Below, one piece after another: positions 1 to 64,000 of a stretch of DNA of 64,000 nucleotides. The DNA is taken from NCBI RefSeq assembly GCF_025685415.1, contig NZ_JAGSYB010000001.1, positions 3,038,001 through 3,102,000 of the forward strand, in the 5' to 3' direction. The notes beneath the pieces are model-generated. The model did no database searches and was not told the DNA's origin. It saw only the letters and a list, made by a program, of their open reading frames with translations. Origin of the DNA: Terriglobus aquaticus (GTDB taxonomy: Bacteria > Acidobacteriota > Terriglobia > Terriglobales > Acidobacteriaceae). Both the position numbers and the translations under genes were made by a program. How positions within the stretch are numbered: the stretch's first letter is position 1; each line of letters begins with the position of its first letter.

Positions 1-252
1 CCGCGCAAAGCGGGCCGCCACGCTGTCGGCGACGCGGTTCGGCTTGGCAGCGTTGCGCTCGTTCATCCCGGCCATGCCTGGCAATGCCGTTTGCGCCGAC
101 AACGTTGCCCCGGTGCCGCGCTTGCGGCGGTGCTGCTCCAGGCGCTCAGCCACGGCCTGGCGCAGGGCCTGCGCTTCGGACGACGCGGCATGCGCTGCGG
201 CAACTTCCTGGAGGTGGAGGGGTTCCAGCGGCAAAGGAACGGCTGTGCTCAA
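1..252 (-). CDS. Partial hypothetical protein, N-terminal part only
   Basis: An open minus-strand frame runs from the window edge to a TTG at 252 (reading M-S-T-A-V-P-L-P). It encodes an Ala/Arg/Gln-rich, probably helical N-terminus that ends in RVADSVAARFAR at the edge. The tail recalls the basic, alanine-rich N-termini of acidobacterial hypothetical proteins, but I cannot name a family. The TTG start is a guess: a weak purine stretch (GGAAAG) lies about 12 nt upstream. In-frame ATG codons at 75 and 66 are alternatives. The gene would be divergent from lptD, with only about 40 bp between the two starts. Confidence 0.4.
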   Translation of the reverse strand, partial: MSTAVPLPLEPLHLQEVAAAHAASSEAQALRQAVAERLEQHRRKRGTGATLSAQTALPGMAGMNERNAAKPNRVADSVAARFAR

Positions 253-295
253 CGGGAAAACTCGCTTTCCGTGATAATCAAAGGAACGGCTGTGC
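232..295. repeat. 17-bp direct repeat flanking the lptD start
   Basis: CAAAGGAACGGCTGTGC occurs exactly at 232-248 and again at 279-295. The second copy carries the AAAGGA ribosome-binding site and the GTG start of lptD. The first lies inside the start region of the divergent partial gene and has a GTG that is out of frame with lptD. It looks like a small local duplication. Confidence 0.85.
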
Positions 296-3231
296 AACCG
301 CGTAGAAGATCCGAAACCAAACCCAAGATCACTCGCAAGAGCGCCTCGAGCCGTTCTGCCCTTTCGCTGGCTGCCGCCTGTTGCTTGTGTACCACGCTGC
401 TTGCCCCTTCCAGTGCACGGTTGTATGCGCAAGAGGTAGCGAGGAAGGCACCCTCCTCAAGCACAGCTCAAAGTCAATCCGCCACCGTGTCGGCGGACGC
501 GCCATCCGGCGACACACCTGCTGCCACCGCGCTGCCCGAAGATCCCGCCGCAAGCCGCTATCCCATGCTGGAAGAACTGCAGGCGCGCCACACCAACGCT
601 GCCGATCTGCAGTACGACCACGCCCAGTACGCCGCCGGCCACCTGATCCTGGACGGTCACGTCACGATCGTCTACGCCGGCTATACCTTCACCGCCGACC
701 ACGTGGACTACGACCGCAACACCGGCCAGTTGAACGCCAGCGGACACCTGAAACTTACGGGTGGCAAGTCCGACGAATCCGTGCAAGCCAGCCACGGCAC
801 CCTGAACCTGCGCACACAGGCTGGCACCTTCTACGACGTCGCAGGCTCGGTCGGCCTGCGCCAGGGATCGGGCAGCCGCATATACACCGTCGGCAATCCC
901 TTCCTGTTCCAGGGGCGCATGCTCGTCAAGCATGGTCCCGAGGACTTCGAACTCTTCGATGGAAGCGTGACCAGTTGCCAGTTGCCGCACCCGGATTGGC
1001 GGCTTTCCAGCGCTCACTTTGTCGTGCACAACGGCAAGGCTGCGGCGCACGGCACCGTCTTCCGCCTGCTGAACGTACCGGTTCTCTACCTGCCCGTCAT
1101 CTCGCACCCGGTACCGCAGCAGGGCGCGGACCAGCGGCAGAGCGGCATCCTCATCCCGGTGGTCGGGCAAAGCTCGACCAAGGGCTTCATCCTGGGCGAA
1201 CAGATCTACTTTGCCCTATCGCGCTCAACAGACATGACCGTAGGTGCCGAGTACTTCAGCCGCCGCGGCTGGCAGCAGTCCGCTACTTTCCGGTGGCGTG
1301 GACGCGGCCTCGACTTCCTGAACGCGCACTACAGCAACCTGCTGGACCGCGGCTTCCAGGGCACCGTGCTGCAGGCCGGCCCGAACGGCACCGTTACCTC
1401 CACAGTCGGCTACGTGAACCAGGGCGGCGAAGACATCCTGGTCAGCGGCCGCAAGGATTTCACACCGCACCTGCGCTCTGCCGTAAACGCCGAATACCTG
1501 AGCAGCTACGCCTATCGCCAGGCCTTCACCGACACCTTCAACCAGGCCGTCGCCACGGACATCGTCAGCGACGCCTTTGCCACCTGGCAGAACAACGGCT
1601 ACATCGGAAGCATTGAGGGCGACCGCTACCAGGGCCTGAAGCGCACCATTACCGGCGAACAGGTCCGCATCCTGCACCTGCCGCAACTGGACGGCGAGAC
1701 CACCGAACACCGCATCGGCAACACACCCTTGCTGTGGACTGCCATGGTCCAAAGCAGTGCGATCAAGCGTACCCAGGGCACCGGCACCGCCAGTACGCAG
1801 TTCAATACGGGCGTGGTCGAGCGCTTCGACGTTCGCCCCTCGCTCTCTCTGCCTCTGCACTTTGATGGCTTCGCCCTGCGCGGCACGGTCGCCGTGCGCG
1901 ACACCTGGTACTCCGCCTCGCGGGTTGCCGCGCCGCTGCCCGGCCCGACGCCGGTGGAACGATCCGGCTCGTTGAACCGCTCTGCGTTTGAGGCCGAGGC
2001 CGAATTCCGCACGCCCGTTCTGGAGCGGACGTTCCAAGGCGGCCCCTTCCACAAGCTGCTGGGCCGCGACATCCGCCACACCATCGAGCCCATGGTGCGG
2101 TACCGCTACGTGACCGGCGTCAACGAGTTCAACCGCACCCTGCGCTTCGACGCCCGCGATGTTCTGAGCAACACCAACGAGGTGGAGTACGGCGTGACGC
2201 AGCGCCTGTTTCTGCGCCCGGCCAGGGTACGCCCGTGCGAGGTGGGCGAGCTGCCCAACGCCGACGACGGCTTCCTGGGCGGCACACCCGCACCGCGCGC
2301 CATCCCCGGGCTGGGACCGGCTGCATCCTCCAGCACGGCCACGTCTGCCGGAACGCCCGAGGCACCCGCCTCGCCGCAGGATCCCTCCGCAACCGGCACC
2401 GCCTCAGCAGCCACCGCAGACACGACCGGCGGCACAACCCCGGAGACCATGGGCGACGGCGCCAACCCCGGCATCCCCGTCTCGCACCCGCGGGTAGTCA
2501 GTCCCGAAGACGCCGTGCCCACCTGCGGCGGTACCCGCGAAAGCCTGCGCTGGCGCATCGTGCAGCGGCGCTACCTGAATGAAACATTCGGCAAGAACGT
2601 GCTGGTCGCCGGCGCCACCGCCGCTCCTACCGCAGCAAATCCGTTCCCGCAGCCGCAGCCTATCCGCAACGTGCTGGAGACCACGCTTGACCTCAGCGGC
2701 GTCGCCTTCCTCACCGGCCAGCCCCGCGCGCTTTCGCCCATCGTCAGCGAACTGCGTCTGAGCGCCACCAGTCACCTGGACGTCGAGTGGGACATGAACT
2801 ACGACACCGTGCTCAACAAGTTCACCCAGAGCAATACGTTTCTCGACGTACACAATGGCGACTGGTTCGGCGGTGTGAGCTACGCCCGGCTGAATGCGCC
2901 TGGCCGCTTTCAGCGGCTGGACGTCAACACGGACCAGAACACCACTTCGCTGCTCAGCGACTTCAGTCAGATGCGCATGCTGCTGGGCTACGGCACGCCT
3001 CTGAAACGTGGCTTCAGCGCCGCCGCCAACGTTGGCCTGGACCTGACGATTCCCCAGCCGCAGTACGGCGCGCTGGAAGTGAATTACAACTGGAACTGCT
3101 GTGGCCTGAGCGTGGAGTACCGCAAGTACGAACTGGGCAGCGTCCGCAACGAAAACAGCTATCGCTTCAATTTCACGCTGGCCAACATCGGCACCGCCGG
3201 GAACCTGCGCCGAGCCGAACGCCTCTTTTAA
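292..3231 (+). CDS. lptD: LPS-assembly protein LptD
   Basis: Outer-membrane beta-barrel of the Lpt machine, which inserts lipopolysaccharide into the outer leaflet with LptE. The GTG at 292 was chosen because AAAGGA lies just upstream and because it places a basic stretch and signal peptide (about residues 1-46, ending near LYAQ) at the N-terminus. Residues of roughly 90-230 form the periplasmic OstA/LptA-like domain (HLILDGHVTIVYAGYTF, then YDRNTGQLNASG). After that comes the LptD barrel, beginning near SCQLPHPDWRLSSAHF. The protein has 979 aa, longer than proteobacterial LptD (about 780). Part of the excess is a Pro/Thr/Ala-rich low-complexity insertion at about residues 675-735, probably a barrel loop. 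Convergent with the SDR gene 18 bp downstream. The family is clear; the partner LptE is not visible here. Confidence 0.9.
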   Translation: MQPRRRSETKPKITRKSASSRSALSLAAACCLCTTLLAPSSARLYAQEVARKAPSSSTAQSQSATVSADAPSGDTPAATALPEDPAASRYPMLEELQARHTNAADLQYDHAQYAAGHLILDGHVTIVYAGYTFTADHVDYDRNTGQLNASGHLKLTGGKSDESVQASHGTLNLRTQAGTFYDVAGSVGLRQGSGSRIYTVGNPFLFQGRMLVKHGPEDFELFDGSVTSCQLPHPDWRLSSAHFVVHNGKAAAHGTVFRLLNVPVLYLPVISHPVPQQGADQRQSGILIPVVGQSSTKGFILGEQIYFALSRSTDMTVGAEYFSRRGWQQSATFRWRGRGLDFLNAHYSNLLDRGFQGTVLQAGPNGTVTSTVGYVNQGGEDILVSGRKDFTPHLRSAVNAEYLSSYAYRQAFTDTFNQAVATDIVSDAFATWQNNGYIGSIEGDRYQGLKRTITGEQVRILHLPQLDGETTEHRIGNTPLLWTAMVQSSAIKRTQGTGTASTQFNTGVVERFDVRPSLSLPLHFDGFALRGTVAVRDTWYSASRVAAPLPGPTPVERSGSLNRSAFEAEAEFRTPVLERTFQGGPFHKLLGRDIRHTIEPMVRYRYVTGVNEFNRTLRFDARDVLSNTNEVEYGVTQRLFLRPARVRPCEVGELPNADDGFLGGTPAPRAIPGLGPAASSSTATSAGTPEAPASPQDPSATGTASAATADTTGGTTPETMGDGANPGIPVSHPRVVSPEDAVPTCGGTRESLRWRIVQRRYLNETFGKNVLVAGATAAPTAANPFPQPQPIRNVLETTLDLSGVAFLTGQPRALSPIVSELRLSATSHLDVEWDMNYDTVLNKFTQSNTFLDVHNGDWFGGVSYARLNAPGRFQRLDVNTDQNTTSLLSDFSQMRMLLGYGTPLKRGFSAAANVGLDLTIPQPQYGALEVNYNWNCCGLSVEYRKYELGSVRNENSYRFNFTLANIGTAGNLRRAERLF

Positions 3232-3249
3232 TCGCCGCTCGGCAGAGGT

Positions 3250-4104
3250 TCACCCCTGCGCCGCAGGGCCAAGCATCTTGCCGAAGAAGCGATCCACCAT
3301 GCGCTTCGGCAGGAGCCGCGGCAAGGTGTATTCGCGGAACTTGTTGGGGATGACCTCGTAGCGGAGCTTCGGCTTCGATGCGGTCATGGCGTGCCACACC
3401 GCATCCGTAACGCGCGACGCAGGCAGGCCGCGGCGACCCATTTTCAGCATCTCCTCGCGGAACCTCGGCAGGCCCGCGCCGTAGGGCGTGTTGCGGTACT
3501 GCTCCATGTCCTGCTGTTCGCCCTTGTCCCAGATGGGCGTGACGATCGCACCCGGTGCGACGATGCTGACCTCGATGCCAAACATCAGCAGCTCGCGGCG
3601 CAACGATTCCGACATACCGTTCAGAGCGTGCTTGGAGGCGCAGTACGCGCCCATGAATGGAAAGCCGTTGCTGCCGGCAACCGAGGAGATCTGCGAAATG
3701 CGTCCGGGCCGGCCCTGCCGCGTCCTGTCCACGCCCAGCAGGGGAGCGAACGCCTGGGTCACTCGCATGGGTCCGAGCACGTTGACCTCCTGCTGGTAGA
3801 GCATCTCTTCGGGCTTGAGGTACAGCATGGGCCCGGAGACGACCAGGCCCGCGTTGTTGATAAGGCCGTCCAGCGTGCGGTTGCCCAGTGCAGCCGCCAC
3901 CTCTGCGGCCGCAGCCGCGATGGCCGGTCCGTCGGTTACGTCGAAATGGAGAGGCGTAACGCCGAGTTCGCGCTGCAGACGGTCGCCGTCCGCCGCCTTG
4001 CGTACGCTGCCAAACACCTGCCATCCTGCCTTGGCAAAGCGCTCCGCGATGCTGTACCCGATACCAGTCGATGCGCCCGTGATCACGATGGTTCTGCCGT
4101 CCAT
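3250..4104 (-). CDS. Short-chain dehydrogenase/reductase (SDR)
   Basis: Classical NAD(P)-dependent oxidoreductase of 284 aa with a Rossmann fold. The cofactor motif TGASTGIG is at residues 9-16, NNAG occurs in the middle, and the catalytic Ser-Tyr-Lys set is visible as ISQISSVAGS followed by YCASK. ATG at 4104 was chosen over the upstream codon because GGAGG lies 6-7 nt before it. Substrate unknown; SDRs of this shape reduce or oxidise ketones, steroids or acyl groups. It is divergent from the TetR gene at 4215 with a palindrome in the shared promoter region, so it is probably that regulator's target. Confidence 0.9.
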   Translation of the reverse strand: MDGRTIVITGASTGIGYSIAERFAKAGWQVFGSVRKAADGDRLQRELGVTPLHFDVTDGPAIAAAAAEVAAALGNRTLDGLINNAGLVVSGPMLYLKPEEMLYQQEVNVLGPMRVTQAFAPLLGVDRTRQGRPGRISQISSVAGSNGFPFMGAYCASKHALNGMSESLRRELLMFGIEVSIVAPGAIVTPIWDKGEQQDMEQYRNTPYGAGLPRFREEMLKMGRRGLPASRVTDAVWHAMTASKPKLRYEVIPNKFREYTLPRLLPKRMVDRFFGKMLGPAAQG

Positions 4105-4135
4105 TGCCCGCCTCCGTCTCAACTTCTGTACACCT

Positions 4136-4152
4136 TACACCTTCAAGGTGTA
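4136..4152. promoter_or_regulatory. Palindromic operator between SDR and TetR genes
   Basis: TACACCTTCAAGGTGTA is a perfect 8+1+8 palindrome. A further GTACACC at 4128-4134 pairs with GGTGTAC at 4147-4153, giving a second, wider dyad. The site lies 32 bp from the SDR start and 63 bp from the TetR start, the usual place for a TetR-family operator controlling both divergent genes. Confidence 0.7.
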
Positions 4153-4214
4153 CGCCGTACAACATCTTCGATGAGAGCTGTCGCAGGCGGATGCAAAGAA
4201 AGTAAGATGGTGCC

Positions 4215-4793
4215 GTGCCCGCAGTTGCCAAGACCGATCGCGACACCATCTTGCAAGCAGCCTTGCTGCGCCTTCGCCGGGATGGGCTCGCAGGGCTGTC
4301 ATTGCGGGCGTTGGCCGCGGACGTGGGCATCGCAACCAATGCCCTGTACCACTACTTTCCGAGCCGTTCGCACCTGGAGAACGCTTTATCGGAGGAGGCA
4401 GCGCGACGCCTGCTCGCCGCTCTGCAGCGTGGAACGGCAACGCGCCGAATCGACGAGTCGCGCGAAGGCTCGAAGGCCGCTGCCGCGGAACGCATTCGCG
4501 CGCTGGCGGCCGGGTACCTGCGCTTTGCACGGCGTGAGCCGCACCTGTACGCGGCGATGCTGCAAGGACCCTGCGAGCCGGGCGAATCCAACGCGAACCA
4601 TGCCGCGCTATGGAACTTTGTGTGTGAGACCGCCGGCGTTCTGCACGGCGACAAGCGCGCGGACAGCGCAGCCATGAGCCTGTGGGCTTTGCTGCACGGC
4701 GCAGTCGCGCTGCAGCAGGCAGGCGCGCTGGCCGGGGTCAAAGCCGGGGACTGCGTCCGCTTTGGCCTGGATGCGTGGATCGCGTCTCCATAG
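4215..4793 (+). CDS. TetR/AcrR-family transcriptional regulator
   Basis: 192-aa one-component repressor. The N-terminal TetR helix-turn-helix is evident (DTILQAALLRLRRDGLAGLSLRALAADVGIATNALYHYFPSR spans about residues 9-50; key elements are LSLRALA, the turn G-I and YHYFPSR). The remainder is an all-helical ligand-binding domain resembling the TetR_C_33/WHG type (YLRFARREPHLYAAML). GTG at 4215 is the start; TAAGAT lies exactly 6 nt upstream and no Shine-Dalgarno is seen, so the mRNA may be leaderless. Divergent from the SDR gene with a palindromic operator between them; autoregulation and control of the SDR are inferred. Confidence 0.9.
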   Translation: MPAVAKTDRDTILQAALLRLRRDGLAGLSLRALAADVGIATNALYHYFPSRSHLENALSEEAARRLLAALQRGTATRRIDESREGSKAAAAERIRALAAGYLRFARREPHLYAAMLQGPCEPGESNANHAALWNFVCETAGVLHGDKRADSAAMSLWALLHGAVALQQAGALAGVKAGDCVRFGLDAWIASP

Positions 4794-4837
4794 ACCGGAC
4801 GATGCCTCCTGCTGCGCGCACCGCCTAAACTAGAGCC

Positions 4838-5827
4838 ATGCTCTTCCCCGCCACGCGCATGCGCCGTCTTCGCCGTTCCACCGCCATGCGCTCGCTGGTG
4901 CGCGAAACGCATCTGCGGCCCTCACAACTCATCTATCCGCTCTTCATCTGCCCCGGCGAGGGCGTGCGCAAGCCCATCGGCTCCATGCCAGGTGTCTTCA
5001 ATCTGTCGATCGACGAAGCTCTGAAGGAAGCCGCAGAATGCGTGGAGCTCGGCATCGGCGGCCTCCTGCTCTTCGGCCTGCCTGAGTCGAAAGACGAGAC
5101 CGGCTCCGGTGCCTACGCCGACGACGGCATCGTGCAGCAGGCCCTGCGCGCCTTCAAGGCGAACCGCGCACTCGACCCGCTCGTGCTCATCGCCGACGTG
5201 TGCCTGTGTGAGTACACCAGCCACGGCCACTGCGGCGTTCTCGTCCATGAGCGCGGCGAGGTCCATGTGCACAACGATCAGTCGCTGCCGCTGCTGGCAC
5301 GCGCCGCAGCATCGCTGGCCGCCGCCGGTGCCGACATCGTCGCGCCCAGCGACATGATGGACGGCCGCGTCGCCGCCATGCGCGAGGCGCTCGACGTCGC
5401 CGGCCACCACGACACGCCGATCATGAGCTACGCCGCCAAGTTCGCCTCCGCCTTCTACGGCCCGTTCCGCGAGGCCGCCGATTCCACGCCACAAGAGGGT
5501 GACCGCCGCGGCTACCAGATGGACAGCGCCAACGGCCGCGAAGCCATGCGCGAGATCGAAGGCGACATCGCCGAGGGCGCCGACATGCTCCTGATGAAGC
5601 CCGCCGGGCCGTACCTCGACATCATCCGCGCCGCGCGCGACCGCTTCGACCTGCCCATGGGCGCCTACCAGGTCTCCGGCGAATACAGCATGCTGCACGC
5701 CGCCTTCGAACGCGGCTGGCTCGACCGCGACCGCGCCATGCTCGAGTCACTGCTCGGCATCCGCCGCGCCGGCGCCGACTTCATCGTCACCTACTTCGCC
5801 AAAGACGCCGCCCGCCTGCTGGGCTAA
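4838..5827 (+). CDS. hemB: Delta-aminolevulinic acid dehydratase (porphobilinogen synthase)
   Basis: Condenses two 5-aminolevulinate molecules to porphobilinogen in tetrapyrrole synthesis. At 329 aa the length is standard. The Schiff-base lysines are visible as K201 ([16 protein letters not shown]) and K254 ([13 protein letters not shown]). C122, C124 and C132 ([14 protein letters not shown]) form the zinc site, so this is a zinc-dependent type. The phosphate-free start [14 protein letters not shown] is typical. The ATG at 4838 is preceded by TAAACT ending 6 nt upstream and by no Shine-Dalgarno, suggesting a leaderless transcript. No other haem gene is adjacent. Confidence 0.97.
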
Positions 5828-5886
5828 GCACAAAAGCTCTTGCCCAGGCCGTGGCATCCAATACACTAATTCCAGGTCCAGGGCGC

Positions 5887-6237
5887 ATGAGCAATAACGA
5901 AAACACGCTGCAAACGATCAAGCTGGCGATCCAGGACATCGTCGCGCCCGAGGTCCGAGAGCTGAAGGTCGAACTCAAGGCTCTCAGCCACCGTATGGAT
6001 CAACTGGAACACCGCATGGACCAGCTGGAACGCCGCATGGAAGACCGGTTTGCCTTGGCTGAGCGGCGCATGGACGAACGCGCAGAGGCAGCCAACGCCC
6101 GGGCCGACGCGCAGTTTCAGGCCATTCTTGCCGCCATCGCGCGAAGCTCCGCCGAAAACGAGCTGATGGTCTACAAACAGGTGACGCCGTTGGCTCAGCG
6201 TATTGCCGCGCTGGAAGCCGCCCGCCCTGCGGCATAG
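5887..6237 (+). CDS. Small coiled-coil protein of unknown function
   Basis: 116-aa hydrophilic protein. Residues about 20-75 carry heptads with repeated HRMDQLE/RRMEDRF units, a clear coiled coil; at the DNA level the repeat is partly preserved, suggesting short internal duplication. No signal peptide, membrane segment or catalytic motif is seen. ATG 5887 (MSNNEN) is preferred over the GTG at 5851 because the hydrophilic helix begins there. A TACACT box lies about 20 nt upstream. It sits between hemB and mutS2; function cannot be assigned. Confidence 0.7.
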   Translation: MSNNENTLQTIKLAIQDIVAPEVRELKVELKALSHRMDQLEHRMDQLERRMEDRFALAERRMDERAEAANARADAQFQAILAAIARSSAENELMVYKQVTPLAQRIAALEAARPAA

Positions 6238-6321
6238 CTCCTGACAAGACGACACAAGAGGGTCTGAGCGGTAGATGGTCTCCCGGCATCGCTAGCCACC
6301 CATATCACGTCTAATCCTCTG

Positions 6322-8850
6322 ATGATTCCGAAAGACAATGAACCCGCACGCTTGCGGGAGACCAGCGCGCTGGCGCTGGAGTGGGAACGCCTTCGCGAGA
6401 CGATCGCCGGGCGCACGCAATCGCCGCTGGGCCGCGCCCGCGTTCTGGCGATGGAGCCCGGCCGCGACCTGCGCACCATCGAACAGCAGCAGCAGCTTGC
6501 GCAGGAGATGGGCCGCTACCTCGCCGTGGGCGGCGACTTCGGCTTCGGCGGCCTCTTCGACGCCAACTCGCTGCTCGATAAGGCACGTATCACCGGCGCA
6601 TCGCTCGAGCCGCTGGAGATCCGCCGCATCGCCGAACTCGCCGAGCACATCAGCGACTGGAAGCAGTTGATCACCGAGCCGCCCGAAGGTCTCGCGGACC
6701 AGTGGCCCGCCGTTACAGCCCTCTCCGCGCCCGTGGCCGCCACCAACTTTTATCGCCTCTTGCAGCTAGTCAGCGGCAAAATCGAAGCCGACGGCTCGCT
6801 CAGCGATGAAGCCTCGCCCGAGCTCGCCCGCATCCGACGCGCCGCAGAGCGCCAGCACAAAGCCATTGAAGACTCCTTGCGCCGCCAGCTTCGCGCCGTA
6901 GCCGACGCCGGCGGAGCGCAGGACGAGCTGATCACCGTGCGTGGCGAGCGCTTCGTCATCCCCGTCAAGACCGAGTTCCGCAAGCGCGTTCCCGGCGTCG
7001 TGCACGGCTCCTCGTCCTCCGGCCAGACCGTCTTCGTCGAACCCATGGAAACGATCGAGCAGAACAACGAGCTCGTGCGCCTCCTGGACGAAGAGCAGGC
7101 TGAGATCCATCGCATCCTCGTCGCCATGACCGAGGCCATCGGCGAGCAGGCCGGCTCCATCGCGCGCGGTACTGAAGTTCTGGCGCAGATCGAAACACAC
7201 CTGGCCGTCGCGAAGTTCGCGCGCGACCTGCGCTGCGTGCGCCCCACCTTCACCGATGGCAAGCCACACCGCGACGAAGACGGCAAGGAACTTCCCGCAC
7301 TCTCGCTGGAAGCAGCGCGCCACCCCTTGCTGGAACAGCGCATGCTCGCCGAGCGACGCGAAGCCGCACGCACCCGGCGCGAACGCGAAGAGGCCACCAG
7401 CGGCATCGTTCCGCTCACGATCGCCCTGCCCGGCACGGCCAAGCAGCTCATCATCAGCGGCCCCAACACGGGAGGCAAGACTGTCGCGCTCAAGACCGTG
7501 GGCCTGCTCGCGCTCATGGCGCAGGCGGGCCTGCCCGTGCCCGCCGCGGCAGCGCGCCTGCCCATCTTCTCTGCCGTCTACGCCGACATCGGCGACGCGC
7601 AGTCGATCGAGCGCAACCTCTCCACCTTCTCCGCGCACATCACCAACGTGAACCGCATCGCGCGCGAGGCCGACAACCGCGCCCTCGTACTGCTCGACGA
7701 ACTCGGCGCCGCCACCGACCCCGAAGAAGGCGCAGCACTCGCGGTCGCCATCAGCGAACGCTTCCTGCAGATGGGCGCCTGGTCGCTCATCACCACGCAC
7801 CTCACCTCGCTGAAGATCTACGCCGCCAAGCACACCGGCGTGGTCAACGCCGCAGTCGGCTTCGACGAAAAGACACTCGCGCCCACCTACGAACTGCGCC
7901 TTGGCGTACCCGGCGCATCGTCGGGTATCAACATCGCCGAACGCCTCGGGCTCGATCCCGCGATGATCCGCGCCGCACGCGGCTCCGTCACGACCCAGTC
8001 GGCAGATATCGCGCGTTTTCTCGACGAACTGCACCAGCAGTTGACCACCGTCGCAGCCGAGCGCGAACAGATCCGCCTGCGCGAGCAGGAGGTCGAGCGC
8101 GAGCGGCGCCGCCTCGAAATCGAAGGCCGGCAGGAGCAGCGCAATCGCGCCCGCGAGCTCGAAGTGAAGCTCGCCTCGCTGATGAAGGACTTCGAGTTCC
8201 AGATGCGCGACTCGCTCAAGGCCGTCGAAGACAAGGGCACGCAACAGAAGCTCAAGGGTGAGGCCGACCGCCGCATCGCCCGCCTGAAGCGCGAGTTCCA
8301 GGAAAGCTTCAACCAGACCGTCGTCGCACACGTGACCGGCGCCGACAAGCAGGACAAGAACGCGCAGCCGCACGTCGTCAATGAGATCAGCGTAGGCGAT
8401 ATGGTCATGCTGCGCAGCATGGGCCGCGAAGCCCGCGTCGACCGCCAGGTCAACTCCGGCACCTTCGAGGTCTCCATCGGCCCCATGAAGATGCGTGTGC
8501 CCAAGGACGACATTGCGCAGGTGACGAAAGCCGCGCCGAAGCAGAACCCGATCCAGGCCGCGCGCGGCCGCGGCATCAACGTGGTCGCGCGCGAGTCCGA
8601 CCTGGTTCCCGGCGAGATCAACGTGATCGGCCGCACCGCCGACGAAGCCCGCGACGAAGTCGAACGCTTCGTCGACCAGGCCTTCCTCGCCGGCCGGCCC
8701 AGCATTCGCGTCGTGCACGGCACCGGCATGGGCGTCTTGCGTCGCACCCTGCGCGACTACCTGCGCAAACACCCGCACGTGGTCAGCGTCACCGAACCGC
8801 CCTACAACGAAGGCGGCCAGGGCGCCACGCTGGTCGAACTCCGCAGCTAG
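6322..8850 (+). CDS. mutS2: Endonuclease MutS2
   Basis: 842-aa MutS2: an ATPase with a C-terminal Smr nuclease domain, implicated in suppressing recombination and, in some bacteria, in rescuing collided ribosomes. The Walker A motif is GPNTGGKT at residues 380-387, Walker B is LVLLDELGAATDPEEG around 455-470, and the ABC-type dimer segment follows (ITTHLTSLK). A long charged coiled coil (about 560-650) precedes a KOW-like stretch and the Smr domain (about 765-842) with its HGTGMGVLR motif at 799. The mismatch-recognition domain of MutS1 is absent, as expected. ATG 6322 is preceded by TCTAAT ending 6 nt upstream. Confidence 0.96.
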   Translation: MIPKDNEPARLRETSALALEWERLRETIAGRTQSPLGRARVLAMEPGRDLRTIEQQQQLAQEMGRYLAVGGDFGFGGLFDANSLLDKARITGASLEPLEIRRIAELAEHISDWKQLITEPPEGLADQWPAVTALSAPVAATNFYRLLQLVSGKIEADGSLSDEASPELARIRRAAERQHKAIEDSLRRQLRAVADAGGAQDELITVRGERFVIPVKTEFRKRVPGVVHGSSSSGQTVFVEPMETIEQNNELVRLLDEEQAEIHRILVAMTEAIGEQAGSIARGTEVLAQIETHLAVAKFARDLRCVRPTFTDGKPHRDEDGKELPALSLEAARHPLLEQRMLAERREAARTRREREEATSGIVPLTIALPGTAKQLIISGPNTGGKTVALKTVGLLALMAQAGLPVPAAAARLPIFSAVYADIGDAQSIERNLSTFSAHITNVNRIAREADNRALVLLDELGAATDPEEGAALAVAISERFLQMGAWSLITTHLTSLKIYAAKHTGVVNAAVGFDEKTLAPTYELRLGVPGASSGINIAERLGLDPAMIRAARGSVTTQSADIARFLDELHQQLTTVAAEREQIRLREQEVERERRRLEIEGRQEQRNRARELEVKLASLMKDFEFQMRDSLKAVEDKGTQQKLKGEADRRIARLKREFQESFNQTVVAHVTGADKQDKNAQPHVVNEISVGDMVMLRSMGREARVDRQVNSGTFEVSIGPMKMRVPKDDIAQVTKAAPKQNPIQAARGRGINVVARESDLVPGEINVIGRTADEARDEVERFVDQAFLAGRPSIRVVHGTGMGVLRRTLRDYLRKHPHVVSVTEPPYNEGGQGATLVELRS

Positions 8851-8933
8851 CGATCACCTAGAGAACGGCGCATACTACACGCGGGGCCTACCAACGTCCG
8901 CCCTGATCGACGAAGCACCGCAGGAGTAGAGCC

Positions 8934-9200
8934 GTGGCCCAACGCTGCACCCATCTCGACCACATCCACAACGTGAAGCCACACACCCACGGCTGCGAAG
9001 AGTGCCTCAAGATGGGCGATACCTGGGTGCACCTGCGCCTGTGCCTGGAGTGCGGCCACGTGGGCTGTTGCGATTCGTCGAAGAACAAGCACGCGACCAA
9101 GCACTTCCACGCAACGGAACACCCGATCATGCGCTCCATCGAACCCGGCGAAACGTGGGGCTGGTGCTACATCGACGAGGTTGGCCTGAATCTCGCGTAG
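8934..9200 (+). CDS. UBP-type zinc finger protein
   Basis: 88-aa protein made almost entirely of a ZnF-UBP fold: C-x-H near the start (RCTHLDHI), CEEC, CLECGHVGCC, and HATKHFHATEHPI supply Cys/His ligands. GTG 8934 is preceded by AGGAG with 8-nt spacing. In eukaryotes this fold binds the free C-terminus of ubiquitin; bacteria carry stand-alone versions of unknown role. It lies between mutS2 and a potassium permease without tight linkage. Confidence 0.85.
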   Translation: MAQRCTHLDHIHNVKPHTHGCEECLKMGDTWVHLRLCLECGHVGCCDSSKNKHATKHFHATEHPIMRSIEPGETWGWCYIDEVGLNLA

Positions 9201-9263
9201 GACGCATCCCAGCGCCCCGGTGCGAGACAGAATCCAGAGTAGCTGCTGCATCTCACCTGCTCT

Positions 9264-11135
9264 ATGCCGGTTCTGGATTGGTTACTCGGGAAGCCCCTCG
9301 CCTCAGAAGAAGACAGCGAACAGCGCGTCGGCGTTCTCACCGGCGTGCCCTCGTTCGGCCTGGACGCGCTGGGCTCCGCCGCCTACGGTCCTGAAGCCGC
9401 GCTGACCCTGCTCATCCCGGCCGCGGCCGCGGGCATCGCCTACGTGATGCCGATCAGCCTGATCATCATCGCGCTGCTCGCAATCGTCTTCTTCTCCTAC
9501 CGCCAGACCATTGACGCCTATCCGCAGGGCGGCGGTTCGTACACCGTTGCGAGTGAAAACCTGGGCCAGAACCTGGGCCTGCTCGCCGGCGCCGCACTCA
9601 TGCTCGATTACCTGCTGGATGTCGGTGTCGGCATCTCCACCGGCGTGGGCGCGCTGGTGTCTGCTGTGCCCCGCTTGCAGCCACACACGCTCGGCCTTTG
9701 TCTGGTCATCCTCGTTCTACTCACGGTCATCAGCCTGCGTGGCGTCCGGGAAAACGGCATGATCTACACCGTTCCCACGTATTACTTCATTGCGTGCATG
9801 GTCGCCATGCTCGGCTGGGGTTTCCTGAAGACGCTGGGCCACGCGCACCCCGTTCCGGTCGTTGCGCCGCCTTCTGTGCACACGCAACACGCCATTGCCG
9901 CCGTAAGCACCTGGCTACTGATCCGGGCCTTTGCCGGCGGCTGCACGGCCCTGACCGGGGTGGAGGCGGTGTCCAACGGTGTCTCCGCATTTCGTGATCC
10001 CGCCAACGTCACCGCCAAACGTACGTTGACCGTCATCGTCATCCTGCTGGGCGTGTTTCTGTACGGCATCGCGTACCTCACCCGCGCCTACGGCATTATG
10101 GCCACCGAGCCAGGCACGCCGCAGTACCAGAGCCTGCTTTCCATGCTCGCCGCCGCCATCGCCGGCAAAGGCATCTTCTACTACGCCACCATCGCGTCGG
10201 TGCTGGCGCTGCTCTCCATGTCTGCGAACACGGCCTTCACCGGCTTCCCCCGCCTCTGCCGCGCCATCGCTGAGGACGGCTTTCTGCCGCGCTTTTTTGC
10301 GATCCGCGGCCGTCGCCTGGTTTACCACGAGGGCATTCTCGTTCTTGCCGTGCTCTCGGGCCTCATCCTCATCGCATTCGGCGGCGTAACCGACCGGCTG
10401 ATTCCGCTGTTCGCCATCGGTGCTTTCTCGGCCTTCACGCTATCGCAGGCCGGCATGGTCATGCACTGGCGCCGCGAGCGCGGCCGTCGCTGGCCGCTTT
10501 ACCTCGCGATCAACCTGGTCGGTGCCATTGCTACCGGCATCACCGTGTTTGTAGTTCTCATCGCCAAGTTCACCGAAGGCGCATGGATCACGGTACTCGC
10601 GATCCCGGTTCTGATCCTGCTGATGAAGGCGGTCCACCGCCACTATGCCCGCGTCGCGGCGGCTACCTCGATCAAACAACTGGATCTGGTTCCCGCCGAT
10701 CCACCGGTCGCGGTAATCCCGGTCTCGGGCTGGAACAAAGCCTCGCAGGCTGCACTGCAGTTTGCCTGCTCGCTCACCGCGGACGTCACGGTGCTGCATG
10801 TGGAGTGCCCGGACGAGGTCGGCGAACAAACAGCCGGCGGATGGCAGCGACAACTGGACGCCGCCGCCGACAAGCACGGCAAGGCTCATCCCAGGGTCGT
10901 CAGCGTTCCATCACCGTTCCGCTTCATCACCACGCCCATCGTCAACTACGTGGTGCGCCTGCAGGGCGAGTTCCCACACCGCAAGATCGCCTTGGTCCTG
11001 CCGGACCTGATCGCGACCCACTGGTACCACTACCTGCTGCACAACCACCGCGCCACCGCCATTCGCGGCATGCTGCTGCTGCGTGGAGTCAGCAACGTTG
11101 CCATCATCAACGTCCCCTGGTACCTGCCGCAGTAG
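9264..11135 (+). CDS. APC-superfamily permease, KimA/YdaO-like potassium importer
   Basis: 623-aa inner-membrane transporter with about 12 hydrophobic segments in the first 460 residues and a soluble tail of about 160 residues. Segments such as LDALGSAAYGPEA, SYRQTIDAYPQGGGSY, LDYLLDVGVGISTG and LTGVEAVSNGV match the KUP-related KimA (YdaO) family, whose Bacillus member is a proton-coupled high-affinity K+ importer inhibited by c-di-AMP through its cytosolic domain. The family assignment is from remembered sequence similarity; K+ as substrate is inferred. No c-di-AMP riboswitch was recognised upstream, and no clear Shine-Dalgarno precedes ATG 9264. A strong terminator follows. Confidence 0.8.
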   Translation: MPVLDWLLGKPLASEEDSEQRVGVLTGVPSFGLDALGSAAYGPEAALTLLIPAAAAGIAYVMPISLIIIALLAIVFFSYRQTIDAYPQGGGSYTVASENLGQNLGLLAGAALMLDYLLDVGVGISTGVGALVSAVPRLQPHTLGLCLVILVLLTVISLRGVRENGMIYTVPTYYFIACMVAMLGWGFLKTLGHAHPVPVVAPPSVHTQHAIAAVSTWLLIRAFAGGCTALTGVEAVSNGVSAFRDPANVTAKRTLTVIVILLGVFLYGIAYLTRAYGIMATEPGTPQYQSLLSMLAAAIAGKGIFYYATIASVLALLSMSANTAFTGFPRLCRAIAEDGFLPRFFAIRGRRLVYHEGILVLAVLSGLILIAFGGVTDRLIPLFAIGAFSAFTLSQAGMVMHWRRERGRRWPLYLAINLVGAIATGITVFVVLIAKFTEGAWITVLAIPVLILLMKAVHRHYARVAAATSIKQLDLVPADPPVAVIPVSGWNKASQAALQFACSLTADVTVLHVECPDEVGEQTAGGWQRQLDAAADKHGKAHPRVVSVPSPFRFITTPIVNYVVRLQGEFPHRKIALVLPDLIATHWYHYLLHNHRATAIRGMLLLRGVSNVAIINVPWYLPQ

Positions 11136-11188
11136 CTCTTCGGATGTTGCAGAGCACGAAGCCGCCTTCCAACGAACTTGCAAAAGAA

Positions 11189-11212
11189 AAGGCGGGGCAA
11201 GCGCCCCGCCTT
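11189..11212. terminator. Bidirectional intrinsic terminator
   Basis: AAGGCGGGGC at 11189-11198 pairs perfectly with GCCCCGCCTT at 11203-11212 (10 bp, 4-nt loop). A-rich sequence on the left and TTCTT on the right allow it to end both the permease (+) and the PEP-CTERM gene (-). Confidence 0.85.
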
Positions 11213-11232
11213 CTTCCACTAGCCCCGACACA

Positions 11233-11760
11233 CTACCGGCTCGCTGCGAGGCCCGTGAAGCGGCGGCGCATGCTGCCCGCCAGCGCAACCACGCCCGTGC
11301 CCAGCATCAGCAGCGACGACGGTTCCGGGGTCGCCGCAGTTGCTGCCGGCGTCACGTTGATGGTGAAGCTCTGCGTGCCCAGCGCGGTGTTGTCCGGCCC
11401 ACCATCCAGTTCGACCGATCCAATGAAGCTGTTCGCCGCAGTGTTCGCGGGCACGGTCACCGTAAACAGAACATCGGTGTAGCTGTCGCCCGGGTTTAGG
11501 GTGAATGGCCAGTTGCCCATCGTGAACGAGCTCGGGTCGATGAAGAAGCTGTTTGCAGGGTTCAGCTGGAACGAAAGGCTGTTCAGATCTTCCGAACCCA
11601 TGTTGGTAAGGGGTGCTGACGCCGTCGCGTTGAACGACAGCGTGCCGCCGGCAGAAGTGACGCTCTGCACCGGGTTGTTGATCGTTAACGTGACGGAGTC
11701 GGCACGGGCTGCGGCAGAAGCGAACAGCAACACAGCAACGGAAGCAAGACGAAAACGCAT
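11233..11760 (-). CDS. PEP-CTERM sorting domain protein (175 aa)
   Basis: Secreted beta-rich protein. A signal peptide (about residues 1-20, ending AARA) is followed by Ser/Thr/Asn-rich sequence and a C-terminal PEP-CTERM signal: TPEPSS, a hydrophobic helix (LLMLGTGVVALAG) and an arginine cluster (MRRRF). Such tails are cut by exosortase/archaeosortase enzymes at the cell surface; no exosortase gene is in this window. The start is supported by GAGAGG 6 nt before ATG. It is downstream of the ExeM-like nuclease gene on the same strand, with an 18-bp palindrome between. Probable surface or matrix protein. Confidence 0.88.
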   Translation of the reverse strand: MRFRLASVAVLLFASAAARADSVTLTINNPVQSVTSAGGTLSFNATASAPLTNMGSEDLNSLSFQLNPANSFFIDPSSFTMGNWPFTLNPGDSYTDVLFTVTVPANTAANSFIGSVELDGGPDNTALGTQSFTINVTPAATAATPEPSSLLMLGTGVVALAGSMRRRFTGLAASR

Positions 11761-11789
11761 GGTGTACCTCTCGGAGAAGAAAGTGCCGA

Positions 11790-11807
11790 GCGAGAGTCGA
11801 CTCTCGC
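11790..11807. promoter_or_regulatory. 18-bp perfect palindrome between nuclease and PEP-CTERM genes
   Basis: GCGAGAGTCGACTCTCGC is self-complementary with no spacer. It lies 30 bp upstream of the PEP-CTERM start and 36 bp after the nuclease stop. It could be an operator for the PEP-CTERM gene or part of a transcription end structure; there is no T-run, so an operator is somewhat favoured. Confidence 0.5.
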
Positions 11808-11843
11808 CCGGGTGGAGGGAATTGCTAAATCAGCCAGTTCTGA

Positions 11844-14800
11844 CTAGGGCAGCACAAGGCGCTGTGCCAGCGTGAAGCTGCCAGTGGAGTAGGTGCCACG
11901 AATCGTCTCAGAGCTGCGCGATCCGCTGGTCCCCGCCGAAGCCGGGAAGGAGATCGTCATCGTCTGCGAGCCACCTGCCGGGATGTCGCCAAACTGCAGC
12001 GGCAGTGCCGAGTTGGTGTTCGTGGTGCCCAGCACTGCGCCCGTCACCTGCACCGACTGCGCCGTTGCCGAACCGGAGTTCGTCACCGTCACCGCCATCA
12101 GGTAGGAGCCGTCCGTCTGCTTGCTCAGCGCGGTCGTGACCGTAGCCTTCGCCTGCGCCGCCGGCACCGACAGGTAGCCCACAATGCCGTCGTGATCGGA
12201 CGAAGCCTCCGGACGCGATGCATCGTTGCGGAAGATCACCGGGAAGTCCGCATTCCAGTGCGCCGGCTGCGTGGTGATGGAGCCCGCAATGTCTTGCGTG
12301 ACCAGGAAGTGATCGATGCTCTGCGCGTAGCCGTTGAAGACGTATGAGTACGCGCCGCTGGACACGTTGGTCGGAGCCGCATCCACCAGCACCGGGTTCA
12401 CCAGGCCGGTTGCACCCGCGACCACATCCTGCGATGCCGGTGCCGGGTTGCCGCGAATTACGCCCATGGAATCGACCAGGCCGTCGTTCACGTCGAAGGC
12501 ATTGAAGTCGCCCACCACGATCACGTGCTCGCCGTTGGCCTGATAGCCCTGCACCAGGTTTGCCAGGTACTCGGCCTGCGCCTCACGCTTCGCACGAACC
12601 GTCGCGCCAGTAGCCGAATCGGTGATGCTGTTGAGCGAACGAAGGTGGTTGACGATGACGGTCACCGGATAGTCGGCCGCGCCGCTGCCACGCTTCACAC
12701 CCGCGTGCAACACCAACGGCGGACGATCGTTCAGAATCGCCTGCGATCCGGTCGGCGTGGTGTACTGCGTGCTCTTGCCGAACTGGTCGACGCTCACCAC
12801 GTCGATCTTCGACGGCTTCACCAGGAACGCCACATTGATGCCACTGGGGTCGTTGCCCTGCACCAGGTACGGCTGGTACTGCGGATCCGCCTGACCCGCT
12901 GCGACCGCGTCCGCACTGATCTTGTTGCTCAGGTCGGTCAGCGTCTGCAGGTTTTCCATCTCCTCAAGTGCGAGAATGTCCGGCGAGTTCAGCACGTTAC
13001 GGATGCCGAGCGATGCCTTGCTCAGACGCAACTGGTACGCCGCCGGCGTGACCGTGACCGCACCCGCGGTGTCGGCGGTGGCGTTGTAGAAGCGCTCCAT
13101 GTTCTGGTCGCCAATGCTGATCTGGCCTGCCGTTGCAGCCGGAGCAGGCACGATCGTCATGCCGTTCGACGCAACGGTCGGACGGTTCGCCGCGTCCAGG
13201 ATCAGTCCCGGGTTGCCGCTGTAGTCCGTCACGTCGATCACGCCCGTCACGTTGTTCAGCACGGTGCCGGTCGTCACGTTCAACACACCGGCTGCGTTGC
13301 TGCCGGCCAGCGAGTCGATCAGGAACGTCTCCGGATCGTCGTCGAAGCGCGGAATCGAGAGTGGCTGCGACGCGGTGAAGGCGTCACGCACTTCCAGCCC
13401 CGGCTCGCGGGTCGGCCGCGGCAGGCCGGAGATCTCTCCCCAGAACTGGCCGTTGGAGGTATAGGTCTCCGCCGTCTCAGTCAGGTTGCCGTCGGTGGGC
13501 TGCGTCACCGTGATGCTGGGTGCCGTCACGCGCATGCCCTGCAGGTACAGCAACTGCTGCACGCCGCCGCTTGGGCTGGGCAGGGTGGAGCTGAGCGTCA
13601 CCGCGCTCGGCAGCGTGTTGCTGGTGGTCAGCACGCTGAAGCCGGTGGGCTTGTTCAGCTCCGCACCCGGGAACGCGGCGGTCGACGGATACAGGGTCAC
13701 GGTACCGGACACCTGCACTTCATTGCCCACAACCGCGCCGGTCGGCACCTGGCCGGAACCGGTGTACACGAGGATGCCTTCCGGCGTGTGCGAATCGCTG
13801 TCGGCCTCGCTGTCGCGCGCCTGGATGAAGTAGCCGTTGCTGATCACGCTGGTGACAATGCCGTGCGTCATCACAACCTGGCCGCTGTACGGAGACGTTC
13901 CCGGAGTGCTGCCCTGGATGGTGTGGATCGGCACAAACGCGACTGGAGCCGTGACCGTAAGTGTGGCGGTCGCCGTCCCCGACATCATGCCGGAGTTGGT
14001 CCCCCTGACCGTGACCTGGTAGGTGTTCGCAGCCTCGGAAGAAGGCACAGCCACCGTGTAGCTGTAAATGCCGTCATTTGCGGTCACGTCACCGTTGCTG
14101 CCGTCGTCGTACAGCATTTGCGTCGTGGAACCGACCAGGGCGCTCAGGTCGGCTACGACCGAAAGGCCTCTCGTGCCCGATACCGTCAACAACGAGGACT
14201 GGCCCGCGTTCACGCTGGACGGGTTGAAGGCCGCGTTGGAGAGGATCGTGCCCCCAGTGGAGCAGGAGGTCGGCGCCGCGGACGAATTGCGCGCCGGCGT
14301 GGAAGTCAGTGCGAAATCCGTGGCGTTGTTGTCGCCATCCACGCAGGCATTGGTGCGTGAAATGGGCTGCGACAGCGAAGGAGCAGTGGCGCGCGCGGCC
14401 TCGTAGCAGTTCGCCGTGGTGCCGTAGCCCACAAAGTCGACGTAATTTGTCGGGCAACCGGAGGCATTCGAGAGCGCCGTGGTCGAGTTCGTCACGTAGA
14501 TGCGGCCTGCGGTAGCACCCATCGCCAGGTTGGAGCTGGTCTGGTCGGCGGCGTTCGTCAACGCCACGCCATTGGTGCCCGGGGTCGCCTGGACCAGGTA
14601 ACGCTGGCCCGGCTGCAGGATCACAGTGCCCTGCACGGGGCTGATGACCGGATTTGACGTGGCAGAAGCGGCGGCAGAGAAGTACTGCAGCGCCCAACCG
14701 GAAATATTCACCGGCGAGTTGGACAGATTGAACAGCTCAACGTAGTCGGCGTTGTAGGTCGCTCCGCTGTTGCCGCCAGCCGTGTACACCTGGCTGATGA

Positions 14801-14909
14801 CGACGGTCGAAGAAGCGGCGTGCATCTGGCCAGCAGCAAACAGGAAGGCAGGAAGCGCAGCAAAGACGCAAAACCGCCTGCGAAGGGCGCGGGAAGGTTG
14901 GGGGAGCAT
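11844..14909 (-). CDS. ExeM/NucH-like extracellular endonuclease with lamin-tail domain
   Basis: 1,021-aa secreted protein. A signal peptide (about 1-31, ending MHA) precedes a lamin-tail domain (about 33-150; VISQVYTAGG, DYVELFNLSNSPVNISGWALQYF). A short Ig-like region and an OB-like segment follow, then an endonuclease/exonuclease/phosphatase domain at about 600-905 with EEMENLQ, NHLRS, VVGDFNAFD and SSDHDGIVGYL, the metal- and phosphate-binding signature. A C-terminal beta domain completes it. ExeM-type enzymes digest extracellular DNA for biofilm turnover or phosphate nutrition. TAGAAT ends exactly 6 nt before ATG 14909, with no Shine-Dalgarno. It is flanked by two PEP-CTERM genes but itself ends without a PEP-CTERM tail. 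Confidence 0.88.
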   Translation of the reverse strand: MLPQPSRALRRRFCVFAALPAFLFAAGQMHAASSTVVISQVYTAGGNSGATYNADYVELFNLSNSPVNISGWALQYFSAAASATSNPVISPVQGTVILQPGQRYLVQATPGTNGVALTNAADQTSSNLAMGATAGRIYVTNSTTALSNASGCPTNYVDFVGYGTTANCYEAARATAPSLSQPISRTNACVDGDNNATDFALTSTPARNSSAAPTSCSTGGTILSNAAFNPSSVNAGQSSLLTVSGTRGLSVVADLSALVGSTTQMLYDDGSNGDVTANDGIYSYTVAVPSSEAANTYQVTVRGTNSGMMSGTATATLTVTAPVAFVPIHTIQGSTPGTSPYSGQVVMTHGIVTSVISNGYFIQARDSEADSDSHTPEGILVYTGSGQVPTGAVVGNEVQVSGTVTLYPSTAAFPGAELNKPTGFSVLTTSNTLPSAVTLSSTLPSPSGGVQQLLYLQGMRVTAPSITVTQPTDGNLTETAETYTSNGQFWGEISGLPRPTREPGLEVRDAFTASQPLSIPRFDDDPETFLIDSLAGSNAAGVLNVTTGTVLNNVTGVIDVTDYSGNPGLILDAANRPTVASNGMTIVPAPAATAGQISIGDQNMERFYNATADTAGAVTVTPAAYQLRLSKASLGIRNVLNSPDILALEEMENLQTLTDLSNKISADAVAAGQADPQYQPYLVQGNDPSGINVAFLVKPSKIDVVSVDQFGKSTQYTTPTGSQAILNDRPPLVLHAGVKRGSGAADYPVTVIVNHLRSLNSITDSATGATVRAKREAQAEYLANLVQGYQANGEHVIVVGDFNAFDVNDGLVDSMGVIRGNPAPASQDVVAGATGLVNPVLVDAAPTNVSSGAYSYVFNGYAQSIDHFLVTQDIAGSITTQPAHWNADFPVIFRNDASRPEASSDHDGIVGYLSVPAAQAKATVTTALSKQTDGSYLMAVTVTNSGSATAQSVQVTGAVLGTTNTNSALPLQFGDIPAGGSQTMTISFPASAGTSGSRSSETIRGTYSTGSFTLAQRLVLP

Positions 14910-15169
14910 GCGAAGATTCTACCCAGCGTTCGCTGTCTTGATCTCAACATCACGTGAATCTTGTCGCAGAAAGCGCAACGAACCCACCCGATAACACAGA
15001 CAACTTAGTGGCAAGTAAGTTGTGGCGGAAAACGACTTATCTGCACCTAACTAGGTGCACAAAGATTCAGCAAATGGAAAGGCCCTTCCGTTGTACGGAA
15101 GGGCCTTCTTAGCCAAGGAACTTGTGTCCCCAAGAGGGGTGAACACCGGTTCTCTCAAGCGAGCTGCAA
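14910..15169. promoter_or_regulatory. Intergenic region with two inverted repeats upstream of the nuclease gene
   Basis: ACAACTTA (15000-15007) and TAAGTTGT (15016-15023) form an 8-bp dyad with an 8-nt spacer. TGCACCTA (15042-15049) and TAGGTGCA (15052-15059) form another with a 2-nt spacer. Both lie about 90-150 bp upstream of the nuclease start and are candidate operators. A terminator for the next gene lies at 15079-15107. Confidence 0.6.
15079..15107 (-). terminator. Intrinsic terminator of the 15170-15796 PEP-CTERM gene
   Basis: AAGGCCCTTCCGT (15079-15091) pairs perfectly with ACGGAAGGGCCTT (15095-15107): 13 bp with a 3-nt loop. On the minus strand it is followed by TCCATTTG, a modest T-rich tail. 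Confidence 0.8.
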
Positions 15170-15796
15170 TTATGCAGTCATTGCCTTGCGACGGCGAGCC
15201 ATCATGCCGGCTGCGCTGACCAGGCCGGTGCCAAGCAGCATCAGGCTGTTCGGTTCCGGGGTCGCGGCAACCGAGGTCTCCTGGATGTAGCCGGTCACGC
15301 TGGCAGTCTGGCCGGGAGTGATCGATACGTTGTTCAGGTTCAGCGTGAAGCTGCCGGTCAGAACACCGTTGTCAAAGGTGTAGCCCCTGCTGCTCGGGCT
15401 GAACACCACAGTCGCGCCGCCATCAGCCGGAGCGGTGACCGAACCCTGCACCAGGGCGCTGAAGGTCGAGCTCTGACCGTTGTTGATGCCCGTCGGGTTG
15501 GTGAACGTGATCATCAGCGAGAAGGGGTCGTTCGTGAACGTCGCGTTGCCGGTGTTCAGCGTGAACGTACCGAAGTTCGCACCGTTGCCACCAATGGCCA
15601 GGTAGCCACTGTTGCTGGTGGTGTTGTTGAACGAACCGCTGTTGTACGACAGGGTCTGATCACTCGTTCCGCCGCCGGTAAAGGAACCCGAGGTCGAGCC
15701 GGTGAAGGTCATGGTGTCGGCCTTGGCAACAGAGGTGCCGAGAACGAGAGCTGCGGCGATAACGCCGGTCTTGAGGAAGGAGGTGTTGAAACGCAT
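15170..15796 (-). CDS. PEP-CTERM sorting domain protein (208 aa)
   Basis: Secreted, Gly/Ser/Thr/Asn-rich beta protein. The frame is open further upstream, but ATG 15796 is chosen because AGGAG lies 9 nt before it and a signal peptide begins there (MRFNTSFLKTGVIAAALVLG, cleavage near VAKA). The C-terminus is TPEPNS, a hydrophobic helix (LMLLGTGLVSAAG) and MARRRK, the exosortase recognition tail. It has no catalytic motif and is probably a surface or matrix protein. Its upstream region carries several CTTA/TAAG dyads resembling those upstream of the neighbouring nuclease and the PEP-CTERM gene at 60130. Confidence 0.88.
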   Translation of the reverse strand: MRFNTSFLKTGVIAAALVLGTSVAKADTMTFTGSTSGSFTGGGTSDQTLSYNSGSFNNTTSNSGYLAIGGNGANFGTFTLNTGNATFTNDPFSLMITFTNPTGINNGQSSTFSALVQGSVTAPADGGATVVFSPSSRGYTFDNGVLTGSFTLNLNNVSITPGQTASVTGYIQETSVAATPEPNSLMLLGTGLVSAAGMMARRRKAMTA

Positions 15797-16281
15797 TTGT
15801 AGTACTCCTGGGAAGAGTGGTGGAAGGGTAGTCAAGGCAGTGTTGGAAGCTTTCCGCCGGTAGCCAATGAGCGCAAATTTCTTGTCGGTGCAATTGCTGG
15901 ATAAGTGATCTTGCTTACACCTCACTTACTCATTGGTAAGTGATGGCCTAGCAGCACATCTCAACAACTCACACCCGACTAGGAGTCATCATCAATGGAG
16001 AAGGCTGCATGTTGCACGAAGATGTAGTTATAGACCGACACTGTGACGGCAATTGACCACAAACAAGCAGCGGAATCGGCTTATGCCTGCTCCAATGCGG
16101 AACTTTTTACCAGTTCACGCTTCGGGGATCGGCAGCCGCCCACCAGCTTCTCGAAAGGTGGCCCACCCACTTCTGCGGGGCCCAAGAATCGCAGTCTGCG
16201 ACGTCGGCTGCACCCATTATCAGCACAAGCCCGCTCCCAAGTTGCGCCAGGCACGCTGACCCACGGGCATACAATTAAGTT
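15797..16281. promoter_or_regulatory. Divergent regulatory region between PEP-CTERM gene and lipA
   Basis: CACTTAC (15923-15929) and GTAAGTG (15936-15942) form a perfect 7-bp dyad with a 6-nt spacer. A second pair, TAAG (15902-15905) and CTTA (15914-15917), lies next to it. These sit about 105-145 bp upstream of the PEP-CTERM start and could bind its regulator. From about 16000 to 16265 I see no convincing gene or RNA. A TACAAT box at 16270-16275 serves lipA. Confidence 0.55.
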
Positions 16282-17208
16282 GTGAGCCTTGCCGCGCCCA
16301 GCTTCAGCAGCACCGAGCTGATTCAGATCGACCTGTCGCCGCGCAAACCCGAGCGGAAGCCAGAGTGGCTGAAGGCGCGCGCTCCCATGGGCGAGACCTT
16401 CCACTCGCTCAAGCGGCTCACTCGCGATCTGGGCCTGCACACCGTGTGCGAATCCGCACATTGCCCCAACATCGGCGAGTGCTGGAACCACAAGACCGCC
16501 ACCTTCATGATGTTGGGCAATAGCTGCACACGCCGCTGCGGCTTCTGCGCGGTACCCAGCGGCAAGCCCGAACCCATCGATCACGACGAGCCTCGTCGCG
16601 TCGCCTTTGCCGTTGCCTCGCTCGGCCTGCAGCACGCCGTCATCACCAGCGTGAACCGCGACGACGACAACATGGGCGCCGGCCGAGCCTTCGTCGAAGT
16701 GATCCAGGAGATCCGCCGCCAAGCCCCTGGCTGCCAGGTCGAAGTGCTCACGCCCGACTTCCAGGGCACCGAGGACGCGATCCGCATGGTCGTCGCTGCC
16801 TGCCCCGAAATCCTGAACCACAATATTGAGACCGTGCCGCGTCTTTACCGCGTCGCCAAGTCAGGTGGCCGCTACGAACGCTCCATCGGCTTCCTGCGCC
16901 TCGCCAAGGAACTAAACCCGAACCAGGTCACCAAGACCGGCATCATCGTCGGCATGGGCGAAGAGACGCACGAACTGCTCGACGTCTTCCGCGACCTCGC
17001 CGCCATCAAGGTCGACATCCTCACCATCGGCCAGTACCTGCGCCCGTCCAAGGACCACATCCCGATGAAGCGCTACTACACGCCCGAGGAGTTCGCGTTC
17101 CTCAAAGAGGAAGCGCTGCGCATGGGCTTCCGCCACGTGGAGAGCGGCCCACTCGTCCGCTCCAGCTATCACGCGCACGAACAGGCACAGAGCACCGGCC
17201 TCGCGTAA
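16282..17208 (+). CDS. lipA: Lipoyl synthase
   Basis: Radical-SAM enzyme that inserts two sulfurs into octanoyl groups on E2 subunits and GcvH to make lipoate. Two iron-sulfur motifs are visible: the auxiliary cluster CESAHCPNIGEC and the SAM-cluster CTRRCGFC. ITSVNRDD and the C-terminal SGPLVRSSYHA (the serine that ligates the auxiliary cluster) are also present. At 308 aa the length is usual. The GTG at 16282 is preceded by TACAAT ending 6 nt upstream and lacks a Shine-Dalgarno, suggesting leaderless translation. No lipB is adjacent. Confidence 0.97.
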   Translation: MSLAAPSFSSTELIQIDLSPRKPERKPEWLKARAPMGETFHSLKRLTRDLGLHTVCESAHCPNIGECWNHKTATFMMLGNSCTRRCGFCAVPSGKPEPIDHDEPRRVAFAVASLGLQHAVITSVNRDDDNMGAGRAFVEVIQEIRRQAPGCQVEVLTPDFQGTEDAIRMVVAACPEILNHNIETVPRLYRVAKSGGRYERSIGFLRLAKELNPNQVTKTGIIVGMGEETHELLDVFRDLAAIKVDILTIGQYLRPSKDHIPMKRYYTPEEFAFLKEEALRMGFRHVESGPLVRSSYHAHEQAQSTGLA

Positions 17209-17270
17209 ACAGCACAGCACCTCACCGAAGTGGGATTGCCTCCAGCCATTGCTGGACTAGCATCAACGCC

Positions 17271-17636
17271 ATGAGGACTTCGCTTCTTCTACTCGTCGCA
17301 GCATCCTTCGCCACGGCCGGCGCACAGCGCCGCATCGAGCCGCCCAACTACGAACAGCCCTCGCACAGCGACGTCGTCCTCGCCGGCAACCAGATCCGCC
17401 AGACCGTCACCTGCACCCACGGCAACGCCGTCTACGTGCAGGGCCAGTGGAACGTCGTCGAGGTCGGTGGCGACTGCCGCTTCGTGCGCGTGCAGGGCAA
17501 CCACAACCACCTGTTCGTGCGCAGCAAGAGCCCGATTCACGTGGAAGGCAACGAGAACCTGATCGAAGTCACGGATGCCGACACACCCTTCAGCGAGCGC
17601 GGCGAACAGAACCGATTCGAACGCCGCGGCCGCTGA
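17271..17636 (+). CDS. DUF3060-like secreted protein
   Basis: 121-aa protein with a signal peptide (about 1-18). The rest has short repeated beta turns of the type GNAVYVQGQWNVVEVGGDC, VQGNHNHLFV and VEGNENLIEV, typical of DUF3060 (a small right-handed beta-helix-like fold). Function unknown, probably periplasmic or surface. TAGCAT ends 7 nt before ATG 17271 with no Shine-Dalgarno. Family assigned from the repeat pattern only. Confidence 0.7.
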   Translation: MRTSLLLLVAASFATAGAQRRIEPPNYEQPSHSDVVLAGNQIRQTVTCTHGNAVYVQGQWNVVEVGGDCRFVRVQGNHNHLFVRSKSPIHVEGNENLIEVTDADTPFSERGEQNRFERRGR

Positions 17637-17669
17637 GGCCTGCCTGACTCTGACCCGCGCGAAGCCAGC

Positions 17670-18515
17670 TTACTGGTGCTGCAGGACGCCGGTGCCCGTG
17701 TCGCTGCACGCCTGCGTGTTCCCCGTTAGCGTGTAGCTGCCGATAGTCAGCGTTCCGGCGTTCGGGTCATAGGTGCCGCTGGCCGACACGGCAGCTCCCG
17801 TGGTGCTGTCGGTGTACTGGAACGACACTGTGCCGCCGGAAACCGTAGAGCTCGTCACCACCGTCGAACCCAGGCACGGGTTCGCCGCAAACGTGGCTGA
17901 ACCCTGCAGGCTGTAGTTCCCGTTGGGGTCGGGCGCGCTTGTCTGGGTCAACTGTGCCGAGACACCAAGGTTGCTGCCGCCGGTCGACGTAAACGTGCCC
18001 GTGTATGTTCCCTGGATCGGCTGGTACTGGGCCGCGATCGCCGGCTGCACGGCAAACCCGCAGCTTCCGCCGGCAACGCCGATCTGCGCGGCCTTCAGGG
18101 TGCGCGAAGCCGCGTCATAGCTGCCCCGCACCGTCAACACACCACCATTCGCAAACTTGGAAGAGGTGAGCGTCAGGGTTCCGTCGGCAGCGGTGCTTCC
18201 GGTCAGCGGGATCGCGACCGTGGGTGAGACGCACAGCGTGGACGCCTGCTGCGACGGCAGCGCCACCGCATGCACCACGCCCTGGACCGTGCTGGGCAAG
18301 GCGCCGCCGCCGGCCTGTATCACCTGCAGAGATCCGGTGAACGCCGCTACCTGCGACTGCGACGCTGGCTGCGCCTGGGCGGCAAGCCGCCAATTGCCAG
18401 TAACGGCGGCAGAGGTGGAGCCCGTGCCCAGGCCGGCACTGCCACCGCACCCGGTCAGCAGGCTGAGAAACAGGGCAGGAACAGCGACAATCGCGGCTGA
18501 AGAGATGGAACGCAT
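17670..18515 (-). CDS. Putative lipoprotein of unknown function
   Basis: 281-aa protein with a lipoprotein signal: hydrophobic helix and lipobox LLTGC (Cys near residue 23), followed by a Gly/Ser spacer. The mature part is Ser/Thr/Gly-rich and beta-prone with repeated phrases such as GTLTLTSSKF, GTYTGTFTSTGG and GTLTIGSYTLTG, suggesting duplicated beta modules. Four cysteines in the mature part may pair. ATG 18515 (MRSISSA) is chosen because it begins the signal and has TTGGAG upstream. Likely outer-membrane lipoprotein; I do not recognise the family. Confidence 0.75.
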   Translation of the reverse strand: MRSISSAAIVAVPALFLSLLTGCGGSAGLGTGSTSAAVTGNWRLAAQAQPASQSQVAAFTGSLQVIQAGGGALPSTVQGVVHAVALPSQQASTLCVSPTVAIPLTGSTAADGTLTLTSSKFANGGVLTVRGSYDAASRTLKAAQIGVAGGSCGFAVQPAIAAQYQPIQGTYTGTFTSTGGSNLGVSAQLTQTSAPDPNGNYSLQGSATFAANPCLGSTVVTSSTVSGGTVSFQYTDSTTGAAVSASGTYDPNAGTLTIGSYTLTGNTQACSDTGTGVLQHQ

Positions 18516-18690
18516 TGGTGAAAACTCCAAGGAGAAACTGATCGGGCTAGACGCAAAGTAGGGAACCCGGTACGTGGTGGTCAATTGCCTACACGCGTCA
18601 GAACACGCCTTTTCTCGTTCTCTGCAACGGAAGTTGCATGCATTTGTTCACCGCGCTTCCAGCGCATTCCATGCCATGTACGCTGGGCGC

Positions 18691-20076
18691 ATGTTTCCAG
18701 GCGCCTTTGCCAAACGCGTTCGCTGCTCTATTCTCGCCCTGCTGCTGGCCTCTGCCGCGTTCCCGCTGGTCTGCGCGCAGGATCGCTTTGCGGGCGAACC
18801 TGTAGCGCGCGAGATCGACCCGGCCATTGCCCGCGTGCTCGCGGAGACGCCCGCCATCGACAACCATGCTCACCCGCAACTGGCGCCGCCAGCGTTCAGC
18901 ACCGACCGCGGCTTCGATGCCCTGCCCGTGGACAACATGGCCCCTGAGACTGACCCCCTCGGTTGGCGCGACACGTTTCCGCCACTGAGCCATGCCTGGA
19001 AAGCCTTGTGGAACTTCGACGGCACGCCCCCACTCACTCCTGCGCAGCAGACGCAACTGGAAGCAGCACGCGAACGCGTCCGCACCCGCGAAGGCGAGCA
19101 TTATGCGCAGTGGGTGCTCGACCAGGCCGGCATCGGCACCGAACTTGCCAACCGCGTCAACATGGGCGCGGGTGTGCAGGCGCCGCGGTTCCGCTGGGTG
19201 CCGTATGACGACGCCCTCCTTTTCCCGCTGGACGACACCGCCCTGCGATCTACGCCCGATCGCCAGCAGTTCTTCGCCCTCGAAGACAAGCTGCGCGCCA
19301 CCTATCTGTCCGCCGCAAACCTGCAGCACCTGCCACCCACGCTCGACGCGTATCTCGCCCAGGTCGTCTTGCCAACGCTGCAACAGCAGAAGCAGGGCGG
19401 CGCCGTCGCCATTAAGTTTGAACTCGCCTACCTGCGCGAATTCGGCTTCGAAGATGTCTCGCAAACCCGTGCTGCCGCGATCTACGCCCGCTTTGTCACC
19501 GCAAACAGCCCCGCGCCCACGCCAGTCGAATACAAGCCGCTTCAGGACTTCCTCTTTCGCGCGATCGCACTCGAAGCTGGCCGCCTCGGCATGGCCGTCC
19601 ACCTGCACGGCATGGCCGGCGGCGGACGCTACTTTTCCATTGCCGGCGTGAACCCGCTGCTGCTGGAGCCGCTGCTGAACGACCCGCGCTTCGCGGGTAC
19701 CAACTTCGTTCTGCTGCACGGCGGCTGGCCCTACGTGCGCGAAGCCGGCGCCATGCTGCAAAAGCCGAACTTTTACCTCGACATCTCGCAGGAGGCGCTG
19801 CTCTTCTCGGCGCGTACGCTGGCCGGCACTCTGCGCGAGTGGCTGGAGCTCTACCCCGAGAAGGTCCTCTTCGCCACCGACGCCTACCCGTACTCGCCCG
19901 CCAACGGTTGGGAAGAGGCCGAGTGGTACGGCAGCGGCAACGCCCGCACCGCGCTCGGCCTGGCGTTGACCGGCATGCTGCACGACGGCGTCATCACCGA
20001 ATCCCGCGCCGAGGAGCTCGCCCGCATGGTCCTGCGGTCCAACGCGGAGCACCTGTACCGTCTCTCGCCGCAATGA
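18691..20076 (+). CDS. Secreted amidohydrolase-family protein
   Basis: 461-aa TIM-barrel metal hydrolase of the amidohydrolase-2/uronate isomerase-like group. Metal ligand motifs: DNHAHPQL near the start, HLHGMAGG in the middle, LLHGGWPY, and LFATDAYPYSP with the late Asp. ATG 18691 gives a signal peptide (about 1-29, ending VCAQ) and is preceded by TACGCT ending 6 nt upstream. An upstream extension of the frame to 18574 has no such signal, so it is rejected. Substrate unknown. It is followed by frr after about 80 bp that contain a TAAACT box, so the two are probably separate units. Confidence 0.85.
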   Translation: MFPGAFAKRVRCSILALLLASAAFPLVCAQDRFAGEPVAREIDPAIARVLAETPAIDNHAHPQLAPPAFSTDRGFDALPVDNMAPETDPLGWRDTFPPLSHAWKALWNFDGTPPLTPAQQTQLEAARERVRTREGEHYAQWVLDQAGIGTELANRVNMGAGVQAPRFRWVPYDDALLFPLDDTALRSTPDRQQFFALEDKLRATYLSAANLQHLPPTLDAYLAQVVLPTLQQQKQGGAVAIKFELAYLREFGFEDVSQTRAAAIYARFVTANSPAPTPVEYKPLQDFLFRAIALEAGRLGMAVHLHGMAGGGRYFSIAGVNPLLLEPLLNDPRFAGTNFVLLHGGWPYVREAGAMLQKPNFYLDISQEALLFSARTLAGTLREWLELYPEKVLFATDAYPYSPANGWEEAEWYGSGNARTALGLALTGMLHDGVITESRAEELARMVLRSNAEHLYRLSPQ

Positions 20077-20156
20077 CCCGCCCAAACAACCCCGCCCGCA
20101 CCGTCGTCCACTAAACTGAACAGGCCGCGCAAACGCGCCAAGGAGCACCACCGACG

Positions 20157-20741
20157 ATGGCATCGCAAATGGCGAACATCCCCGCACTGAAGGAGCTGCA
20201 GGGCCAGCTCACCACTCGCATGAAGAAGGCCGTCGAGGACTTCCGCTCGAGCCTGCTTGCCGCCCGCACCGGTCGCGCCAGCGTCCACATGCTCGACAAC
20301 ATTCGCGTCGACTACTACGGCTCGGAGATGCCGATCAACCAGCTTGCCCAGGTCACCACGCCCGAGGCGCAGCTCATTCTTGTGCAGCCCTTCGACCAGG
20401 GCACCGTCGGCCTCATCGAAAAGGCGATTCGCACCAGCGGCCAGGGCTTCAACCCCATGCACGACGGCAAGGTCATCCGCGTTCCCATTCCACCCATGAC
20501 GGAGGAGCGCCGCAAGGAAGCCGTGAAGAACCTGGCCGGCGTCCTCGAGGACCACAAGACCTCCATCCGCAACATCCGCCGCGACGGCAACGACGCCATC
20601 AAGAAGGCCGCCAAGGACAAGCTGATCTCCGCCGATGACGAAAAGCGCGCCACCGAAGAGACCCAGCAGATGACCGACGCCGAGATCAAGACCCTGGAAG
20701 ACATGTTCAAGGTGAAGGAAAAGGAACTGATGACCGTCTGA
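20157..20741 (+). CDS. frr: Ribosome recycling factor
   Basis: Splits post-termination ribosomes with EF-G. At 194 aa it has a short N-terminal extension relative to the usual 185. Typical RRF segments are RTGRASVHMLDNIRVDYYG, TPEAQLILVQPFD and PPMTEERRKEAVK. AAGGAG lies about 12 nt before ATG. In many bacteria frr follows pyrH; here an amidohydrolase gene is upstream instead. A strong terminator follows. Confidence 0.97.
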   Translation: MASQMANIPALKELQGQLTTRMKKAVEDFRSSLLAARTGRASVHMLDNIRVDYYGSEMPINQLAQVTTPEAQLILVQPFDQGTVGLIEKAIRTSGQGFNPMHDGKVIRVPIPPMTEERRKEAVKNLAGVLEDHKTSIRNIRRDGNDAIKKAAKDKLISADDEKRATEETQQMTDAEIKTLEDMFKVKEKELMTV

Positions 20742-20772
20742 CACTCTTGTCATCCGTAGAGAGCACAGCACC

Positions 20773-20813
20773 AACAGGAAAGGGCACAGCTTCTGGCTGT
20801 GCCCTTTCCTGTT
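20773..20813. terminator. Bidirectional intrinsic terminator between frr and TonB receptor gene
   Basis: AACAGGAAAGGGCACAGC (20773-20790) pairs perfectly over 18 bp with the stretch at 20796-20813, with a 5-nt loop. The two convergent genes end on either side. Confidence 0.9.
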
Positions 20814-20827
20814 GTGACAACGTTGGC

Positions 20828-23800
20828 CTAGAACAGGATCTTGCCCGAGAACTGGTATTGCCTCGGGAAGTTCTGCTGCGTCGATCCAACGGTGCCGTAT
20901 CCGGAGTACGAGCCCGGCGCTCCCGGCAGGCCCTTGCCCGTCGGCGTAATCGCCTGGTTCACATTGCCGGTATCCGGTCCGCCGAAGATGGGGGTGTTCG
21001 TCGCGTTGAAGGCCTCGGCCTTGAACTGGAACCGCACGCCTTCCGTGATGACGAACTTCTTCTCCAGGCCAAACGCCTCCTGGGGTGCGTTCGGCGTGCG
21101 TACCGCCGTGGTCAGCGGTGCCTGCGTTACCGCGGTGTACTCGCTGAAGTTGGTGAAGCAGCCGGGATTGCTGTTGTTCAGGTAGCTGGTGTAGCTCTTC
21201 TTCGCCGCGGTGATCTGGTACGTTCCGCAGTTGTAGTTGGAGCCGTTCGGAAATGCGATCGGCAGACCGGCGTAGTCGCTGAGGATCCAATCAAACTGCC
21301 AGCCTCCGATCGCCGCGTCCAGAAAGCGATTGTCATTGTTCAGGAACGCAGCACCACGGCCGAACGGCAGGTTGTACAACCCGCTGACGGACACATTCCA
21401 CGGCCGGTCCTGGCTGTCGACGCCATAGAACGGATACGGATCGGTGATGCCATTCGCGTTGTTGTTCAGGAACCCAGTAGCAGACATCAGCTTCGAAAAG
21501 GTGAACGACGCCAGCACACTCACTCCGCCCAGCCGCGATCCGTTGCCGCTCAACCGCTTCTCTGCTTTCACCTGCAGCGAGTTGTAATTGCTGTATCCCT
21601 GCGGGTTCGTGTACTCGTACAGGTCGCCGCCATACTGCGGATACGGCACCATCAGGTAGCGCGCCGCCACGGTCTGGTTCTGCCCCAGGAAGGTAGTGTT
21701 CGGCAGTACGCCATAGAACGGGTTCGCCACCTGCTGATCCAGGTAGGAGTTGTCCGCCTGTCCACGCGCAATGTCAGCCGGGCTCAGGCCGTTCAACTGC
21801 TTCGACGCGCGCAGGTGATAGGTGTGCGCTCCGAAGTAGTCCAGGTTGAACACGATGTTGAGCGGCATCTGCATCTGCGCACCCAGCGTCCACTGCTGCA
21901 CGATGGGGATCTTGCGATCCTGCGCGTCGAACTGCAGGCCGTTGCCCGTCAGTGCCAGCGCGCCGTTGCTGGTTCCGGCGGGCGCCTGTGCTCCGTTGGG
22001 GAAAGGATTACCGTTCCGGAAGAACGTGTTGGGCGTGCGACCGTTGTCGACCGAGTAGTTGTACGGCGTCGTCTGGCTGAACGGCGACGCGCCGCCCAGT
22101 TCAATGCCGAACGCCTTGCTCAGCGTGTATCCGCCGTGGAAGACGATCGCGTTGTTCGGAGCAAATGAGAAGCCAAGCTTCGGCTGCCAGAAGCCCGTGT
22201 TGTTCAGGTACGCCGGCGTGTTGTCGGACGCGTAACGCACCGCGCCTTTGATCGGGTTCGCAATGTGTGCGCCGTTCGGCAAGACGCCGCCCGCCGGGTA
22301 CGTGATCATGTTGGTCAGAGGATTGGTCGCGTCGAAGTCCACGCCGGCCAGCAGACGGTTATGCCGCTCCCGCGGAGACCGCTCCTCGTCGTACCGGATG
22401 CCGGCATTGATCGCCAGCTTGCTCGACACCTTCCAGTTGTCCTGCAGGAAGAGGCCCCAGTAGTTGTAGCTCTCGTACGGTCCGTTCTGCCACTGCACGC
22501 TGCCGCTGGCCGGCAAACCCAGCAGCGCCGATGCAATCGCCGAACCGTCCTTGTTCCCCACCGTGTAGTTGTTCTGCGTGAACTGCGTGGAGAAGCCAAA
22601 CGTTCCATTCGGCTGCCCGGCGCTGCCTGTCACGTCGTGGTACAGCGACACCTCGCCACCATAGTGCAGCGAATGGTTTCGAATCGTCTGGGTAATCGAC
22701 GGTCCCAGGTCGTACGTTTCAAAGATCGTCGCCCCTACCGTGTTGCCGACGACCGTGTTGTAGTTGTCGCCAAAGCTGAACTCCGGCGCCAGCGACCGGC
22801 TGGTGGTTGGAATCGCCGGCATCGTCAGGCCCAGGTCCGCGGGTGACAGGTTTGCCAGTCCCGCAGCGACCGCTCCGTCGGGCGACGGGTTGCTGTAGCG
22901 ATTGTACGAAAGGCGGACGTCGCTCACGATCGAGTTGCTGAAGGCGTGCGTCACGTCGATCACGCCCGTCCAGTCGGATCGCTGGTTATTGATGTTGCCC
23001 TGGATCGCCGGGCCGGTGAAGCCGTTGCCGTTGCGGTACTCCTGCCCGCTCCAGAACGCCACCAGCGCGTAGAACTTGGTGCGGTCGCTGAAGTCGTAAT
23101 CGAAGCGACCGATGGGCATGTTGTAGGTGTAGCGGTCCTTGCCGTTGAACACGTAGTTCGACAGGTAGCCCGGCCGGTTCGGCGCCGGGAACAGTTGCAG
23201 CACCTTCACACCAATCGCGCTAATGCGGCTGGCGGGAATGGTGTTGTTCGGGAACTGCAGGCGGCCGTACGTCGCGCAACCGCCGGCCGTGTTGCTGGGA
23301 ACCGCGCAATAGTTCGTCGCCGGATCGAAGATGCCGTTGGTCTTGCCCACCGCGGCCAGATAGTTCGTCAGGTTCACACCACCGCCCGCGCTGCCATTGG
23401 GCAGCATGTCGGCCGTGGGAACCTGCGTGACCACCGGTGCGGGCAGCACCTCGCGCCAGCCTTCAAAGCTGAAGAAGCCGAACGCCTTGCTGCCGCGCCA
23501 CAGCGGACCACCGACCGTGCCACCGAACTGGTGCCGGTTGTGGAAGCTCTTGGCCTCGTTCACCTGGTTGGACTGGTACGTGTTCGCCTCGAAGGCGGAG
23601 TTTTCCCAGAAGTCGTAGGCGGTCCCGTGAACGTGGGGCGTTCCGTTCTTGATGATCGTGTTGATGATGCCGCCGCCCGCGCGCCCGTACTGCGCGTCAA
23701 AGGTAGTGGTCATCACCTTCACTTCCTGAACGGCATCCACCGATGGCGCAATCGTCCATGTGCCCGAGGGCCCGCCGCTCTGGATCGAGATGGGTCCCCC

Positions 23801-24394
23801 GTTCAGCAGGAACTGGTTCGTTGAACCTGGCTGGCCATTGATCGAGTAAGCGTTATTCGTGTCCCATCCGCGGTTGCCGGAGAAGCCACCCGCTCCAAAC
23901 TGGGTCTGCGTGAACACCACGCCGGGCGTCAGTTGCAGCAATTGGTAGACCTGGCGTCCATTCAGCGGCAGGTTCTGCACCTTTTCCGGATCGATCACCG
24001 TGCCACCGGACGCATCCGTAGTTGCCAGGTTGAACTGCTCGGTCGATACCGTCACCTCATTCGCGGCCGCGCTCACCGACAGCTTCACCGGCACATCGAC
24101 CGTGCCCGAAACCTGCAGCGTCACATTCGGGAATTGAGCCGTCGCAAACCCATCGGCGGTCACGCTGATCATGTACGTGTTGGGCTGCGCGTAGGGGATC
24201 ACGAAACGGCCCGACCCGTCGGTCTTCACCACATAGGTCTGCTCGCCGCTCTTGGCCGTGACCGACGCTCCGGGCACCGCCGCTCCGGACGGATCGGTCA
24301 CGGTGCCGGAGAGGGTGCCGCGATATTCCTGCGCGTACAGGGGCATTGTGAGTGCCACGGCACTCAGGGAAAGGACACAAACAGATCGACGCAC
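20828..24394 (-). CDS. TonB-dependent receptor, Oar-like with carboxypeptidase-regulatory domain
   Basis: 1,188-aa outer-membrane protein. A signal peptide (about 1-22, ending LYAQ) is followed by a carboxypeptidase-regulatory-like domain (about 25-110; GTLSGTVTDPSGAAVPGASV, DGSGRFVIPY), a TonB plug (about 120-240; VIDPEKVQNLPLNGRQVYQLL, YSINGQPGSTNQFLLNG) and a large 22-strand-type barrel ending with Phe at the last residue. GTG 24394 is chosen because GGAGG lies 7 nt before it. Such Oar/SusC-like proteins are expanded in Acidobacteria and are thought to import glycans or other large substrates. A LacI-type operator lies 194 bp upstream, hinting at sugar control. No SusD-like partner is adjacent. 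Confidence 0.92.
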   Translation of the reverse strand: MRRSVCVLSLSAVALTMPLYAQEYRGTLSGTVTDPSGAAVPGASVTAKSGEQTYVVKTDGSGRFVIPYAQPNTYMISVTADGFATAQFPNVTLQVSGTVDVPVKLSVSAAANEVTVSTEQFNLATTDASGGTVIDPEKVQNLPLNGRQVYQLLQLTPGVVFTQTQFGAGGFSGNRGWDTNNAYSINGQPGSTNQFLLNGGPISIQSGGPSGTWTIAPSVDAVQEVKVMTTTFDAQYGRAGGGIINTIIKNGTPHVHGTAYDFWENSAFEANTYQSNQVNEAKSFHNRHQFGGTVGGPLWRGSKAFGFFSFEGWREVLPAPVVTQVPTADMLPNGSAGGGVNLTNYLAAVGKTNGIFDPATNYCAVPSNTAGGCATYGRLQFPNNTIPASRISAIGVKVLQLFPAPNRPGYLSNYVFNGKDRYTYNMPIGRFDYDFSDRTKFYALVAFWSGQEYRNGNGFTGPAIQGNINNQRSDWTGVIDVTHAFSNSIVSDVRLSYNRYSNPSPDGAVAAGLANLSPADLGLTMPAIPTTSRSLAPEFSFGDNYNTVVGNTVGATIFETYDLGPSITQTIRNHSLHYGGEVSLYHDVTGSAGQPNGTFGFSTQFTQNNYTVGNKDGSAIASALLGLPASGSVQWQNGPYESYNYWGLFLQDNWKVSSKLAINAGIRYDEERSPRERHNRLLAGVDFDATNPLTNMITYPAGGVLPNGAHIANPIKGAVRYASDNTPAYLNNTGFWQPKLGFSFAPNNAIVFHGGYTLSKAFGIELGGASPFSQTTPYNYSVDNGRTPNTFFRNGNPFPNGAQAPAGTSNGALALTGNGLQFDAQDRKIPIVQQWTLGAQMQMPLNIVFNLDYFGAHTYHLRASKQLNGLSPADIARGQADNSYLDQQVANPFYGVLPNTTFLGQNQTVAARYLMVPYPQYGGDLYEYTNPQGYSNYNSLQVKAEKRLSGNGSRLGGVSVLASFTFSKLMSATGFLNNNANGITDPYPFYGVDSQDRPWNVSVSGLYNLPFGRGAAFLNNDNRFLDAAIGGWQFDWILSDYAGLPIAFPNGSNYNCGTYQITAAKKSYTSYLNNSNPGCFTNFSEYTAVTQAPLTTAVRTPNAPQEAFGLEKKFVITEGVRFQFKAEAFNATNTPIFGGPDTGNVNQAITPTGKGLPGAPGSYSGYGTVGSTQQNFPRQYQFSGKILF

Positions 24395-24846
24395 GGTGTT
24401 GCCTCCAAGAGGGTTCTGCTGCTGCAAGGTGAGGAGAGTGCACGGACGATCTGATCGGCTCGTCTCTTAGCGCTTTCACGGATGTGGCAGACACGCTGGC
24501 TGAGTACACGCGCTGCAGACAACGCCGTACGGCAAAACGCCAGCAAGGTCCGGCTCAGCAAAGCATTCGCTTTTCTGACCTGGGCTGTGGAAACGTTTCC
24601 AGACCGAGCACGGAATGAGTCCGCACACAGCCGTCCTACACGGATACGATCTGAGAAGCCGTGTCGTCAGAAGGCGTTGTCCCGACGAACTATGCCTGGT
24701 AACGCCACTTTGCGTCACCACTGTAACAGGCGAGCAACCCCGAAGTACCCAGGTCAGGTTACTCCCTCGGCGTCTCCGCTGATCTCTTCGCTACCCTTCC
24801 AATTCGCGGCCCTGCGGCTTTCCCGTTACACTAAGCCGGATTCCAT
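24395..24846. promoter_or_regulatory. Divergent regulatory region between TonB receptor gene and accD
   Basis: This 450-bp stretch holds a LacI-type palindrome at 24588-24601 and a TACACT box at 24827-24832 suited to accD. I see no other gene, although several short frames are open by chance. Confidence 0.6.
24588..24601. promoter_or_regulatory. LacI-family-type operator
   Basis: TGGAAACGTTTCCA is a perfect 14-bp palindrome with the central CG and the AAACGTTT core typical of LacI/CcpA-family operators. It is 194 bp upstream of the TonB receptor start and 246 bp upstream of accD, so it more likely serves the receptor, with a long leader. No LacI gene is in the window. Confidence 0.6.
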
Positions 24847-25710
<864 letters not shown>

Positions 25711-25935
25711 CCGTCCCGTTCCGGAACGCCGAACCACGCCAGCCTGTAGGCATCTTTGTACCCATCTCAGTCCATACGGCGTAACCTCGTTTGCGCACAC
25801 GCCCGAAATGGGCACCTATCGTTGGCATGGCTCACAGGGGCCGGTTGCAGGCGCAACCAAACCCGCCGCCGTGGGTCTAACCCGTCATACTGCTCGGCCA
25901 TTTTGCATTCTTTTGTTTCAGGGACAGCGACATCT
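25711..25935. other. Intergenic spacer, accD to S53 protease
   Basis: 225 bp with no recognisable gene. It contains GTTCCGGAAC, a 10-bp self-complementary stretch just after accD, and presumably the promoter of the protease. A frame open from 25756 into the protease has no signal peptide and is not taken as the start. Confidence 0.4.
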
Positions 25936-28773
25936 ATGAAGACGTCTTTCCGTAGCGCCTCCGCCCTTCTGCTAACCGCATTGAGCGCTGGCCCACTCCT
26001 TCACGCGGCCGTGCCCAACCGCCTCAGCCGGACCGCGGCAGCCACCGCACCGCAAGAGCTGCCGCAGGGCGTTTCGCCCCGCGTCAAAGCCAGCACCCGC
26101 CTCGGCCACCTCAATGGCGATACTCAACTCGCGTCCATATCGCTCGTCCTCGCCCCGTCAGCCGCACAGAGCGCCGCGCTGGACCAGTTACTCGCCGATC
26201 AGCAGAACCCGGCTGCGCCGCGCTATCACCAGTGGCTCACGCCCGCGCAGTTCGGTGCCCAATTCGGCGTCTCCGACGCGGACCTGCAGGTGCTGCAAAA
26301 CTGGCTGACCAACCAGGGCTTCCAGATCACAGAAGTAGCGCCCAGCCGCAATCGCATCACCTTCTCCGGTTCGGCCGCCACGGTCGAAGCTGCCTTCCAC
26401 ACGGAGCTGGACACCTTCCGCCGCGGCGACCAGCAGTTCTTTGAGAACGGCACCGCGCCCCAAATCCCCTCTGCCCTGCAGAACGTCGTGTCCGCCATCA
26501 CCGGCCTGTCCAGCTACCGGCTGCGCCCCGCGTTGCACCGTGTAGTTTCCGCGAACTCCGGCAGCCTCGCCGGGCAGCGGCCGAACAACACCTCCGCCAC
26601 CGGCAGCCACTACGTCACGCCGTGGGATTTCCGACAGATCTACAACGCCAACGGCCTGTTCAACTCCGGCTACACCGGGAACGGCATCAAAATCGCCGTG
26701 CTCGGGCAGTCCGCCGTGGACCTGAACCAGCTCACCTACTTCCAGCAGCTCACCGGTCAGACGCCCAAGGCGCCCACCGTGGTTCTGGTTCCCAATACCG
26801 GCGTCTCCACCGCCTACCAGGGTGACGAGACGGAATCGGAAGCCGACCTTGAATACGCCAGCGGCGTAGCACCGGGTGCATCCGTTACCTTCGTGTACGC
26901 CGGCAGCGCGACAAACGCCGACGTCACCACCGCCCTGAACTACGCCATCACCAACAATCTCGCGCCCATCCTTACCTACAGCTACGGCGGTTGCGAAACG
27001 GAGAACTCGCTTGCGGCCCTGGTGGGGCAGGAGGCTGCGTTTCGCCAGGCAAACGCCCAGGGCCAGACGATCCTCGTCTCAGCCGGCGACACCGGCGCAG
27101 CAGGTTGCGAGGACGTGGGCGTGACCACCGCCTACGACGGCCTGCAGGTCAGCTACCCAGCCAGTTCGCCCTACGTCACCGCCGTCGGCGGTACCCAGTT
27201 CAACGACACCACGAACGGCAGCACGTACTGGAGCGGCTCCAACAACGGCCAGTACGGCTCCGCCATCGGCTACATCCCGGAATCCGTCTGGAACGAGAAC
27301 TCATCCGACCCGCTCTCGGCCGGCGGCGGCGGTGCCAGCCGCGTCTTCGGCAAGCCCAACTGGCAGGTCGCCAACGGCGTCCCGAGCGACGGCGCGCGTG
27401 ACATCCCTGACGTCAGCTTTACGGCTTCCGAGCACGATGCCTACCTGATCTGCACCAGCGACAGCAGCTTCGTCAGCGGCAGCTCGACGGGTGCCTGCAC
27501 CTCCACCGCCTTCGGCATCGGCCGGGTCGGTGGCACGTCGCTTCCCACCCCGGCATTTGCCGGTGCCTTGGCGATGATTCTCAGCGCCAACAACAACACC
27601 ACCGGCATGGGCAACCTGAATCCCTTGCTGTACAGCCTGTTCGGCACCACTCCGTCCGTCTTCCACGACATCACCAGCGGCAACAACAACGATCCTTGCG
27701 CGACCGGCACCCTGGGCTGTGTCAACGGCACGCTGGGTTACAGCGCCGCGGCAGGCTACGACCTTGCCTCCGGCCTGGGTTCGCTGGATCTGGGTGCCTT
27801 CAGCGGCAACTTCAACACCACGCTCGCCGTCACAGGCCGTACCCCCACGCTGGCGCTGACCGTCACCACGGCGAATACAACGAGCATCACTGTAGCCGTT
27901 CGCGCCAGCAGCAACACCTCAACCACCGTGCCCACTGGCAGTGTCACGGTTTCGCTGGATGGTGGCAGCCCACAGACAGTCGCCCTGGGCAGCATCCCCG
28001 TCGGTGGCGCCACCGGAACTCCTGGTTTGGCTACGGTGACATTCACCGGCACTTACGCCACTGGAACACACACCATCAACGCCACCTATGCGGGCGACAC
28101 CAACTTCAGCGGCGCCACGGCTTCCACTACGCTTTCGGTCTCCACAACCAACGGCGGACTCACGCTGGCGGCGACCCCGACCACGGTGACCATCAACAGC
28201 AGCACCGCTCACTCCGGCACCTGGACGCTCAATCTCACCTCCATCAACGGCTACAGCGGCATCGTGGGCATCAACCAGCCCGTTGCCGCCAGTGGTTCCA
28301 ACCTTCCCACGGTCGGCTGCTTCATCGGCCAGGGCGATGTCGGTATCGCTGCCAACGCGAGCGTGTCCACGACGATCACATACTCCTTTAGCTCCGTAGA
28401 TTGCTCGGGTGCGAACGTGATTAAGGTCTTCGGCGACACGCGCAAAGCTATCGCCGCAGCCCGCAAGACCTCCCCACTGTCCGGAACTCATAACCTGCCA
28501 CTGCTCGCGGTTAGCTTCACCGGCCTCCTCGGCTCGGCATTCCTCCGCCGCAAACGCGCCTGGATGACCGGTCTGCTCGCGCTGGCTGCCATGGCCGGCA
28601 CCTTCGGCCTGTCTGGCTGCGGTTCCGGATCCGCTCCCCTCTCCACCACGACCACTGGCGGTAGCGGCACCGTCAGTGCTCCCAAGGGAACCTACAACGT
28701 CGTCTTCTCCGCCTCGGACTACGTCAACAACAGCCCGTCCGCGACCGTCAACGTGACTCTCGTGATTCAGTAA
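25936..28773 (+). CDS. S53 family (sedolisin/kumamolisin-like) secreted protease
   Basis: 945-aa preproprotein. Signal peptide about 1-25. The pro-domain (about 60-205) has YHQWLTPAQFGAQFGVSDAD and VEAAFHTELDTFRRG. The catalytic domain (about 215-635) carries the sedolisin residues E300 and D304 (GDETESEADLE), oxyanion-hole D385 (VSAGDTGAAG) and nucleophile S535 in GGTSLPTPAFAG. The late calcium site is DITSGNN with YDLASGLGSLD. Two Ig-like repeats follow (about 640-830). Near the C-terminus two hydrophobic helices, a basic stretch (RRKRAW) and LSGCGSGS occur before a last beta segment. S53 enzymes are acid endopeptidases, fitting an acidophilic soil life (inference). Start by signal peptide; AGGGA lies about 11 nt upstream. 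Confidence 0.93.
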   Translation: MKTSFRSASALLLTALSAGPLLHAAVPNRLSRTAAATAPQELPQGVSPRVKASTRLGHLNGDTQLASISLVLAPSAAQSAALDQLLADQQNPAAPRYHQWLTPAQFGAQFGVSDADLQVLQNWLTNQGFQITEVAPSRNRITFSGSAATVEAAFHTELDTFRRGDQQFFENGTAPQIPSALQNVVSAITGLSSYRLRPALHRVVSANSGSLAGQRPNNTSATGSHYVTPWDFRQIYNANGLFNSGYTGNGIKIAVLGQSAVDLNQLTYFQQLTGQTPKAPTVVLVPNTGVSTAYQGDETESEADLEYASGVAPGASVTFVYAGSATNADVTTALNYAITNNLAPILTYSYGGCETENSLAALVGQEAAFRQANAQGQTILVSAGDTGAAGCEDVGVTTAYDGLQVSYPASSPYVTAVGGTQFNDTTNGSTYWSGSNNGQYGSAIGYIPESVWNENSSDPLSAGGGGASRVFGKPNWQVANGVPSDGARDIPDVSFTASEHDAYLICTSDSSFVSGSSTGACTSTAFGIGRVGGTSLPTPAFAGALAMILSANNNTTGMGNLNPLLYSLFGTTPSVFHDITSGNNNDPCATGTLGCVNGTLGYSAAAGYDLASGLGSLDLGAFSGNFNTTLAVTGRTPTLALTVTTANTTSITVAVRASSNTSTTVPTGSVTVSLDGGSPQTVALGSIPVGGATGTPGLATVTFTGTYATGTHTINATYAGDTNFSGATASTTLSVSTTNGGLTLAATPTTVTINSSTAHSGTWTLNLTSINGYSGIVGINQPVAASGSNLPTVGCFIGQGDVGIAANASVSTTITYSFSSVDCSGANVIKVFGDTRKAIAAARKTSPLSGTHNLPLLAVSFTGLLGSAFLRRKRAWMTGLLALAAMAGTFGLSGCGSGSAPLSTTTTGGSGTVSAPKGTYNVVFSASDYVNNSPSATVNVTLVIQ

Positions 28774-28813
28774 AGCCGCGAGTTCACGAGCCGCTTTTCG
28801 GAATCGCATCAAC

Positions 28814-28840
28814 AAAGGCCCCGCGCTATGCGGGGCCTTT
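28814..28840 (+). terminator. Intrinsic terminator of the S53 protease gene
   Basis: AAAGGCCCCGC (28814-28824) pairs with GCGGGGCCTTT (28830-28840), 11 bp with a 5-nt loop. It also lies just past the end of the convergent minus-strand gene. Confidence 0.85.
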
Positions 28841-28918
28841 CTGTGCGTCTGGGAGGCATCAGATCAACGTTCGAGTCGAAGACGCCACACAGCTCGCAGG
28901 TCGCTGAAGCCTCTCTTG

Positions 28919-30049
28919 CTACGGCGCGTTGGTTCCATCCGTCGCCTGTCCGCGGCGGCCGCGTGTCTTCGTCGTCAGCTTACGCAGAACGAACTCCTGC
29001 AGCGTGTTGTTCACGCAGTCGCCCGCGATTGCCAGAAACCCGTTCTCCAGGGTCAAGCTGGCGCCCTGCCGATCCTTTCCGACGGCGTACAGATTACTGA
29101 TCGCACCCGACCCCAGGTCGCCCAGCATGCCGGAAAAGTTCACCTGCTGGTGCCCGTTATCGCCCCGCGTCACAAACGCCCGGCTTACCGCGTACCAGAG
29201 CCGCGACCGCGTCGATCCCGTTCCACGATAGAAGTACCGCGGGTCCTGCCGAAAAATCGTGGGCAGAATCGCTCCGCCCAGGAACGTTCCCGTGACCACG
29301 TTGCCCACATTCGCGCCGAACCGGCTGCCGTACCCGGCCGCGCCCTGCCCATATCCGGGCAGGCTGTTGTTGGCCTGCTGGACGCCCGCGATCAGGCCAG
29401 CCAGCACAAAGTTCGCGGGGTCGACGGCCGTGTGTGCCGCCAACTGGAATTTCTGCCGCGGTTTCAGCGGCACCGCCGTCCACTGGTAGCTGACGAAGAA
29501 GTTCGGAAACACGCCCGCCATGCGCTGGTGCTCCTGCAAAGAGACCTGTGCCTGCGCGATCTCCGCCTGCGTCGCCACCACGTTCACCGACTCGTTCGTC
29601 CCGGCGATCTTGAGGGTCACATCCTTTTGCAGGACTTCGCCATTGTCCAGCATCTCGCCACCCACGGCGAGCGGCGAAAACCCGGGCATGGTCACGCTCA
29701 GCACAAACTGCCCGCACGGCACGTTGTCCATCAGGTAATCGCCGTCGGCGTCGCTAGTGGCTGTGCGTTCCCGCACCTTGCCTTCATTCAGCAGCGTCAG
29801 CGAAGCTCCCGGCACGATGCCGCCGTCGGAACCCTTCACCTTGCCCTCAAGCGTGCACAACGGAACGGTTTGCGACACCTGATCCGGCGCTGCCGGCAGC
29901 GCGGACGGGCCCGAATCAATTACTGCTGTCGTCTGCACCTGACCAGACGCCGCAGCGCACACCAGCAGCCCGCCTGCAGCCGCGCATGCCAGCGCCGCTG
30001 CCGTCGATGGAGATCGTCCCGGCTCGCGCCGCTGCAAACTGTCGCTCAT
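28919..30049 (-). CDS. Carboxypeptidase-regulatory-like domain protein
   Basis: 376-aa secreted or outer-membrane-associated protein. A signal-like hydrophobic stretch (about 18-36, ending ASGQ) precedes a carboxypeptidase-regulatory-like beta domain (about 62-150; LEGKVKGSDGGIVPGASLTLLNEGK, DADGDYLMDNVPCGQFVLSV). The remainder has FFVSYQWTAVPLKPRQKFQLA and FRQDPRYFYRGTGS, segments that recur in acidobacterial proteins of this type and may form a small membrane-associated domain. Function unknown. ATG 30049 is preferred; a GTG at 30064 is an alternative. Confidence 0.75.
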   Translation of the reverse strand: MSDSLQRREPGRSPSTAAALACAAAGGLLVCAAASGQVQTTAVIDSGPSALPAAPDQVSQTVPLCTLEGKVKGSDGGIVPGASLTLLNEGKVRERTATSDADGDYLMDNVPCGQFVLSVTMPGFSPLAVGGEMLDNGEVLQKDVTLKIAGTNESVNVVATQAEIAQAQVSLQEHQRMAGVFPNFFVSYQWTAVPLKPRQKFQLAAHTAVDPANFVLAGLIAGVQQANNSLPGYGQGAAGYGSRFGANVGNVVTGTFLGGAILPTIFRQDPRYFYRGTGSTRSRLWYAVSRAFVTRGDNGHQQVNFSGMLGDLGSGAISNLYAVGKDRQGASLTLENGFLAIAGDCVNNTLQEFVLRKLTTKTRGRRGQATDGTNAP

Positions 30050-30211
30050 GACCCGTGCTCTCACCGACGAATACCGTCGCCGAAAGTTTCCGGGCTACCA
30101 ATAACTTTCACCGTGTTACGAACTTGGATGCAAGCTGGCGCAGAACAGCAACTAGGCAGTCCAGCTCTAGCGAACCACGCCTGCCTGCTCGCCCGAAGCC
30201 GCAGCCGCTGC

Positions 30212-30823
30212 TTACAGCCAGCCCTTCGCGCGAGCCATGCGCGCCGCCTCAATCCGGTTGGCCGCACCCAGCTTGCTGATCGCCTCCGACAGATAGTTCC
30301 GCACCGTGCCCTCACTCAGGCGCAGCGACCTCGCCAGCTCCGCCGTCGCCTCCCCATCGCCCGCCCGTCGCAGGATTTCGCGCTCGCGGTCGCTCAGCGG
30401 GTCAGGCTCCGCGTTCCATATCTCTGCCGCCAGATCCGGGTCCACCACGCGCAGGCCGCGATGCACCCGCCGCACCGCGTCCGCAAGCTCCGCGCTCGGC
30501 CGGTCTTTCAGGAGGTAGCCTGAGGCGCCCGCATCCAGCGCACGGCGCAGATACCCTGGCCGCGCGAACGTGGTCACGATCACCACCCGCGTGTCGGGGT
30601 ACAGCTCCCGCACCCGCGCTGCCAGCTCCAGCCCGGTCATCTCCGGCATCTCGATGTCGGTCACCACCACGTCTGGCCGCAGCGTGGCCATCGCGCGAAA
30701 CGCCTCCTGCCCGTTGCTCACGGAGCCGATCACCTCAATGTCCGGCTCAATGCCCAGCAGCGCCGCCAGCGCACCGCGCACCATGCCCTGGTCTTCCGCC
30801 AGCAACACCTTGATCTTGCTCAT
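30212..30823 (-). CDS. Response regulator, NarL/DesR type
   Basis: 203-aa two-component regulator. The receiver domain (1-120) has acidic pocket E10/D11, phospho-acceptor D56 (VVVTDIEMPEMTG), Thr near 84 (VIVTTFA) and Lys near 106 (GYLLKD). A LuxR-type helix-turn-helix follows (about 140-200; LSDREREILRRAGDGEATAELARSL, LSEGTVRNYLSEAISKLG). Its start overlaps the kinase stop by 4 nt, so the pair is translationally coupled. It resembles DesR, which in Bacillus controls the lipid desaturase; no desaturase gene is here, so the target is unknown. Confidence 0.93.
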   Translation of the reverse strand: MSKIKVLLAEDQGMVRGALAALLGIEPDIEVIGSVSNGQEAFRAMATLRPDVVVTDIEMPEMTGLELAARVRELYPDTRVVIVTTFARPGYLRRALDAGASGYLLKDRPSAELADAVRRVHRGLRVVDPDLAAEIWNAEPDPLSDREREILRRAGDGEATAELARSLRLSEGTVRNYLSEAISKLGAANRIEAARMARAKGWL

Positions 30824-32124
30824 CGCGCCGGCTCCTCAATCTGTCCCATCACCCCATCCAGCACGCGCTTCGGCACCGTTGCATGCTCCGCCGCCAGCGC
30901 CGGATTCACCGCTGCGGTTTGACGGACAGGCAGACGCAGCTCTAAGGCAGTGCCCTTGCCATCCCGCGCCGGGCTTACCTCGACCGACCCACCCGCCTGC
31001 TGTACCCGCTCACGCATCCCCCGCAGCCCATTGCCCTCACAATTCCCGCAGCCCACGCCATCGTCTTGCAGCCGCATTCGAAGCGATTTGCCGTCGATCT
31101 CCACCCGCAGCATCGCCGAGCTGGCATGCGCGTGCCGCACAATGTTGGTCACGCCTTCGCGCAGCGCCAGGCACAGCACGTTGGCCTCGGCCGGAGCCAG
31201 TTCGAGCGGCTCCATGCTCACGGTCAGTTGCACACCCGCGGCCACCAGCGCCCGCCGGGCGCGCTGCACCTCGGCTGCAATGCCTTCGCTGCGATAGCCC
31301 GTCACCGCCTCGCGCACCTCGGCCAGCGCCTTGCGCGCGGTCTGTTCTACCTCCTGCATCTCCTGCGCCGCACGTGGCAGGTCGATCGGCAGCAAGCGGT
31401 TCGCCAACTCGCTCTTCATCGCGATCAACGTCAGCGTATGGCCCAGGAGGTCGTGCAGGTCGCGGGCGATCCGTTCCCGCTCGGCCACCTGCGCCAGGTG
31501 CTCAATCTCGTCGTTCGCCTTGCGCAACTGCCACGACGCCCGCTCCTGCTTGGTATAGGCGAAGTTGCTGAAGCCGACCACGAGCGAGAAGAAGATCGCC
31601 ATCGCAGCGGTCCACCACTGCAGGTGGAAGACATAGGCCTCGATCAGGATGCCGATGGATTGCGCGGTCAGGATGGACACATAGGTGCGCATGCTGCCCG
31701 TGACAAACGCCAGGATGACGATGGGGTAAACAAAGACGCCACACGCACTCTGGTTGAACGGGTAGTAGCCAAAGGCGAGCATAAACATCTGCGCCAGCAG
31801 AATGCGTTGGAATCGCCCGTGCGTATTCGGAATGGCAAAGTACAGCGCCAGGAACGCGGCGTAGGTGATGCCGAAGGAGAGCCACTTGTCCCAGGAGTGC
31901 TCGTAGATCGGCTGGATCACCCAGAAGCCCGTGTACAGCAGCGAGACATACCGCATCATCCGCGCCGAGCCCGACGAATTCTTCCAGAACTCCGTGCCGG
32001 ACCCTGCCTCTTTGGCTCCGGTGCGCCGTTGCGAGTCCGCCTGCACTGCCGGATGCGGGCGCTGCGCGGCCGTGCGGTTCTGGGATTCGGCCGTATCCAT
32101 CGTCTCTACCCGGGCGGGCTCCAT
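30820..32124 (-). CDS. Sensor histidine kinase, DesK type (HisKA_3)
   Basis: 434-aa membrane kinase. A hydrophilic N-terminus of about 55 residues is followed by five or six hydrophobic segments (about 58-190), a coiled linker and the HisKA_3 box ERIARDLHDLLGHTL with phospho-acceptor His at 224. The HATPase domain shows the N-box REGVTNIVRHAHA and the G-box DDGVGCGNCEGNGLRGM. The topology matches DesK, which senses membrane thickness or fluidity. It is co-transcribed with the response regulator. The long hydrophilic N-terminus is unusual; internal ATG codons at residue 9 or near 56 could be the true start. Confidence 0.88.
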   Translation of the reverse strand: MEPARVETMDTAESQNRTAAQRPHPAVQADSQRRTGAKEAGSGTEFWKNSSGSARMMRYVSLLYTGFWVIQPIYEHSWDKWLSFGITYAAFLALYFAIPNTHGRFQRILLAQMFMLAFGYYPFNQSACGVFVYPIVILAFVTGSMRTYVSILTAQSIGILIEAYVFHLQWWTAAMAIFFSLVVGFSNFAYTKQERASWQLRKANDEIEHLAQVAERERIARDLHDLLGHTLTLIAMKSELANRLLPIDLPRAAQEMQEVEQTARKALAEVREAVTGYRSEGIAAEVQRARRALVAAGVQLTVSMEPLELAPAEANVLCLALREGVTNIVRHAHASSAMLRVEIDGKSLRMRLQDDGVGCGNCEGNGLRGMRERVQQAGGSVEVSPARDGKGTALELRLPVRQTAAVNPALAAEHATVPKRVLDGVMGQIEEPAR

Positions 32125-32875
32125 TGCTACCCATTGTGCGACCGGCGGCCTTCGGGCGGAAAGGCCGATGTCTCACTGCCCGCACATGACATCTGTCATT
32201 CGGCCCGGCCGACGAGTTTCAGGCCGGCCTGTTGCGGGCTTCCTTGCATCCAGTTCCGGCCCACAACGTCCACAGGCTGGCGTCACCTGTGGACGTTGCG
32301 GAACACCCGGCTTTTACTCAGCCCACCGACGGAGCCTGTGCATTCCGCTGGACACGGCAGGCTGCTCGAAATGAGGGTTCGGACCTGTTTCCCCACGCAA
32401 AGCCGCACCGTTCCTTCCGGCGAACGCGAAAGCCCTGTGGAAACCGTGCATCCTCTGGGACTCCGCCGCACCGGGCCGGCCGAGGACACACAGGGTTCAC
32501 ACGGAGCTGCACCGGATTTAGAAATCGCGACAGGATCGCAACCAGCCGTGCTGCTGTCACTTGCGACGACTTTCCACATTTCCGGCAACAACGATGACGA
32601 CTACGAGACATATCTCTCTGAAGAGTTCCTGATCTTAGAAACCATCCTCGCGAAGGCCGGAAGTCGTGGCTTGCCAATGGCAACTTTGCGATCTCCGCCA
32701 GAGTCCGGTTCTCCACTGCACGCGTACCGTTTTCCCCACCCCTGGGACCGGCTACCATGAAGCTGGTAGAGCGGCGTTCCAACCGCGTCGGCGCAGTGTT
32801 ACCCTTGCTCACACGCCACAGCGCAGCGGGGTCATCCGGCACCCGCACAGCCGCACCAAACGGGAGATCCGCACC
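32125..32875. other. Gene-free stretch upstream of dnaN with DnaA-box-like sites; candidate oriC
   Basis: No convincing gene is present in 750 bp. Sites resembling TTWTNCACA are: CTTTCCACA at 32570-32578, TGTGGAAAC (reverse) at 32436-32444, TTTCCCCAC at 32388-32396, TTTTCCCCAC at 32730-32739, and GTCCACAGG in both arms of a perfect 13-bp inverted repeat (32264-32276 and 32286-32298). A comparatively AT-richer stretch lies at about 32585-32645. Its position next to dnaN and 24 kb from parABS fits a replication origin, but dnaA is not seen. Confidence 0.4.
32264..32298. repeat. 13-bp perfect inverted repeat
   Basis: CAACGTCCACAGG at 32264-32276 and CCTGTGGACGTTG at 32286-32298, spacer 9 nt. 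Each arm contains CCACA, the core of a DnaA box. Confidence 0.8.
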
Positions 32876-34078
32876 ATGTCCACCTTTGCCACGTCGCCCG
32901 CTGAGGACACCAGCAGCTCCGCGCAGCCGCCCGTCGGCCCTCTCGACATCACCGTCTCCCGCGCCGATCTCCTGCGCGAGCTCACCGCGGCCCAGTCCGT
33001 CGTCGAGCGCAAGACCACCATCCCGATCCTGTCGAATTTCCTGTTTGAGGCCTCGGACGACCGCCTCACCATCACCGCGACCGACCTCGACCAGAGCCTG
33101 CGCACCAGTTGCCCGGCCAAGGTTAAGAAGCCCGGCGCCTGCACCGTTCCCGCGCGCAAGCTGTACGACTACATCCGCCTCTTGCCCGAAGGCGAAATAT
33201 CCATCAAGCTGCAGGACAACCACTGGGTCCAGATCCGCAGCGGCCGCTCCAACACCAAGATGGTCGGCATGGCCCGCGCCAACTTCCCGCAGGTGCCGGA
33301 GTTCCCGGCCGTGGGCGCGACCAAGATCGCTGCCAGCGCCCTGCGCAGCATGGTCGCGAAGACCATCTTCGCCATCTCGTCGGAGGAGTCGCGCTACACC
33401 CTCAACGGCGCCTTGCTCGTGCTCAAGCCCGAGTCCATGGCCATGGTCGCCACCGACGGCCATCGCCTGGCGCACATCGAGCGCCTGGGCGAGTCGCTCT
33501 CCGGCGTGACCGGCGAGAAGAAGACCCTCATCCCGCGCAAGGCCCTCGGCGAGCTCTCCTCGCTGCTGGCCAACACCACCGCGGCCGACGAGTCCGCCGA
33601 CTTCCTCGAGTTCGCCGACGACGACACCACGCTCTTCTTCCGCATGGGCGGCCGCGTTCTGACCAGCCGCAAGCTGACCGGCCAGTTCCCCAACTACGAA
33701 GCCGTTCTGCCGCGCGACAACAACAAGTTCGTCATCGTCCGCACCGAGGACCTGATGGGTGCCCTGCAGCGCGTCGCGCAGTTCGCCGACGAGCGCTCCG
33801 GCGCGATCAAGATTCGCCTCGAACAGAACGAGCTCCGCATCTCCTCGCAGTCCACCGACTCCGGCGAATCTGAGGACATCATCGAGACACCCTACAACTA
33901 CGACCCGCTCATGGTCGGCTTCAACTCCAGCTACCTCATCGACTTCCTCAAGGCCGTCGGCAACACCCCGGAAGTCCGACTCGAGTTCAAGGACTCGCAG
34001 TCGGCTGGCCAGATGCGCCCCGAAGACGGCAACGAAGACCAGAAGTATCGCTACATCCTCATGCCCATGCGCATCTGA
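32876..34078 (+). CDS. dnaN: DNA polymerase III subunit beta (sliding clamp)
   Basis: The clamp that tethers polymerase III to DNA. 400 aa, about 30 longer than usual because of a Ser/Pro-rich N-terminal extension. Clamp segments: DLLRELTAAQSVVERKTTIPILSN, ITATDLDQSL, VPARKLYDYIRLLP, MVATDGHRLAH, GQFPNYEAVLP and the terminal YRYILMPMRI with the peptide-binding pocket residues. ATG 32876 is chosen because GGGAG lies 9 nt upstream; longer in-frame starts have no support. Usually next to dnaA, but here the upstream neighbour is a two-component system. Confidence 0.97.
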   Translation: MSTFATSPAEDTSSSAQPPVGPLDITVSRADLLRELTAAQSVVERKTTIPILSNFLFEASDDRLTITATDLDQSLRTSCPAKVKKPGACTVPARKLYDYIRLLPEGEISIKLQDNHWVQIRSGRSNTKMVGMARANFPQVPEFPAVGATKIAASALRSMVAKTIFAISSEESRYTLNGALLVLKPESMAMVATDGHRLAHIERLGESLSGVTGEKKTLIPRKALGELSSLLANTTAADESADFLEFADDDTTLFFRMGGRVLTSRKLTGQFPNYEAVLPRDNNKFVIVRTEDLMGALQRVAQFADERSGAIKIRLEQNELRISSQSTDSGESEDIIETPYNYDPLMVGFNSSYLIDFLKAVGNTPEVRLEFKDSQSAGQMRPEDGNEDQKYRYILMPMRI

Positions 34079-34101
34079 CCCGCACCTCAGCACCAACACA
34101 G

Positions 34102-34126
34102 AAGCGGTGGCCACAAGCCACCGCTT
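34102..34126 (+). terminator. Intrinsic terminator of dnaN
   Basis: AAGCGGTGGC (34102-34111) pairs with GCCACCGCTT (34117-34126), 10 bp with a 5-nt loop, followed by TCGCTTTG. Confidence 0.8.
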
Positions 34127-34161
34127 TCGCTTTGCCGGAACCGCCAATCGAACAAGGGTGG

Positions 34162-35565
34162 TCAGTGATCGGTGATATCGCCTTGCTGCAGCGGCACATA
34201 GGCGCTGCGTTCAAAGACGCGACCACGCTTTACGGTGATCACGACGGACTTGAGATTGTCCAGATCGAGCAGCGGATCGCGAGACAGGACCACCATGTTG
34301 GCGAGCTTGCCAGGAGCGATGCTGCCCATCTGATCGGACTGTCCGGTGGCGCGGGCGGCGATGGATGTTGCCGACTGCAGAACCGCTGCCGGTGGCATGT
34401 CTGCCTTGTCTTTGAGTTCGGAAAGCTCGTGGAAGAGATCCGGCCATGGGTCGCTGGCGGGGCTGACGTTATCCGTACCGGCGTCGATAAGCACACCTGC
34501 CCGATAAGCCTGGCCAGTGATGGCTCCACCCAGAACATCGTTGCAGGTGCTCGGTGGCAAAGGCGGTGATGTGCCGGAATCATCCGCGTCAGGGCTGTAC
34601 GCCCAAACTGTGGCATCCAGAACCGTGCCGCGCCGCTTCATCTCCGTGAACAACGCAGCGAGAGCGGGATTTTTGCCCTCGCGAAAGGCTGCGAAGTTTG
34701 GAGGCGGATGAGGATCGGTCCAGCGAAGGCTATGCGTCTCAGGCTCGCGCACAAGCAGGCAAGCATGCGAGATGGCATCCACGCCGGCAGCAACGACCTC
34801 GGACGGCCTCGCTGGGTACAACGTTGCGTGCGCCCAAACCTGCAATCCTTGGCGGTGCGCCTCCGCAGTGATCCGGGCGGCCAGTTCAGGGGTGAGGTCG
34901 CCGTAGAGCTTGATGGCATTGGCATACGTGCCGCGCGCCTCTGCCACTGCCAGCGGTAGGTCGGTCGTGGCGGTGATCGCCTGCATCCACGGAACTCGCC
35001 CGGGCTGCCCGCCTGCGGATACCTGAATAGTCCGCTTGTCCGTGAAGAAATCCGGTCCCGCCATGAGCGCTGCGTAATAGATATCCGGGGCGGGGATCTC
35101 GCCCACCAGACTGGCGCGCGCAAGGTCTCCAACAGCCCGCAGGTCATCGGCCATGTCCCTTACCGCGGTGACACCGCCGTACAAATCACGCCGCAGCACG
35201 GCCTCAGCCTGGCGACGATTCGGCGGTGTGGCGAGATGCACGTGAGCATCGATCAAACCCGGGATGACAAACCGTCCGGCAAGCGGCACAACCTTGGCCG
35301 TCGAAAGCAGGTGCGGATCGAGATCTACATCCGGAAAAACCCTGACGATGCGCTCACCCTCAACGAGGACGTCCATGTTCGCCCGTGGAGGTGTTCCGTC
35401 GCCGTCGATCAAAGTGGCGTTCCGGAACAGAACGGCTCCTGCCTGAGGCGGAGCAAAGGGAGCCCTGGCTTCCTGGCTAAAAACGGAGAGCGGTGTGATC
35501 CAAAGTGCCAGGTTGAGAGCGCAGCGAAGCGCCCAGCATCCGCGTAGACTGAGCGCCTGGATCAT
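34162..35565 (-). CDS. Secreted amidohydrolase, imidazolonepropionase/prolidase-like
   Basis: 467-aa metal-dependent hydrolase. Signal-like N-terminus (about 10-30, ending FSQ). Motifs of the amidohydrolase-1 barrel are DAHVHLAT (HxH), the bridging Lys in AIKLYGD, His in WAHAT and ISHAC, and Asp in DAGTDN. The composite beta domain is seen in RNATLIDGDG and SIAPGKLANMVVLSRDP. Relatives hydrolyse Xaa-Pro dipeptides or imidazolone-type rings; the substrate cannot be deduced. TATACT ends 7 nt before the ATG at 35565, with no Shine-Dalgarno. It converges on dnaN with the terminator between. Confidence 0.87.
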   Translation of the reverse strand: MIQALSLRGCWALRCALNLALWITPLSVFSQEARAPFAPPQAGAVLFRNATLIDGDGTPPRANMDVLVEGERIVRVFPDVDLDPHLLSTAKVVPLAGRFVIPGLIDAHVHLATPPNRRQAEAVLRRDLYGGVTAVRDMADDLRAVGDLARASLVGEIPAPDIYYAALMAGPDFFTDKRTIQVSAGGQPGRVPWMQAITATTDLPLAVAEARGTYANAIKLYGDLTPELAARITAEAHRQGLQVWAHATLYPARPSEVVAAGVDAISHACLLVREPETHSLRWTDPHPPPNFAAFREGKNPALAALFTEMKRRGTVLDATVWAYSPDADDSGTSPPLPPSTCNDVLGGAITGQAYRAGVLIDAGTDNVSPASDPWPDLFHELSELKDKADMPPAAVLQSATSIAARATGQSDQMGSIAPGKLANMVVLSRDPLLDLDNLKSVVITVKRGRVFERSAYVPLQQGDITDH

Positions 35566-35626
35566 GGACGCGAGTATAGCCCTCGTCTAACATCCCCAAG
35601 CCCACGCATACTAATTTTCCTGCGCC

Positions 35627-36682
35627 TCATACAAACTTCGATCGCAGATACGCCCGCACCGGCTTGTCGTACAGAACCATCACCAGATACGCAAATGCAG
35701 TGAGCAGCAACGTACCCGCAACCACGATTGCTGCCAGGTGCGCCGCATCCGGCTTGTGGCTTGAGTAGAAATCGCCAAAGCTCCAGATGACCGCATAGTG
35801 AGTCATGTACAGCGGGTAAGAGATGTTACCCGCAAACTTACAAAGCTTCTCTGCCCGCGGTCCCAGAGTCGCCCCTGCACCCAGCGCCACCAGCAACGGA
35901 AAGTACACGAGAATCACTGCCGCTTCGCGCAGCCATCCGCCCGTTGCATACGGCATCACAAACGCCAGCACAAGCAATACCGACAGCGAACCAAAGCCGA
36001 GCCTGCTGCGAACGATCCACCTGGACCGGTACACCAGCAGCCCCGCCAGAAACGAGAAGCTGACGCGAGCGCCGCCCGTCCAGAACGTCTTGCCGTTGAA
36101 CCCGGCCCACAGATTGCCGGCGTTATGCCCCACACCGCACAACACAATCGCAGCGGCGACGGTGGCCACGATCAACCAGGATCGCCGCAACCGGAACAGC
36201 ACGATCCCATACACCACGTTCGCCACATACTCCCAGAACAGCGACCAGGCCGGCGAGTTCAGGCTGAACAGGCTGTATCCGCGCTCGTGCATCACCGGGT
36301 ACGGAATCAGCAGCACCGACGTGACAAACATTGTCGCAACCTTGCCTGCGCTGTAGGCGAGCGCGCTCGTGCGATTCGGATCCCATAGCAGCGTCAGCAA
36401 TCCCAGCACCGACCCGAACACCACCATCGGGTGCAGCCGGATCAGCCGCACCTCCAGAAACTTCTTGAGTCCCATCTGCCGGATCCGGTCGTCGTACGCG
36501 TAGCCGATCACGAACCCGGACAGGCAAAAGAAGAAGTCGACCGCAAGCCAGCCGTGCCCGATCCAGAGCACGTTGTAGTTGTAGATCGCCATCTCCATGA
36601 AGTGAAAGACGACCACCGCCAGCGCTGCTACGCCACGCAATCCATCCAGCGCCAGAAAGTGCTGCTTCGTCTTTGTGACCAT
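35627..36682 (-). CDS. Acyltransferase family 3 (OafA-like) membrane protein
   Basis: 351-aa integral membrane O-acyltransferase with about ten hydrophobic segments. The opening LDGLRGVAALAVVVFHF carries the conserved His, and FFFCLSGFVIGYAYDDR follows. Such enzymes acetylate or otherwise acylate cell-surface sugars, O-antigen or exopolysaccharide. ATG 36682 (MVTKTK) is preferred to a GTG 15 nt upstream. The C-terminus KPVRAYLRSKF is typical. Confidence 0.88.
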   Translation of the reverse strand: MVTKTKQHFLALDGLRGVAALAVVVFHFMEMAIYNYNVLWIGHGWLAVDFFFCLSGFVIGYAYDDRIRQMGLKKFLEVRLIRLHPMVVFGSVLGLLTLLWDPNRTSALAYSAGKVATMFVTSVLLIPYPVMHERGYSLFSLNSPAWSLFWEYVANVVYGIVLFRLRRSWLIVATVAAAIVLCGVGHNAGNLWAGFNGKTFWTGGARVSFSFLAGLLVYRSRWIVRSRLGFGSLSVLLVLAFVMPYATGGWLREAAVILVYFPLLVALGAGATLGPRAEKLCKFAGNISYPLYMTHYAVIWSFGDFYSSHKPDAAHLAAIVVAGTLLLTAFAYLVMVLYDKPVRAYLRSKFV

Positions 36683-36757
36683 GCTGGATCGTTTCACATC
36701 GGTGTCGCTTATGCGGCCAACCGCTTCAGCCCAGGCGACGCGGAAGCCGGGCAGCCA

Positions 36758-37174
36758 TTACTCGCCGATCAGGTGCAGCACGATCTCGCGCCGGTGCGGC
36801 CGGTCACGGTGTTCGAACAGGTAAATTCCCTGCCACGTTCCCAGCGCAAGCCGACCGCCCACCAGCGGGATCGACAACTGCACCGAGGTGAGCGCCGTCT
36901 TCAGGTGCGCCGGCATGTCATCCGGTCCCTCGCTATCGTGCTGGTACGGCCCGTTCTCCGGAGCGATGCGTGAGAAGTAGTTCTTCAGGTCCACGCGGAC
37001 CGTTGGATCCGCATTCTCCTGGATCAAGAGCGACGCCGACGTGTGCCGGCAGAACACAGTCAACAGCCCCGTCTCCATCTCCTGCTGCCGTACCCACTGC
37101 GCCACCTGCGACGTCATCTCATACAAACCCTGCCCCCGCGTCGCCACCTCAACCTTGTGCACTGCCTGCTTCAC
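36758..37174 (-). CDS. yjbQ: YjbQ family protein (UPF0047)
   Basis: 138-aa protein with the conserved TVFCRHTSASLLIQENADPTVRVDL segment (key residues C, HTSAS, QEN, D-P) and HDSEGPDDMPAHLKTAL, then LGTWQGIYLFEHR. Members have weak thiamine-phosphate synthase activity in vitro; the cellular role is unsettled. GTG 37174 is supported by GGAGG 5 nt upstream. Confidence 0.93.
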   Translation of the reverse strand: MKQAVHKVEVATRGQGLYEMTSQVAQWVRQQEMETGLLTVFCRHTSASLLIQENADPTVRVDLKNYFSRIAPENGPYQHDSEGPDDMPAHLKTALTSVQLSIPLVGGRLALGTWQGIYLFEHRDRPHRREIVLHLIGE

Positions 37175-37247
37175 ATCACCCTCCAGCCGCCCTTGTACTG
37201 CCTCAGGCTAAAACAAGCTCACCGTGCAGCCGGAGTTGCCGCGCTTG

Positions 37248-37823
37248 TCAGGAACAGCCTGCTGCACCGGGGTGCGCCTTGCGGCACACGCAATCCAGGC
37301 AGCCGTGCTCGGCACAACTGCCGCAAGTGCGAAGCAACTGCTTGCGCAATGCAGCCCGGGCCCGGTGAACGCGTACGCCCGCGTTGGAAGCGGTGAGGTT
37401 GCGCTGCTCCGCGAAATCCTGCACCTTCTGCTCGTTCAGGTCCACCTGCCGGATCGCGTCGGCGTACTCCGGCTTCAGGTCGTCGACCACGCTGGAAAGG
37501 CAGGCACACACATCCCTCTGCATCTCTGGGGAGGGCTGTGCCGCTCCCTCCATCTCGCGCCCCCACGCGGTCAGCGCCTTGCTCTGCGACTGCGCTCGAC
37601 GGTAGTTGTCGATCACGGCATTGCGCAGCAGGCGATAGAACCAGGCCACCGCAGACTCACCCGAGTCGAACTCGTCGCGATGCTCCAGCGCGCGCACGTA
37701 GCAGCTCTGCAGAATGTCTTCCGCAGCCGCGGCATCCGGCACACGGCGCCGAACGAACGCCAGAAACAGCGCGCGCCGGCTCAGCAGATGCTCTAACGAA
37801 TCAACAGGCATAACGAAGGGCAT
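37248..37823 (-). CDS. ECF sigma factor with cysteine-rich C-terminal tail (CorE/ECF44-like)
   Basis: 191-aa sigma-70-like factor. Sigma-2 lies at about 10-80 (AEDILQSCYVRALEHRDEF, AWFYRLLRNAVIDNYRR) and sigma-4 at about 110-165 (LKPEYADAIRQVDL, HRARAALRKQL). The last 27 residues are cysteine-rich: RTCGSCAEHGCLDCVCRKAH, then a final Cys. This layout matches CorE/CorE2 of Myxococcus (ECF44), where the cysteine tail itself binds copper or cadmium/zinc and no anti-sigma exists. No anti-sigma is adjacent here either. ATG 37823 or 37811 may be the start; neither has a Shine-Dalgarno. A 22-aa cysteine peptide gene lies 88 bp upstream on the same strand. Metal response is inferred. Confidence 0.82.
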   Translation of the reverse strand: MPFVMPVDSLEHLLSRRALFLAFVRRRVPDAAAAEDILQSCYVRALEHRDEFDSGESAVAWFYRLLRNAVIDNYRRAQSQSKALTAWGREMEGAAQPSPEMQRDVCACLSSVVDDLKPEYADAIRQVDLNEQKVQDFAEQRNLTASNAGVRVHRARAALRKQLLRTCGSCAEHGCLDCVCRKAHPGAAGCS

Positions 37824-37911
37824 TCAGAACAGCAACCAGAGAGGGCTTCAGACAGGGAATTACAAAGGGCAGGCATGGACCGGATCCACGCCCGCCCTCT
37901 GTTCAGCAGCA

Positions 37912-37980
37912 CTAGTCGTGTTTCTCGCAGGGGCAATCCACACACTGGCAGTTCGCTCCGCAGGGACAGTTGCACTTCAT
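37912..37980 (-). CDS. 22-residue cysteine-rich (metallothionein-like) peptide
   Basis: Very short but well-supported frame: ATG at 37980, TAG at 37914-37912, and AGGAGG 9-10 nt before the ATG, the strongest Shine-Dalgarno in the area. The peptide begins MKCNCPCGAN and ends CEKHD. Seven of 22 residues are Cys (positions 3, 5, 7, 11, 13, 16, 18), arranged as CxC pairs. Its C-x-D-C-x-C motif also occurs in the tail of the sigma factor encoded just downstream, as CLDCVC. No signal peptide. It probably binds a soft metal ion in the cytoplasm, as a buffer or as a competitor for the sigma tail. Not homologous to any family I can name. Confidence 0.7.
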   Translation of the reverse strand: MKCNCPCGANCQCVDCPCEKHD

Positions 37981-38020
37981 GGCTCTTCTCCTCCTTGGGA
38001 CGCCGATGAGCGTCTACCTG

Positions 38021-38050
38021 TTAGAACGCACCAACTGCCCCCGTATTACA
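38021..38050 (-). promoter_or_regulatory. Candidate ECF-type promoter of the cysteine peptide gene
   Basis: On the minus strand TGTAAT (38050-38045) is followed after 16 nt by CGTTCTAA (38028-38021), and the peptide ATG lies 40 nt further. TGTAA-type -35 and CGT-type -10 elements with 16-nt spacing are common in ECF promoters, so autoregulation is plausible. This is inference from pattern only. Confidence 0.35.
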
Positions 38051-38106
38051 CCCTCTGGCAAAATACTTACGCCAATCCCTCGGCCCGCGCCAGTAGCATC
38101 AAAGCG

Positions 38107-39597
38107 ATGACTTCACCTCGGCTTACCGCTCGGAAGCGGCGCTGCCTTCTTGCACTCACGATTGCGTTGGCAGTCCAGACCGCGGTGTCCCCTGCGCAGC
38201 AAAGAGTGCTACCGCCGCGGGCAGAAGACGCCTTGAACCACGCGGGGCAACTGTTCGTTTCATCCGATCGCTCCGACGCCCTCTCGATCGCGATCATCAA
38301 GGCAGGGCAAGTCGAGTTCTTCCACTTCGGCACCACGGAACCCGGCAAACAGGTCAGGCCCACGAACAGCAGCGTCTACGAAATAGGTTCCATCACCAAG
38401 CTGTTTACCAGCCTGCTGCTGGCGCACGCCGTGCTCGACGGCAAGCTCGGTTTAGAGGACGACATCCGGCGTTACCTTCCGGGCGAGTACCCAAATCTCA
38501 GCTTCGGCGGTTCACCCGTGCGCATCATCGACCTTGCGGACACGACCTCCGCCTTGCCCGATAACCTGCCGGACTTTCACGCGGTTACGGCGCACGTACC
38601 GGAACAGGACAAGGCTTTCGCCCTCGCGAAGGCTCTGAACAGTTACACCGAAGCAAACATGCTGCAGGATCTTCACACGATCTCGTTGCAGGGAAAGCCT
38701 GGCCTTGAGCCCAGGCATTCCAATCTTGCCGCAGAACTGCTCGGCTACATCCTGAGCAGGGTCTACGGAGAGTCGTTTGCGACCTTGCTTCGCGCGAAGA
38801 TACAAGCACCACTTGGCATGGGCAACGGCGTGCGCGCCGACAGCCCTGCCCGCATGGTGCAGGGCTACGATCTTCATCACGTTGCTATGCCGCAAAGCAA
38901 TCAGAGCGCCGTTCTTGCCGCCGGTGGTCTGCGCTTCAGCGTGGCAGACATGGCTAAGTTCCTCCAGACAGAACTGGCGCCTGCAGCAGAGCCCATCCGT
39001 CTGACGCAGAAGCCTGCCTTCGGCAACGTGGAGACCGGTGCCGTGGGCCTGGGCTGGCAAATCAGCCGCAACGTGGAAGGTGCGCTCAAGCTGAATGCCT
39101 CCGGTGGAACGTTCGGCAGTGCGAGCTACGTCGAACTCTACCCAGAGCGAGGCTACGGCATCGTGCTGCTCGCAAATCGATCCGGTGACACGGAAGAACG
39201 CCTCTACCAGCTCGCCGACACACTCTTTGCAGCCGTGGAAGGTACTCCAGCGCTGGATGCGCTCAAGGCCGATCTGACAAGGACTCATTACGGCGACGTG
39301 GACGGCTCCGTGCAGCGCACCAGAAGCCGCTTTCCTCGCTTGACCTTGTCCGAAGCGTACGTCAACAACTGGGGAGGCGGTCTGCTTGGCACAGACCCAA
39401 AGGCCGCATTGGCACTGTTCCAATCCAACGTTGCGCGCTGGCCACAAAGCTCTAACGCCTTTGACAGCCTGGGCGAAGGGTATGCGCAAAACGGCAAGCC
39501 AACCGAAGCGATCGCCGCCTACCGCAAAGCTCTGGAGCTAAACCCCAAGAACCACGAAGCCTCGGACTCGCTTCGTTCACTGCTATCCCACCAGTAA
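38107..39597 (+). CDS. Serine hydrolase (class C beta-lactamase/esterase fold) with C-terminal TPR
   Basis: 496-aa secreted enzyme. Signal peptide about 1-31. The nucleophile motif is GSITKLF (Ser-x-x-Lys). The usual Tyr-Ser-Asn is replaced by His-Ser-Asn in EPRHSNLAAELLGY, so the canonical catalytic Tyr is missing. The third box is LNASGGTFGS. After the barrel-flanked lactamase domain, about residues 415-496 form TPR-like helices (DPKAALALFQSNVARWP, AFDSLGEGYAQNGKPTEAIAAYRKALELNP). TAGCAT ends 7 nt before ATG 38107. An upstream extension of the frame overlaps the sigma/peptide genes on the other strand and is rejected. Substrate unknown; D-aminopeptidase, esterase or cell-wall roles are possible. 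Confidence 0.85.
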   Translation: MTSPRLTARKRRCLLALTIALAVQTAVSPAQQRVLPPRAEDALNHAGQLFVSSDRSDALSIAIIKAGQVEFFHFGTTEPGKQVRPTNSSVYEIGSITKLFTSLLLAHAVLDGKLGLEDDIRRYLPGEYPNLSFGGSPVRIIDLADTTSALPDNLPDFHAVTAHVPEQDKAFALAKALNSYTEANMLQDLHTISLQGKPGLEPRHSNLAAELLGYILSRVYGESFATLLRAKIQAPLGMGNGVRADSPARMVQGYDLHHVAMPQSNQSAVLAAGGLRFSVADMAKFLQTELAPAAEPIRLTQKPAFGNVETGAVGLGWQISRNVEGALKLNASGGTFGSASYVELYPERGYGIVLLANRSGDTEERLYQLADTLFAAVEGTPALDALKADLTRTHYGDVDGSVQRTRSRFPRLTLSEAYVNNWGGGLLGTDPKAALALFQSNVARWPQSSNAFDSLGEGYAQNGKPTEAIAAYRKALELNPKNHEASDSLRSLLSHQ

Positions 39598-39626
39598 CGC
39601 AGAAGATCAGCTTCCGACAGCGGCGT

Positions 39627-40019
39627 TTAGCGGGACCGGTAGCGAAGAAAGTATGCGAACATGCGCTCTAGCCAGTTCCTTCTTGTGGCAGGTAGAAGTT
39701 GCAGTTCGCGTTTGACCGGCTCGGGAACTGCGAGGCTCGCCAGAGGGTGGTCGCAGTTTTGGGGTCCAAGGCGGGCCTGGATCTCCGGGTCAGCTCCTGC
39801 GTAGCGGTGACACCCGAGTTCTTGACCATCGAAAATCAGGAATGCCTGACGCAGCTCCTCGTGTGTTTCTGGCTGCTTCATCCAATAGCAATGACTCCTT
39901 TGCGCGTCTGCCCAACCAATCAAAGATGGGGCAAGTACTAGTGGATAACCACATGAAGTACAGCAGTGGCGTTCGACGTAGAAATCACCGGAGACGGATT
40001 CTGGGTAACGCTCGGGCAT
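39627..40019 (-). CDS. Ferredoxin-like protein of unknown function
   Basis: 130-aa hydrophilic protein beginning MPERYPESVSGDFYVERHC. Cysteines are at HCCTSCGYPL, SHCYWMKQP, LGCHRY and QNCDHP. The pattern G-D-F-Y-V-E, C-C-x-x-C-G, S-H-C-Y, E-L-x-C-x-R-Y recurs in proteins often labelled ferredoxin, so an iron-sulfur or zinc site is likely, but no standard 4Fe-4S spacing is complete. Convergent with the serine hydrolase. Confidence 0.65.
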   Translation of the reverse strand: MPERYPESVSGDFYVERHCCTSCGYPLVLAPSLIGWADAQRSHCYWMKQPETHEELRQAFLIFDGQELGCHRYAGADPEIQARLGPQNCDHPLASLAVPEPVKRELQLLPATRRNWLERMFAYFLRYRSR

Positions 40020-40173
40020 CGTGCAGAAAGCTTAGTCCACAAAGAGGAGCATTGGTAATGAGAAGTCGGCTTATCGGTAGTGCGCTCAGAATGAGCCCTG
40101 AACCGGCACAGAAGCTTCTCTCTGCGCAGGCGGCGAGCATTGAGCGTCCAACCACTGCAGGAGTTGAACCCCA

Positions 40174-40476
40174 ATGCTGTGTACGATCGCGCTCCGCCGC
40201 GCACGCTCTCAGGACCAACCCCGGTACGACCTTCGCATCAGCGGTAAAACCGCACTCGGACCTTCCGGCACCGGCGGCCAGGAGCTTCTTTCCGATCAGA
40301 CGGACGAAGAGGTTCGCGCCACTCTTCTGCAACTGGATCTGCCGGCCGAAGCTCTGGCCACCGCCAATGCGATCCTCGCCGACCCGCGCCTGACCGACCA
40401 TTTCATTCCGGTCGCCGAAGACACGCAGATCGCGTTCGAAACCCTGGACCGCGCGGGCATCGCGCTCTTCGACTGA
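40174..40476 (+). CDS. Hypothetical protein (100 aa)
   Basis: ATG 40174 is preceded by AGGAG at 40159-40163. The protein is acidic in its C-terminal two thirds (DQTDEEVRATLLQLDLPAEALATANAILADPRLTDHFIPV) with predicted helices and no membrane segment or catalytic motif. No family recognised. It is 46 bp upstream of the DUF2961 gene, which has its own -10-like box, so linkage is uncertain. Confidence 0.55.
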   Translation: MLCTIALRRARSQDQPRYDLRISGKTALGPSGTGGQELLSDQTDEEVRATLLQLDLPAEALATANAILADPRLTDHFIPVAEDTQIAFETLDRAGIALFD

Positions 40477-40522
40477 TCGGTCCCGCTGGGAAGCATCACA
40501 GGGCAACACGCATAATGCTGCC

Positions 40523-41728
40523 ATGCGTCTCGCCTCCCTGCTCTTTGCTGCGTCTTGCCTTTCGGCCTCTGCGCTCGTGGCGCAGCACAACGCGCCAGAC
40601 CTTACGCAGCCACAGCAGTACACCATGCACAAGGTCAGCAGCAACGACCCGCTGGGCACCAACAACGACGCCGCCAAACTCGCCGCCGGCGCCACCCTCA
40701 CGCTGCTCGACGTGGACGGCCCCGGCACCGTCGCGCACCAATGGTTCACCATCAGCAGCAACGACCCGAACCACCTGAAGAACCTGGTGCTGCGCATGTA
40801 CTGGGACGGCGAAGCCACGCCCAGCGTCGAGTCGCCGCTGGGTGACTTCTTCGGGCTTGAGACCGGTGACTATGTCGATTGGCAGGCCGAGTACCTAAGC
40901 GTCGGCCACGAGCGCGCCCTCAACACCTTCTTCCCCATGCCGTTTGCGAAGCACGCCCGCATCACCATCACCAACGAAGGCACAGTACCCGTCAGCGCGC
41001 TCTACTTCTCCATCGAGTACATGCAGCACCACCGCAAGCTGCCGGCCGACACCCTCTACTTCCACGCGCAGTACCGGCAGCAATCGCCCACACAGGGCAC
41101 CTTCAACGCCTGGCAGGGCGACGGCGACAAAGCCGTGAACGCAGTACAAAACACCACCGGCCAGGACAACTACAAGTTCCTCGAAGCCACCGGTCACGGT
41201 CACTTCGTCGGCGTCACGCTCGGCATTCTGCAGAACCAGGACGACTGGTGGGGCGAGGGCGACGAAATGTTCTTCGTCGATGGCGAAAGCACGCCCAGTT
41301 GGCGCGGTACTGGCGGCGAAGACTACTTCCTGGGCGCTTGGGGCTTTGGTGGTGCCTGGGGCGAAGGCTCACCCTTCAGCTACATGCGCTACGGCGCCCC
41401 GCTGGTGCAGCCGTGGCGCACGGGCGCGCGCAACCTGATGTACCGCTTCCACACCGAAGCGCCCATCCCCTTCACCAAATCCTTCATCGCCACCATGGAA
41501 CACGGCCACGGCAATCACCGGTCCGACAACTGGTTCTCCGTCGCCTACTGGTACCAGGCCGAACCGCACGCCGCGTTCCCGCCGCTGCCCGCTGCGAAGG
41601 ACCGCGTGCCCACGCTGCACATGGTCGGCGGCCCCGCGAATGCGTGTGATCCGCCGCAGTGCGTCGTCAAGCAACTGCCGCAAGTCTCGCCGGTCCAGCC
41701 CCAGTCACAGCCATCCACGTCCCACTAA
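40523..41728 (+). CDS. DUF2961 (GH172-type) secreted glycoside hydrolase
   Basis: 401-aa secreted protein with a signal peptide (about 1-20, ending LVAQ). The tandem jelly-roll DUF2961 domain shows GPGTVAHQWFTI, RMYWDGEATPSVESPLGDFFG, WWGEGDEMFFVDGE and GTGGEDYFLGAWGF. DUF2961 is now GH172; characterised members act on alpha-fructofuranosides or D-arabinofuranosides. The two acidic clusters GEGDEMF and GGEDYF contain the expected catalytic Glu residues. CATAAT ends exactly 6 nt before ATG, with no Shine-Dalgarno. The C-terminus is Gln/Pro/Ser-rich. Confidence 0.88.
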   Translation: MRLASLLFAASCLSASALVAQHNAPDLTQPQQYTMHKVSSNDPLGTNNDAAKLAAGATLTLLDVDGPGTVAHQWFTISSNDPNHLKNLVLRMYWDGEATPSVESPLGDFFGLETGDYVDWQAEYLSVGHERALNTFFPMPFAKHARITITNEGTVPVSALYFSIEYMQHHRKLPADTLYFHAQYRQQSPTQGTFNAWQGDGDKAVNAVQNTTGQDNYKFLEATGHGHFVGVTLGILQNQDDWWGEGDEMFFVDGESTPSWRGTGGEDYFLGAWGFGGAWGEGSPFSYMRYGAPLVQPWRTGARNLMYRFHTEAPIPFTKSFIATMEHGHGNHRSDNWFSVAYWYQAEPHAAFPPLPAAKDRVPTLHMVGGPANACDPPQCVVKQLPQVSPVQPQSQPSTSH

Positions 41729-42162
41729 AACCGCGACACCAGCCACACGCCCAGCACCATCAGCCCCGCGCCGGCCAGCCGCATCGGCGACGCCGGGTGC
41801 TGCTTGAACCCGATCCAGCCCATGTGGTCCAGCAGGATGCTCACCAGGATCGACGCCGAGATGGAGACGCCCGTAAAGATGCCTGACCCCAGCTTCTGCG
41901 CAAACATCAGGCCGATCATGGTGGTGACGATCGAAAGCAGGCCGCCAAACCAGGCCCACCACGGCGCGCTCGTAATGGCTTGCCCCGGCCACGCCTGCCG
42001 CACAATCGCCTGCAGCAGCATCACGCCCAGGAACCCACTCAGGTAGACCCACGCCGCCGCCCACACCGGCTGCTGCAGGTGCTTGTTCAACTCAGCGTTC
42101 ACGTTCTGAAACGGATTCAGCGCACCCGCGGTGGCAGCAAACAGGACAAAGAGCCAGGACAT
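41725..42162 (-). CDS. YdcZ/DUF606-type DMT-superfamily transporter
   Basis: 145-aa membrane protein with five hydrophobic segments, starting MSWLFVLFAATAGALNPFQNVNAEL and containing WWAWFGGLLSIVTTMIGL and SISASILVSILLDHMGWIGF. This is the single-domain half-size DMT architecture, which acts as a dimer; the substrate is unknown. It overlaps the end of the convergent DUF2961 gene by 4 nt. The frame remains open upstream to 42546 but that extension is not protein-like. Confidence 0.88.
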   Translation of the reverse strand: MSWLFVLFAATAGALNPFQNVNAELNKHLQQPVWAAAWVYLSGFLGVMLLQAIVRQAWPGQAITSAPWWAWFGGLLSIVTTMIGLMFAQKLGSGIFTGVSISASILVSILLDHMGWIGFKQHPASPMRLAGAGLMVLGVWLVSRF

Positions 42163-42224
42163 GGTGAGTAGGACGACGCCTGCGTCGCCGAAGTCGAACA
42201 AAGCCGCGGCATGGCGCACCAAAA

Positions 42225-42342
42225 AGCAGGGAGCAGGCAGCAGGGCACAGGGGTCAGCGAGGCGCCTGTCGACCACAACCCCTCTCACTCCTCCGCCTTG
42301 CGCCGTCCCGCTACTCCCTATTCCCTGTTCCCTCTTGCCTGC
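42225..42342. repeat. Imperfect inverted CCCT-type intergenic repeat
   Basis: A GGGAGCAGGCAGCAGGG stretch at about 42228-42244 is roughly complementary to the CTACTCCCTATTCCCTG-type stretch at 42311-42342. A related 29-bp copy (25 of 29 identical to 42311-42339) lies at 47263-47291. It looks like a dispersed intergenic repeat with hairpin potential. Confidence 0.5.
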
Positions 42343-42384
42343 GATCGACTTGCCGCCGCGCTCCCTCGCTGTTCTCATCAAGCC

Positions 42385-42840
42385 ATGCAAGAGCAGCCCC
42401 GCATCCTGGGTCTCGACATCGGAGATCGCCGTATCGGCCTCGCCATCTCCGACCCCTTCGGCACGCTTGCCCAGCCGCTGCTCACGCTCGTCCGCAGCTC
42501 GCTTCGCCACGATCTCAAATCGATCGGCCGAGTCCTCCGCAAACACGCCATCACCGAGATCGTCGCCGGCAATCCGCTGTACATGAGCGGCGACCTAAGC
42601 CCGCAGGCGCAGAAAGCGCAAGCCTTCGCCGAAGCCGTCCGCGCCGAGTTCGGCCTGCCGCTGCACCTGTGGGACGAGCGCCTGACCACCACCGAGGCGC
42701 ACCGCCAGCTTGACACCATGGGCCACGAAAAGATCGGCCGCAAAGGCATCATCGACCAGGTCGCCGCCGTGCTCATCCTGCAAGCCTTCCTCGACCACCG
42801 CCGCCTTGCGCATGAGGGCTATGCGACCGAATCCGTATAA
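42385..42840 (+). CDS. ruvX: Holliday junction resolvase-like RuvX/YqgF
   Basis: 151-aa RNase-H-fold protein that processes the 5' end of pre-16S rRNA; older work called it a putative Holliday junction resolvase. Key segments: LGLDIGDRRIGLAISDP with the first Asp, ITEIVAGNPLYMSG with Glu, WDERLTT, and IDQVAAVLILQAFLD with the last Asp. ATG 42385 is the start by homology to the MxxxxRILGLDIG opening. greA follows after about 120 bp. Confidence 0.94.
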   Translation: MQEQPRILGLDIGDRRIGLAISDPFGTLAQPLLTLVRSSLRHDLKSIGRVLRKHAITEIVAGNPLYMSGDLSPQAQKAQAFAEAVRAEFGLPLHLWDERLTTTEAHRQLDTMGHEKIGRKGIIDQVAAVLILQAFLDHRRLAHEGYATESV

Positions 42841-42963
42841 TGATTGCTTCAGGCTCACGTGCCGGAAGACCGCACCGCCGCGACTGTACCGGCCCACAGC
42901 GTTCCACACACGCCCTTTAGCCTGACGCTGCACCGCAGCCACCTCACCCCAGGGACCAGACAC

Positions 42964-43434
42964 ATGCTCGATATCACCAAGAAGCTGCAGGAAGAAATCA
43001 ACGTGCTCGAATACGAGCTGACCACCGAGCTGCCCGCTGAGATCAAGCGCGCCGTGGCCCTGGGCGACCTGAGCGAAAACGCCGAATATCACATGGCCAA
43101 GCAGCGCCAGGAGTTCGTCAATGCCCGCCTCGGCCAGCTCAAAAAGCGCATGGGCGAGCTCTCCCTCGTCAAGCTCGACAACATCCCGCATGACAAGGTC
43201 GGCTTCGGCTCCACTGTCATCGTCCATGACGAAGCCAAGGACGAGGACATCTCCTACAAGCTCGTCACCAGCGAAGAGTCCGACGTGACCAAGGGCCTGA
43301 TCAGCACCACCTCACCCATCGGCCGTGCCCTCGTCGGCAAAGAGGTAGGCGACACCGTTACCGTGACAACACCGAACGGTAAGCGTGAGATGGAGATCCT
43401 GAAGCTCACCACCATTCACGACAGCACCGAGTAG
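42964..43434 (+). CDS. greA: Transcription elongation factor GreA
   Basis: 156-aa factor that reactivates backtracked RNA polymerase. The N-terminal coiled coil (about 1-75) has the tip acidic residues in LGDLSENAEYHMAKQRQ (D and E of the DLSENxEY motif). The C-terminal FKBP-like domain contains STVIVHDEAKDEDISYKLV and ISTTSPIGRALVGKEVGD. Length and motifs are standard. It lies between ruvX and an SRPBCC gene 34 bp downstream. Confidence 0.95.
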   Translation: MLDITKKLQEEINVLEYELTTELPAEIKRAVALGDLSENAEYHMAKQRQEFVNARLGQLKKRMGELSLVKLDNIPHDKVGFGSTVIVHDEAKDEDISYKLVTSEESDVTKGLISTTSPIGRALVGKEVGDTVTVTTPNGKREMEILKLTTIHDSTE

Positions 43435-43468
43435 GTTCTCTGTTGGCAAAGAGCATCCAAGGCACCAG

Positions 43469-43963
43469 ATGCTCTTCACCATCCGCGACCGGCAACTCAT
43501 CCCAGCACCGCTCCATCGCGTCTTCGCACTCTCCACCTCCGTGCCGGTCGTGCAGCGCACGCTCGGCTTCCAGCCCGTCGCGGGTGTCACCACCGGCCAC
43601 GTAGAGGCCAACAGCCAGGTGCTCTGGCGCGGTTGGCTCTTCGGCCTGCCGCAGTTCCACCTCACCCTCATCACCGACTTCGCCGCGCCCCACACCGACA
43701 GTCGCGGCAACCACGTCGCGTACTTTCAGGACACCCAGGCGCGCGGCCGCTTCGCCTTCTTCCAGCACGGCCATCACATGCTCGCCGACGGCTCAGATCG
43801 CACCCTGCTGCAGGACGAGATCCGCTTTGCCCTTCCCTTCGGCATCGCCGGTGACCTGGTCGCCCGCGTCATCATGCTGCCGTACATCCGCAAGACCCTG
43901 CGCTCGCGTATGAACCTGCTCTCCCGCCTTGCCACCACGCACGAAGGCGACCCGTACCTGTAG
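43469..43963 (+). CDS. SRPBCC (cyclase/dehydrase-like) protein
   Basis: 164-aa soluble protein with the helix-grip pattern: early strand RDRQLIPAPLHRVFALSTSVPVVQ, central GHVEANSQVLWRGWLFGLPQFHLTLIT, later DEIRFALPFGIAGDLVARVIMLPYI. This pattern of SRPBCC ligand-binding proteins is often found where a hydrophobic molecule is bound. Start at ATG 43469 with a weak AGGCA upstream. Ligand unknown. Confidence 0.75.
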   Translation: MLFTIRDRQLIPAPLHRVFALSTSVPVVQRTLGFQPVAGVTTGHVEANSQVLWRGWLFGLPQFHLTLITDFAAPHTDSRGNHVAYFQDTQARGRFAFFQHGHHMLADGSDRTLLQDEIRFALPFGIAGDLVARVIMLPYIRKTLRSRMNLLSRLATTHEGDPYL

Positions 43964-44107
43964 TCCCGCCCACGGCCGAACCGTGGCCATTTTGTGAAAA
44001 CACGCTCCAAAGCCCACAAACAGGAGCGGGCGCGTCCTATGGCCGCGCCGCATTTGCGTCTAGTACAGAAAGCCTTTTTTCCCCGGCCCAGGAGCTCTCC
44101 CCCAAGC

Positions 44108-45055
44108 ATGTCTCTGCTGCGTCGCCTTCTTCCTTTCTCGCTCATCGGCGCCGCCCTCAGTGCCATGCCGCTCCGCGCCTCCGTTGCTCTCTTCATGGAG
44201 GATCCGTACGGCCACCTCGGCTCCTGGAGCCCCACTGGTCACGCAGCCATTTACCTGGATCACGTCTGCGCCGACAACCCCACGCATCTGCGGCGGTGTC
44301 AGCCGGGCGAGACCGGCGTCGTCATCAGCCGGTATCACAAGGTGCATCACGACGACTGGCTCGCCATGCCGCTGATCCCCTATCTGTATTCCGTCGACGA
44401 CGTGAAGGACGCGCCCGTCTCGCTGCGCAATCGCGACGAGGAAATGGCTGTCCGTGAAAAGTACTGGCGGGCACACCTCACCGACCTTGTGCCGCCGGAC
44501 GAGAACGGCAACGCACCCAAGGGCAATTGGACGCAGCTCGTCGGCTCGCTCTTTGACCGTACCGCCCACGTTTTTGAAATCGCGAGCACACCCGAGCAGG
44601 ACGACCACTTCATCGCGGAGTTCAACGCCGGCGCCAACAAGAGCCACTTCAACTTCTTCTTGCACAATTGCGCCGACTTCAGCCGCGCCGTCCTCAACAT
44701 CTACTTTCCTCACGCGATCCACCGCAATTACGTCGCGGACTTCGGCCTGACCACGCCCAAGCAGGTGGCCAAGTGCCTGGTGAAATACGGGCAGAAGCAC
44801 CCGGACACACCTGTGCGCCAATACATCCTGGTGCAAACGGGCGGCGGCATCGCCCGCAGCCATCGCATCCGCGGCGTCTCCGAATCGCTCCTCAAGGTCA
44901 AGAAGTGGTTCATCCCTCTGCTGATCGTGGAGCCGGAGGTGATCGGCGTCTCCGCCATCGCGTACGTGACCACGGGGCGCTACAAGTTCGACCACGACGC
45001 TCCGCCTTACCTGCCGGAGCAAACGTCTATTCCGGCCACGGCGTCCGCTCCGTAG
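44108..45055 (+). CDS. Secreted protein with permuted papain-like (NlpC/P60-type) fold
   Basis: 315-aa protein. ATG 44108 gives a signal peptide (MSLLRRLLPFSLIGAALS, cleavage near LRAS); a longer frame from 43994 is basic and unlikely. GHAAIYLDHVC near residue 40 and FFLHNCADFSRAVLN near 185 have the order His-then-Cys seen in circularly permuted papain-like hydrolases, with a Cys nucleophile in HNCADFS. A hydrophobic C-terminal segment (WFIPLLIVEPEVIGVSAIAYV) may anchor it. Function, perhaps hydrolysis of an amide or ester at the envelope, is inferred. AGGAG lies about 14 nt upstream, a long spacing. Confidence 0.65.
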   Translation: MSLLRRLLPFSLIGAALSAMPLRASVALFMEDPYGHLGSWSPTGHAAIYLDHVCADNPTHLRRCQPGETGVVISRYHKVHHDDWLAMPLIPYLYSVDDVKDAPVSLRNRDEEMAVREKYWRAHLTDLVPPDENGNAPKGNWTQLVGSLFDRTAHVFEIASTPEQDDHFIAEFNAGANKSHFNFFLHNCADFSRAVLNIYFPHAIHRNYVADFGLTTPKQVAKCLVKYGQKHPDTPVRQYILVQTGGGIARSHRIRGVSESLLKVKKWFIPLLIVEPEVIGVSAIAYVTTGRYKFDHDAPPYLPEQTSIPATASAP

Positions 45056-45261
45056 CGACAAGCCGGGCCACCGCACCCGCCGGCCCTCTTCCACGGCGCT
45101 GCACAAATCCGTGTGCGGTACTGGTTGGCGACGTGGAAAGTTCATAACAGCAGCAACTTGCACCAGCGACGCCTGATGTCATCAACAAGTTTGTTGGCCT
45201 CGTGCTGCCCCCACGAAAGGGGGATCACGAACACTACTTGGCGGGTCTAACATCGCTTCCT

Positions 45262-46083
45262 ATGTCGTCCTGCAAGACTTCCGCTCACCGCCTCGCCTGC
45301 ACCGCCATCCTCCTCTGCAGCGCTTTGTTTGCGCCTCTTGCGCATGCCGCTTCAGGCCCCGACGCGGCGAAGCCCTCGAACGCGCGCCCCGCGATTCGTC
45401 CCCTGCGCCTTATTGTCGGTTTCATGGGCGGTCGCGTTCACGCCGACAACCTCCTGCACAAAGAAGCGACGATCGCCCAAGACCTGCGCGAGCCCGCAGC
45501 GGACAACCTCCACGTGCTCGTCTTCGCCAACCACAATGGCGGTTCCGCACTGCGCTCGGTTCTCCATCTCATCGACCAGGACGGCGATGGCAGGATCAGC
45601 GAAGCCGAGCGCCGCGCCGTCAACATCGCCATCTACGGCCATAGCTGGGGCGCGTCGGAAACCATTGCCCTCGCCCGTCAGTTGCAGACGCAGAACATCC
45701 CCGTCGCACTCACGGTCCAGGTCGACTCCGTGCAGAAGCCCGGCGAGAACGACGCGGAAATCCCCTCCAACGTGCACGAAGCCGTGAACCTGTACCAGCG
45801 CGACGGCCTGCTCCGCGGACGCGAAGCCATCCACGCGCAGGACCCCGCCCACACCCGCATCCTGGCCAACGAGCAGTACCACTACAACGCGCAGCACGCG
45901 GTCGACATCGCCCGCTTCCCCTGGTTCGCCCGCACCTTCATGCGGCAGCACATTATGATCGAGAACGACCCCGCCGTTTGGACCCGCGTCGAAGCCTACC
46001 TGCGCAATGCGATGGACCCGCGCTCCCCCGGCCTCGATTCCGCGCACGTAGCCCTCGCCGAGCAACCCGCCATTCCGCGCTAG
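45262..46083 (+). CDS. Secreted alpha/beta-hydrolase-like protein with an EF-hand
   Basis: 273-aa protein with a signal peptide (about 1-29, ending AHAA). LRLIVGFMGGRVHADN resembles the start of a hydrolase core, and IYGHSWGASETIAL carries a G-x-S-x-G nucleophile elbow. Between them DQDGDGRISEAE is a canonical EF-hand calcium loop, an unusual insertion. The later TVQVDSVQKPGEND could contribute the acidic residue and HYNAQHAVD the His. A lipase or esterase role is inferred. TAACAT ends 8 nt before ATG. Confidence 0.7.
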   Translation: MSSCKTSAHRLACTAILLCSALFAPLAHAASGPDAAKPSNARPAIRPLRLIVGFMGGRVHADNLLHKEATIAQDLREPAADNLHVLVFANHNGGSALRSVLHLIDQDGDGRISEAERRAVNIAIYGHSWGASETIALARQLQTQNIPVALTVQVDSVQKPGENDAEIPSNVHEAVNLYQRDGLLRGREAIHAQDPAHTRILANEQYHYNAQHAVDIARFPWFARTFMRQHIMIENDPAVWTRVEAYLRNAMDPRSPGLDSAHVALAEQPAIPR

Positions 46084-46106
46084 CCCCCCCATGCCTCGGA
46101 GGGAGC

Positions 46107-46158
46107 AGGGCCCTTCAGGGCCCTAATAGCTGAACCAACGAACAGGGCTTTAGCCCTG
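46107..46158. repeat. Pair of short hairpins between two genes
   Basis: AGGGCCCT occurs twice (46107-46114, 46117-46124) as both direct and inverted repeat, and CAGGGCT/AGCCCTG (46143-46149, 46152-46158) forms a second 7-bp stem. They may end transcription of the upstream gene, but no T-run is present. Confidence 0.5.
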
Positions 46159-46202
46159 GCCATCGCAGCCTGCATCCCAATCACAGGCAAGCGGAGGCAA
46201 CG

Positions 46203-47120
46203 ATGAAAGCAGTGGTGCTCGAAGAGTTCGGCGGTCCGGAAAAGCTCCTGTACAAGACCGACGTCCCCGACCCGGAGATCAGCGACGACGAAGTCCTGAT
46301 CGCCACCGCAGCCAGCAGCGTAAACCCCGTGGACTACAAAGTCCGCGGCAGCGGCGAGATCGCTGGCATGATGGGCGTTAGCCTGCCTGCCATCCTCGGC
46401 CGCGACGTAAGTGGCCTGGTGCACCGCATCGGCTCGCGCGTCGCGGGCGTGGCCGTCGGCGACCGCGTCATCGCGCTGACCAACAGCACCTACGCCTCGC
46501 TGGTCAAAGTCCCCGCAACCGACATCACGCACATCCCCGAAGGCGTAGACACCGTCGATGCCGCCGCGCTCCCGCTCGTCACCCTCACCGGCGACCAGCT
46601 CATCCGCGAAGCCTGCGCGCTCCAGCCCGGCCAAACCGTGCTCGTCACCGGAGCGTTGGGCAGCGTCGGCCGCTCCGCCGTGCACTCCGCCAAAACGCTC
46701 GGCGCCAAGGTCATCGCCGGCGTCCGCAAGAAGCAGATCGACAAAGCGCAGACTCTCGGCGTAGACGGCGTGGTCGCCCTCGATGACGACGAAGCTATGC
46801 AGAACCTCGGCCAGTTCGACGCCGTAGCCGACACCGTCGGTGGCGAGACCGCAACCAAGCTCCTCAACCACGTCCGCGAAGGCGGCGTCTTCGGCAGCCT
46901 GCTCGGCCCAGTCGCGGGCTCTGAGCTGCACCCCGGCGTCCGCGTCTCTCCCATGCGCGCCCACCCCGATCCGCAGCGCCTGAAGGCCTTCGCCGAAGAC
47001 CTGCGCGACGGCAAGTTCACCTTGCCCATCGCCACCCGCTTCCCGCTCGAACAGGCCGGCGAAGCCCAGGCCTACGCCCAAAAAGGCGCCGACGGCAAAG
47101 TCCTCCTCCTCGCCCTGTAA
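46203..47120 (+). CDS. MDR-family NADP-dependent oxidoreductase (quinone reductase-like)
   Basis: 305-aa medium-chain dehydrogenase/reductase lacking the zinc ligands. The GroES-like domain starts MKAVVLEEFGGPEKLLYKTDVPDPE; SVNPVDYKVRGSGE and LGRDVSGLVHRIG follow. The Rossmann part has VLVTGALGSVGRSAVHSAKTLGAKVIAGVRKKQ (nucleotide motif A-x-G-x-x-G). Likely reduces quinones or activated alkenals. GGAGG about 8 nt before ATG supports the start. Confidence 0.92.
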   Translation: MKAVVLEEFGGPEKLLYKTDVPDPEISDDEVLIATAASSVNPVDYKVRGSGEIAGMMGVSLPAILGRDVSGLVHRIGSRVAGVAVGDRVIALTNSTYASLVKVPATDITHIPEGVDTVDAAALPLVTLTGDQLIREACALQPGQTVLVTGALGSVGRSAVHSAKTLGAKVIAGVRKKQIDKAQTLGVDGVVALDDDEAMQNLGQFDAVADTVGGETATKLLNHVREGGVFGSLLGPVAGSELHPGVRVSPMRAHPDPQRLKAFAEDLRDGKFTLPIATRFPLEQAGEAQAYAQKGADGKVLLLAL

Positions 47121-47172
47121 TCAATCGAACGGATTGTCCGCTTCCTGTGCAGGAAACCCCTCAACCGGTGTC

Positions 47173-47210
47173 ATCCTGAGCAAAGCGAAGGGTCTGCTTT
47201 CGCTCAGGAT
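47173..47210. repeat. ATCCTGAGC-type intergenic hairpin element
   Basis: ATCCTGAGC (47173-47181) and GCTCAGGAT (47202-47210) form the outer stem; AAAGC (47182-47186) and GCTTT (47196-47200) extend it. The GTCATCCTGAGC...CGAAGG wording is familiar from dispersed intergenic repeats in several bacterial phyla. A CCCT-type repeat copy follows at 47263-47291. Confidence 0.65.
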
Positions 47211-47400
47211 CGGCACGCCCGCCAGTCGGCCGCGCCGCGCCCAGACTTACAGCTCACACTGGCTACTCCCTACTCCCTGAGCCCTGTTGCCTTCTCCACC
47301 CCGGGCCACATGACACCTGTCACCCCGCGCTCCTGACGCACGGCACTCCAATCGTCACGCAGCAACCGCGAAGCTGGATCTCGTACCAGAGGAGATCCAG

Positions 47401-50118
47401 ATGCGCCACAAAGCCCTGCTTGCAGCAACACCGCTCGCCGCCGCTGTTCTGATCGTTGCGAACACCCGCGCACAGGACTGCAGCCGCGCCCAGATCGAGG
47501 TGCTTGACTCCACCGGCGCCGCCATCGTCGGCGCAAGCGTCGTGGTCGACAACAAATCCGCCGGCATCACCGACGCGCACGGCCATTTCGCCACCGCGTG
47601 CCTTACCTCCGCGGCGCACACCGCGCGCGTCGCCGCCGAGAACTTCGAGACCGTCACCGCGAAGCTTGATCCGGCTCGCACCCTCACGCTTCGCCTCAAG
47701 CCCTCCACCGCCGAAACCATCGACGCCGTCGACGAAGACCCCGTCTCGAACACCAGCGTCGCCGGCACCAAGGAACTCAAGGGCGACGAGATCAAGCAGC
47801 TCGCCGACGACCCCGACGAGTTCGGCCGCCAACTCCAGGTCCTCGCCGCCGCCGCGGGTGGCGCCCCCGGCCAAGCCATCATCGCGGTCGACGGCTTCCA
47901 GAATGGCGGCCGCATCCCGCCCAAGTCAGCCATCGCCTTCATCCGCGTCAACCCCGACCTCTTCTCCGCCGAGTACGAGCGCCCGCCCTACCAGGGTGGC
48001 CGCGTCGAGATTTACACCAAGCCCGGCCAGGGCAAGCTGCACGGCGCTCTCTTCACCACGCAGTCCGGCCAATTCCTCAACGCCGCCGACCCCTTCGCGC
48101 CCAGCAAAGCCGCCATCGGCCGGCAGCGTTACGGCTTCGAACTCGGCGGGCCCATCAAGACAAATCGCGCCGACTTCTTCGTCGCGCTCGAGCACCGCCA
48201 GATCGATCAGTTCGCCGTGGTCAACGCCGTCACGCTCGACGCAAACGCGCAGCCGCAACAGGTCACCGCCAACGTCGCCACGCCGCAGTCGCTCTGGGAA
48301 GCCTCCGCGCGCTTCGGCCTGCTGCTCGGCCCGCACAACAACTTCACCGGCACCTACACCGCCACCGTCAACGGCCTGACGAACCAGGGCGTGGGCGGCA
48401 CCACGCTGCAGCAGGCGGGCTACAACTCCGCGCAGAGCGAACACTCGATCCGCCTCACCAACCTGCAGACAGTCAGCGCCAACCTCTTGCATGAATCACG
48501 CCTCGGCCTCACCTGGCGCCTGCGCGACGACACACCGCTCAGCTCGGCACCGCAGCTCTCCGTGGCCGGCGCGTTCACCGGCGGCGGCGCCACCACCCAG
48601 GCCCTCCGCTCGCACGAACTCGACACCGAGTTCGACGACGACATCCTCCTGCAGCGTAAGAAGCACAGCATCAAGGCCGGCCTGCAACTCTTGAACATCC
48701 GTTTGAATGACGATCTGCCGACCAACCACAACGGCACCTTCATCTTTGGCGGCGGCACTGCGCCTGTGCTCAACGCGAACAACACCGCGACGTCGCAGAC
48801 GACCGTCATCACCGGCCTGGAGCAGTACCGCCGCGCCCTCCTCAACCTGCCCGGCGGCACGCCCACGCAGTTCGCCATCACCACCGGAGCGATCCCGCTC
48901 GGCCTGAATCAACTGCGCGTGGTTCTCTTCGCACAGGACCAGTGGAAGCTGCGCCCGCGCCTCGAACTCTCCGGCGGCCTTCGCTGGTCCATGCAAACCG
49001 CACCCACCACGCTCGGCAACATCGCTCCGCGCATCGGCGTAGCCTGGGCGCCCGACCGCAAGCAGCGCTGGGTGCTGCACGCGCGCACCGGCCTTTTCTT
49101 CAGCGCCATCGACAATCAAACGACGCTCGAAGCGAACCGCCTCAACGGCATCAACCAGACACAGCTCCAAATCACCAACCCGCAATACACAGCACCTCTA
49201 ACGACGGGCACCGCCCGCGTGACCACGCTGCGCGCACCCCTGCCGCAACTCTCGCAGGTCCCGTCCATCCAAACCCACTTCGGCATCGAGCACGACTTCC
49301 CGCAGCACTGGCACGCACAGGTCAACCTCTACCTCGCCCGCGCCTGGAACGACCTGCGCTCGCGCAACATCAACGCGCCGCTCCCCACCGCATCCACGCA
49401 GGCCAACCCCAACAACACGCGCCCCGGCGCGCCCGACCTGAACCTCTACCAGTACCAGCAGACCGGCAACCTGGGTGGCAACGTGCTCTTCGCCGGCGTC
49501 GACCAGCACTCGTTCAAACGCCTGCAGATCTTCGCCGGCTACATCCGCATGAACCTGCGCACGAACGCCGACACGAACGCGCTGTTCCCGCAATCCAGCT
49601 ACTCCGAAGCCGGCGAGTACGCCCGGCCCACCTGGCAGAACACGCATCACGTCATCGCTTTCACAAACTACGTCTTCCCGCTCGGCTTCGTTCTTTCCAA
49701 CCAGTTCGACGCGGCCAGCGGCACGCCCTTCAACATCACCACCGGCTTCGACAACAACGGCGACGGCATCTTCAACGATCGCCCATACTTTGCATCGCAA
49801 AGCGACGCAAGCGCCATCGCCACACCGTTCGGCACGCTCACCAGCAACACGGCCAGCACTGCCGCATCCATCACCCGCAACGCCGGCACGTTGCCGTGGA
49901 ATATCCACCTCGACGCCAACCTCAGCCGCGAGTTCAAGCTGCCGCACCACGCCAACAGCGAAGCCCGCTCGCTCACCGCAAACATCCGCTCCGCCAACCT
50001 GCTGAACCACACCAACGTCACGGCCGTCGGCGGCGTGCTCGGCAGCCCACTTTTCAACCGCGCCTACGCCGCAGACCCCGGCCGCCGCATCGAAGCCGGC
50101 CTCCGCTTCGCCTTCTAG
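47401..50118 (+). CDS. TonB-dependent receptor-like outer-membrane protein
   Basis: 905-aa protein. Signal peptide about 1-24 (ending TRAQ), carboxypeptidase-regulatory-like domain about 27-105 (QIEVLDSTGAAIVGASVVVDN, DAHGHFATACL), plug-like domain about 110-230 (LKGDEIKQLADDPDEFGRQLQVLA, AIIAVDGFQNGGRIPPKS, YQGGRVEIYTKPG), then a barrel ending in ...RIEAGLRFAF with C-terminal Phe. Smaller than the other receptor here. GGAG lies 8 nt before ATG. It is followed by a short-repeat spacer and a secreted unknown that may work with it. Confidence 0.88.
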   Translation: MRHKALLAATPLAAAVLIVANTRAQDCSRAQIEVLDSTGAAIVGASVVVDNKSAGITDAHGHFATACLTSAAHTARVAAENFETVTAKLDPARTLTLRLKPSTAETIDAVDEDPVSNTSVAGTKELKGDEIKQLADDPDEFGRQLQVLAAAAGGAPGQAIIAVDGFQNGGRIPPKSAIAFIRVNPDLFSAEYERPPYQGGRVEIYTKPGQGKLHGALFTTQSGQFLNAADPFAPSKAAIGRQRYGFELGGPIKTNRADFFVALEHRQIDQFAVVNAVTLDANAQPQQVTANVATPQSLWEASARFGLLLGPHNNFTGTYTATVNGLTNQGVGGTTLQQAGYNSAQSEHSIRLTNLQTVSANLLHESRLGLTWRLRDDTPLSSAPQLSVAGAFTGGGATTQALRSHELDTEFDDDILLQRKKHSIKAGLQLLNIRLNDDLPTNHNGTFIFGGGTAPVLNANNTATSQTTVITGLEQYRRALLNLPGGTPTQFAITTGAIPLGLNQLRVVLFAQDQWKLRPRLELSGGLRWSMQTAPTTLGNIAPRIGVAWAPDRKQRWVLHARTGLFFSAIDNQTTLEANRLNGINQTQLQITNPQYTAPLTTGTARVTTLRAPLPQLSQVPSIQTHFGIEHDFPQHWHAQVNLYLARAWNDLRSRNINAPLPTASTQANPNNTRPGAPDLNLYQYQQTGNLGGNVLFAGVDQHSFKRLQIFAGYIRMNLRTNADTNALFPQSSYSEAGEYARPTWQNTHHVIAFTNYVFPLGFVLSNQFDAASGTPFNITTGFDNNGDGIFNDRPYFASQSDASAIATPFGTLTSNTASTAASITRNAGTLPWNIHLDANLSREFKLPHHANSEARSLTANIRSANLLNHTNVTAVGGVLGSPLFNRAYAADPGRRIEAGLRFAF

Positions 50119-50130
50119 CCCCGGAGATAT

Positions 50131-50193
50131 CGGCTTCAGCCGCCGAGGTAGAAACTCCAACGCACCACAAACCGCGGCTTCAGCCGCCGAGGT
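50131..50193. repeat. Two direct copies of a 19-bp repeat
   Basis: CGGCTTCAGCCGCCGAGGT occurs at 50131-50149 and 50175-50193. The repeat contains the dyad CGGCTTCAGCCG. The second copy ends in GAGGT(GA), which serves as the Shine-Dalgarno of the next gene. Confidence 0.85.
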
Positions 50194-50201
50194 GACGAAC
50201 C

Positions 50202-51341
50202 ATGCGCACGACCATCGCTCTCTTCGCGGCACTCACCGCAACCACCCTGACCGCCGCCGCCCAAAGCACTGCAGCGCCAACCAAACCGGCGCCGCCCACC
50301 CTCGGCCCGCTCGTCAGTTACCAGTACTGGCCCACGCAGTACATCCAGTTCCTCACCGGTCCGGAACTGCCCTACAGCATGTTCATGTTTGAAGCGGACA
50401 CCTCCGACGGCAAGCACCCCAGCTATCACGCCAGCTTCACCACCCGGGACGGCAAGCGCGTCAACTACTCCAACACCGACGCGCTCACTTTGTATTACAA
50501 AGCGTCGGGCGAAGAGAGCTACAAGACCGACTTCGCGGTGGAGATTGACGACTCCGACAAGGTCGGCGCCGCGTCCACCGTTCGCTTCTCCACCCACGAC
50601 GAAAAGCCCGTCGAGTTCCGCTTCGTGCAGGGCTCTGACATCTCGGCCCAGGGCTCCGGCCTGCAGCCCATCCCCGATGCGCCGATCCCCATCTTCGCTT
50701 ATCGCGAACTCGGCGCCGTGGCCGGCGAAGGCACCGCACTCAAGATCGGTGACACCGTCTCCACCGCCGAAGTCTGGAAAGAGATCAGCCACCCACCGTA
50801 CTTCGTCGCCTATCGCGGCGCCATCACCTCCAGCGCTCACACGATCGTCTTCTACAAGGGCACGCAGACCTGGACGGTCGCGAAGTATCCCGCGGCCCTC
50901 ACCGCCGGCAACACCTGGGAGCTCGACGACGACCGCCGCGACCACCTCACGCTCAAGATCGACAAAGTCGACGGCACACACTTCACCCTCAGCGCCACCG
51001 ATCGCTTCCACCCCGCCGTGAACACGATTGTCGAAGCCACGCGCACCGGCGACACCTTCACCACCGACCGCGTCCTCTACATGCCTGCGGCCAAGGGCGG
51101 CGACAAGCACACCGTCGCACTCACCTTCACGCCCGGCCTCAGCACTACGGCGACCGCCTCGACCATGGACCTCTCTATCGCCAAGAAGAAGGCCATCGCC
51201 ACTGCAACATCGACCGCCACCGGCGACGCTGCCGACCGCACCTCAACGCTGCAGTTCACCGCGCCAGCCTGGGCCACAAACAAGTCCCTCACCGAAGAGA
51301 CAAAGACCACCGGCGACGCCATCACCGTTACCGCGCACTAG
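50202..51341 (+). CDS. Secreted protein of unknown function (379 aa)
   Basis: Signal peptide about 1-21 (ending AAAQ), then soluble, Thr/Asp/Lys-rich beta-prone sequence: TLGPLVSYQYWPTQYIQFLTGPELPYSMFMFEAD, RDGKRVNYSNTDALTLYYKASGEESYKTDF, and several phrases with alternating hydrophobic residues. No catalytic or binding motif is recognised and there is no cysteine in the mature part. GAGGTGA 8 nt before ATG comes from the preceding repeat copy. The gene follows the TonB receptor-like gene by 83 bp and may share its transcript; a terminator follows. Confidence 0.75.
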   Translation: MRTTIALFAALTATTLTAAAQSTAAPTKPAPPTLGPLVSYQYWPTQYIQFLTGPELPYSMFMFEADTSDGKHPSYHASFTTRDGKRVNYSNTDALTLYYKASGEESYKTDFAVEIDDSDKVGAASTVRFSTHDEKPVEFRFVQGSDISAQGSGLQPIPDAPIPIFAYRELGAVAGEGTALKIGDTVSTAEVWKEISHPPYFVAYRGAITSSAHTIVFYKGTQTWTVAKYPAALTAGNTWELDDDRRDHLTLKIDKVDGTHFTLSATDRFHPAVNTIVEATRTGDTFTTDRVLYMPAAKGGDKHTVALTFTPGLSTTATASTMDLSIAKKKAIATATSTATGDAADRTSTLQFTAPAWATNKSLTEETKTTGDAITVTAH

Positions 51342-51359
51342 GACCCACGGCGGCCAGCG

Positions 51360-51385
51360 CCCACGTCCGGACTCTCGGACGTGGG
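51360..51385 (+). terminator. Intrinsic terminator after the secreted-unknown gene
   Basis: CCCACGTCCG (51360-51369) pairs with CGGACGTGGG (51376-51385), 10 bp with a 6-nt loop; followed by TCTGC, a weak T-tract. Confidence 0.7.
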
Positions 51386-51441
51386 TCTGCATCCGCATCC
51401 CACCTCTCGCGCTACCCTGTACATGCAACAGGAGCGCACGA

Positions 51442-52368
51442 ATGCCGACGCAAACCCCCGAGTCTCTCCAGAAGTTCGCCATCCAGGACCACCTCACCTT
51501 TCACGTCGGCAACGGCAACCTGAATCATGATCTTGTCGAAGCGCGCATCGTCACGCCCGCCTCCGAGGCGACCATCCTTCTGCACGGCGCGCACCTCACC
51601 CGCTGGAATCCCACCGGCACCGAGCCCGTCATCTACGTCTCACCCAAGTCCGCCTTCGCAGAGGACAAGCCCATCCGCGGCGGCATCCCCGTGCTCTATC
51701 CCTGGTTCGCCTCCGGCTGGGACGGCCAGCACCAGCCCATGCATGGCTTCGCCCGCATCACCGAATGGACAGTCCAGTCCACGCACCTCGACCCGCACGG
51801 CGACGTGACCCTCACCCTCACCCTCCCCAGCACGCCCGACCTGCAGAAATCCGGCTACGGCCAGTGCGCCGCCACCCTCCGCTTCCGCGTCGGCAAGGAA
51901 CTCGCGATCACTCTCGAGGTCACGAATCACGGCTCCGCGCCCATCGTCTTCGAAGAAGGCCTGCACACCTACTTCGCCATCGGCGACATTCGTCAGACCA
52001 CGACCGAGGGCCTGCAAGGCACCACCTATCTCGACAAGCGCGACAACTTCGCAAAGAAGGTGCAGACCGAGCGCCTGCTGCATTACACCCGCGACGTCGA
52101 TCAGGTCCACCTGAATACCGCAACGCCGCTGACCGTGCACGACGCCGCGAACCGCCGCGACATCCACATCGTCAAAGGCGGTTCCGACACCACCGTCACA
52201 TGGAATCCGTGGTCGGTCATGACGCCCACCCTGCCTGACCTCGCACCCGACTCCTGGGAACACTTCGTCTGCGTCGAGACCGTCAACGCCGCCGACAACC
52301 GCATCACCCTCGCGCCCGGCCAGACCCACGTCATGTCCTCAACGGTCCACGTGACGAAGCTGGCATAA
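51442..52368 (+). CDS. D-hexose-6-phosphate mutarotase (YeaD-like aldose epimerase)
   Basis: 308-aa galactose-mutarotase-fold enzyme that interconverts anomers of hexose 6-phosphates. Motifs: GAHLTRWNPTG, IRGGIPVLYPWF, HGFARITEW with conserved His/Arg, EEGLHTYFAIGDI with catalytic His, SWEHFVCVETVNA with the Glu. AGGAG lies about 8 nt before ATG 51442. maf follows after 18 bp, so the two may be co-transcribed. Confidence 0.9.
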   Translation: MPTQTPESLQKFAIQDHLTFHVGNGNLNHDLVEARIVTPASEATILLHGAHLTRWNPTGTEPVIYVSPKSAFAEDKPIRGGIPVLYPWFASGWDGQHQPMHGFARITEWTVQSTHLDPHGDVTLTLTLPSTPDLQKSGYGQCAATLRFRVGKELAITLEVTNHGSAPIVFEEGLHTYFAIGDIRQTTTEGLQGTTYLDKRDNFAKKVQTERLLHYTRDVDQVHLNTATPLTVHDAANRRDIHIVKGGSDTTVTWNPWSVMTPTLPDLAPDSWEHFVCVETVNAADNRITLAPGQTHVMSSTVHVTKLA

Positions 52369-52386
52369 TCAGCGGCCTTGGCACCG

Positions 52387-52944
52387 ATGCTCATCCTCGC
52401 CTCCGCCTCGCCCCGCCGCCGCGAACTCCTCGCCCACCTCGGCCTGCCGTTTACCATCGAAGCGGCCGACATCGACGAGACGCCGTACCCCGACGAGGAC
52501 CCGCGCGCCTACACCGAGCGGCTCGCCCGCCAGAAGGCAGAAGCGGTCGCGCAGCGTTACCCGGGGGCCACCATCCTCGCCGCCGACACCACTGTCGTTC
52601 TCGACGACCTCATCTTCGGCAAGCCACAGGACGCCGCGGACGCCCGCCGCATGCTCCAGCTTCTGCAGGGCCGCTCGCACCGCGTCATCACCGGCGTGGC
52701 GCTTCATTCAAACAATCAAACAACTGTGGAATCGGAGCAGACCGTCGTCACCTTCAGTCAAATGAACGTCGAAATGATCGATGTCTACGTGGCCAGCGGC
52801 GATCCGCTCGACAAAGCTGGCGCATACGGCATCCAGGGTGCAGCCGCCCAGTTCATCCCCCGCATTGAAGGCGACTACTCCAACGTCGTCGGCCTTCCTC
52901 TCGCCCGCGTCCGCCAGATGCTGCACCAGGCCGGCCTGCTCTAA
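52387..52944 (+). CDS. maf: Maf-family nucleotide pyrophosphatase
   Basis: 185-aa house-cleaning enzyme hydrolysing dTTP, UTP and modified nucleotides. Signature LILASASPRRRELLAHLG at the start, DIDETPYPDEDP, AADTTVVLDD with catalytic Asp, and GDPLDKAGAYGIQG near the end. Length is normal. No strong Shine-Dalgarno. It converges with gluQ 21 bp downstream. Confidence 0.95.
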   Translation: MLILASASPRRRELLAHLGLPFTIEAADIDETPYPDEDPRAYTERLARQKAEAVAQRYPGATILAADTTVVLDDLIFGKPQDAADARRMLQLLQGRSHRVITGVALHSNNQTTVESEQTVVTFSQMNVEMIDVYVASGDPLDKAGAYGIQGAAAQFIPRIEGDYSNVVGLPLARVRQMLHQAGLL

Positions 52945-52965
52945 CCAGCCGCACCCAGGCAAGCG

Positions 52966-53811
52966 CTACCGCACAGTCCCACCCAGCGCCATCGCGCGAA
53001 CCTCGGCTGCACTCACTCCCCGCTCACGCATTGCCCGCAGGCTCAACGCATCCGACCGTTTCGCCAGCCGCTGACCATGCGCATCCACCATCAGCGCGCA
53101 ATGGAAGTAGTCCGGCGTCGGGTACGCCAGGGCTCGCTGCAACAGGATCTGCCGCGCGGTCGATCGCAACAGATCGCGGCCGCGCACCACTTCGGTGATT
53201 CCCATCGCAAAGTCGTCCGCCACGCACGCCAACTGGTAGCTGGGCACGCCGTCCCGCCGCTCCACGACGAAGTCGCCAAAATCCCGTCCCGCTACAAACG
53301 TCTGCGGCCCGAGCCCGCCATCCACGAACCCAACGACCTCGCCCTCTGGCACCCGGAACCGTAGCGCGCCCTCACCCACGCAGCCGCGATCGCGGCAGGT
53401 GCCTGGATACAGCGGCTCATCGTCGTCTTCTGCGTGGGGAGCGCGCGCCGCAGAGGCCAAATCCCGCCTCGAACACGTGCAACGGTAAAGCCACCCATTT
53501 CGCTGCAAGTCCCCAATAACTTTGCGATACAAAGTGAATCGTGAACTCTGCCGGTACGGCCCAAACGCTCCAGGCTCGTCTCCAGAAACCTGTGGCCCTT
53601 CCTCCCACCGGATCCTGAGCCACGCCAGGTCTTCCAACATCGCCCGGGCATACTCCGGCCGTGCCCGGCTCGCGTCCAGGTCCTCATCACGCAACACCAG
53701 CACCCCGCCCGCCACGCGCGCTCGCTGCTCCGCGATCAGGAAAGTTCGCGCATGCCCCAGGTGTAAGTACCCGGTCGGCGAAGGTGCGATCCGCCCTCGA
53801 TAACCCGCCAC
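52966..53811 (-). CDS. gluQ: Glutamyl-Q tRNA(Asp) synthetase
   Basis: 281-aa truncated glutamyl-tRNA synthetase homologue that attaches Glu to queuosine in tRNA-Asp; it lacks the anticodon-binding domain. HIGH-like motif PSPTGYLHLGHA, zinc-site residues CTCSRRD and YPGTCRDRGC, and KMSKS-equivalent RLAKRSDALSL are visible. GTG 53811 is chosen because it starts just before RGRIAPSPTG and lies 5 nt after the stop of the upstream gene, indicating translational coupling. tgt at 61161 provides an earlier step of the queuosine pathway. Confidence 0.93.
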   Translation of the reverse strand: MAGYRGRIAPSPTGYLHLGHARTFLIAEQRARVAGGVLVLRDEDLDASRARPEYARAMLEDLAWLRIRWEEGPQVSGDEPGAFGPYRQSSRFTLYRKVIGDLQRNGWLYRCTCSRRDLASAARAPHAEDDDEPLYPGTCRDRGCVGEGALRFRVPEGEVVGFVDGGLGPQTFVAGRDFGDFVVERRDGVPSYQLACVADDFAMGITEVVRGRDLLRSTARQILLQRALAYPTPDYFHCALMVDAHGQRLAKRSDALSLRAMRERGVSAAEVRAMALGGTVR

Positions 53812-53816
53812 CAGCG

Positions 53817-54614
53817 TTACCGCTGAGTTGCTGGCTCGCTGGCCTGCTGACTTGCTGCCTTCGGTATGAACGCCTGCGCCACCACCGACAGCCCCAGCGC
53901 GATCACGATTCCTTGCACGACCCGGATCAGGCTCAGGTCCCACGCATACCCGCGGGTCCACCCAAATACTGCAAAGGTCACCGCAACACCCAGCATGTAG
54001 ACCTCGCTCAGGAACCCCTGTGCCCAGTTCGGTCGGTACCCGGAACTGGACACGCCCGAGCGCAGCCTGGGCAGCAGCCGAGGCACCCGGTCGCAGTATG
54101 CCGCGTACGCCACCCCCTGCCGGTTCAGCAGAAAGGGCTCTTCGCGCCCGATCAGCCGCAACTGGAGGACGGTCAGCAGAATCATCGTCAATACCGCCGC
54201 TTCCGGCCGCATGAGCATTACGATCGCAACCGAATGCAGCAGCGTTCCCAGGTACAGCGGGTTCCGCAGGTACCGGTACGGCCCAGCCGCAATCACGCCC
54301 GACCCATCCATTCCACCGGAGTGCACCGTGGCCGCGCCCAGGTAGGCCGCGCCCCATACTCGCAGCGCTACGCCAGCTACGGCAAATAGCACCAGCCCGG
54401 CACAGACCTCATTCCAAACCGGGGCGAAGTTGGCGAACGTCGGCTTGGACGCGGCGTCGGCAATCAGGAACCAGCAGCTCTCATTGTGCAGAAAGCTCCA
54501 CAGCGGCAGATGCCAGGGCGCAGCCAGCCCCAGCGTGTAGATCAGGCCGTGAATCAGGAATCGGTGCTTGTATTCGAACGCGGTCGCCCGCAGGTACTCC
54601 GGAAGCGGCTTCAC
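53817..54614 (-). CDS. Isoprenylcysteine carboxyl methyltransferase/PEMT-like membrane protein
   Basis: 265-aa integral membrane protein with five or six hydrophobic segments. Near the C-terminal half YRYLRNPLYLGTLLHSVAIVM and IGREEPFLLNRQGVAYAAYCDRVPRLLP form the SAM-binding signature of the ICMT/PEMT superfamily (R-N-P-x-Y, E-E-x-x-L). Substrate in bacteria is unknown; small lipids, thiols or quinone precursors are possible. The GTG start follows GAGGA and lies 7 nt after the parB stop, so it is in the parAB-gluQ transcription unit. Confidence 0.85.
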   Translation of the reverse strand: MKPLPEYLRATAFEYKHRFLIHGLIYTLGLAAPWHLPLWSFLHNESCWFLIADAASKPTFANFAPVWNEVCAGLVLFAVAGVALRVWGAAYLGAATVHSGGMDGSGVIAAGPYRYLRNPLYLGTLLHSVAIVMLMRPEAAVLTMILLTVLQLRLIGREEPFLLNRQGVAYAAYCDRVPRLLPRLRSGVSSSGYRPNWAQGFLSEVYMLGVAVTFAVFGWTRGYAWDLSLIRVVQGIVIALGLSVVAQAFIPKAASQQASEPATQR

Positions 54615-54621
54615 AGGTTCC

Positions 54622-55551
54622 TCACTGGCCCAGCAATTCGAGTAGACGGTCGAAATCTTCCAGGCTGCGGTACTCGATGATCACGCGACCCTTGCCTTTC
54701 TTATCTTCAATGCGCGTCCGCAGCCCGACCCGGCGCTGAATGCTGTCCTGCGCGTCCTTCACGTTCGGGTCGATCTGCTCCTCCTCAGCGGCGGCCTTGC
54801 CGAGCTTGGCCTCAGGACTCAGGAGCCGCTTCACGTAGGTCTCCGTCGCGCGCACCGAGAGCGACAGCGCGTTCACCTTGCGCATGGCGCTCAGGATCTG
54901 CTCCGGCGTTTCCAGCGCCATTAGCGCCTTGGCGTGACCAAACGTGATCGTTCCGGCTTCCAACTGCTCCTGCGCCTCAGGCGGAAGCCGCAGCAGGCGC
55001 AGGAAGTTGCCGATCGACGCGCGATCCTTGCCGGTTCGGCTCGCCATCTGTTCCTGCGTCAGGTGAAAGTCCCGGCCCAGCCGTTCAAAGGCGCGCGCCT
55101 GCTCCATCGGGTTCAGGTCGGCGCGCTGCAGGTTCTCGACAATGGTCATCTCCATGGTCTGCGCGTCTGACGCCTTGATTACGACGGCCGGAATGGTTTC
55201 TTTGCCGGCTTGCTTGGAAGCCAGCCAACGGCGCTCGCCAGCGATCAACTGAAACTGGCCGTTCGGCAGGCTTCGGACGGTGATGGGCTGCACCACCCCG
55301 GTCGCGGCAATGGAGTTCGCCAGCTCCGTGAGTGCACCTTCCTCAAACGTGGTGCGCGTCTGGAAGGGGTTGGGCTCGATCCGTTGCAGCGGGATCTGGA
55401 GCGGCGTTCCGGCATTCGCTTCCGCCGCGGACGCCTCGATCTTTCCCACATTGCTGCTCGGAGCAGCGGGAGCCGTCCCTGGCTTGGGCGGAAGCAGGGC
55501 GTCCAGCCCCTTGCCCAGCGCAGGGCGTTTTGCGGAGGTTGCGATAGCCAT
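54622..55551 (-). CDS. parB: Chromosome partitioning protein ParB
   Basis: 309-aa CTP-dependent DNA clamp that loads at parS and spreads. A basic N-terminal ParA-interacting tail (KRPALGKGLDALLPP) precedes the ParB/Srx domain with the CTP motif GERRWLAS and ENLQRADLNPMEQARAFERL, then the helix-turn-helix (LTQEQMASRTGKDRASIGNFLRLLRLP) and a C-terminal dimer domain. parA lies 30 bp upstream and two parS sites just before parA. Confidence 0.97.
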   Translation of the reverse strand: MAIATSAKRPALGKGLDALLPPKPGTAPAAPSSNVGKIEASAAEANAGTPLQIPLQRIEPNPFQTRTTFEEGALTELANSIAATGVVQPITVRSLPNGQFQLIAGERRWLASKQAGKETIPAVVIKASDAQTMEMTIVENLQRADLNPMEQARAFERLGRDFHLTQEQMASRTGKDRASIGNFLRLLRLPPEAQEQLEAGTITFGHAKALMALETPEQILSAMRKVNALSLSVRATETYVKRLLSPEAKLGKAAAEEEQIDPNVKDAQDSIQRRVGLRTRIEDKKGKGRVIIEYRSLEDFDRLLELLGQ

Positions 55552-55581
55552 CAGGTGTGTCTCCGATCCGAACGAGGTGCG

Positions 55582-56457
55582 TCAGCGGTTGTAAGGCCAG
55601 AAGCGGACTTCCGGCTTGTTCTGCTTTTTCTGTCTGGCCAGCTCGACCGCACGCGGGCTTTCGATCTTGTTGCGGCGCAGCAGCTCCCGCGCCAGCTCCT
55701 GGTACGCCTCGGCGCCGCGGGAGCGCGGATCGTACAGGATCACGGGCAGCCCGTGGCTGGGCGCCTCCGCCAGGCGAACATTACGAGGAACCGTCGTTTC
55801 GAACAGCTTGTCGGCAAAGAAGCTCTTCAAGTTCTCCGCCACTTGCTGCGACAGCGAGGTGCGCGGATCGAACATGGTCAGCAGTACGCCCTCGAGCTCC
55901 AGCTTCGGGTTCAGCCCGGCGACTACGCGGTCCAGTGTGCTCATCAGCTCGCTGATTCCTTCCAGCGCAAAATACTCCGCCTGCATCGGCACCAGCAGCC
56001 CGTCTGCCGCGCACAGCGCGTTCAGCGTGAGCAAATCCAGCGAAGGCGGGCAGTCCAGCACGATAAAGCGGTACTTCTCGCGAAGCGGCTCCAGCGCGTC
56101 GCGCAGCCGGAACTCGCGCCCATCCTGCGAGGCAATCTCGAAGTTCGCTCCGATCAGATGGCGGCTGGCCGGCAGAATCGACAGGTTCTCGACCGGTGTC
56201 GGCAGGATCGCCTCGTCTGCGGGAACCCCGTCGACCAGCACGCTATAGGTGGAGGCGCGCTCCTCCGCCCGCGAGAGTCCAACGCCACCCGTACTGTTGG
56301 CCTGGGGATCGCAATCCACCAGCAAGGTGGGCAGCAGTTCAAGCGCGAGCGCCGCGGCCAGGTTGATGGCCGTGGTGGTCTTGCCCACGCCACCCTTCTG
56401 GTTGACGACCGCAATGACTTTGCCTGGTTGTGTAGGGGGAACGGGTTCTTTGGACAT
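55582..56457 (-). CDS. parA: Chromosome partitioning ATPase ParA/Soj
   Basis: 291-aa deviant-Walker ATPase. The Walker A is [16 protein letters not shown] with the signature lysine; [14 protein letters not shown] and [16 protein letters not shown] are the A' and B motifs. It works with ParB and parS to segregate origins. ATG 56457 follows [20 protein letters not shown]; the parS sites lie 43 and 79 bp upstream of the start. Confidence 0.97.
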
Positions 56458-56499
56458 GCTGCAGGCTCAGACTACCGGAGAGACGGTGTGCGTTCCAAA

Positions 56500-56515
56500 T
56501 GTTCCACGTGGAACA
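56500..56515. promoter_or_regulatory. parS: parS centromere site 1
   Basis: TGTTCCACGTGGAACA, a perfect 16-bp palindrome differing from the Bacillus parS (TGTTTCACGTGAAACA) by one symmetrical pair. Located between parA and rsmG. Confidence 0.93.
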
Positions 56516-56535
56516 GAGCTGCCTACGAGATCAGA

Positions 56536-56551
56536 TGTTCCACGTGGAACA
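56536..56551. promoter_or_regulatory. parS: parS centromere site 2
   Basis: An identical copy of TGTTCCACGTGGAACA, 36 bp from the first. Two sites this close on the same face spacing are consistent with a ParB loading cluster. Confidence 0.93.
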
Positions 56552-56637
56552 TTTGCAACTGGGCTCGCTCAGCTCAGCTATCTCACAGGTTCGCAGCGAC
56601 AGCAGATTGATTCCACGGCACCGCGGGCTGCGGGCCT

Positions 56638-57255
56638 CTACTGCGCCAGAGTCGCTATTAGAATGCGTCCACCCGATCGGGGAACGTTATGCGTCGCCAC
56701 GTGAGCCCACTGTGCCTCCGGTAACCGCGTCTCGCCGCCCTGCGCCGTGAAAAACGCCAGAGTGCCACCGGGCTCGAGGCGATCCATCGCAAGGGCCAAG
56801 GCGTCGGGCATGTTGTCCACTGCGCGTAGCGTGACGACGTCGAAGCGGTAGTCCCGCTCCATCTCTTCTACCCGGTGCGCCCAAACCCGGGCGTGGGACC
56901 CCGTCATCCAGACCGCCTCGCGCAGAAACACGGCTTTTTTGGCGTGCGCCTCGGCCAGCATCACATCCGCCTCCGGACGCATGAGGGAAATCGGCAATCC
57001 GGGAAATCCGGCTCCGGAACCGAGATCGAGCATGGTCTGAAACTCTGGCAGCAGCCGGGCCATGTAGAAGCTCTCTCCCATGTGGCGCTCCACCATCTGG
57101 GCGGCTTCGCGAACCGAGGTCAGGTTCAGCTTCTTGTTCCACACTTCAAGCAGGGCAAGGTACCGCTGCACCCGCTCACATAGAGAACGCGACGGCTCCT
57201 CGGCCAGGTACGGCTGCAGCAGAACGCCGATTTCCGCGGGATCGAGCTTAGCCAT
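56638..57255 (-). CDS. rsmG: 16S rRNA (guanine527-N7) methyltransferase RsmG
   Basis: 205-aa SAM-dependent methyltransferase. WNKKLNLTSVREAAQMVERHMGES and LDLGSGAGFPGLPISLMRPE (SAM motif I) are diagnostic, with VVTLRAVDNMPDAL further on. ATG 57255 overlaps the stop of the upstream C26 gene by 8 nt; the longer frame is not used. rsmG beside parAB is a common near-origin arrangement. mnmG is not adjacent. Confidence 0.96.
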   Translation of the reverse strand: MAKLDPAEIGVLLQPYLAEEPSRSLCERVQRYLALLEVWNKKLNLTSVREAAQMVERHMGESFYMARLLPEFQTMLDLGSGAGFPGLPISLMRPEADVMLAEAHAKKAVFLREAVWMTGSHARVWAHRVEEMERDYRFDVVTLRAVDNMPDALALAMDRLEPGGTLAFFTAQGGETRLPEAQWAHVATHNVPRSGGRILIATLAQ

Positions 57256-57991
57256 GCCGCACCGCCGCTGCGACCAGCGCCCCGACCAGGTGGCGAGATG
57301 CGTCACTCCGATCGATGGTGCGCTCGGGGTGCCACTGCACCCCGACCAGGAATGGATGCGACGGGTCCTCGACCGCTTCGATCACGCCATCCTGCGTGGA
57401 TCGCGCGGATACCCGAAGACCGTCGCCCGGAACGCCCACCGCCTGATGATGACTGGAATTGACCATAAGCCGCAAAAATCCATCAGCAGCGTCCGGCGAG
57501 ACATCCTGCGCAGCGCTCAGGATGCGTCCGAGATGAGATTCGGCAGCCACCACAGAGCTATGTGCCTCCGCAACGGCGCGGCCCGCGCGATGGTTGACCG
57601 GAACCGGCTGCAGGTGCTGAACCAGCGTGCCTCCGCGATAGACGTTGAGCGATTGGAGCCCAAAGCAGACCGCCAGGGTTGGCATCTGGTTCCGCTCCGC
57701 AAGCTCCAGCAGGAGCATGTCGACCCGCTCGCGTTCGGCGTCAGCGGGGTTTGTCTCTGGCTCTGCCTCGTGCCCGTACCGCGCCGGAAGCACGTCCGCT
57801 CCGCTACCGGGCAGCAGGATGCCCTGCGCTATCTCCGCCAGGCGGAGCAACTCTGGTTCCGTAGCATTCAGCGGAACTGCGACAGCGGTGCCGCCGCACT
57901 GTTGGACGGCAGCGGCGTACTCCGGCCAGCACTGCTGGTTGTACTCCGGGTCAAAGGACGTTGGGCTGGGAATAAGAATGGTAGGTCGCAC
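57248..57991 (-). CDS. Class I glutamine amidotransferase, peptidase C26 (PuuD-like)
   Basis: 247-aa gamma-glutamyl hydrolase of the PuuD type. Motifs: GILLPGSGADVLPARYG, nucleophile Cys in LAVCFGLQSLNV, HSSVVAAESH, NSSHHQAV, and the WHPE triad at the C-terminus. PuuD cleaves gamma-Glu-GABA in putrescine catabolism; other members cut poly-gamma-glutamyl amides, so the substrate is uncertain. GTG 57991 is the start. It overlaps rsmG. Confidence 0.9.
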   Translation of the reverse strand: MRPTILIPSPTSFDPEYNQQCWPEYAAAVQQCGGTAVAVPLNATEPELLRLAEIAQGILLPGSGADVLPARYGHEAEPETNPADAERERVDMLLLELAERNQMPTLAVCFGLQSLNVYRGGTLVQHLQPVPVNHRAGRAVAEAHSSVVAAESHLGRILSAAQDVSPDAADGFLRLMVNSSHHQAVGVPGDGLRVSARSTQDGVIEAVEDPSHPFLVGVQWHPERTIDRSDASRHLVGALVAAAVRHG

Positions 57992-58299
57992 GGCCTCTCA
58001 CATTTTATGCCGCATAGTTAGCGCGTATGCCACGCGAGTTCCGGGCAGATCACACAAGTAACTGACGTGAGCCAAAGGAGAGGTTACGCATAATTTCTCG
58101 AAAAAGGACCGACTTTGCGGTAAGTTTTGGAGTGCCGCAGCAGTACGCGGTGCCTCTTCTCCTAGTCTGCACATACGTAAGTAGAGAATGGCGAGCTGAC
58201 TTCCTGTCCGCTCGCCACATTCCTTTCAAGGCAGCTCTCGAGTTCCAGCAACGCCTCGCAAGCTCTTGTTGGCGGGCTCACCATGTTGGTATCGTGAAG
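57992..58299. other. Intergenic stretch with no supported gene
   Basis: A 308-bp stretch of lower GC than its flanks (for example CATAATTTCTCGAAAAAGG at about 58098-58116). It contains a CATAAAAT-type box on the minus strand near 58002-58011 that could drive the C26 gene. An open frame at 58132-58422 overlaps the kinase end and looks like chance. Confidence 0.4.
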
Positions 58300-60057
58300 C
58301 TAGGCGGCTGCCTCGGCGACCTCGGGCGCGGTGATCCTCCGTACTGCGGCGTTCAGCGGTTCGGTGCTGACCTCTTCCTCATGCCAGGCCTCGCGTGCGG
58401 ACGGGGCGAGATCTTCTGGTAGCCACAACTGGAAGACGGTGCCGTGATGCTCGGGAGTCGTCGAGCTATAGGCGTTCAGAAAGCCGCGATGCTTATGCAC
58501 GATGCGCGAGCTGATCCACAGGCCCAGGCCGGTTCCGTGGATGCCCTTAGTGGTGTAGAAGGCGTCGAAGATGTGGTCCAGCGTTGCGCGAGGCATGCCG
58601 GAGCCAGTATCCGCCACGGTGATGCGAACGCCGGGCCTTCCGCTGGCGCGATCGGTTGCGCGCCGAGTGCGTACAGTCAGGCAGCCGCCGCTGTTGCGCA
58701 TGGCGTCGATCGCGTTGCCGATCAGGTTATTCAGCACCTGGCGAATGTCGCCTTCGTAGCAGGTCAGGCTTACCCCGGCCTGATACTGCCGCTCGATGCG
58801 CACCCGCGAGTTGGCGAAACGAGCGTTATACAACTGGAGCACCTCATCTACCAGCGAACTCGGGTCCACTCGCGTGGGACGGGTCGATTGCCGGTGAAAG
58901 CGGAGCGTCTGCGAGGCTACCTGAGAGACACGCGCCAGCTCGCGGTCGGCAGTTTCCAGGTAATCGCGCGACTGCTGCGGAATACTCTCGTCCAGGCGCA
59001 CCAGGTAGAGAAGGTTGGTCACGGCCTCCAGAGGGTTGTTAATCTCGTGCGAGATGGAGGAGGCAAGCTTACCGACTGCGGCCAGTTTTTCCGATTGCAG
59101 CAGCATGCCCTCGGCACGCTTCTGTTTGCGCAGGTCCACGGCAAAAACGGCAATGTCGCCCGACCCGCCCAAGTCGCTGTCTGGAGGCAGGCTGAAGGCG
59201 CCGATCAGCACAGGCACAGGATTGCCATTCCGGTCGAAGTAGGCCTTTTCGTACGGTTCGGCCACGCCGGAGGCTTGCAACTGCGCAACCGCCTGCAGAT
59301 CGGCCGCGGCGTACCGCGGCGGCGTGAGCTTGTCCCAGCGGACCAGGCCGGCCGCCACTTCCTGCTCGGTGTACTGCAGCATGGATTGCAGAGCCGGGTT
59401 GATGTAGGTGAGTTCGCCGGAGATCGTGCCGATGGCGATGCCGACGCTGGCGGAGTCGACCAGGGTGCGAAAGCGGCGTTCGCTGCGCCGGGTGGCTTCA
59501 CGAGCGTGCACGGTTTCGGTCACTTCCTGGGTCAGGTTCAGCAGGCCGACAACCTTGCCGCCGCCATCGCGGATGGGACTGTAGGTGAAGGTAAAGTACC
59601 CTCGCTGCAGCCCGTCGTCACGCAGGAGTTCTAGCGGTAAATCATTGTAGCTGTAAGACTTACCTTCGCGGAAGACGCTCTCAAGTTGCTCGCCAACGTC
59701 GGGCCATACCTCGGTCCAAACCTCGCTGGCGGAACGGCCCAGGGCGGACGGATGCTTGCCCCGCAGCATGGGGATAAAGGCGTCGTTGTAGAGGGTCGTC
59801 ATCTGCTCGCCCCAAAACACCTGCACCGGTGTGGGAATCGAGAGGATCATGTTCACGGTGGTCAGCAGGCTGTTGTCCCAGGTGGAGATGGGACCCAGGT
59901 CGCTGTTGGACCAGTTCCGGGCGCGAATCATGGAAGCCATGGTGCCTGTTCCAAGAACAGGGCTGGCGGCTGGTATGTGTTCCGGAAATCCCATGCGTCT
60001 GCTCTTCTGTGACGCGTTCAGAGGTGGCGTGAGGTGCTTGGGCGGCACCCACGTCAT
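58300..60057 (-). CDS. PAS-domain sensor histidine kinase (soluble, orphan)
   Basis: 585-aa cytoplasmic kinase with no membrane segment. Two sensory PAS-type domains: about 60-170 (TPVQVFWGEQMTTLYNDAFIPML) and about 190-305 (SASVGIAIGTISGELTYINPALQSMLQYTEQE). The HisKA box is ASSISHEINNPLEAVTNLL. The catalytic domain has NLIGNAIDAM, VADTGSGMP and GTGLGLWIS. ATG 60057 is chosen because AAGGA lies 5-6 nt upstream, immediately after a terminator hairpin. No response regulator is adjacent. It is downstream of a PEP-CTERM gene on the same strand but separated by that terminator. Confidence 0.9.
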   Translation of the reverse strand: MTWVPPKHLTPPLNASQKSRRMGFPEHIPAASPVLGTGTMASMIRARNWSNSDLGPISTWDNSLLTTVNMILSIPTPVQVFWGEQMTTLYNDAFIPMLRGKHPSALGRSASEVWTEVWPDVGEQLESVFREGKSYSYNDLPLELLRDDGLQRGYFTFTYSPIRDGGGKVVGLLNLTQEVTETVHAREATRRSERRFRTLVDSASVGIAIGTISGELTYINPALQSMLQYTEQEVAAGLVRWDKLTPPRYAAADLQAVAQLQASGVAEPYEKAYFDRNGNPVPVLIGAFSLPPDSDLGGSGDIAVFAVDLRKQKRAEGMLLQSEKLAAVGKLASSISHEINNPLEAVTNLLYLVRLDESIPQQSRDYLETADRELARVSQVASQTLRFHRQSTRPTRVDPSSLVDEVLQLYNARFANSRVRIERQYQAGVSLTCYEGDIRQVLNNLIGNAIDAMRNSGGCLTVRTRRATDRASGRPGVRITVADTGSGMPRATLDHIFDAFYTTKGIHGTGLGLWISSRIVHKHRGFLNAYSSTTPEHHGTVFQLWLPEDLAPSAREAWHEEEVSTEPLNAAVRRITAPEVAEAAA

Positions 60058-60075
60058 TTCGGTCCTTGCAGAAAA

Positions 60076-60098
60076 GCCGGCGCATGAGCGGCGCCGGC
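60076..60098 (-). terminator. Intrinsic terminator of the 60130-60804 PEP-CTERM gene
   Basis: On the minus strand GCCGGCGC (60098-60091) pairs with GCGCCGGC (60083-60076), 8 bp with a 7-nt loop, followed by TTTTCTGC. The sequence just beyond supplies the Shine-Dalgarno of the kinase gene. Confidence 0.75.
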
Positions 60099-60129
60099 CC
60101 GCTGATTACTGCAGTGCGCGAAGGTTTGA

Positions 60130-60804
60130 CTAGGCGCGGACGCGACGCTTGAGGGCAGCCGCCATGCCAGTCAGACCGGTGCCCAGCAGAAAGAGGCTGG
60201 ACGGCTCAGGGGTTGCAGCCAGGTTGAAGGGGCTACCGAACGAGATCGTGGGGGTGTAGTTCAGGGTCGGATCCGTCAAGGTCGTCATGGCAGCGTCTAC
60301 CGTGAGCAGGTACGATCCGGACGCGAGATTGCCGAGCGCCGAACCGGAGATCACGCCATTGATGTCCTGATACAAGAAGGTGTTGGTGGCAAGATCCTTG
60401 AGGGAAAGGTCCCAGGAGTAAGTTGCCGGCACCGGCCCGTCTGTGAAGATCGGTGCAAGGTCCGCGATGTTATAGCCCGTGGTCGATGCCGTGGACAGCG
60501 TCGCGGTGAAGTTGCCGGTGGTGGTGTTGGCGGACGCAACTGTCTGGAGGAAGGCGACCTGGAGCGACTGCGGTGAGTTATAGGCACCTACGGTGTTGAG
60601 TTGGACCTGGCTGTATCCACCGTCGCTGCCCACGCCGAAACCGATAGCAGACGGGTAGCTGGCGCTGTAAGTGTTGCCGTCAGACGATGCGGTGATCTGT
60701 CCTGAGCTGATGTTGACCTGAGCCTGTGCCTGAGGGGCTACCGTGGCCAAAGCGAAGATTGCTGCAATTGCCGTGAGCGAGGCGGCATGGGAGAAGTTGG
60801 ACAT
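60130..60804 (-). CDS. PEP-CTERM sorting domain protein (224 aa)
   Basis: Secreted protein with a signal peptide (about 1-28, ending AQAQ), a Ser/Thr/Asn-rich beta-prone body (VNISSGQITASSDG, PATYSWDLSLKDLATNTFLYQD, GSYLLTVDAAMTTL), and the C-terminal tail TPEPSS, LFLLGTGLTGMAAAL and KRRVRA. AGGAG lies 10 nt before ATG. The upstream region carries a 10-bp inverted repeat and CTAAGTTGTG wording shared with the region upstream of the nuclease near 15 kb. Confidence 0.88.
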   Translation of the reverse strand: MSNFSHAASLTAIAAIFALATVAPQAQAQVNISSGQITASSDGNTYSASYPSAIGFGVGSDGGYSQVQLNTVGAYNSPQSLQVAFLQTVASANTTTGNFTATLSTASTTGYNIADLAPIFTDGPVPATYSWDLSLKDLATNTFLYQDINGVISGSALGNLASGSYLLTVDAAMTTLTDPTLNYTPTISFGSPFNLAATPEPSSLFLLGTGLTGMAAALKRRVRA

Positions 60805-61160
60805 CGGGGAAATGCTCCTGGCTTCATGAAGGCTTTGTCTTTCATGAATGCAGACAGGTAGATGGCACCTAAGTTGTGTCTGTAGGTATAGCTCCGCAAA
60901 ACTCAGGCTATTGCCGATGTACTTACAGCAGACTCGAAGTAAGCTTTAGCCCTGCTGTAAGAATGACGTCTTTAGGCGAAGTCTGATTCTTAGTAGTGGA
61001 GCTGGTATGGAAGTTATTTCCAGGAGCGCCTTCCGCGCAGCATCGACGCTCGGCGATGTGAGCTTAGGTCACGGCGGAGCTCTCGCCACGAATAGGTGGG
61101 CTCCGGTCGCGTGCCCTTCTGCCCGGACGGCGCTTCTGCGCGGACCGGCGAGAATGGCGT
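60805..61160. promoter_or_regulatory. Divergent region between PEP-CTERM gene and tgt with a 10-bp dyad
   Basis: CTTACAGCAG (60922-60931) and CTGCTGTAAG (60952-60961) form a perfect 10-bp inverted repeat, spacer 20 nt; a further GTAAG half-site lies inside. GGCACCTAAGTTGTGTC at about 60863-60879 resembles wording at 15009-15025. No gene is seen here. Confidence 0.55.
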
Positions 61161-62300
61161 ATGGGTTTGCGGTTCGAGGTGCATGCGGCAACGGAGGGTG
61201 GCGGTCGGCGTGGGACGCTGCACCTGCCGCATGGGATGGTGGAGACGCCGGTGTTTATGCCGGTGGGTACGGCGGCGAGCGTGAAGGCGGTTCCGCAGGG
61301 CATGCTGGAGACCCTGGGCGCGGACGGGCGGGGCGCGGAGATCATCCTGGCGAACACGTACCACCTGTACCTGCGGCCAGGGCATGACCTGATTGCGCGG
61401 CTGGGCGGAGTACACAAGTTCATGAGCTGGGATCGGCCCATGCTGACCGATTCGGGCGGGTTCCAGGTGTTTTCGCTGGCCGCGTTGCGCAAGATTTCGC
61501 CCGACGGGGTGGAGTTCCGGTCGCACCTGGATGGGTCGAAGCACTTCTTTTCGCCCGAGCACTCCATGGACGTGCAGATTGCGCTGGGCGCGGACATTGC
61601 GATGGCCTTTGACGAGTGCACGGAGCATCCCGCGACGCATGAGCGCACGCAGAGCTCGATGGCGCTGACGCATGCGTGGGCGGAGCGGTCGCTGCGACAC
61701 TTCCGCGAGAACGCACATCGCGTGCCTTGGTTCGCCGAGCGCGGCGGACAGCGGCAGAACCTGTACGGCATTGTGCAGGGCGGCATGTACAAGGACCTGC
61801 GGACGGAATCGACGGCGCGGCTGCTGGAAATGCGCGACGCGGAGGGTACGGGCTTTGACGGGTATGCGATCGGCGGTCTGGCCGTGGGCGAGCCGCGTGA
61901 GGTGACGCGCGAGATCATCGCGCACACGCTGGAGCTGCTGCCCAAGGACAAGCCGCGCTACGTGATGGGCGTGGGCTACCCGGACGAGATTGTGGAGTAC
62001 GCGCGGATGGGCGTGGACCAGATGGATTGCGTGTTGCCGACGCGCGCGGCGCGGCATGCGCTGCTGTTCACCAGCGAGGGGCGGCTGAATATTCGCGGGA
62101 AGAAGTTTGCGGAGGACAGCGGGCCGGTGGACCCGGACTGCGCATGCTCCACGTGTCTGCGGTATTCGCGGGCCTATCTACGCCACCTGTTCCACACGGG
62201 CGAACCGCTGGCTGCGACCCTGGCCAGCGTACACAACCTGCAGTTCTACCTGGATGCGATGCGGCGGGTGCGCGCGGAACTGCACGGCCAGGGGGATTGA
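61161..62300 (+). CDS. tgt: tRNA-guanine transglycosylase
   Basis: 379-aa TIM-barrel enzyme that exchanges G34 for preQ1 in GUN-anticodon tRNAs. TPVFMPVGTAASVKAV, ANTYHLYLRPGHDL, DSGGFQVFSLAA with an active-site Asp, YGIVQGGMYKDLR, GGLAVGEPREV and the nucleophile Asp in MDCVLPTRAARHA are visible. The zinc site is CACSTC...HNLQF. Codon use is typical. gluQ at 52966 acts later in the same pathway. Confidence 0.97.
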   Translation: MGLRFEVHAATEGGGRRGTLHLPHGMVETPVFMPVGTAASVKAVPQGMLETLGADGRGAEIILANTYHLYLRPGHDLIARLGGVHKFMSWDRPMLTDSGGFQVFSLAALRKISPDGVEFRSHLDGSKHFFSPEHSMDVQIALGADIAMAFDECTEHPATHERTQSSMALTHAWAERSLRHFRENAHRVPWFAERGGQRQNLYGIVQGGMYKDLRTESTARLLEMRDAEGTGFDGYAIGGLAVGEPREVTREIIAHTLELLPKDKPRYVMGVGYPDEIVEYARMGVDQMDCVLPTRAARHALLFTSEGRLNIRGKKFAEDSGPVDPDCACSTCLRYSRAYLRHLFHTGEPLAATLASVHNLQFYLDAMRRVRAELHGQGD

Positions 62301-62413
62301 TCTGGCGCACAGGAGAGCCGCCTGTTTCCGCTGCGGCGGCAGAAGAGGCCGCAGTGGCGAGGCGTACGCGTTGCGGCGTGGCGGGCTCCTGATGTGGCGG
62401 CGTCTTACAGAGA

Positions 62414-62758
62414 GTGAAGGGGCGGATCAAGCGCAAGCAGGAGTGGGCGGAGGCAGAGGCGCAGGCGGCACGCGTCGCCGAGCCCGAACCGGTTTGCGCT
62501 TTATGCGGCAGGCCGCTGGGTGCCCGGGTGGAGTGGCACCATCGCGTGCCGAAGAGCGAAGGCGGAACGGAGATGGTGCCGGTTCATCCCATCTGCCACC
62601 GGACGATTCACGCGCACGTGTCGAACCATGATTTGGCCACGGTGTATGCCGACCTGGACGCCTTGCGCGGGCGCGAAGATATTCAGCGGTTCCTGCGATG
62701 GATCGCGAAGAAGCCTGAAAACTTCAACGCGCCCACGCGGCGAGCGCGGGTGGAGTAA
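62414..62758 (+). CDS. HNH endonuclease-type protein
   Basis: 114-aa protein. A charged N-terminal helix (RIKRKQEWAEAEAQAARVAE) precedes a zinc-bound HNH fold: CALCGRPL, VEWHHRVPKSEGG, PICHRTIHAHVSNHDL. The order Cys-x-x-Cys, His-His, then Cys-x-x-x-x-His fits HNH nucleases. GTG 62414 is the start. It lies 114 bp after tgt and may be in the same unit; function unknown. Confidence 0.8.
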   Translation: MKGRIKRKQEWAEAEAQAARVAEPEPVCALCGRPLGARVEWHHRVPKSEGGTEMVPVHPICHRTIHAHVSNHDLATVYADLDALRGREDIQRFLRWIAKKPENFNAPTRRARVE

Positions 62759-62976
62759 GCGGAAGGAGCGACCAGACACTTTGCACACGGTCTTCCGCCA
62801 CCTATCTAAATGCACAGGAAGCGGTCGCGTGCAGGTGAGAAGCATCGGATGGCGTGCCTGCGCATCACCCAACTTCCGCTAACGGCGTTTATCGTTCCCT
62901 AAACTGACATCGCTTGCGGTGCATTAGCCTGTGCTTGATATGTAAAGTGGGAAGTACACGTTTGCTGGAGCCCTAG
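62759..62976. other. Intergenic spacer
   Basis: 218 bp with no recognisable gene or RNA. The GC content falls toward the right, matching the next gene. Confidence 0.4.
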
Positions 62977-63426
62977 TTGCATCCAGACCCCTCTTCGACT
63001 TCAGAATCTCCCCTAATTGCGCTTGGCGATGTCATAGCAGAACGACGCTTTACCTTGTTTGAATCGTCCGGTGCGGCCCGGCTTATCTGGGTGCGCCTCG
63101 GACGCCCCGTGATGACTAATCAGAGAGGCGTTCCTCAAGAAGGGCAAGACACAAACACCTTTCGTTGTCCGTTTCAGATTTCAGGTCTCGACTGCGATGA
63201 CAGGGTCTTCGCTCCGTTCGGAGAAGATCCATTTGTGGCGTTGCAGTATGCCATTCATCTTGCGGGTGATGTTATCGAGAGCGGAGCCAAGCGACTGAAC
63301 CTTCAAAACCCTCTCGCAAGGGTGCGGGAACGCGCGAAGCCTGATCGGCCACATTTTGAAGATGCTGGGCGTGCCTCTTGGATATGGGAGTTTGATTCAT
63401 TACCGAACCTCACTTACGGCATCTGA
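62977..63426 (+). CDS. DUF6968-like small protein
   Basis: 149-aa soluble protein with a TTG start (GGAG about 7 nt upstream). DVIAERRFTLFESSGAARLIWVRLGRPV is followed by FRCPFQISGLDCDDRVFAPFGEDPFVALQYAIHLAGDVIE, a pattern of DUF6968-type proteins (strand, I-G-R-P, C-P, D-x-x-x-A-L-Q-x-A). Function unknown. Base composition is lower in GC and codon use plainer than in neighbours, a possible sign of transfer. Confidence 0.6.
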   Translation: MHPDPSSTSESPLIALGDVIAERRFTLFESSGAARLIWVRLGRPVMTNQRGVPQEGQDTNTFRCPFQISGLDCDDRVFAPFGEDPFVALQYAIHLAGDVIESGAKRLNLQNPLARVRERAKPDRPHFEDAGRASWIWEFDSLPNLTYGI

Positions 63427-63551
63427 CCACACTGCGAGATGTCGCCCTTTAGGTTTTACTATCCATAAGTCGGCTTCTCGGAAGGGATCTGTTCGGAGCG
63501 GGTGTTCCGAATGGCTGAAACGGGCTGCTTTCGCAGGTAGGACTGAGAGAG

Positions 63552-63574
63552 AAGGGCCGCTGGTGGCGGCCCTT
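63552..63574. terminator. Intrinsic terminator between convergent genes
   Basis: AAGGGCCGC (63552-63560) pairs with GCGGCCCTT (63566-63574), 9 bp with a 5-nt loop; TCCTCATTT follows on the plus side. Confidence 0.75.
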
Positions 63575-63599
63575 TCCTCATTTGCTGGTGGCTTGCGGG

Positions 63600-64000
63600 C
63601 TACTCCCCCACGAAGACCGCCGTGGTCAGGGCCGGGACGGTGAGCGTTCCGGTCTTGTTGTTAGCGGTGGCGTTGCGTACGACCGCGTCGCCGGAGCGGC
63701 GTTGGATCGGGTGCAGCGCGAGGTGCTGGTTGGCGAGGGTGGCGGAGGTGAAGCTCTGCTGTGTGCTGGTGGCGTTGAAGACGACGACGATGTTGCTGTA
63801 GCCGCTGTAGCTGAGGCCGTTGGTGTTCGACAGCCGCATGACGATGAGGCCCGGCGTTTGTGTGGTGCCAGTATTGAGGAAGGTGAGGTTCTGCTGGATC
63901 TCCGGCGCGGAGGTCATGCGGAAGAGGCTGGAGCCGTTGCGGATTTTCAGGAACTCCTGGAAGGCAGTGGTGGTGGTGGCGATGTCGGCCGGGGAGGGTT
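63600..64000 (-). CDS. C-terminal part of a pullulanase-type alpha-1,6-glucosidase
   Basis: A frame open at the right edge on the minus strand, about 133 aa in the window, ending FVGE. FQEFLKIRNGSSLFRMTSAPEIQQ is the region after the GH13 catalytic barrel, then a beta-sandwich with IVVVFNATSTQQ, LHPIQ and TVPALTTAVFV, typical of the pullulanase-type DUF3372 tail. Probably a secreted debranching enzyme, but the catalytic domain lies outside the window. Confidence 0.75.
   Translation of the reverse strand, partial: PSPADIATTTTAFQEFLKIRNGSSLFRMTSAPEIQQNLTFLNTGTTQTPGLIVMRLSNTNGLSYSGYSNIVVVFNATSTQQSFTSATLANQHLALHPIQRRSGDAVVRNATANNKTGTLTVPALTTAVFVGE

Follow-up and report, generated by a model that had tools for sequence, protein, structure and literature searches.

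A conserved cysteine-rich peptide gene beside a CorE-like sigma factor gene in Terriglobus aquaticus, probably part of a small metal-response module

Gene Organization of the Locus

The window analysed here is a 64,000-nucleotide stretch of the genome of Terriglobus aquaticus, a soil acidobacterium. Read along the minus strand, a promoter-like site, a stem-loop leader, an AGGAGG site, a 22-codon gene and a hairpin-bearing gap precede a sigma factor gene, as listed below with the basis of each assignment.

38025..38050, minus strand: candidate ECF-type promoter TGTAA-N17-CGT, with TGTAA at 38046-38050 and CGT at 38026-38028 (recurrent spacing)
37999..38014, minus strand: leader stem-loop GACGC-TCATCG-GCGTC before the Shine-Dalgarno (SD) site (in the window alone not significant, p 0.14)
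37990..37995, minus strand: Shine-Dalgarno site AGGAGG of the peptide gene (sequence)
37912..37980, minus strand: metallothionein-like peptide gene, 22 amino acids, 7 Cys (sequence, conservation, coding signature)
37863..37901, minus strand: strong hairpin between the peptide and sigma genes (z -4.22, dinucleotide shuffles)
37248..37823, minus strand: CorE-like ECF sigma factor gene, 191 amino acids (Pfam domains, Cys pattern)
37500..37508, minus strand: linker CxC (C106, C108) in the sigma2-sigma4 linker (sequence)
37254..37325, minus strand: Cys-rich tail, residues 167-190, C-x2-C-x4-C-x2-C-x-C-x9-C (sequence)

The peptide gene lies upstream of the sigma gene on the same strand, with a gap of 88 bp to the sigma ATG. 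The initial annotation had reported these coordinates, this distance, the AGGAGG site and seven Cys, all of which were correct when re-read from the window sequence. The Cys residues occupy positions 3, 5, 7, 11, 13, 16 and 18, and the product resembles a metallothionein in being short and Cys-rich (7 Cys in 22 amino acids), with its Cys in C-x-C clusters. A profile search found one copy of it in the window's genome.

The sigma factor has Cys at positions 41, 106, 108, 167, 170, 175, 178, 180 and 190. Region 2 is matched by Pfam Sigma70_r2 (E 1.8e-13), and region 4 gave E 1.7e-4, under the Pfam gathering score. A Cys-rich tail and a linker CxC are the hallmarks of CorE-like sigma factors in the available text of the published descriptions (PMC8999054, PMC3107203), and both are matched here, so that the earlier call of a CorE-like sigma factor stands; judged by these features, the protein is a member of the known CorE-like group (former ECF44, now ECF238). 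Acidobacteria bearing such sigma factors had been named by 2011 (PMC3107203, available text). The linker CxC was found in 81 of 81 sigma factors examined, and the tail motif C-x2-C-x4-C-x2-C-x-C in the window and in 81/82 sigma factors, L120 having a shortened form. The position equivalent to CorE Cys189, a residue that the available text of PMC3107203 ties to copper-gene synteny, is Cys in all 81 sigma factors with the full motif, a count partly biased by the search pattern.

No anti-sigma factor gene was present among the adjacent genes, namely the peptide gene, a YjbQ gene following the sigma gene (36758-37174, minus strand) and an AmpH/class-C beta-lactamase-like gene with a TPR tail (38107-39597, plus strand) divergent from the peptide gene. 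The latter two were considered as parts of a module and rejected since, among 84 loci examined with flanks of 3-5 kb, or shorter at contig ends, they adjoin the sigma gene only in the window.

Linkage of the Peptide and Sigma Genes in Related Bacteria

We assembled 84 sigma loci covering 649,898 bp (~650 kb). The family part comprises 33 loci including the window, from 30 of 200 family genomes, 32 of which were refetched with wider flanks; the remaining 51 came from named genome contigs and were found partly by the tail pattern, which biases their tails. Short frames were accepted when they had an ATG, an SD site, 15-70 amino acids, at least 6 Cys and at least 18% Cys. The Cys and SD thresholds were set after a first look at the data and applied unchanged to a fresh set of 30 loci from a phylum sample (34 fetched, 4 repeats dropped). 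Note that the SD site before the peptides is a selection effect, because the search required it, and that the counts below are not independent events, since the loci are related and L039 is a copy of L095.

The initial annotation had proposed looking for short Cys-rich open reading frames beside ECF44-type genes. With the thresholds above we obtained 34 frames in the 84 loci, 32 of them no farther than 160 bp from the sigma gene, and 10 frames in the fresh loci, all ten upstream of the sigma gene on the same strand at no more than 250 bp. The 32 linked peptides are arranged upstream on the same strand (21, with L039 repeating L095), upstream and divergent (10) or 3' on the other strand (1). 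Both non-linked frames are in L094, where one looks like a true copy, 1.3 kb away, and the other like a chance frame. Of the 33 family loci, 20 carry a linked peptide; L102 and L116 have neither a peptide nor the promoter near the sigma gene. In L213, a Cys-rich stretch upstream of the sigma gene and behind a promoter is split over two frames, reflecting either gene decay or an error in the sequence.

A profile of 15 peptides searched against the 200 family genomes gave 12 strong matches, all in sigma-bearing genomes, and one weak match in a genome without the sigma factor. This co-occurrence is largely circular because 10 of the 12 genomes supplied rows of the profile, which also misses some of its own rows. 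On plasmids, three records carry a distant sigma factor, none of which covers 80% of the query.

Coding Status and Relatives of the Peptide

The initial annotation had made its reading depend on conservation of the short frame in relatives, and the frame is kept. Comparison of close relatives in seven overlapping pairs showed 63 changed codons, 32 synonymous and 31 nonsynonymous, a synonymous fraction of 0.51 compared with a mean of 0.15 and a maximum of 0.32 in 2000 simulations. This excess indicates that the 22-codon frame is very probably translated. The linked relatives range from 21 to 53 amino acids and from 6 to 15 Cys, spaced as C-x-C with a conserved Gly and with no tandem Cys.

The peptide itself had no Pfam or NCBIfam family match, and the relatives scanned fell into no curated family, with one weak plant-metallothionein match below the cut-off. 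The prokaryotic metallothionein model PF02069 matched none of the four peptides scanned and nothing in the window's genome, where its silence is to be read beside the finding that the model recovers only 1 of 14 control genomes. The best PDB match was wheat Ec metallothionein (2kak), which was weak (E 0.071 with the profile and 0.59 with the single sequence).

A Promoter of Fixed Spacing

The window site reads TGTAAT-N16-CGTT and had been put forward as a candidate ECF promoter, a proposal supported by its recurrence. When spacings of 15-19 were allowed, TGTAA-N17-CGT was found before all 32 linked peptides. In the fresh set, a fuller pattern gave 26 sites with the N17 spacing, distributed over 23 of the 30 loci, against 9 sites over 21 other spacings together and 0 for the reversed pattern; the promoter was absent from the other 7 loci. 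It precedes 9 of the 10 fresh peptides, L216 being the one without it. Two peptide genes located elsewhere than at the sigma gene, in L125 (genome G034) and L129 (genome G194), retain the promoter.

Genome-wide, the motif is not enriched in the window's genome over the reversed-pattern controls, as two strict patterns gave 7 versus 15 and 8 versus 23 sites (11 distinct sites) and a looser pattern gave 23 versus 53. Of the other strict sites, 9 of 10 are inside a frame of at least 80 codons, a weak criterion since the window's own promoter is also inside a long opposite-strand frame, and no Cys-rich gene follows any of the 10 within the 84-134 bases downstream.

The mere 22 codons of the frame and its lack of a family match would suit a fortuitous reading frame next to an unremarkable sigma gene. 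However, the linkage in 32/34 and 10/10 frames, the synonymous excess, the fixed promoter spacing and the replication in fresh loci make coincidence an explanation that we consider practically negligible. The linkage, coding signature and promoter spacing together indicate a pairing of peptide and sigma factor beyond chance, and on this comparative evidence the frame beside the sigma gene in many related bacteria is a real, conserved coding peptide.

Several other arrangements of the promoter were observed. In L106, L107, L108, L111 and other ATPase-type loci, TGTAA overlaps the stop codon of the sigma gene itself, which makes the -35 element part of the end of the coding region. L194, L197 and L222 have two promoter copies about 230 bp apart between the sigma and ATPase genes, with a gap in which another short gene may lie. 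In L204, a promoter downstream of the sigma gene precedes a 55-amino-acid frame containing runs of CC and CCC, which may encode a different kind of small metal-binding peptide. L223, a Candidatus Manganitrophus plasmid, has two tandem TGTAA-N17-CGTC sites (4628-4709) after a distant CorE-like sigma gene; the plasmid further encodes NikR, chromate resistance and a heavy-metal P-type ATPase.

Targets in Sister Loci, the Role of the Peptide and the Metal

At nine family loci lacking the peptide, the promoter is found at the stop codon of the sigma gene or immediately beyond it, and a long gene follows, in L115 after a short YHS-like frame. Three of the nine were scanned and have YHS, HMBD and E1-E2 ATPase domains, and the L106 ATPase passes the copper-translocating ATPase model (597 bits, cut-off 397). 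Elsewhere the promoter precedes genes for an HMA protein (L220), a cupredoxin (L051), an HMBD protein (L046) and a multicopper oxidase (L195). The metal-response theme of the initial annotation is thus upheld by sister targets that include P1B ATPase, HMA protein, cupredoxin and multicopper oxidase. In a quick tree of 81 sigma factors (without L087, L088 and L117), target layouts cluster, requiring 18 changes compared with 43.4 for shuffled labels. In the window's genome, the HMA domain had no match, and the sole match to PF00122 (P-type ATPase) is KdpB (1089.6 versus 527.9 bits).

The initial annotation had also pointed to a C-x-D-C-x-C motif shared by the two window proteins. The motif is indeed present in both, as C-V-D-C-P-C in the peptide and C-L-D-C-V-C in the sigma factor, but it is not conserved as a shared feature, occurring in 71 of 82 sigma factors and in only 4 of 32 peptides. 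This bears on the idea that the peptide chiefly regulates the sigma factor, competing for or exchanging metal with the Cys-rich tail and so setting a threshold or shut-off, for which the adjacency of the genes and their similar C-x-C chemistry could be cited. The rarity of the motif among the peptides gives no indication of a competing ligand, the peptides vary widely in length and Cys number, and the sister sigma factors that have an ATPase target without a linked peptide suggest that the sigma factor needs no peptide. We therefore regard a chiefly regulatory peptide as improbable. Sequestration of metal is its probable function, copper being the most likely metal.

Zinc or cadmium could serve as both signal and ligand in the same module. 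The best, weak PDB match of the peptide profile (E 0.071) is to wheat Ec metallothionein, a zinc protein. CorE2, which belongs to the same sigma group, responds to Cd and Zn according to the available text of PMC8999054, which leaves the identity of the metal uncertain. On the other hand, the sister targets are of copper type. Judged from these targets, copper is more likely than Cd or Zn, and we would give the zinc or cadmium version a minor share of the probability, above that of the regulatory role.

Hairpins and Expression Balance

The hairpin between the two genes recurs with z of -2 or lower in 14 of 20 non-redundant same-strand loci (mononucleotide shuffles), with positive z in L047 and L119. 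By the T-run rule, the window has no terminator between the peptide and sigma genes. The leader stem before the SD site also recurs, with differing sequence (combined p 2e-13 over 31 related loci, mononucleotide shuffles). Just 2 of the 21 called starts of same-strand sigma genes have an SD-like site, which, together with the AGGAGG before the peptide, leads us to expect much peptide and little sigma factor.

A Cys-rich frame, a strong hairpin and then the sigma gene is an order that would also suit a Cys-codon leader peptide that attenuates the sigma gene and whose product is functionless. Such a leader should be upstream on the same transcript, whereas 10 of 32 peptides are divergent and one is 3' on the other strand. 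In addition, the peptides of L125 and L129 are located elsewhere with their promoter retained, the Cys residues form a C-x-C pattern with a conserved Gly instead of lying in tandem, and the window has no T-run terminator, so that attenuation seems very hard to sustain. The divergent and 3' layouts, and the position of the promoter after the sigma gene at ATPase targets, likewise argue against autoregulation as a general property; the autoregulation proposed by the initial annotation could operate only in same-strand loci, by read-through past the hairpin.

Proposed Metal-Response Module

Our favoured reading, which we consider likely from the comparative data, is a one-component metal-response module in which the sigma factor drives expression of a metallothionein-like peptide, the metal probably being copper. 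By analogy with CorE, a metal, most likely copper, would bind the Cys tail and linker CxC of the sigma factor. The metal-loaded sigma factor would bring RNA polymerase to TGTAA-N17-CGT, a promoter recognized by comparison and presumed active, and the peptide, made from its strong ribosome site, would by its composition bind metal as a tiny metallothionein. Free metal would then fall and the sigma factor would switch off. In the layout of the window, read-through past the hairpin could raise sigma levels somewhat, giving positive feedback.

A broader version is more speculative and, in our view, on balance doubtful: that the peptides form an undescribed bacterial family of copper thioneins of 21-53 amino acids, that in Acidobacteriota they are a main target of the CorE-like sigma factors, and that the peptide also withdraws metal from the sigma tail and thereby resets the sensor, which would amount to a two-gene, self-limiting response without anti-sigma, exporter or chaperone. 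A literature search, mostly outside subscription papers and on partial texts, returned no report of a peptide linked to CorE-like sigma factors.

These results point to a predicted, uncatalogued family of very short metal-binding peptides, supply a testable promoter for a little-studied sigma group, and connect CorE-like sigma factors with metal sequestration besides export. They also suggest that genes under length cut-offs can be discovered through their regulator. In the window's genome, which yielded neither an HMA protein nor a P1B ATPase, the peptide may serve as an important cytosolic defence against copper.

Comparison with Known Systems

Fungal copper thioneins, as in Neurospora, have about 25 amino acids and seven Cys in C-x-C. 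The window peptide resembles them in length and in its seven C-x-C Cys, and the PDB searches did not return them. With wheat Ec metallothionein (PDB 2kak) the peptide shares the spacing C-x-C-G-x2-C-x-C, a weak match that probably reflects convergence. SmtA and BmtA (PF02069) are likewise Cys-rich, as the peptide is, with metal binding predicted for it, but the four peptides scanned gave no match to PF02069. MymT of Mycobacterium tuberculosis is, in the available text of PMC7558416 and PMC10141476, a small Cys-rich cytosolic protein of a copper regulon that had escaped annotation; it is likened to the peptide by description and not by sequence, and differs in its larger size (4.9 kDa) and in being controlled by the repressor RicR instead of a sigma factor.

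The closest regulators are CorE and CorE2 of Myxococcus xanthus, which in the available text of PMC8999054 and PMC3107203 have regions 2 and 4, a Cys-rich tail and a linker CxC like the window sigma factor. They further resemble the present family in that no adjacent anti-sigma factor was seen and in having metal-handling targets, which here are found in sister loci. PMC3107203 also refers to a consensus for the CorE target promoters. The available text of PMC3107203 does not mention a metallothionein among the CorE targets, which are cuoB, copB, an HMA protein gene and probably copA, whereas the predicted target in the window is the 22-amino-acid peptide.
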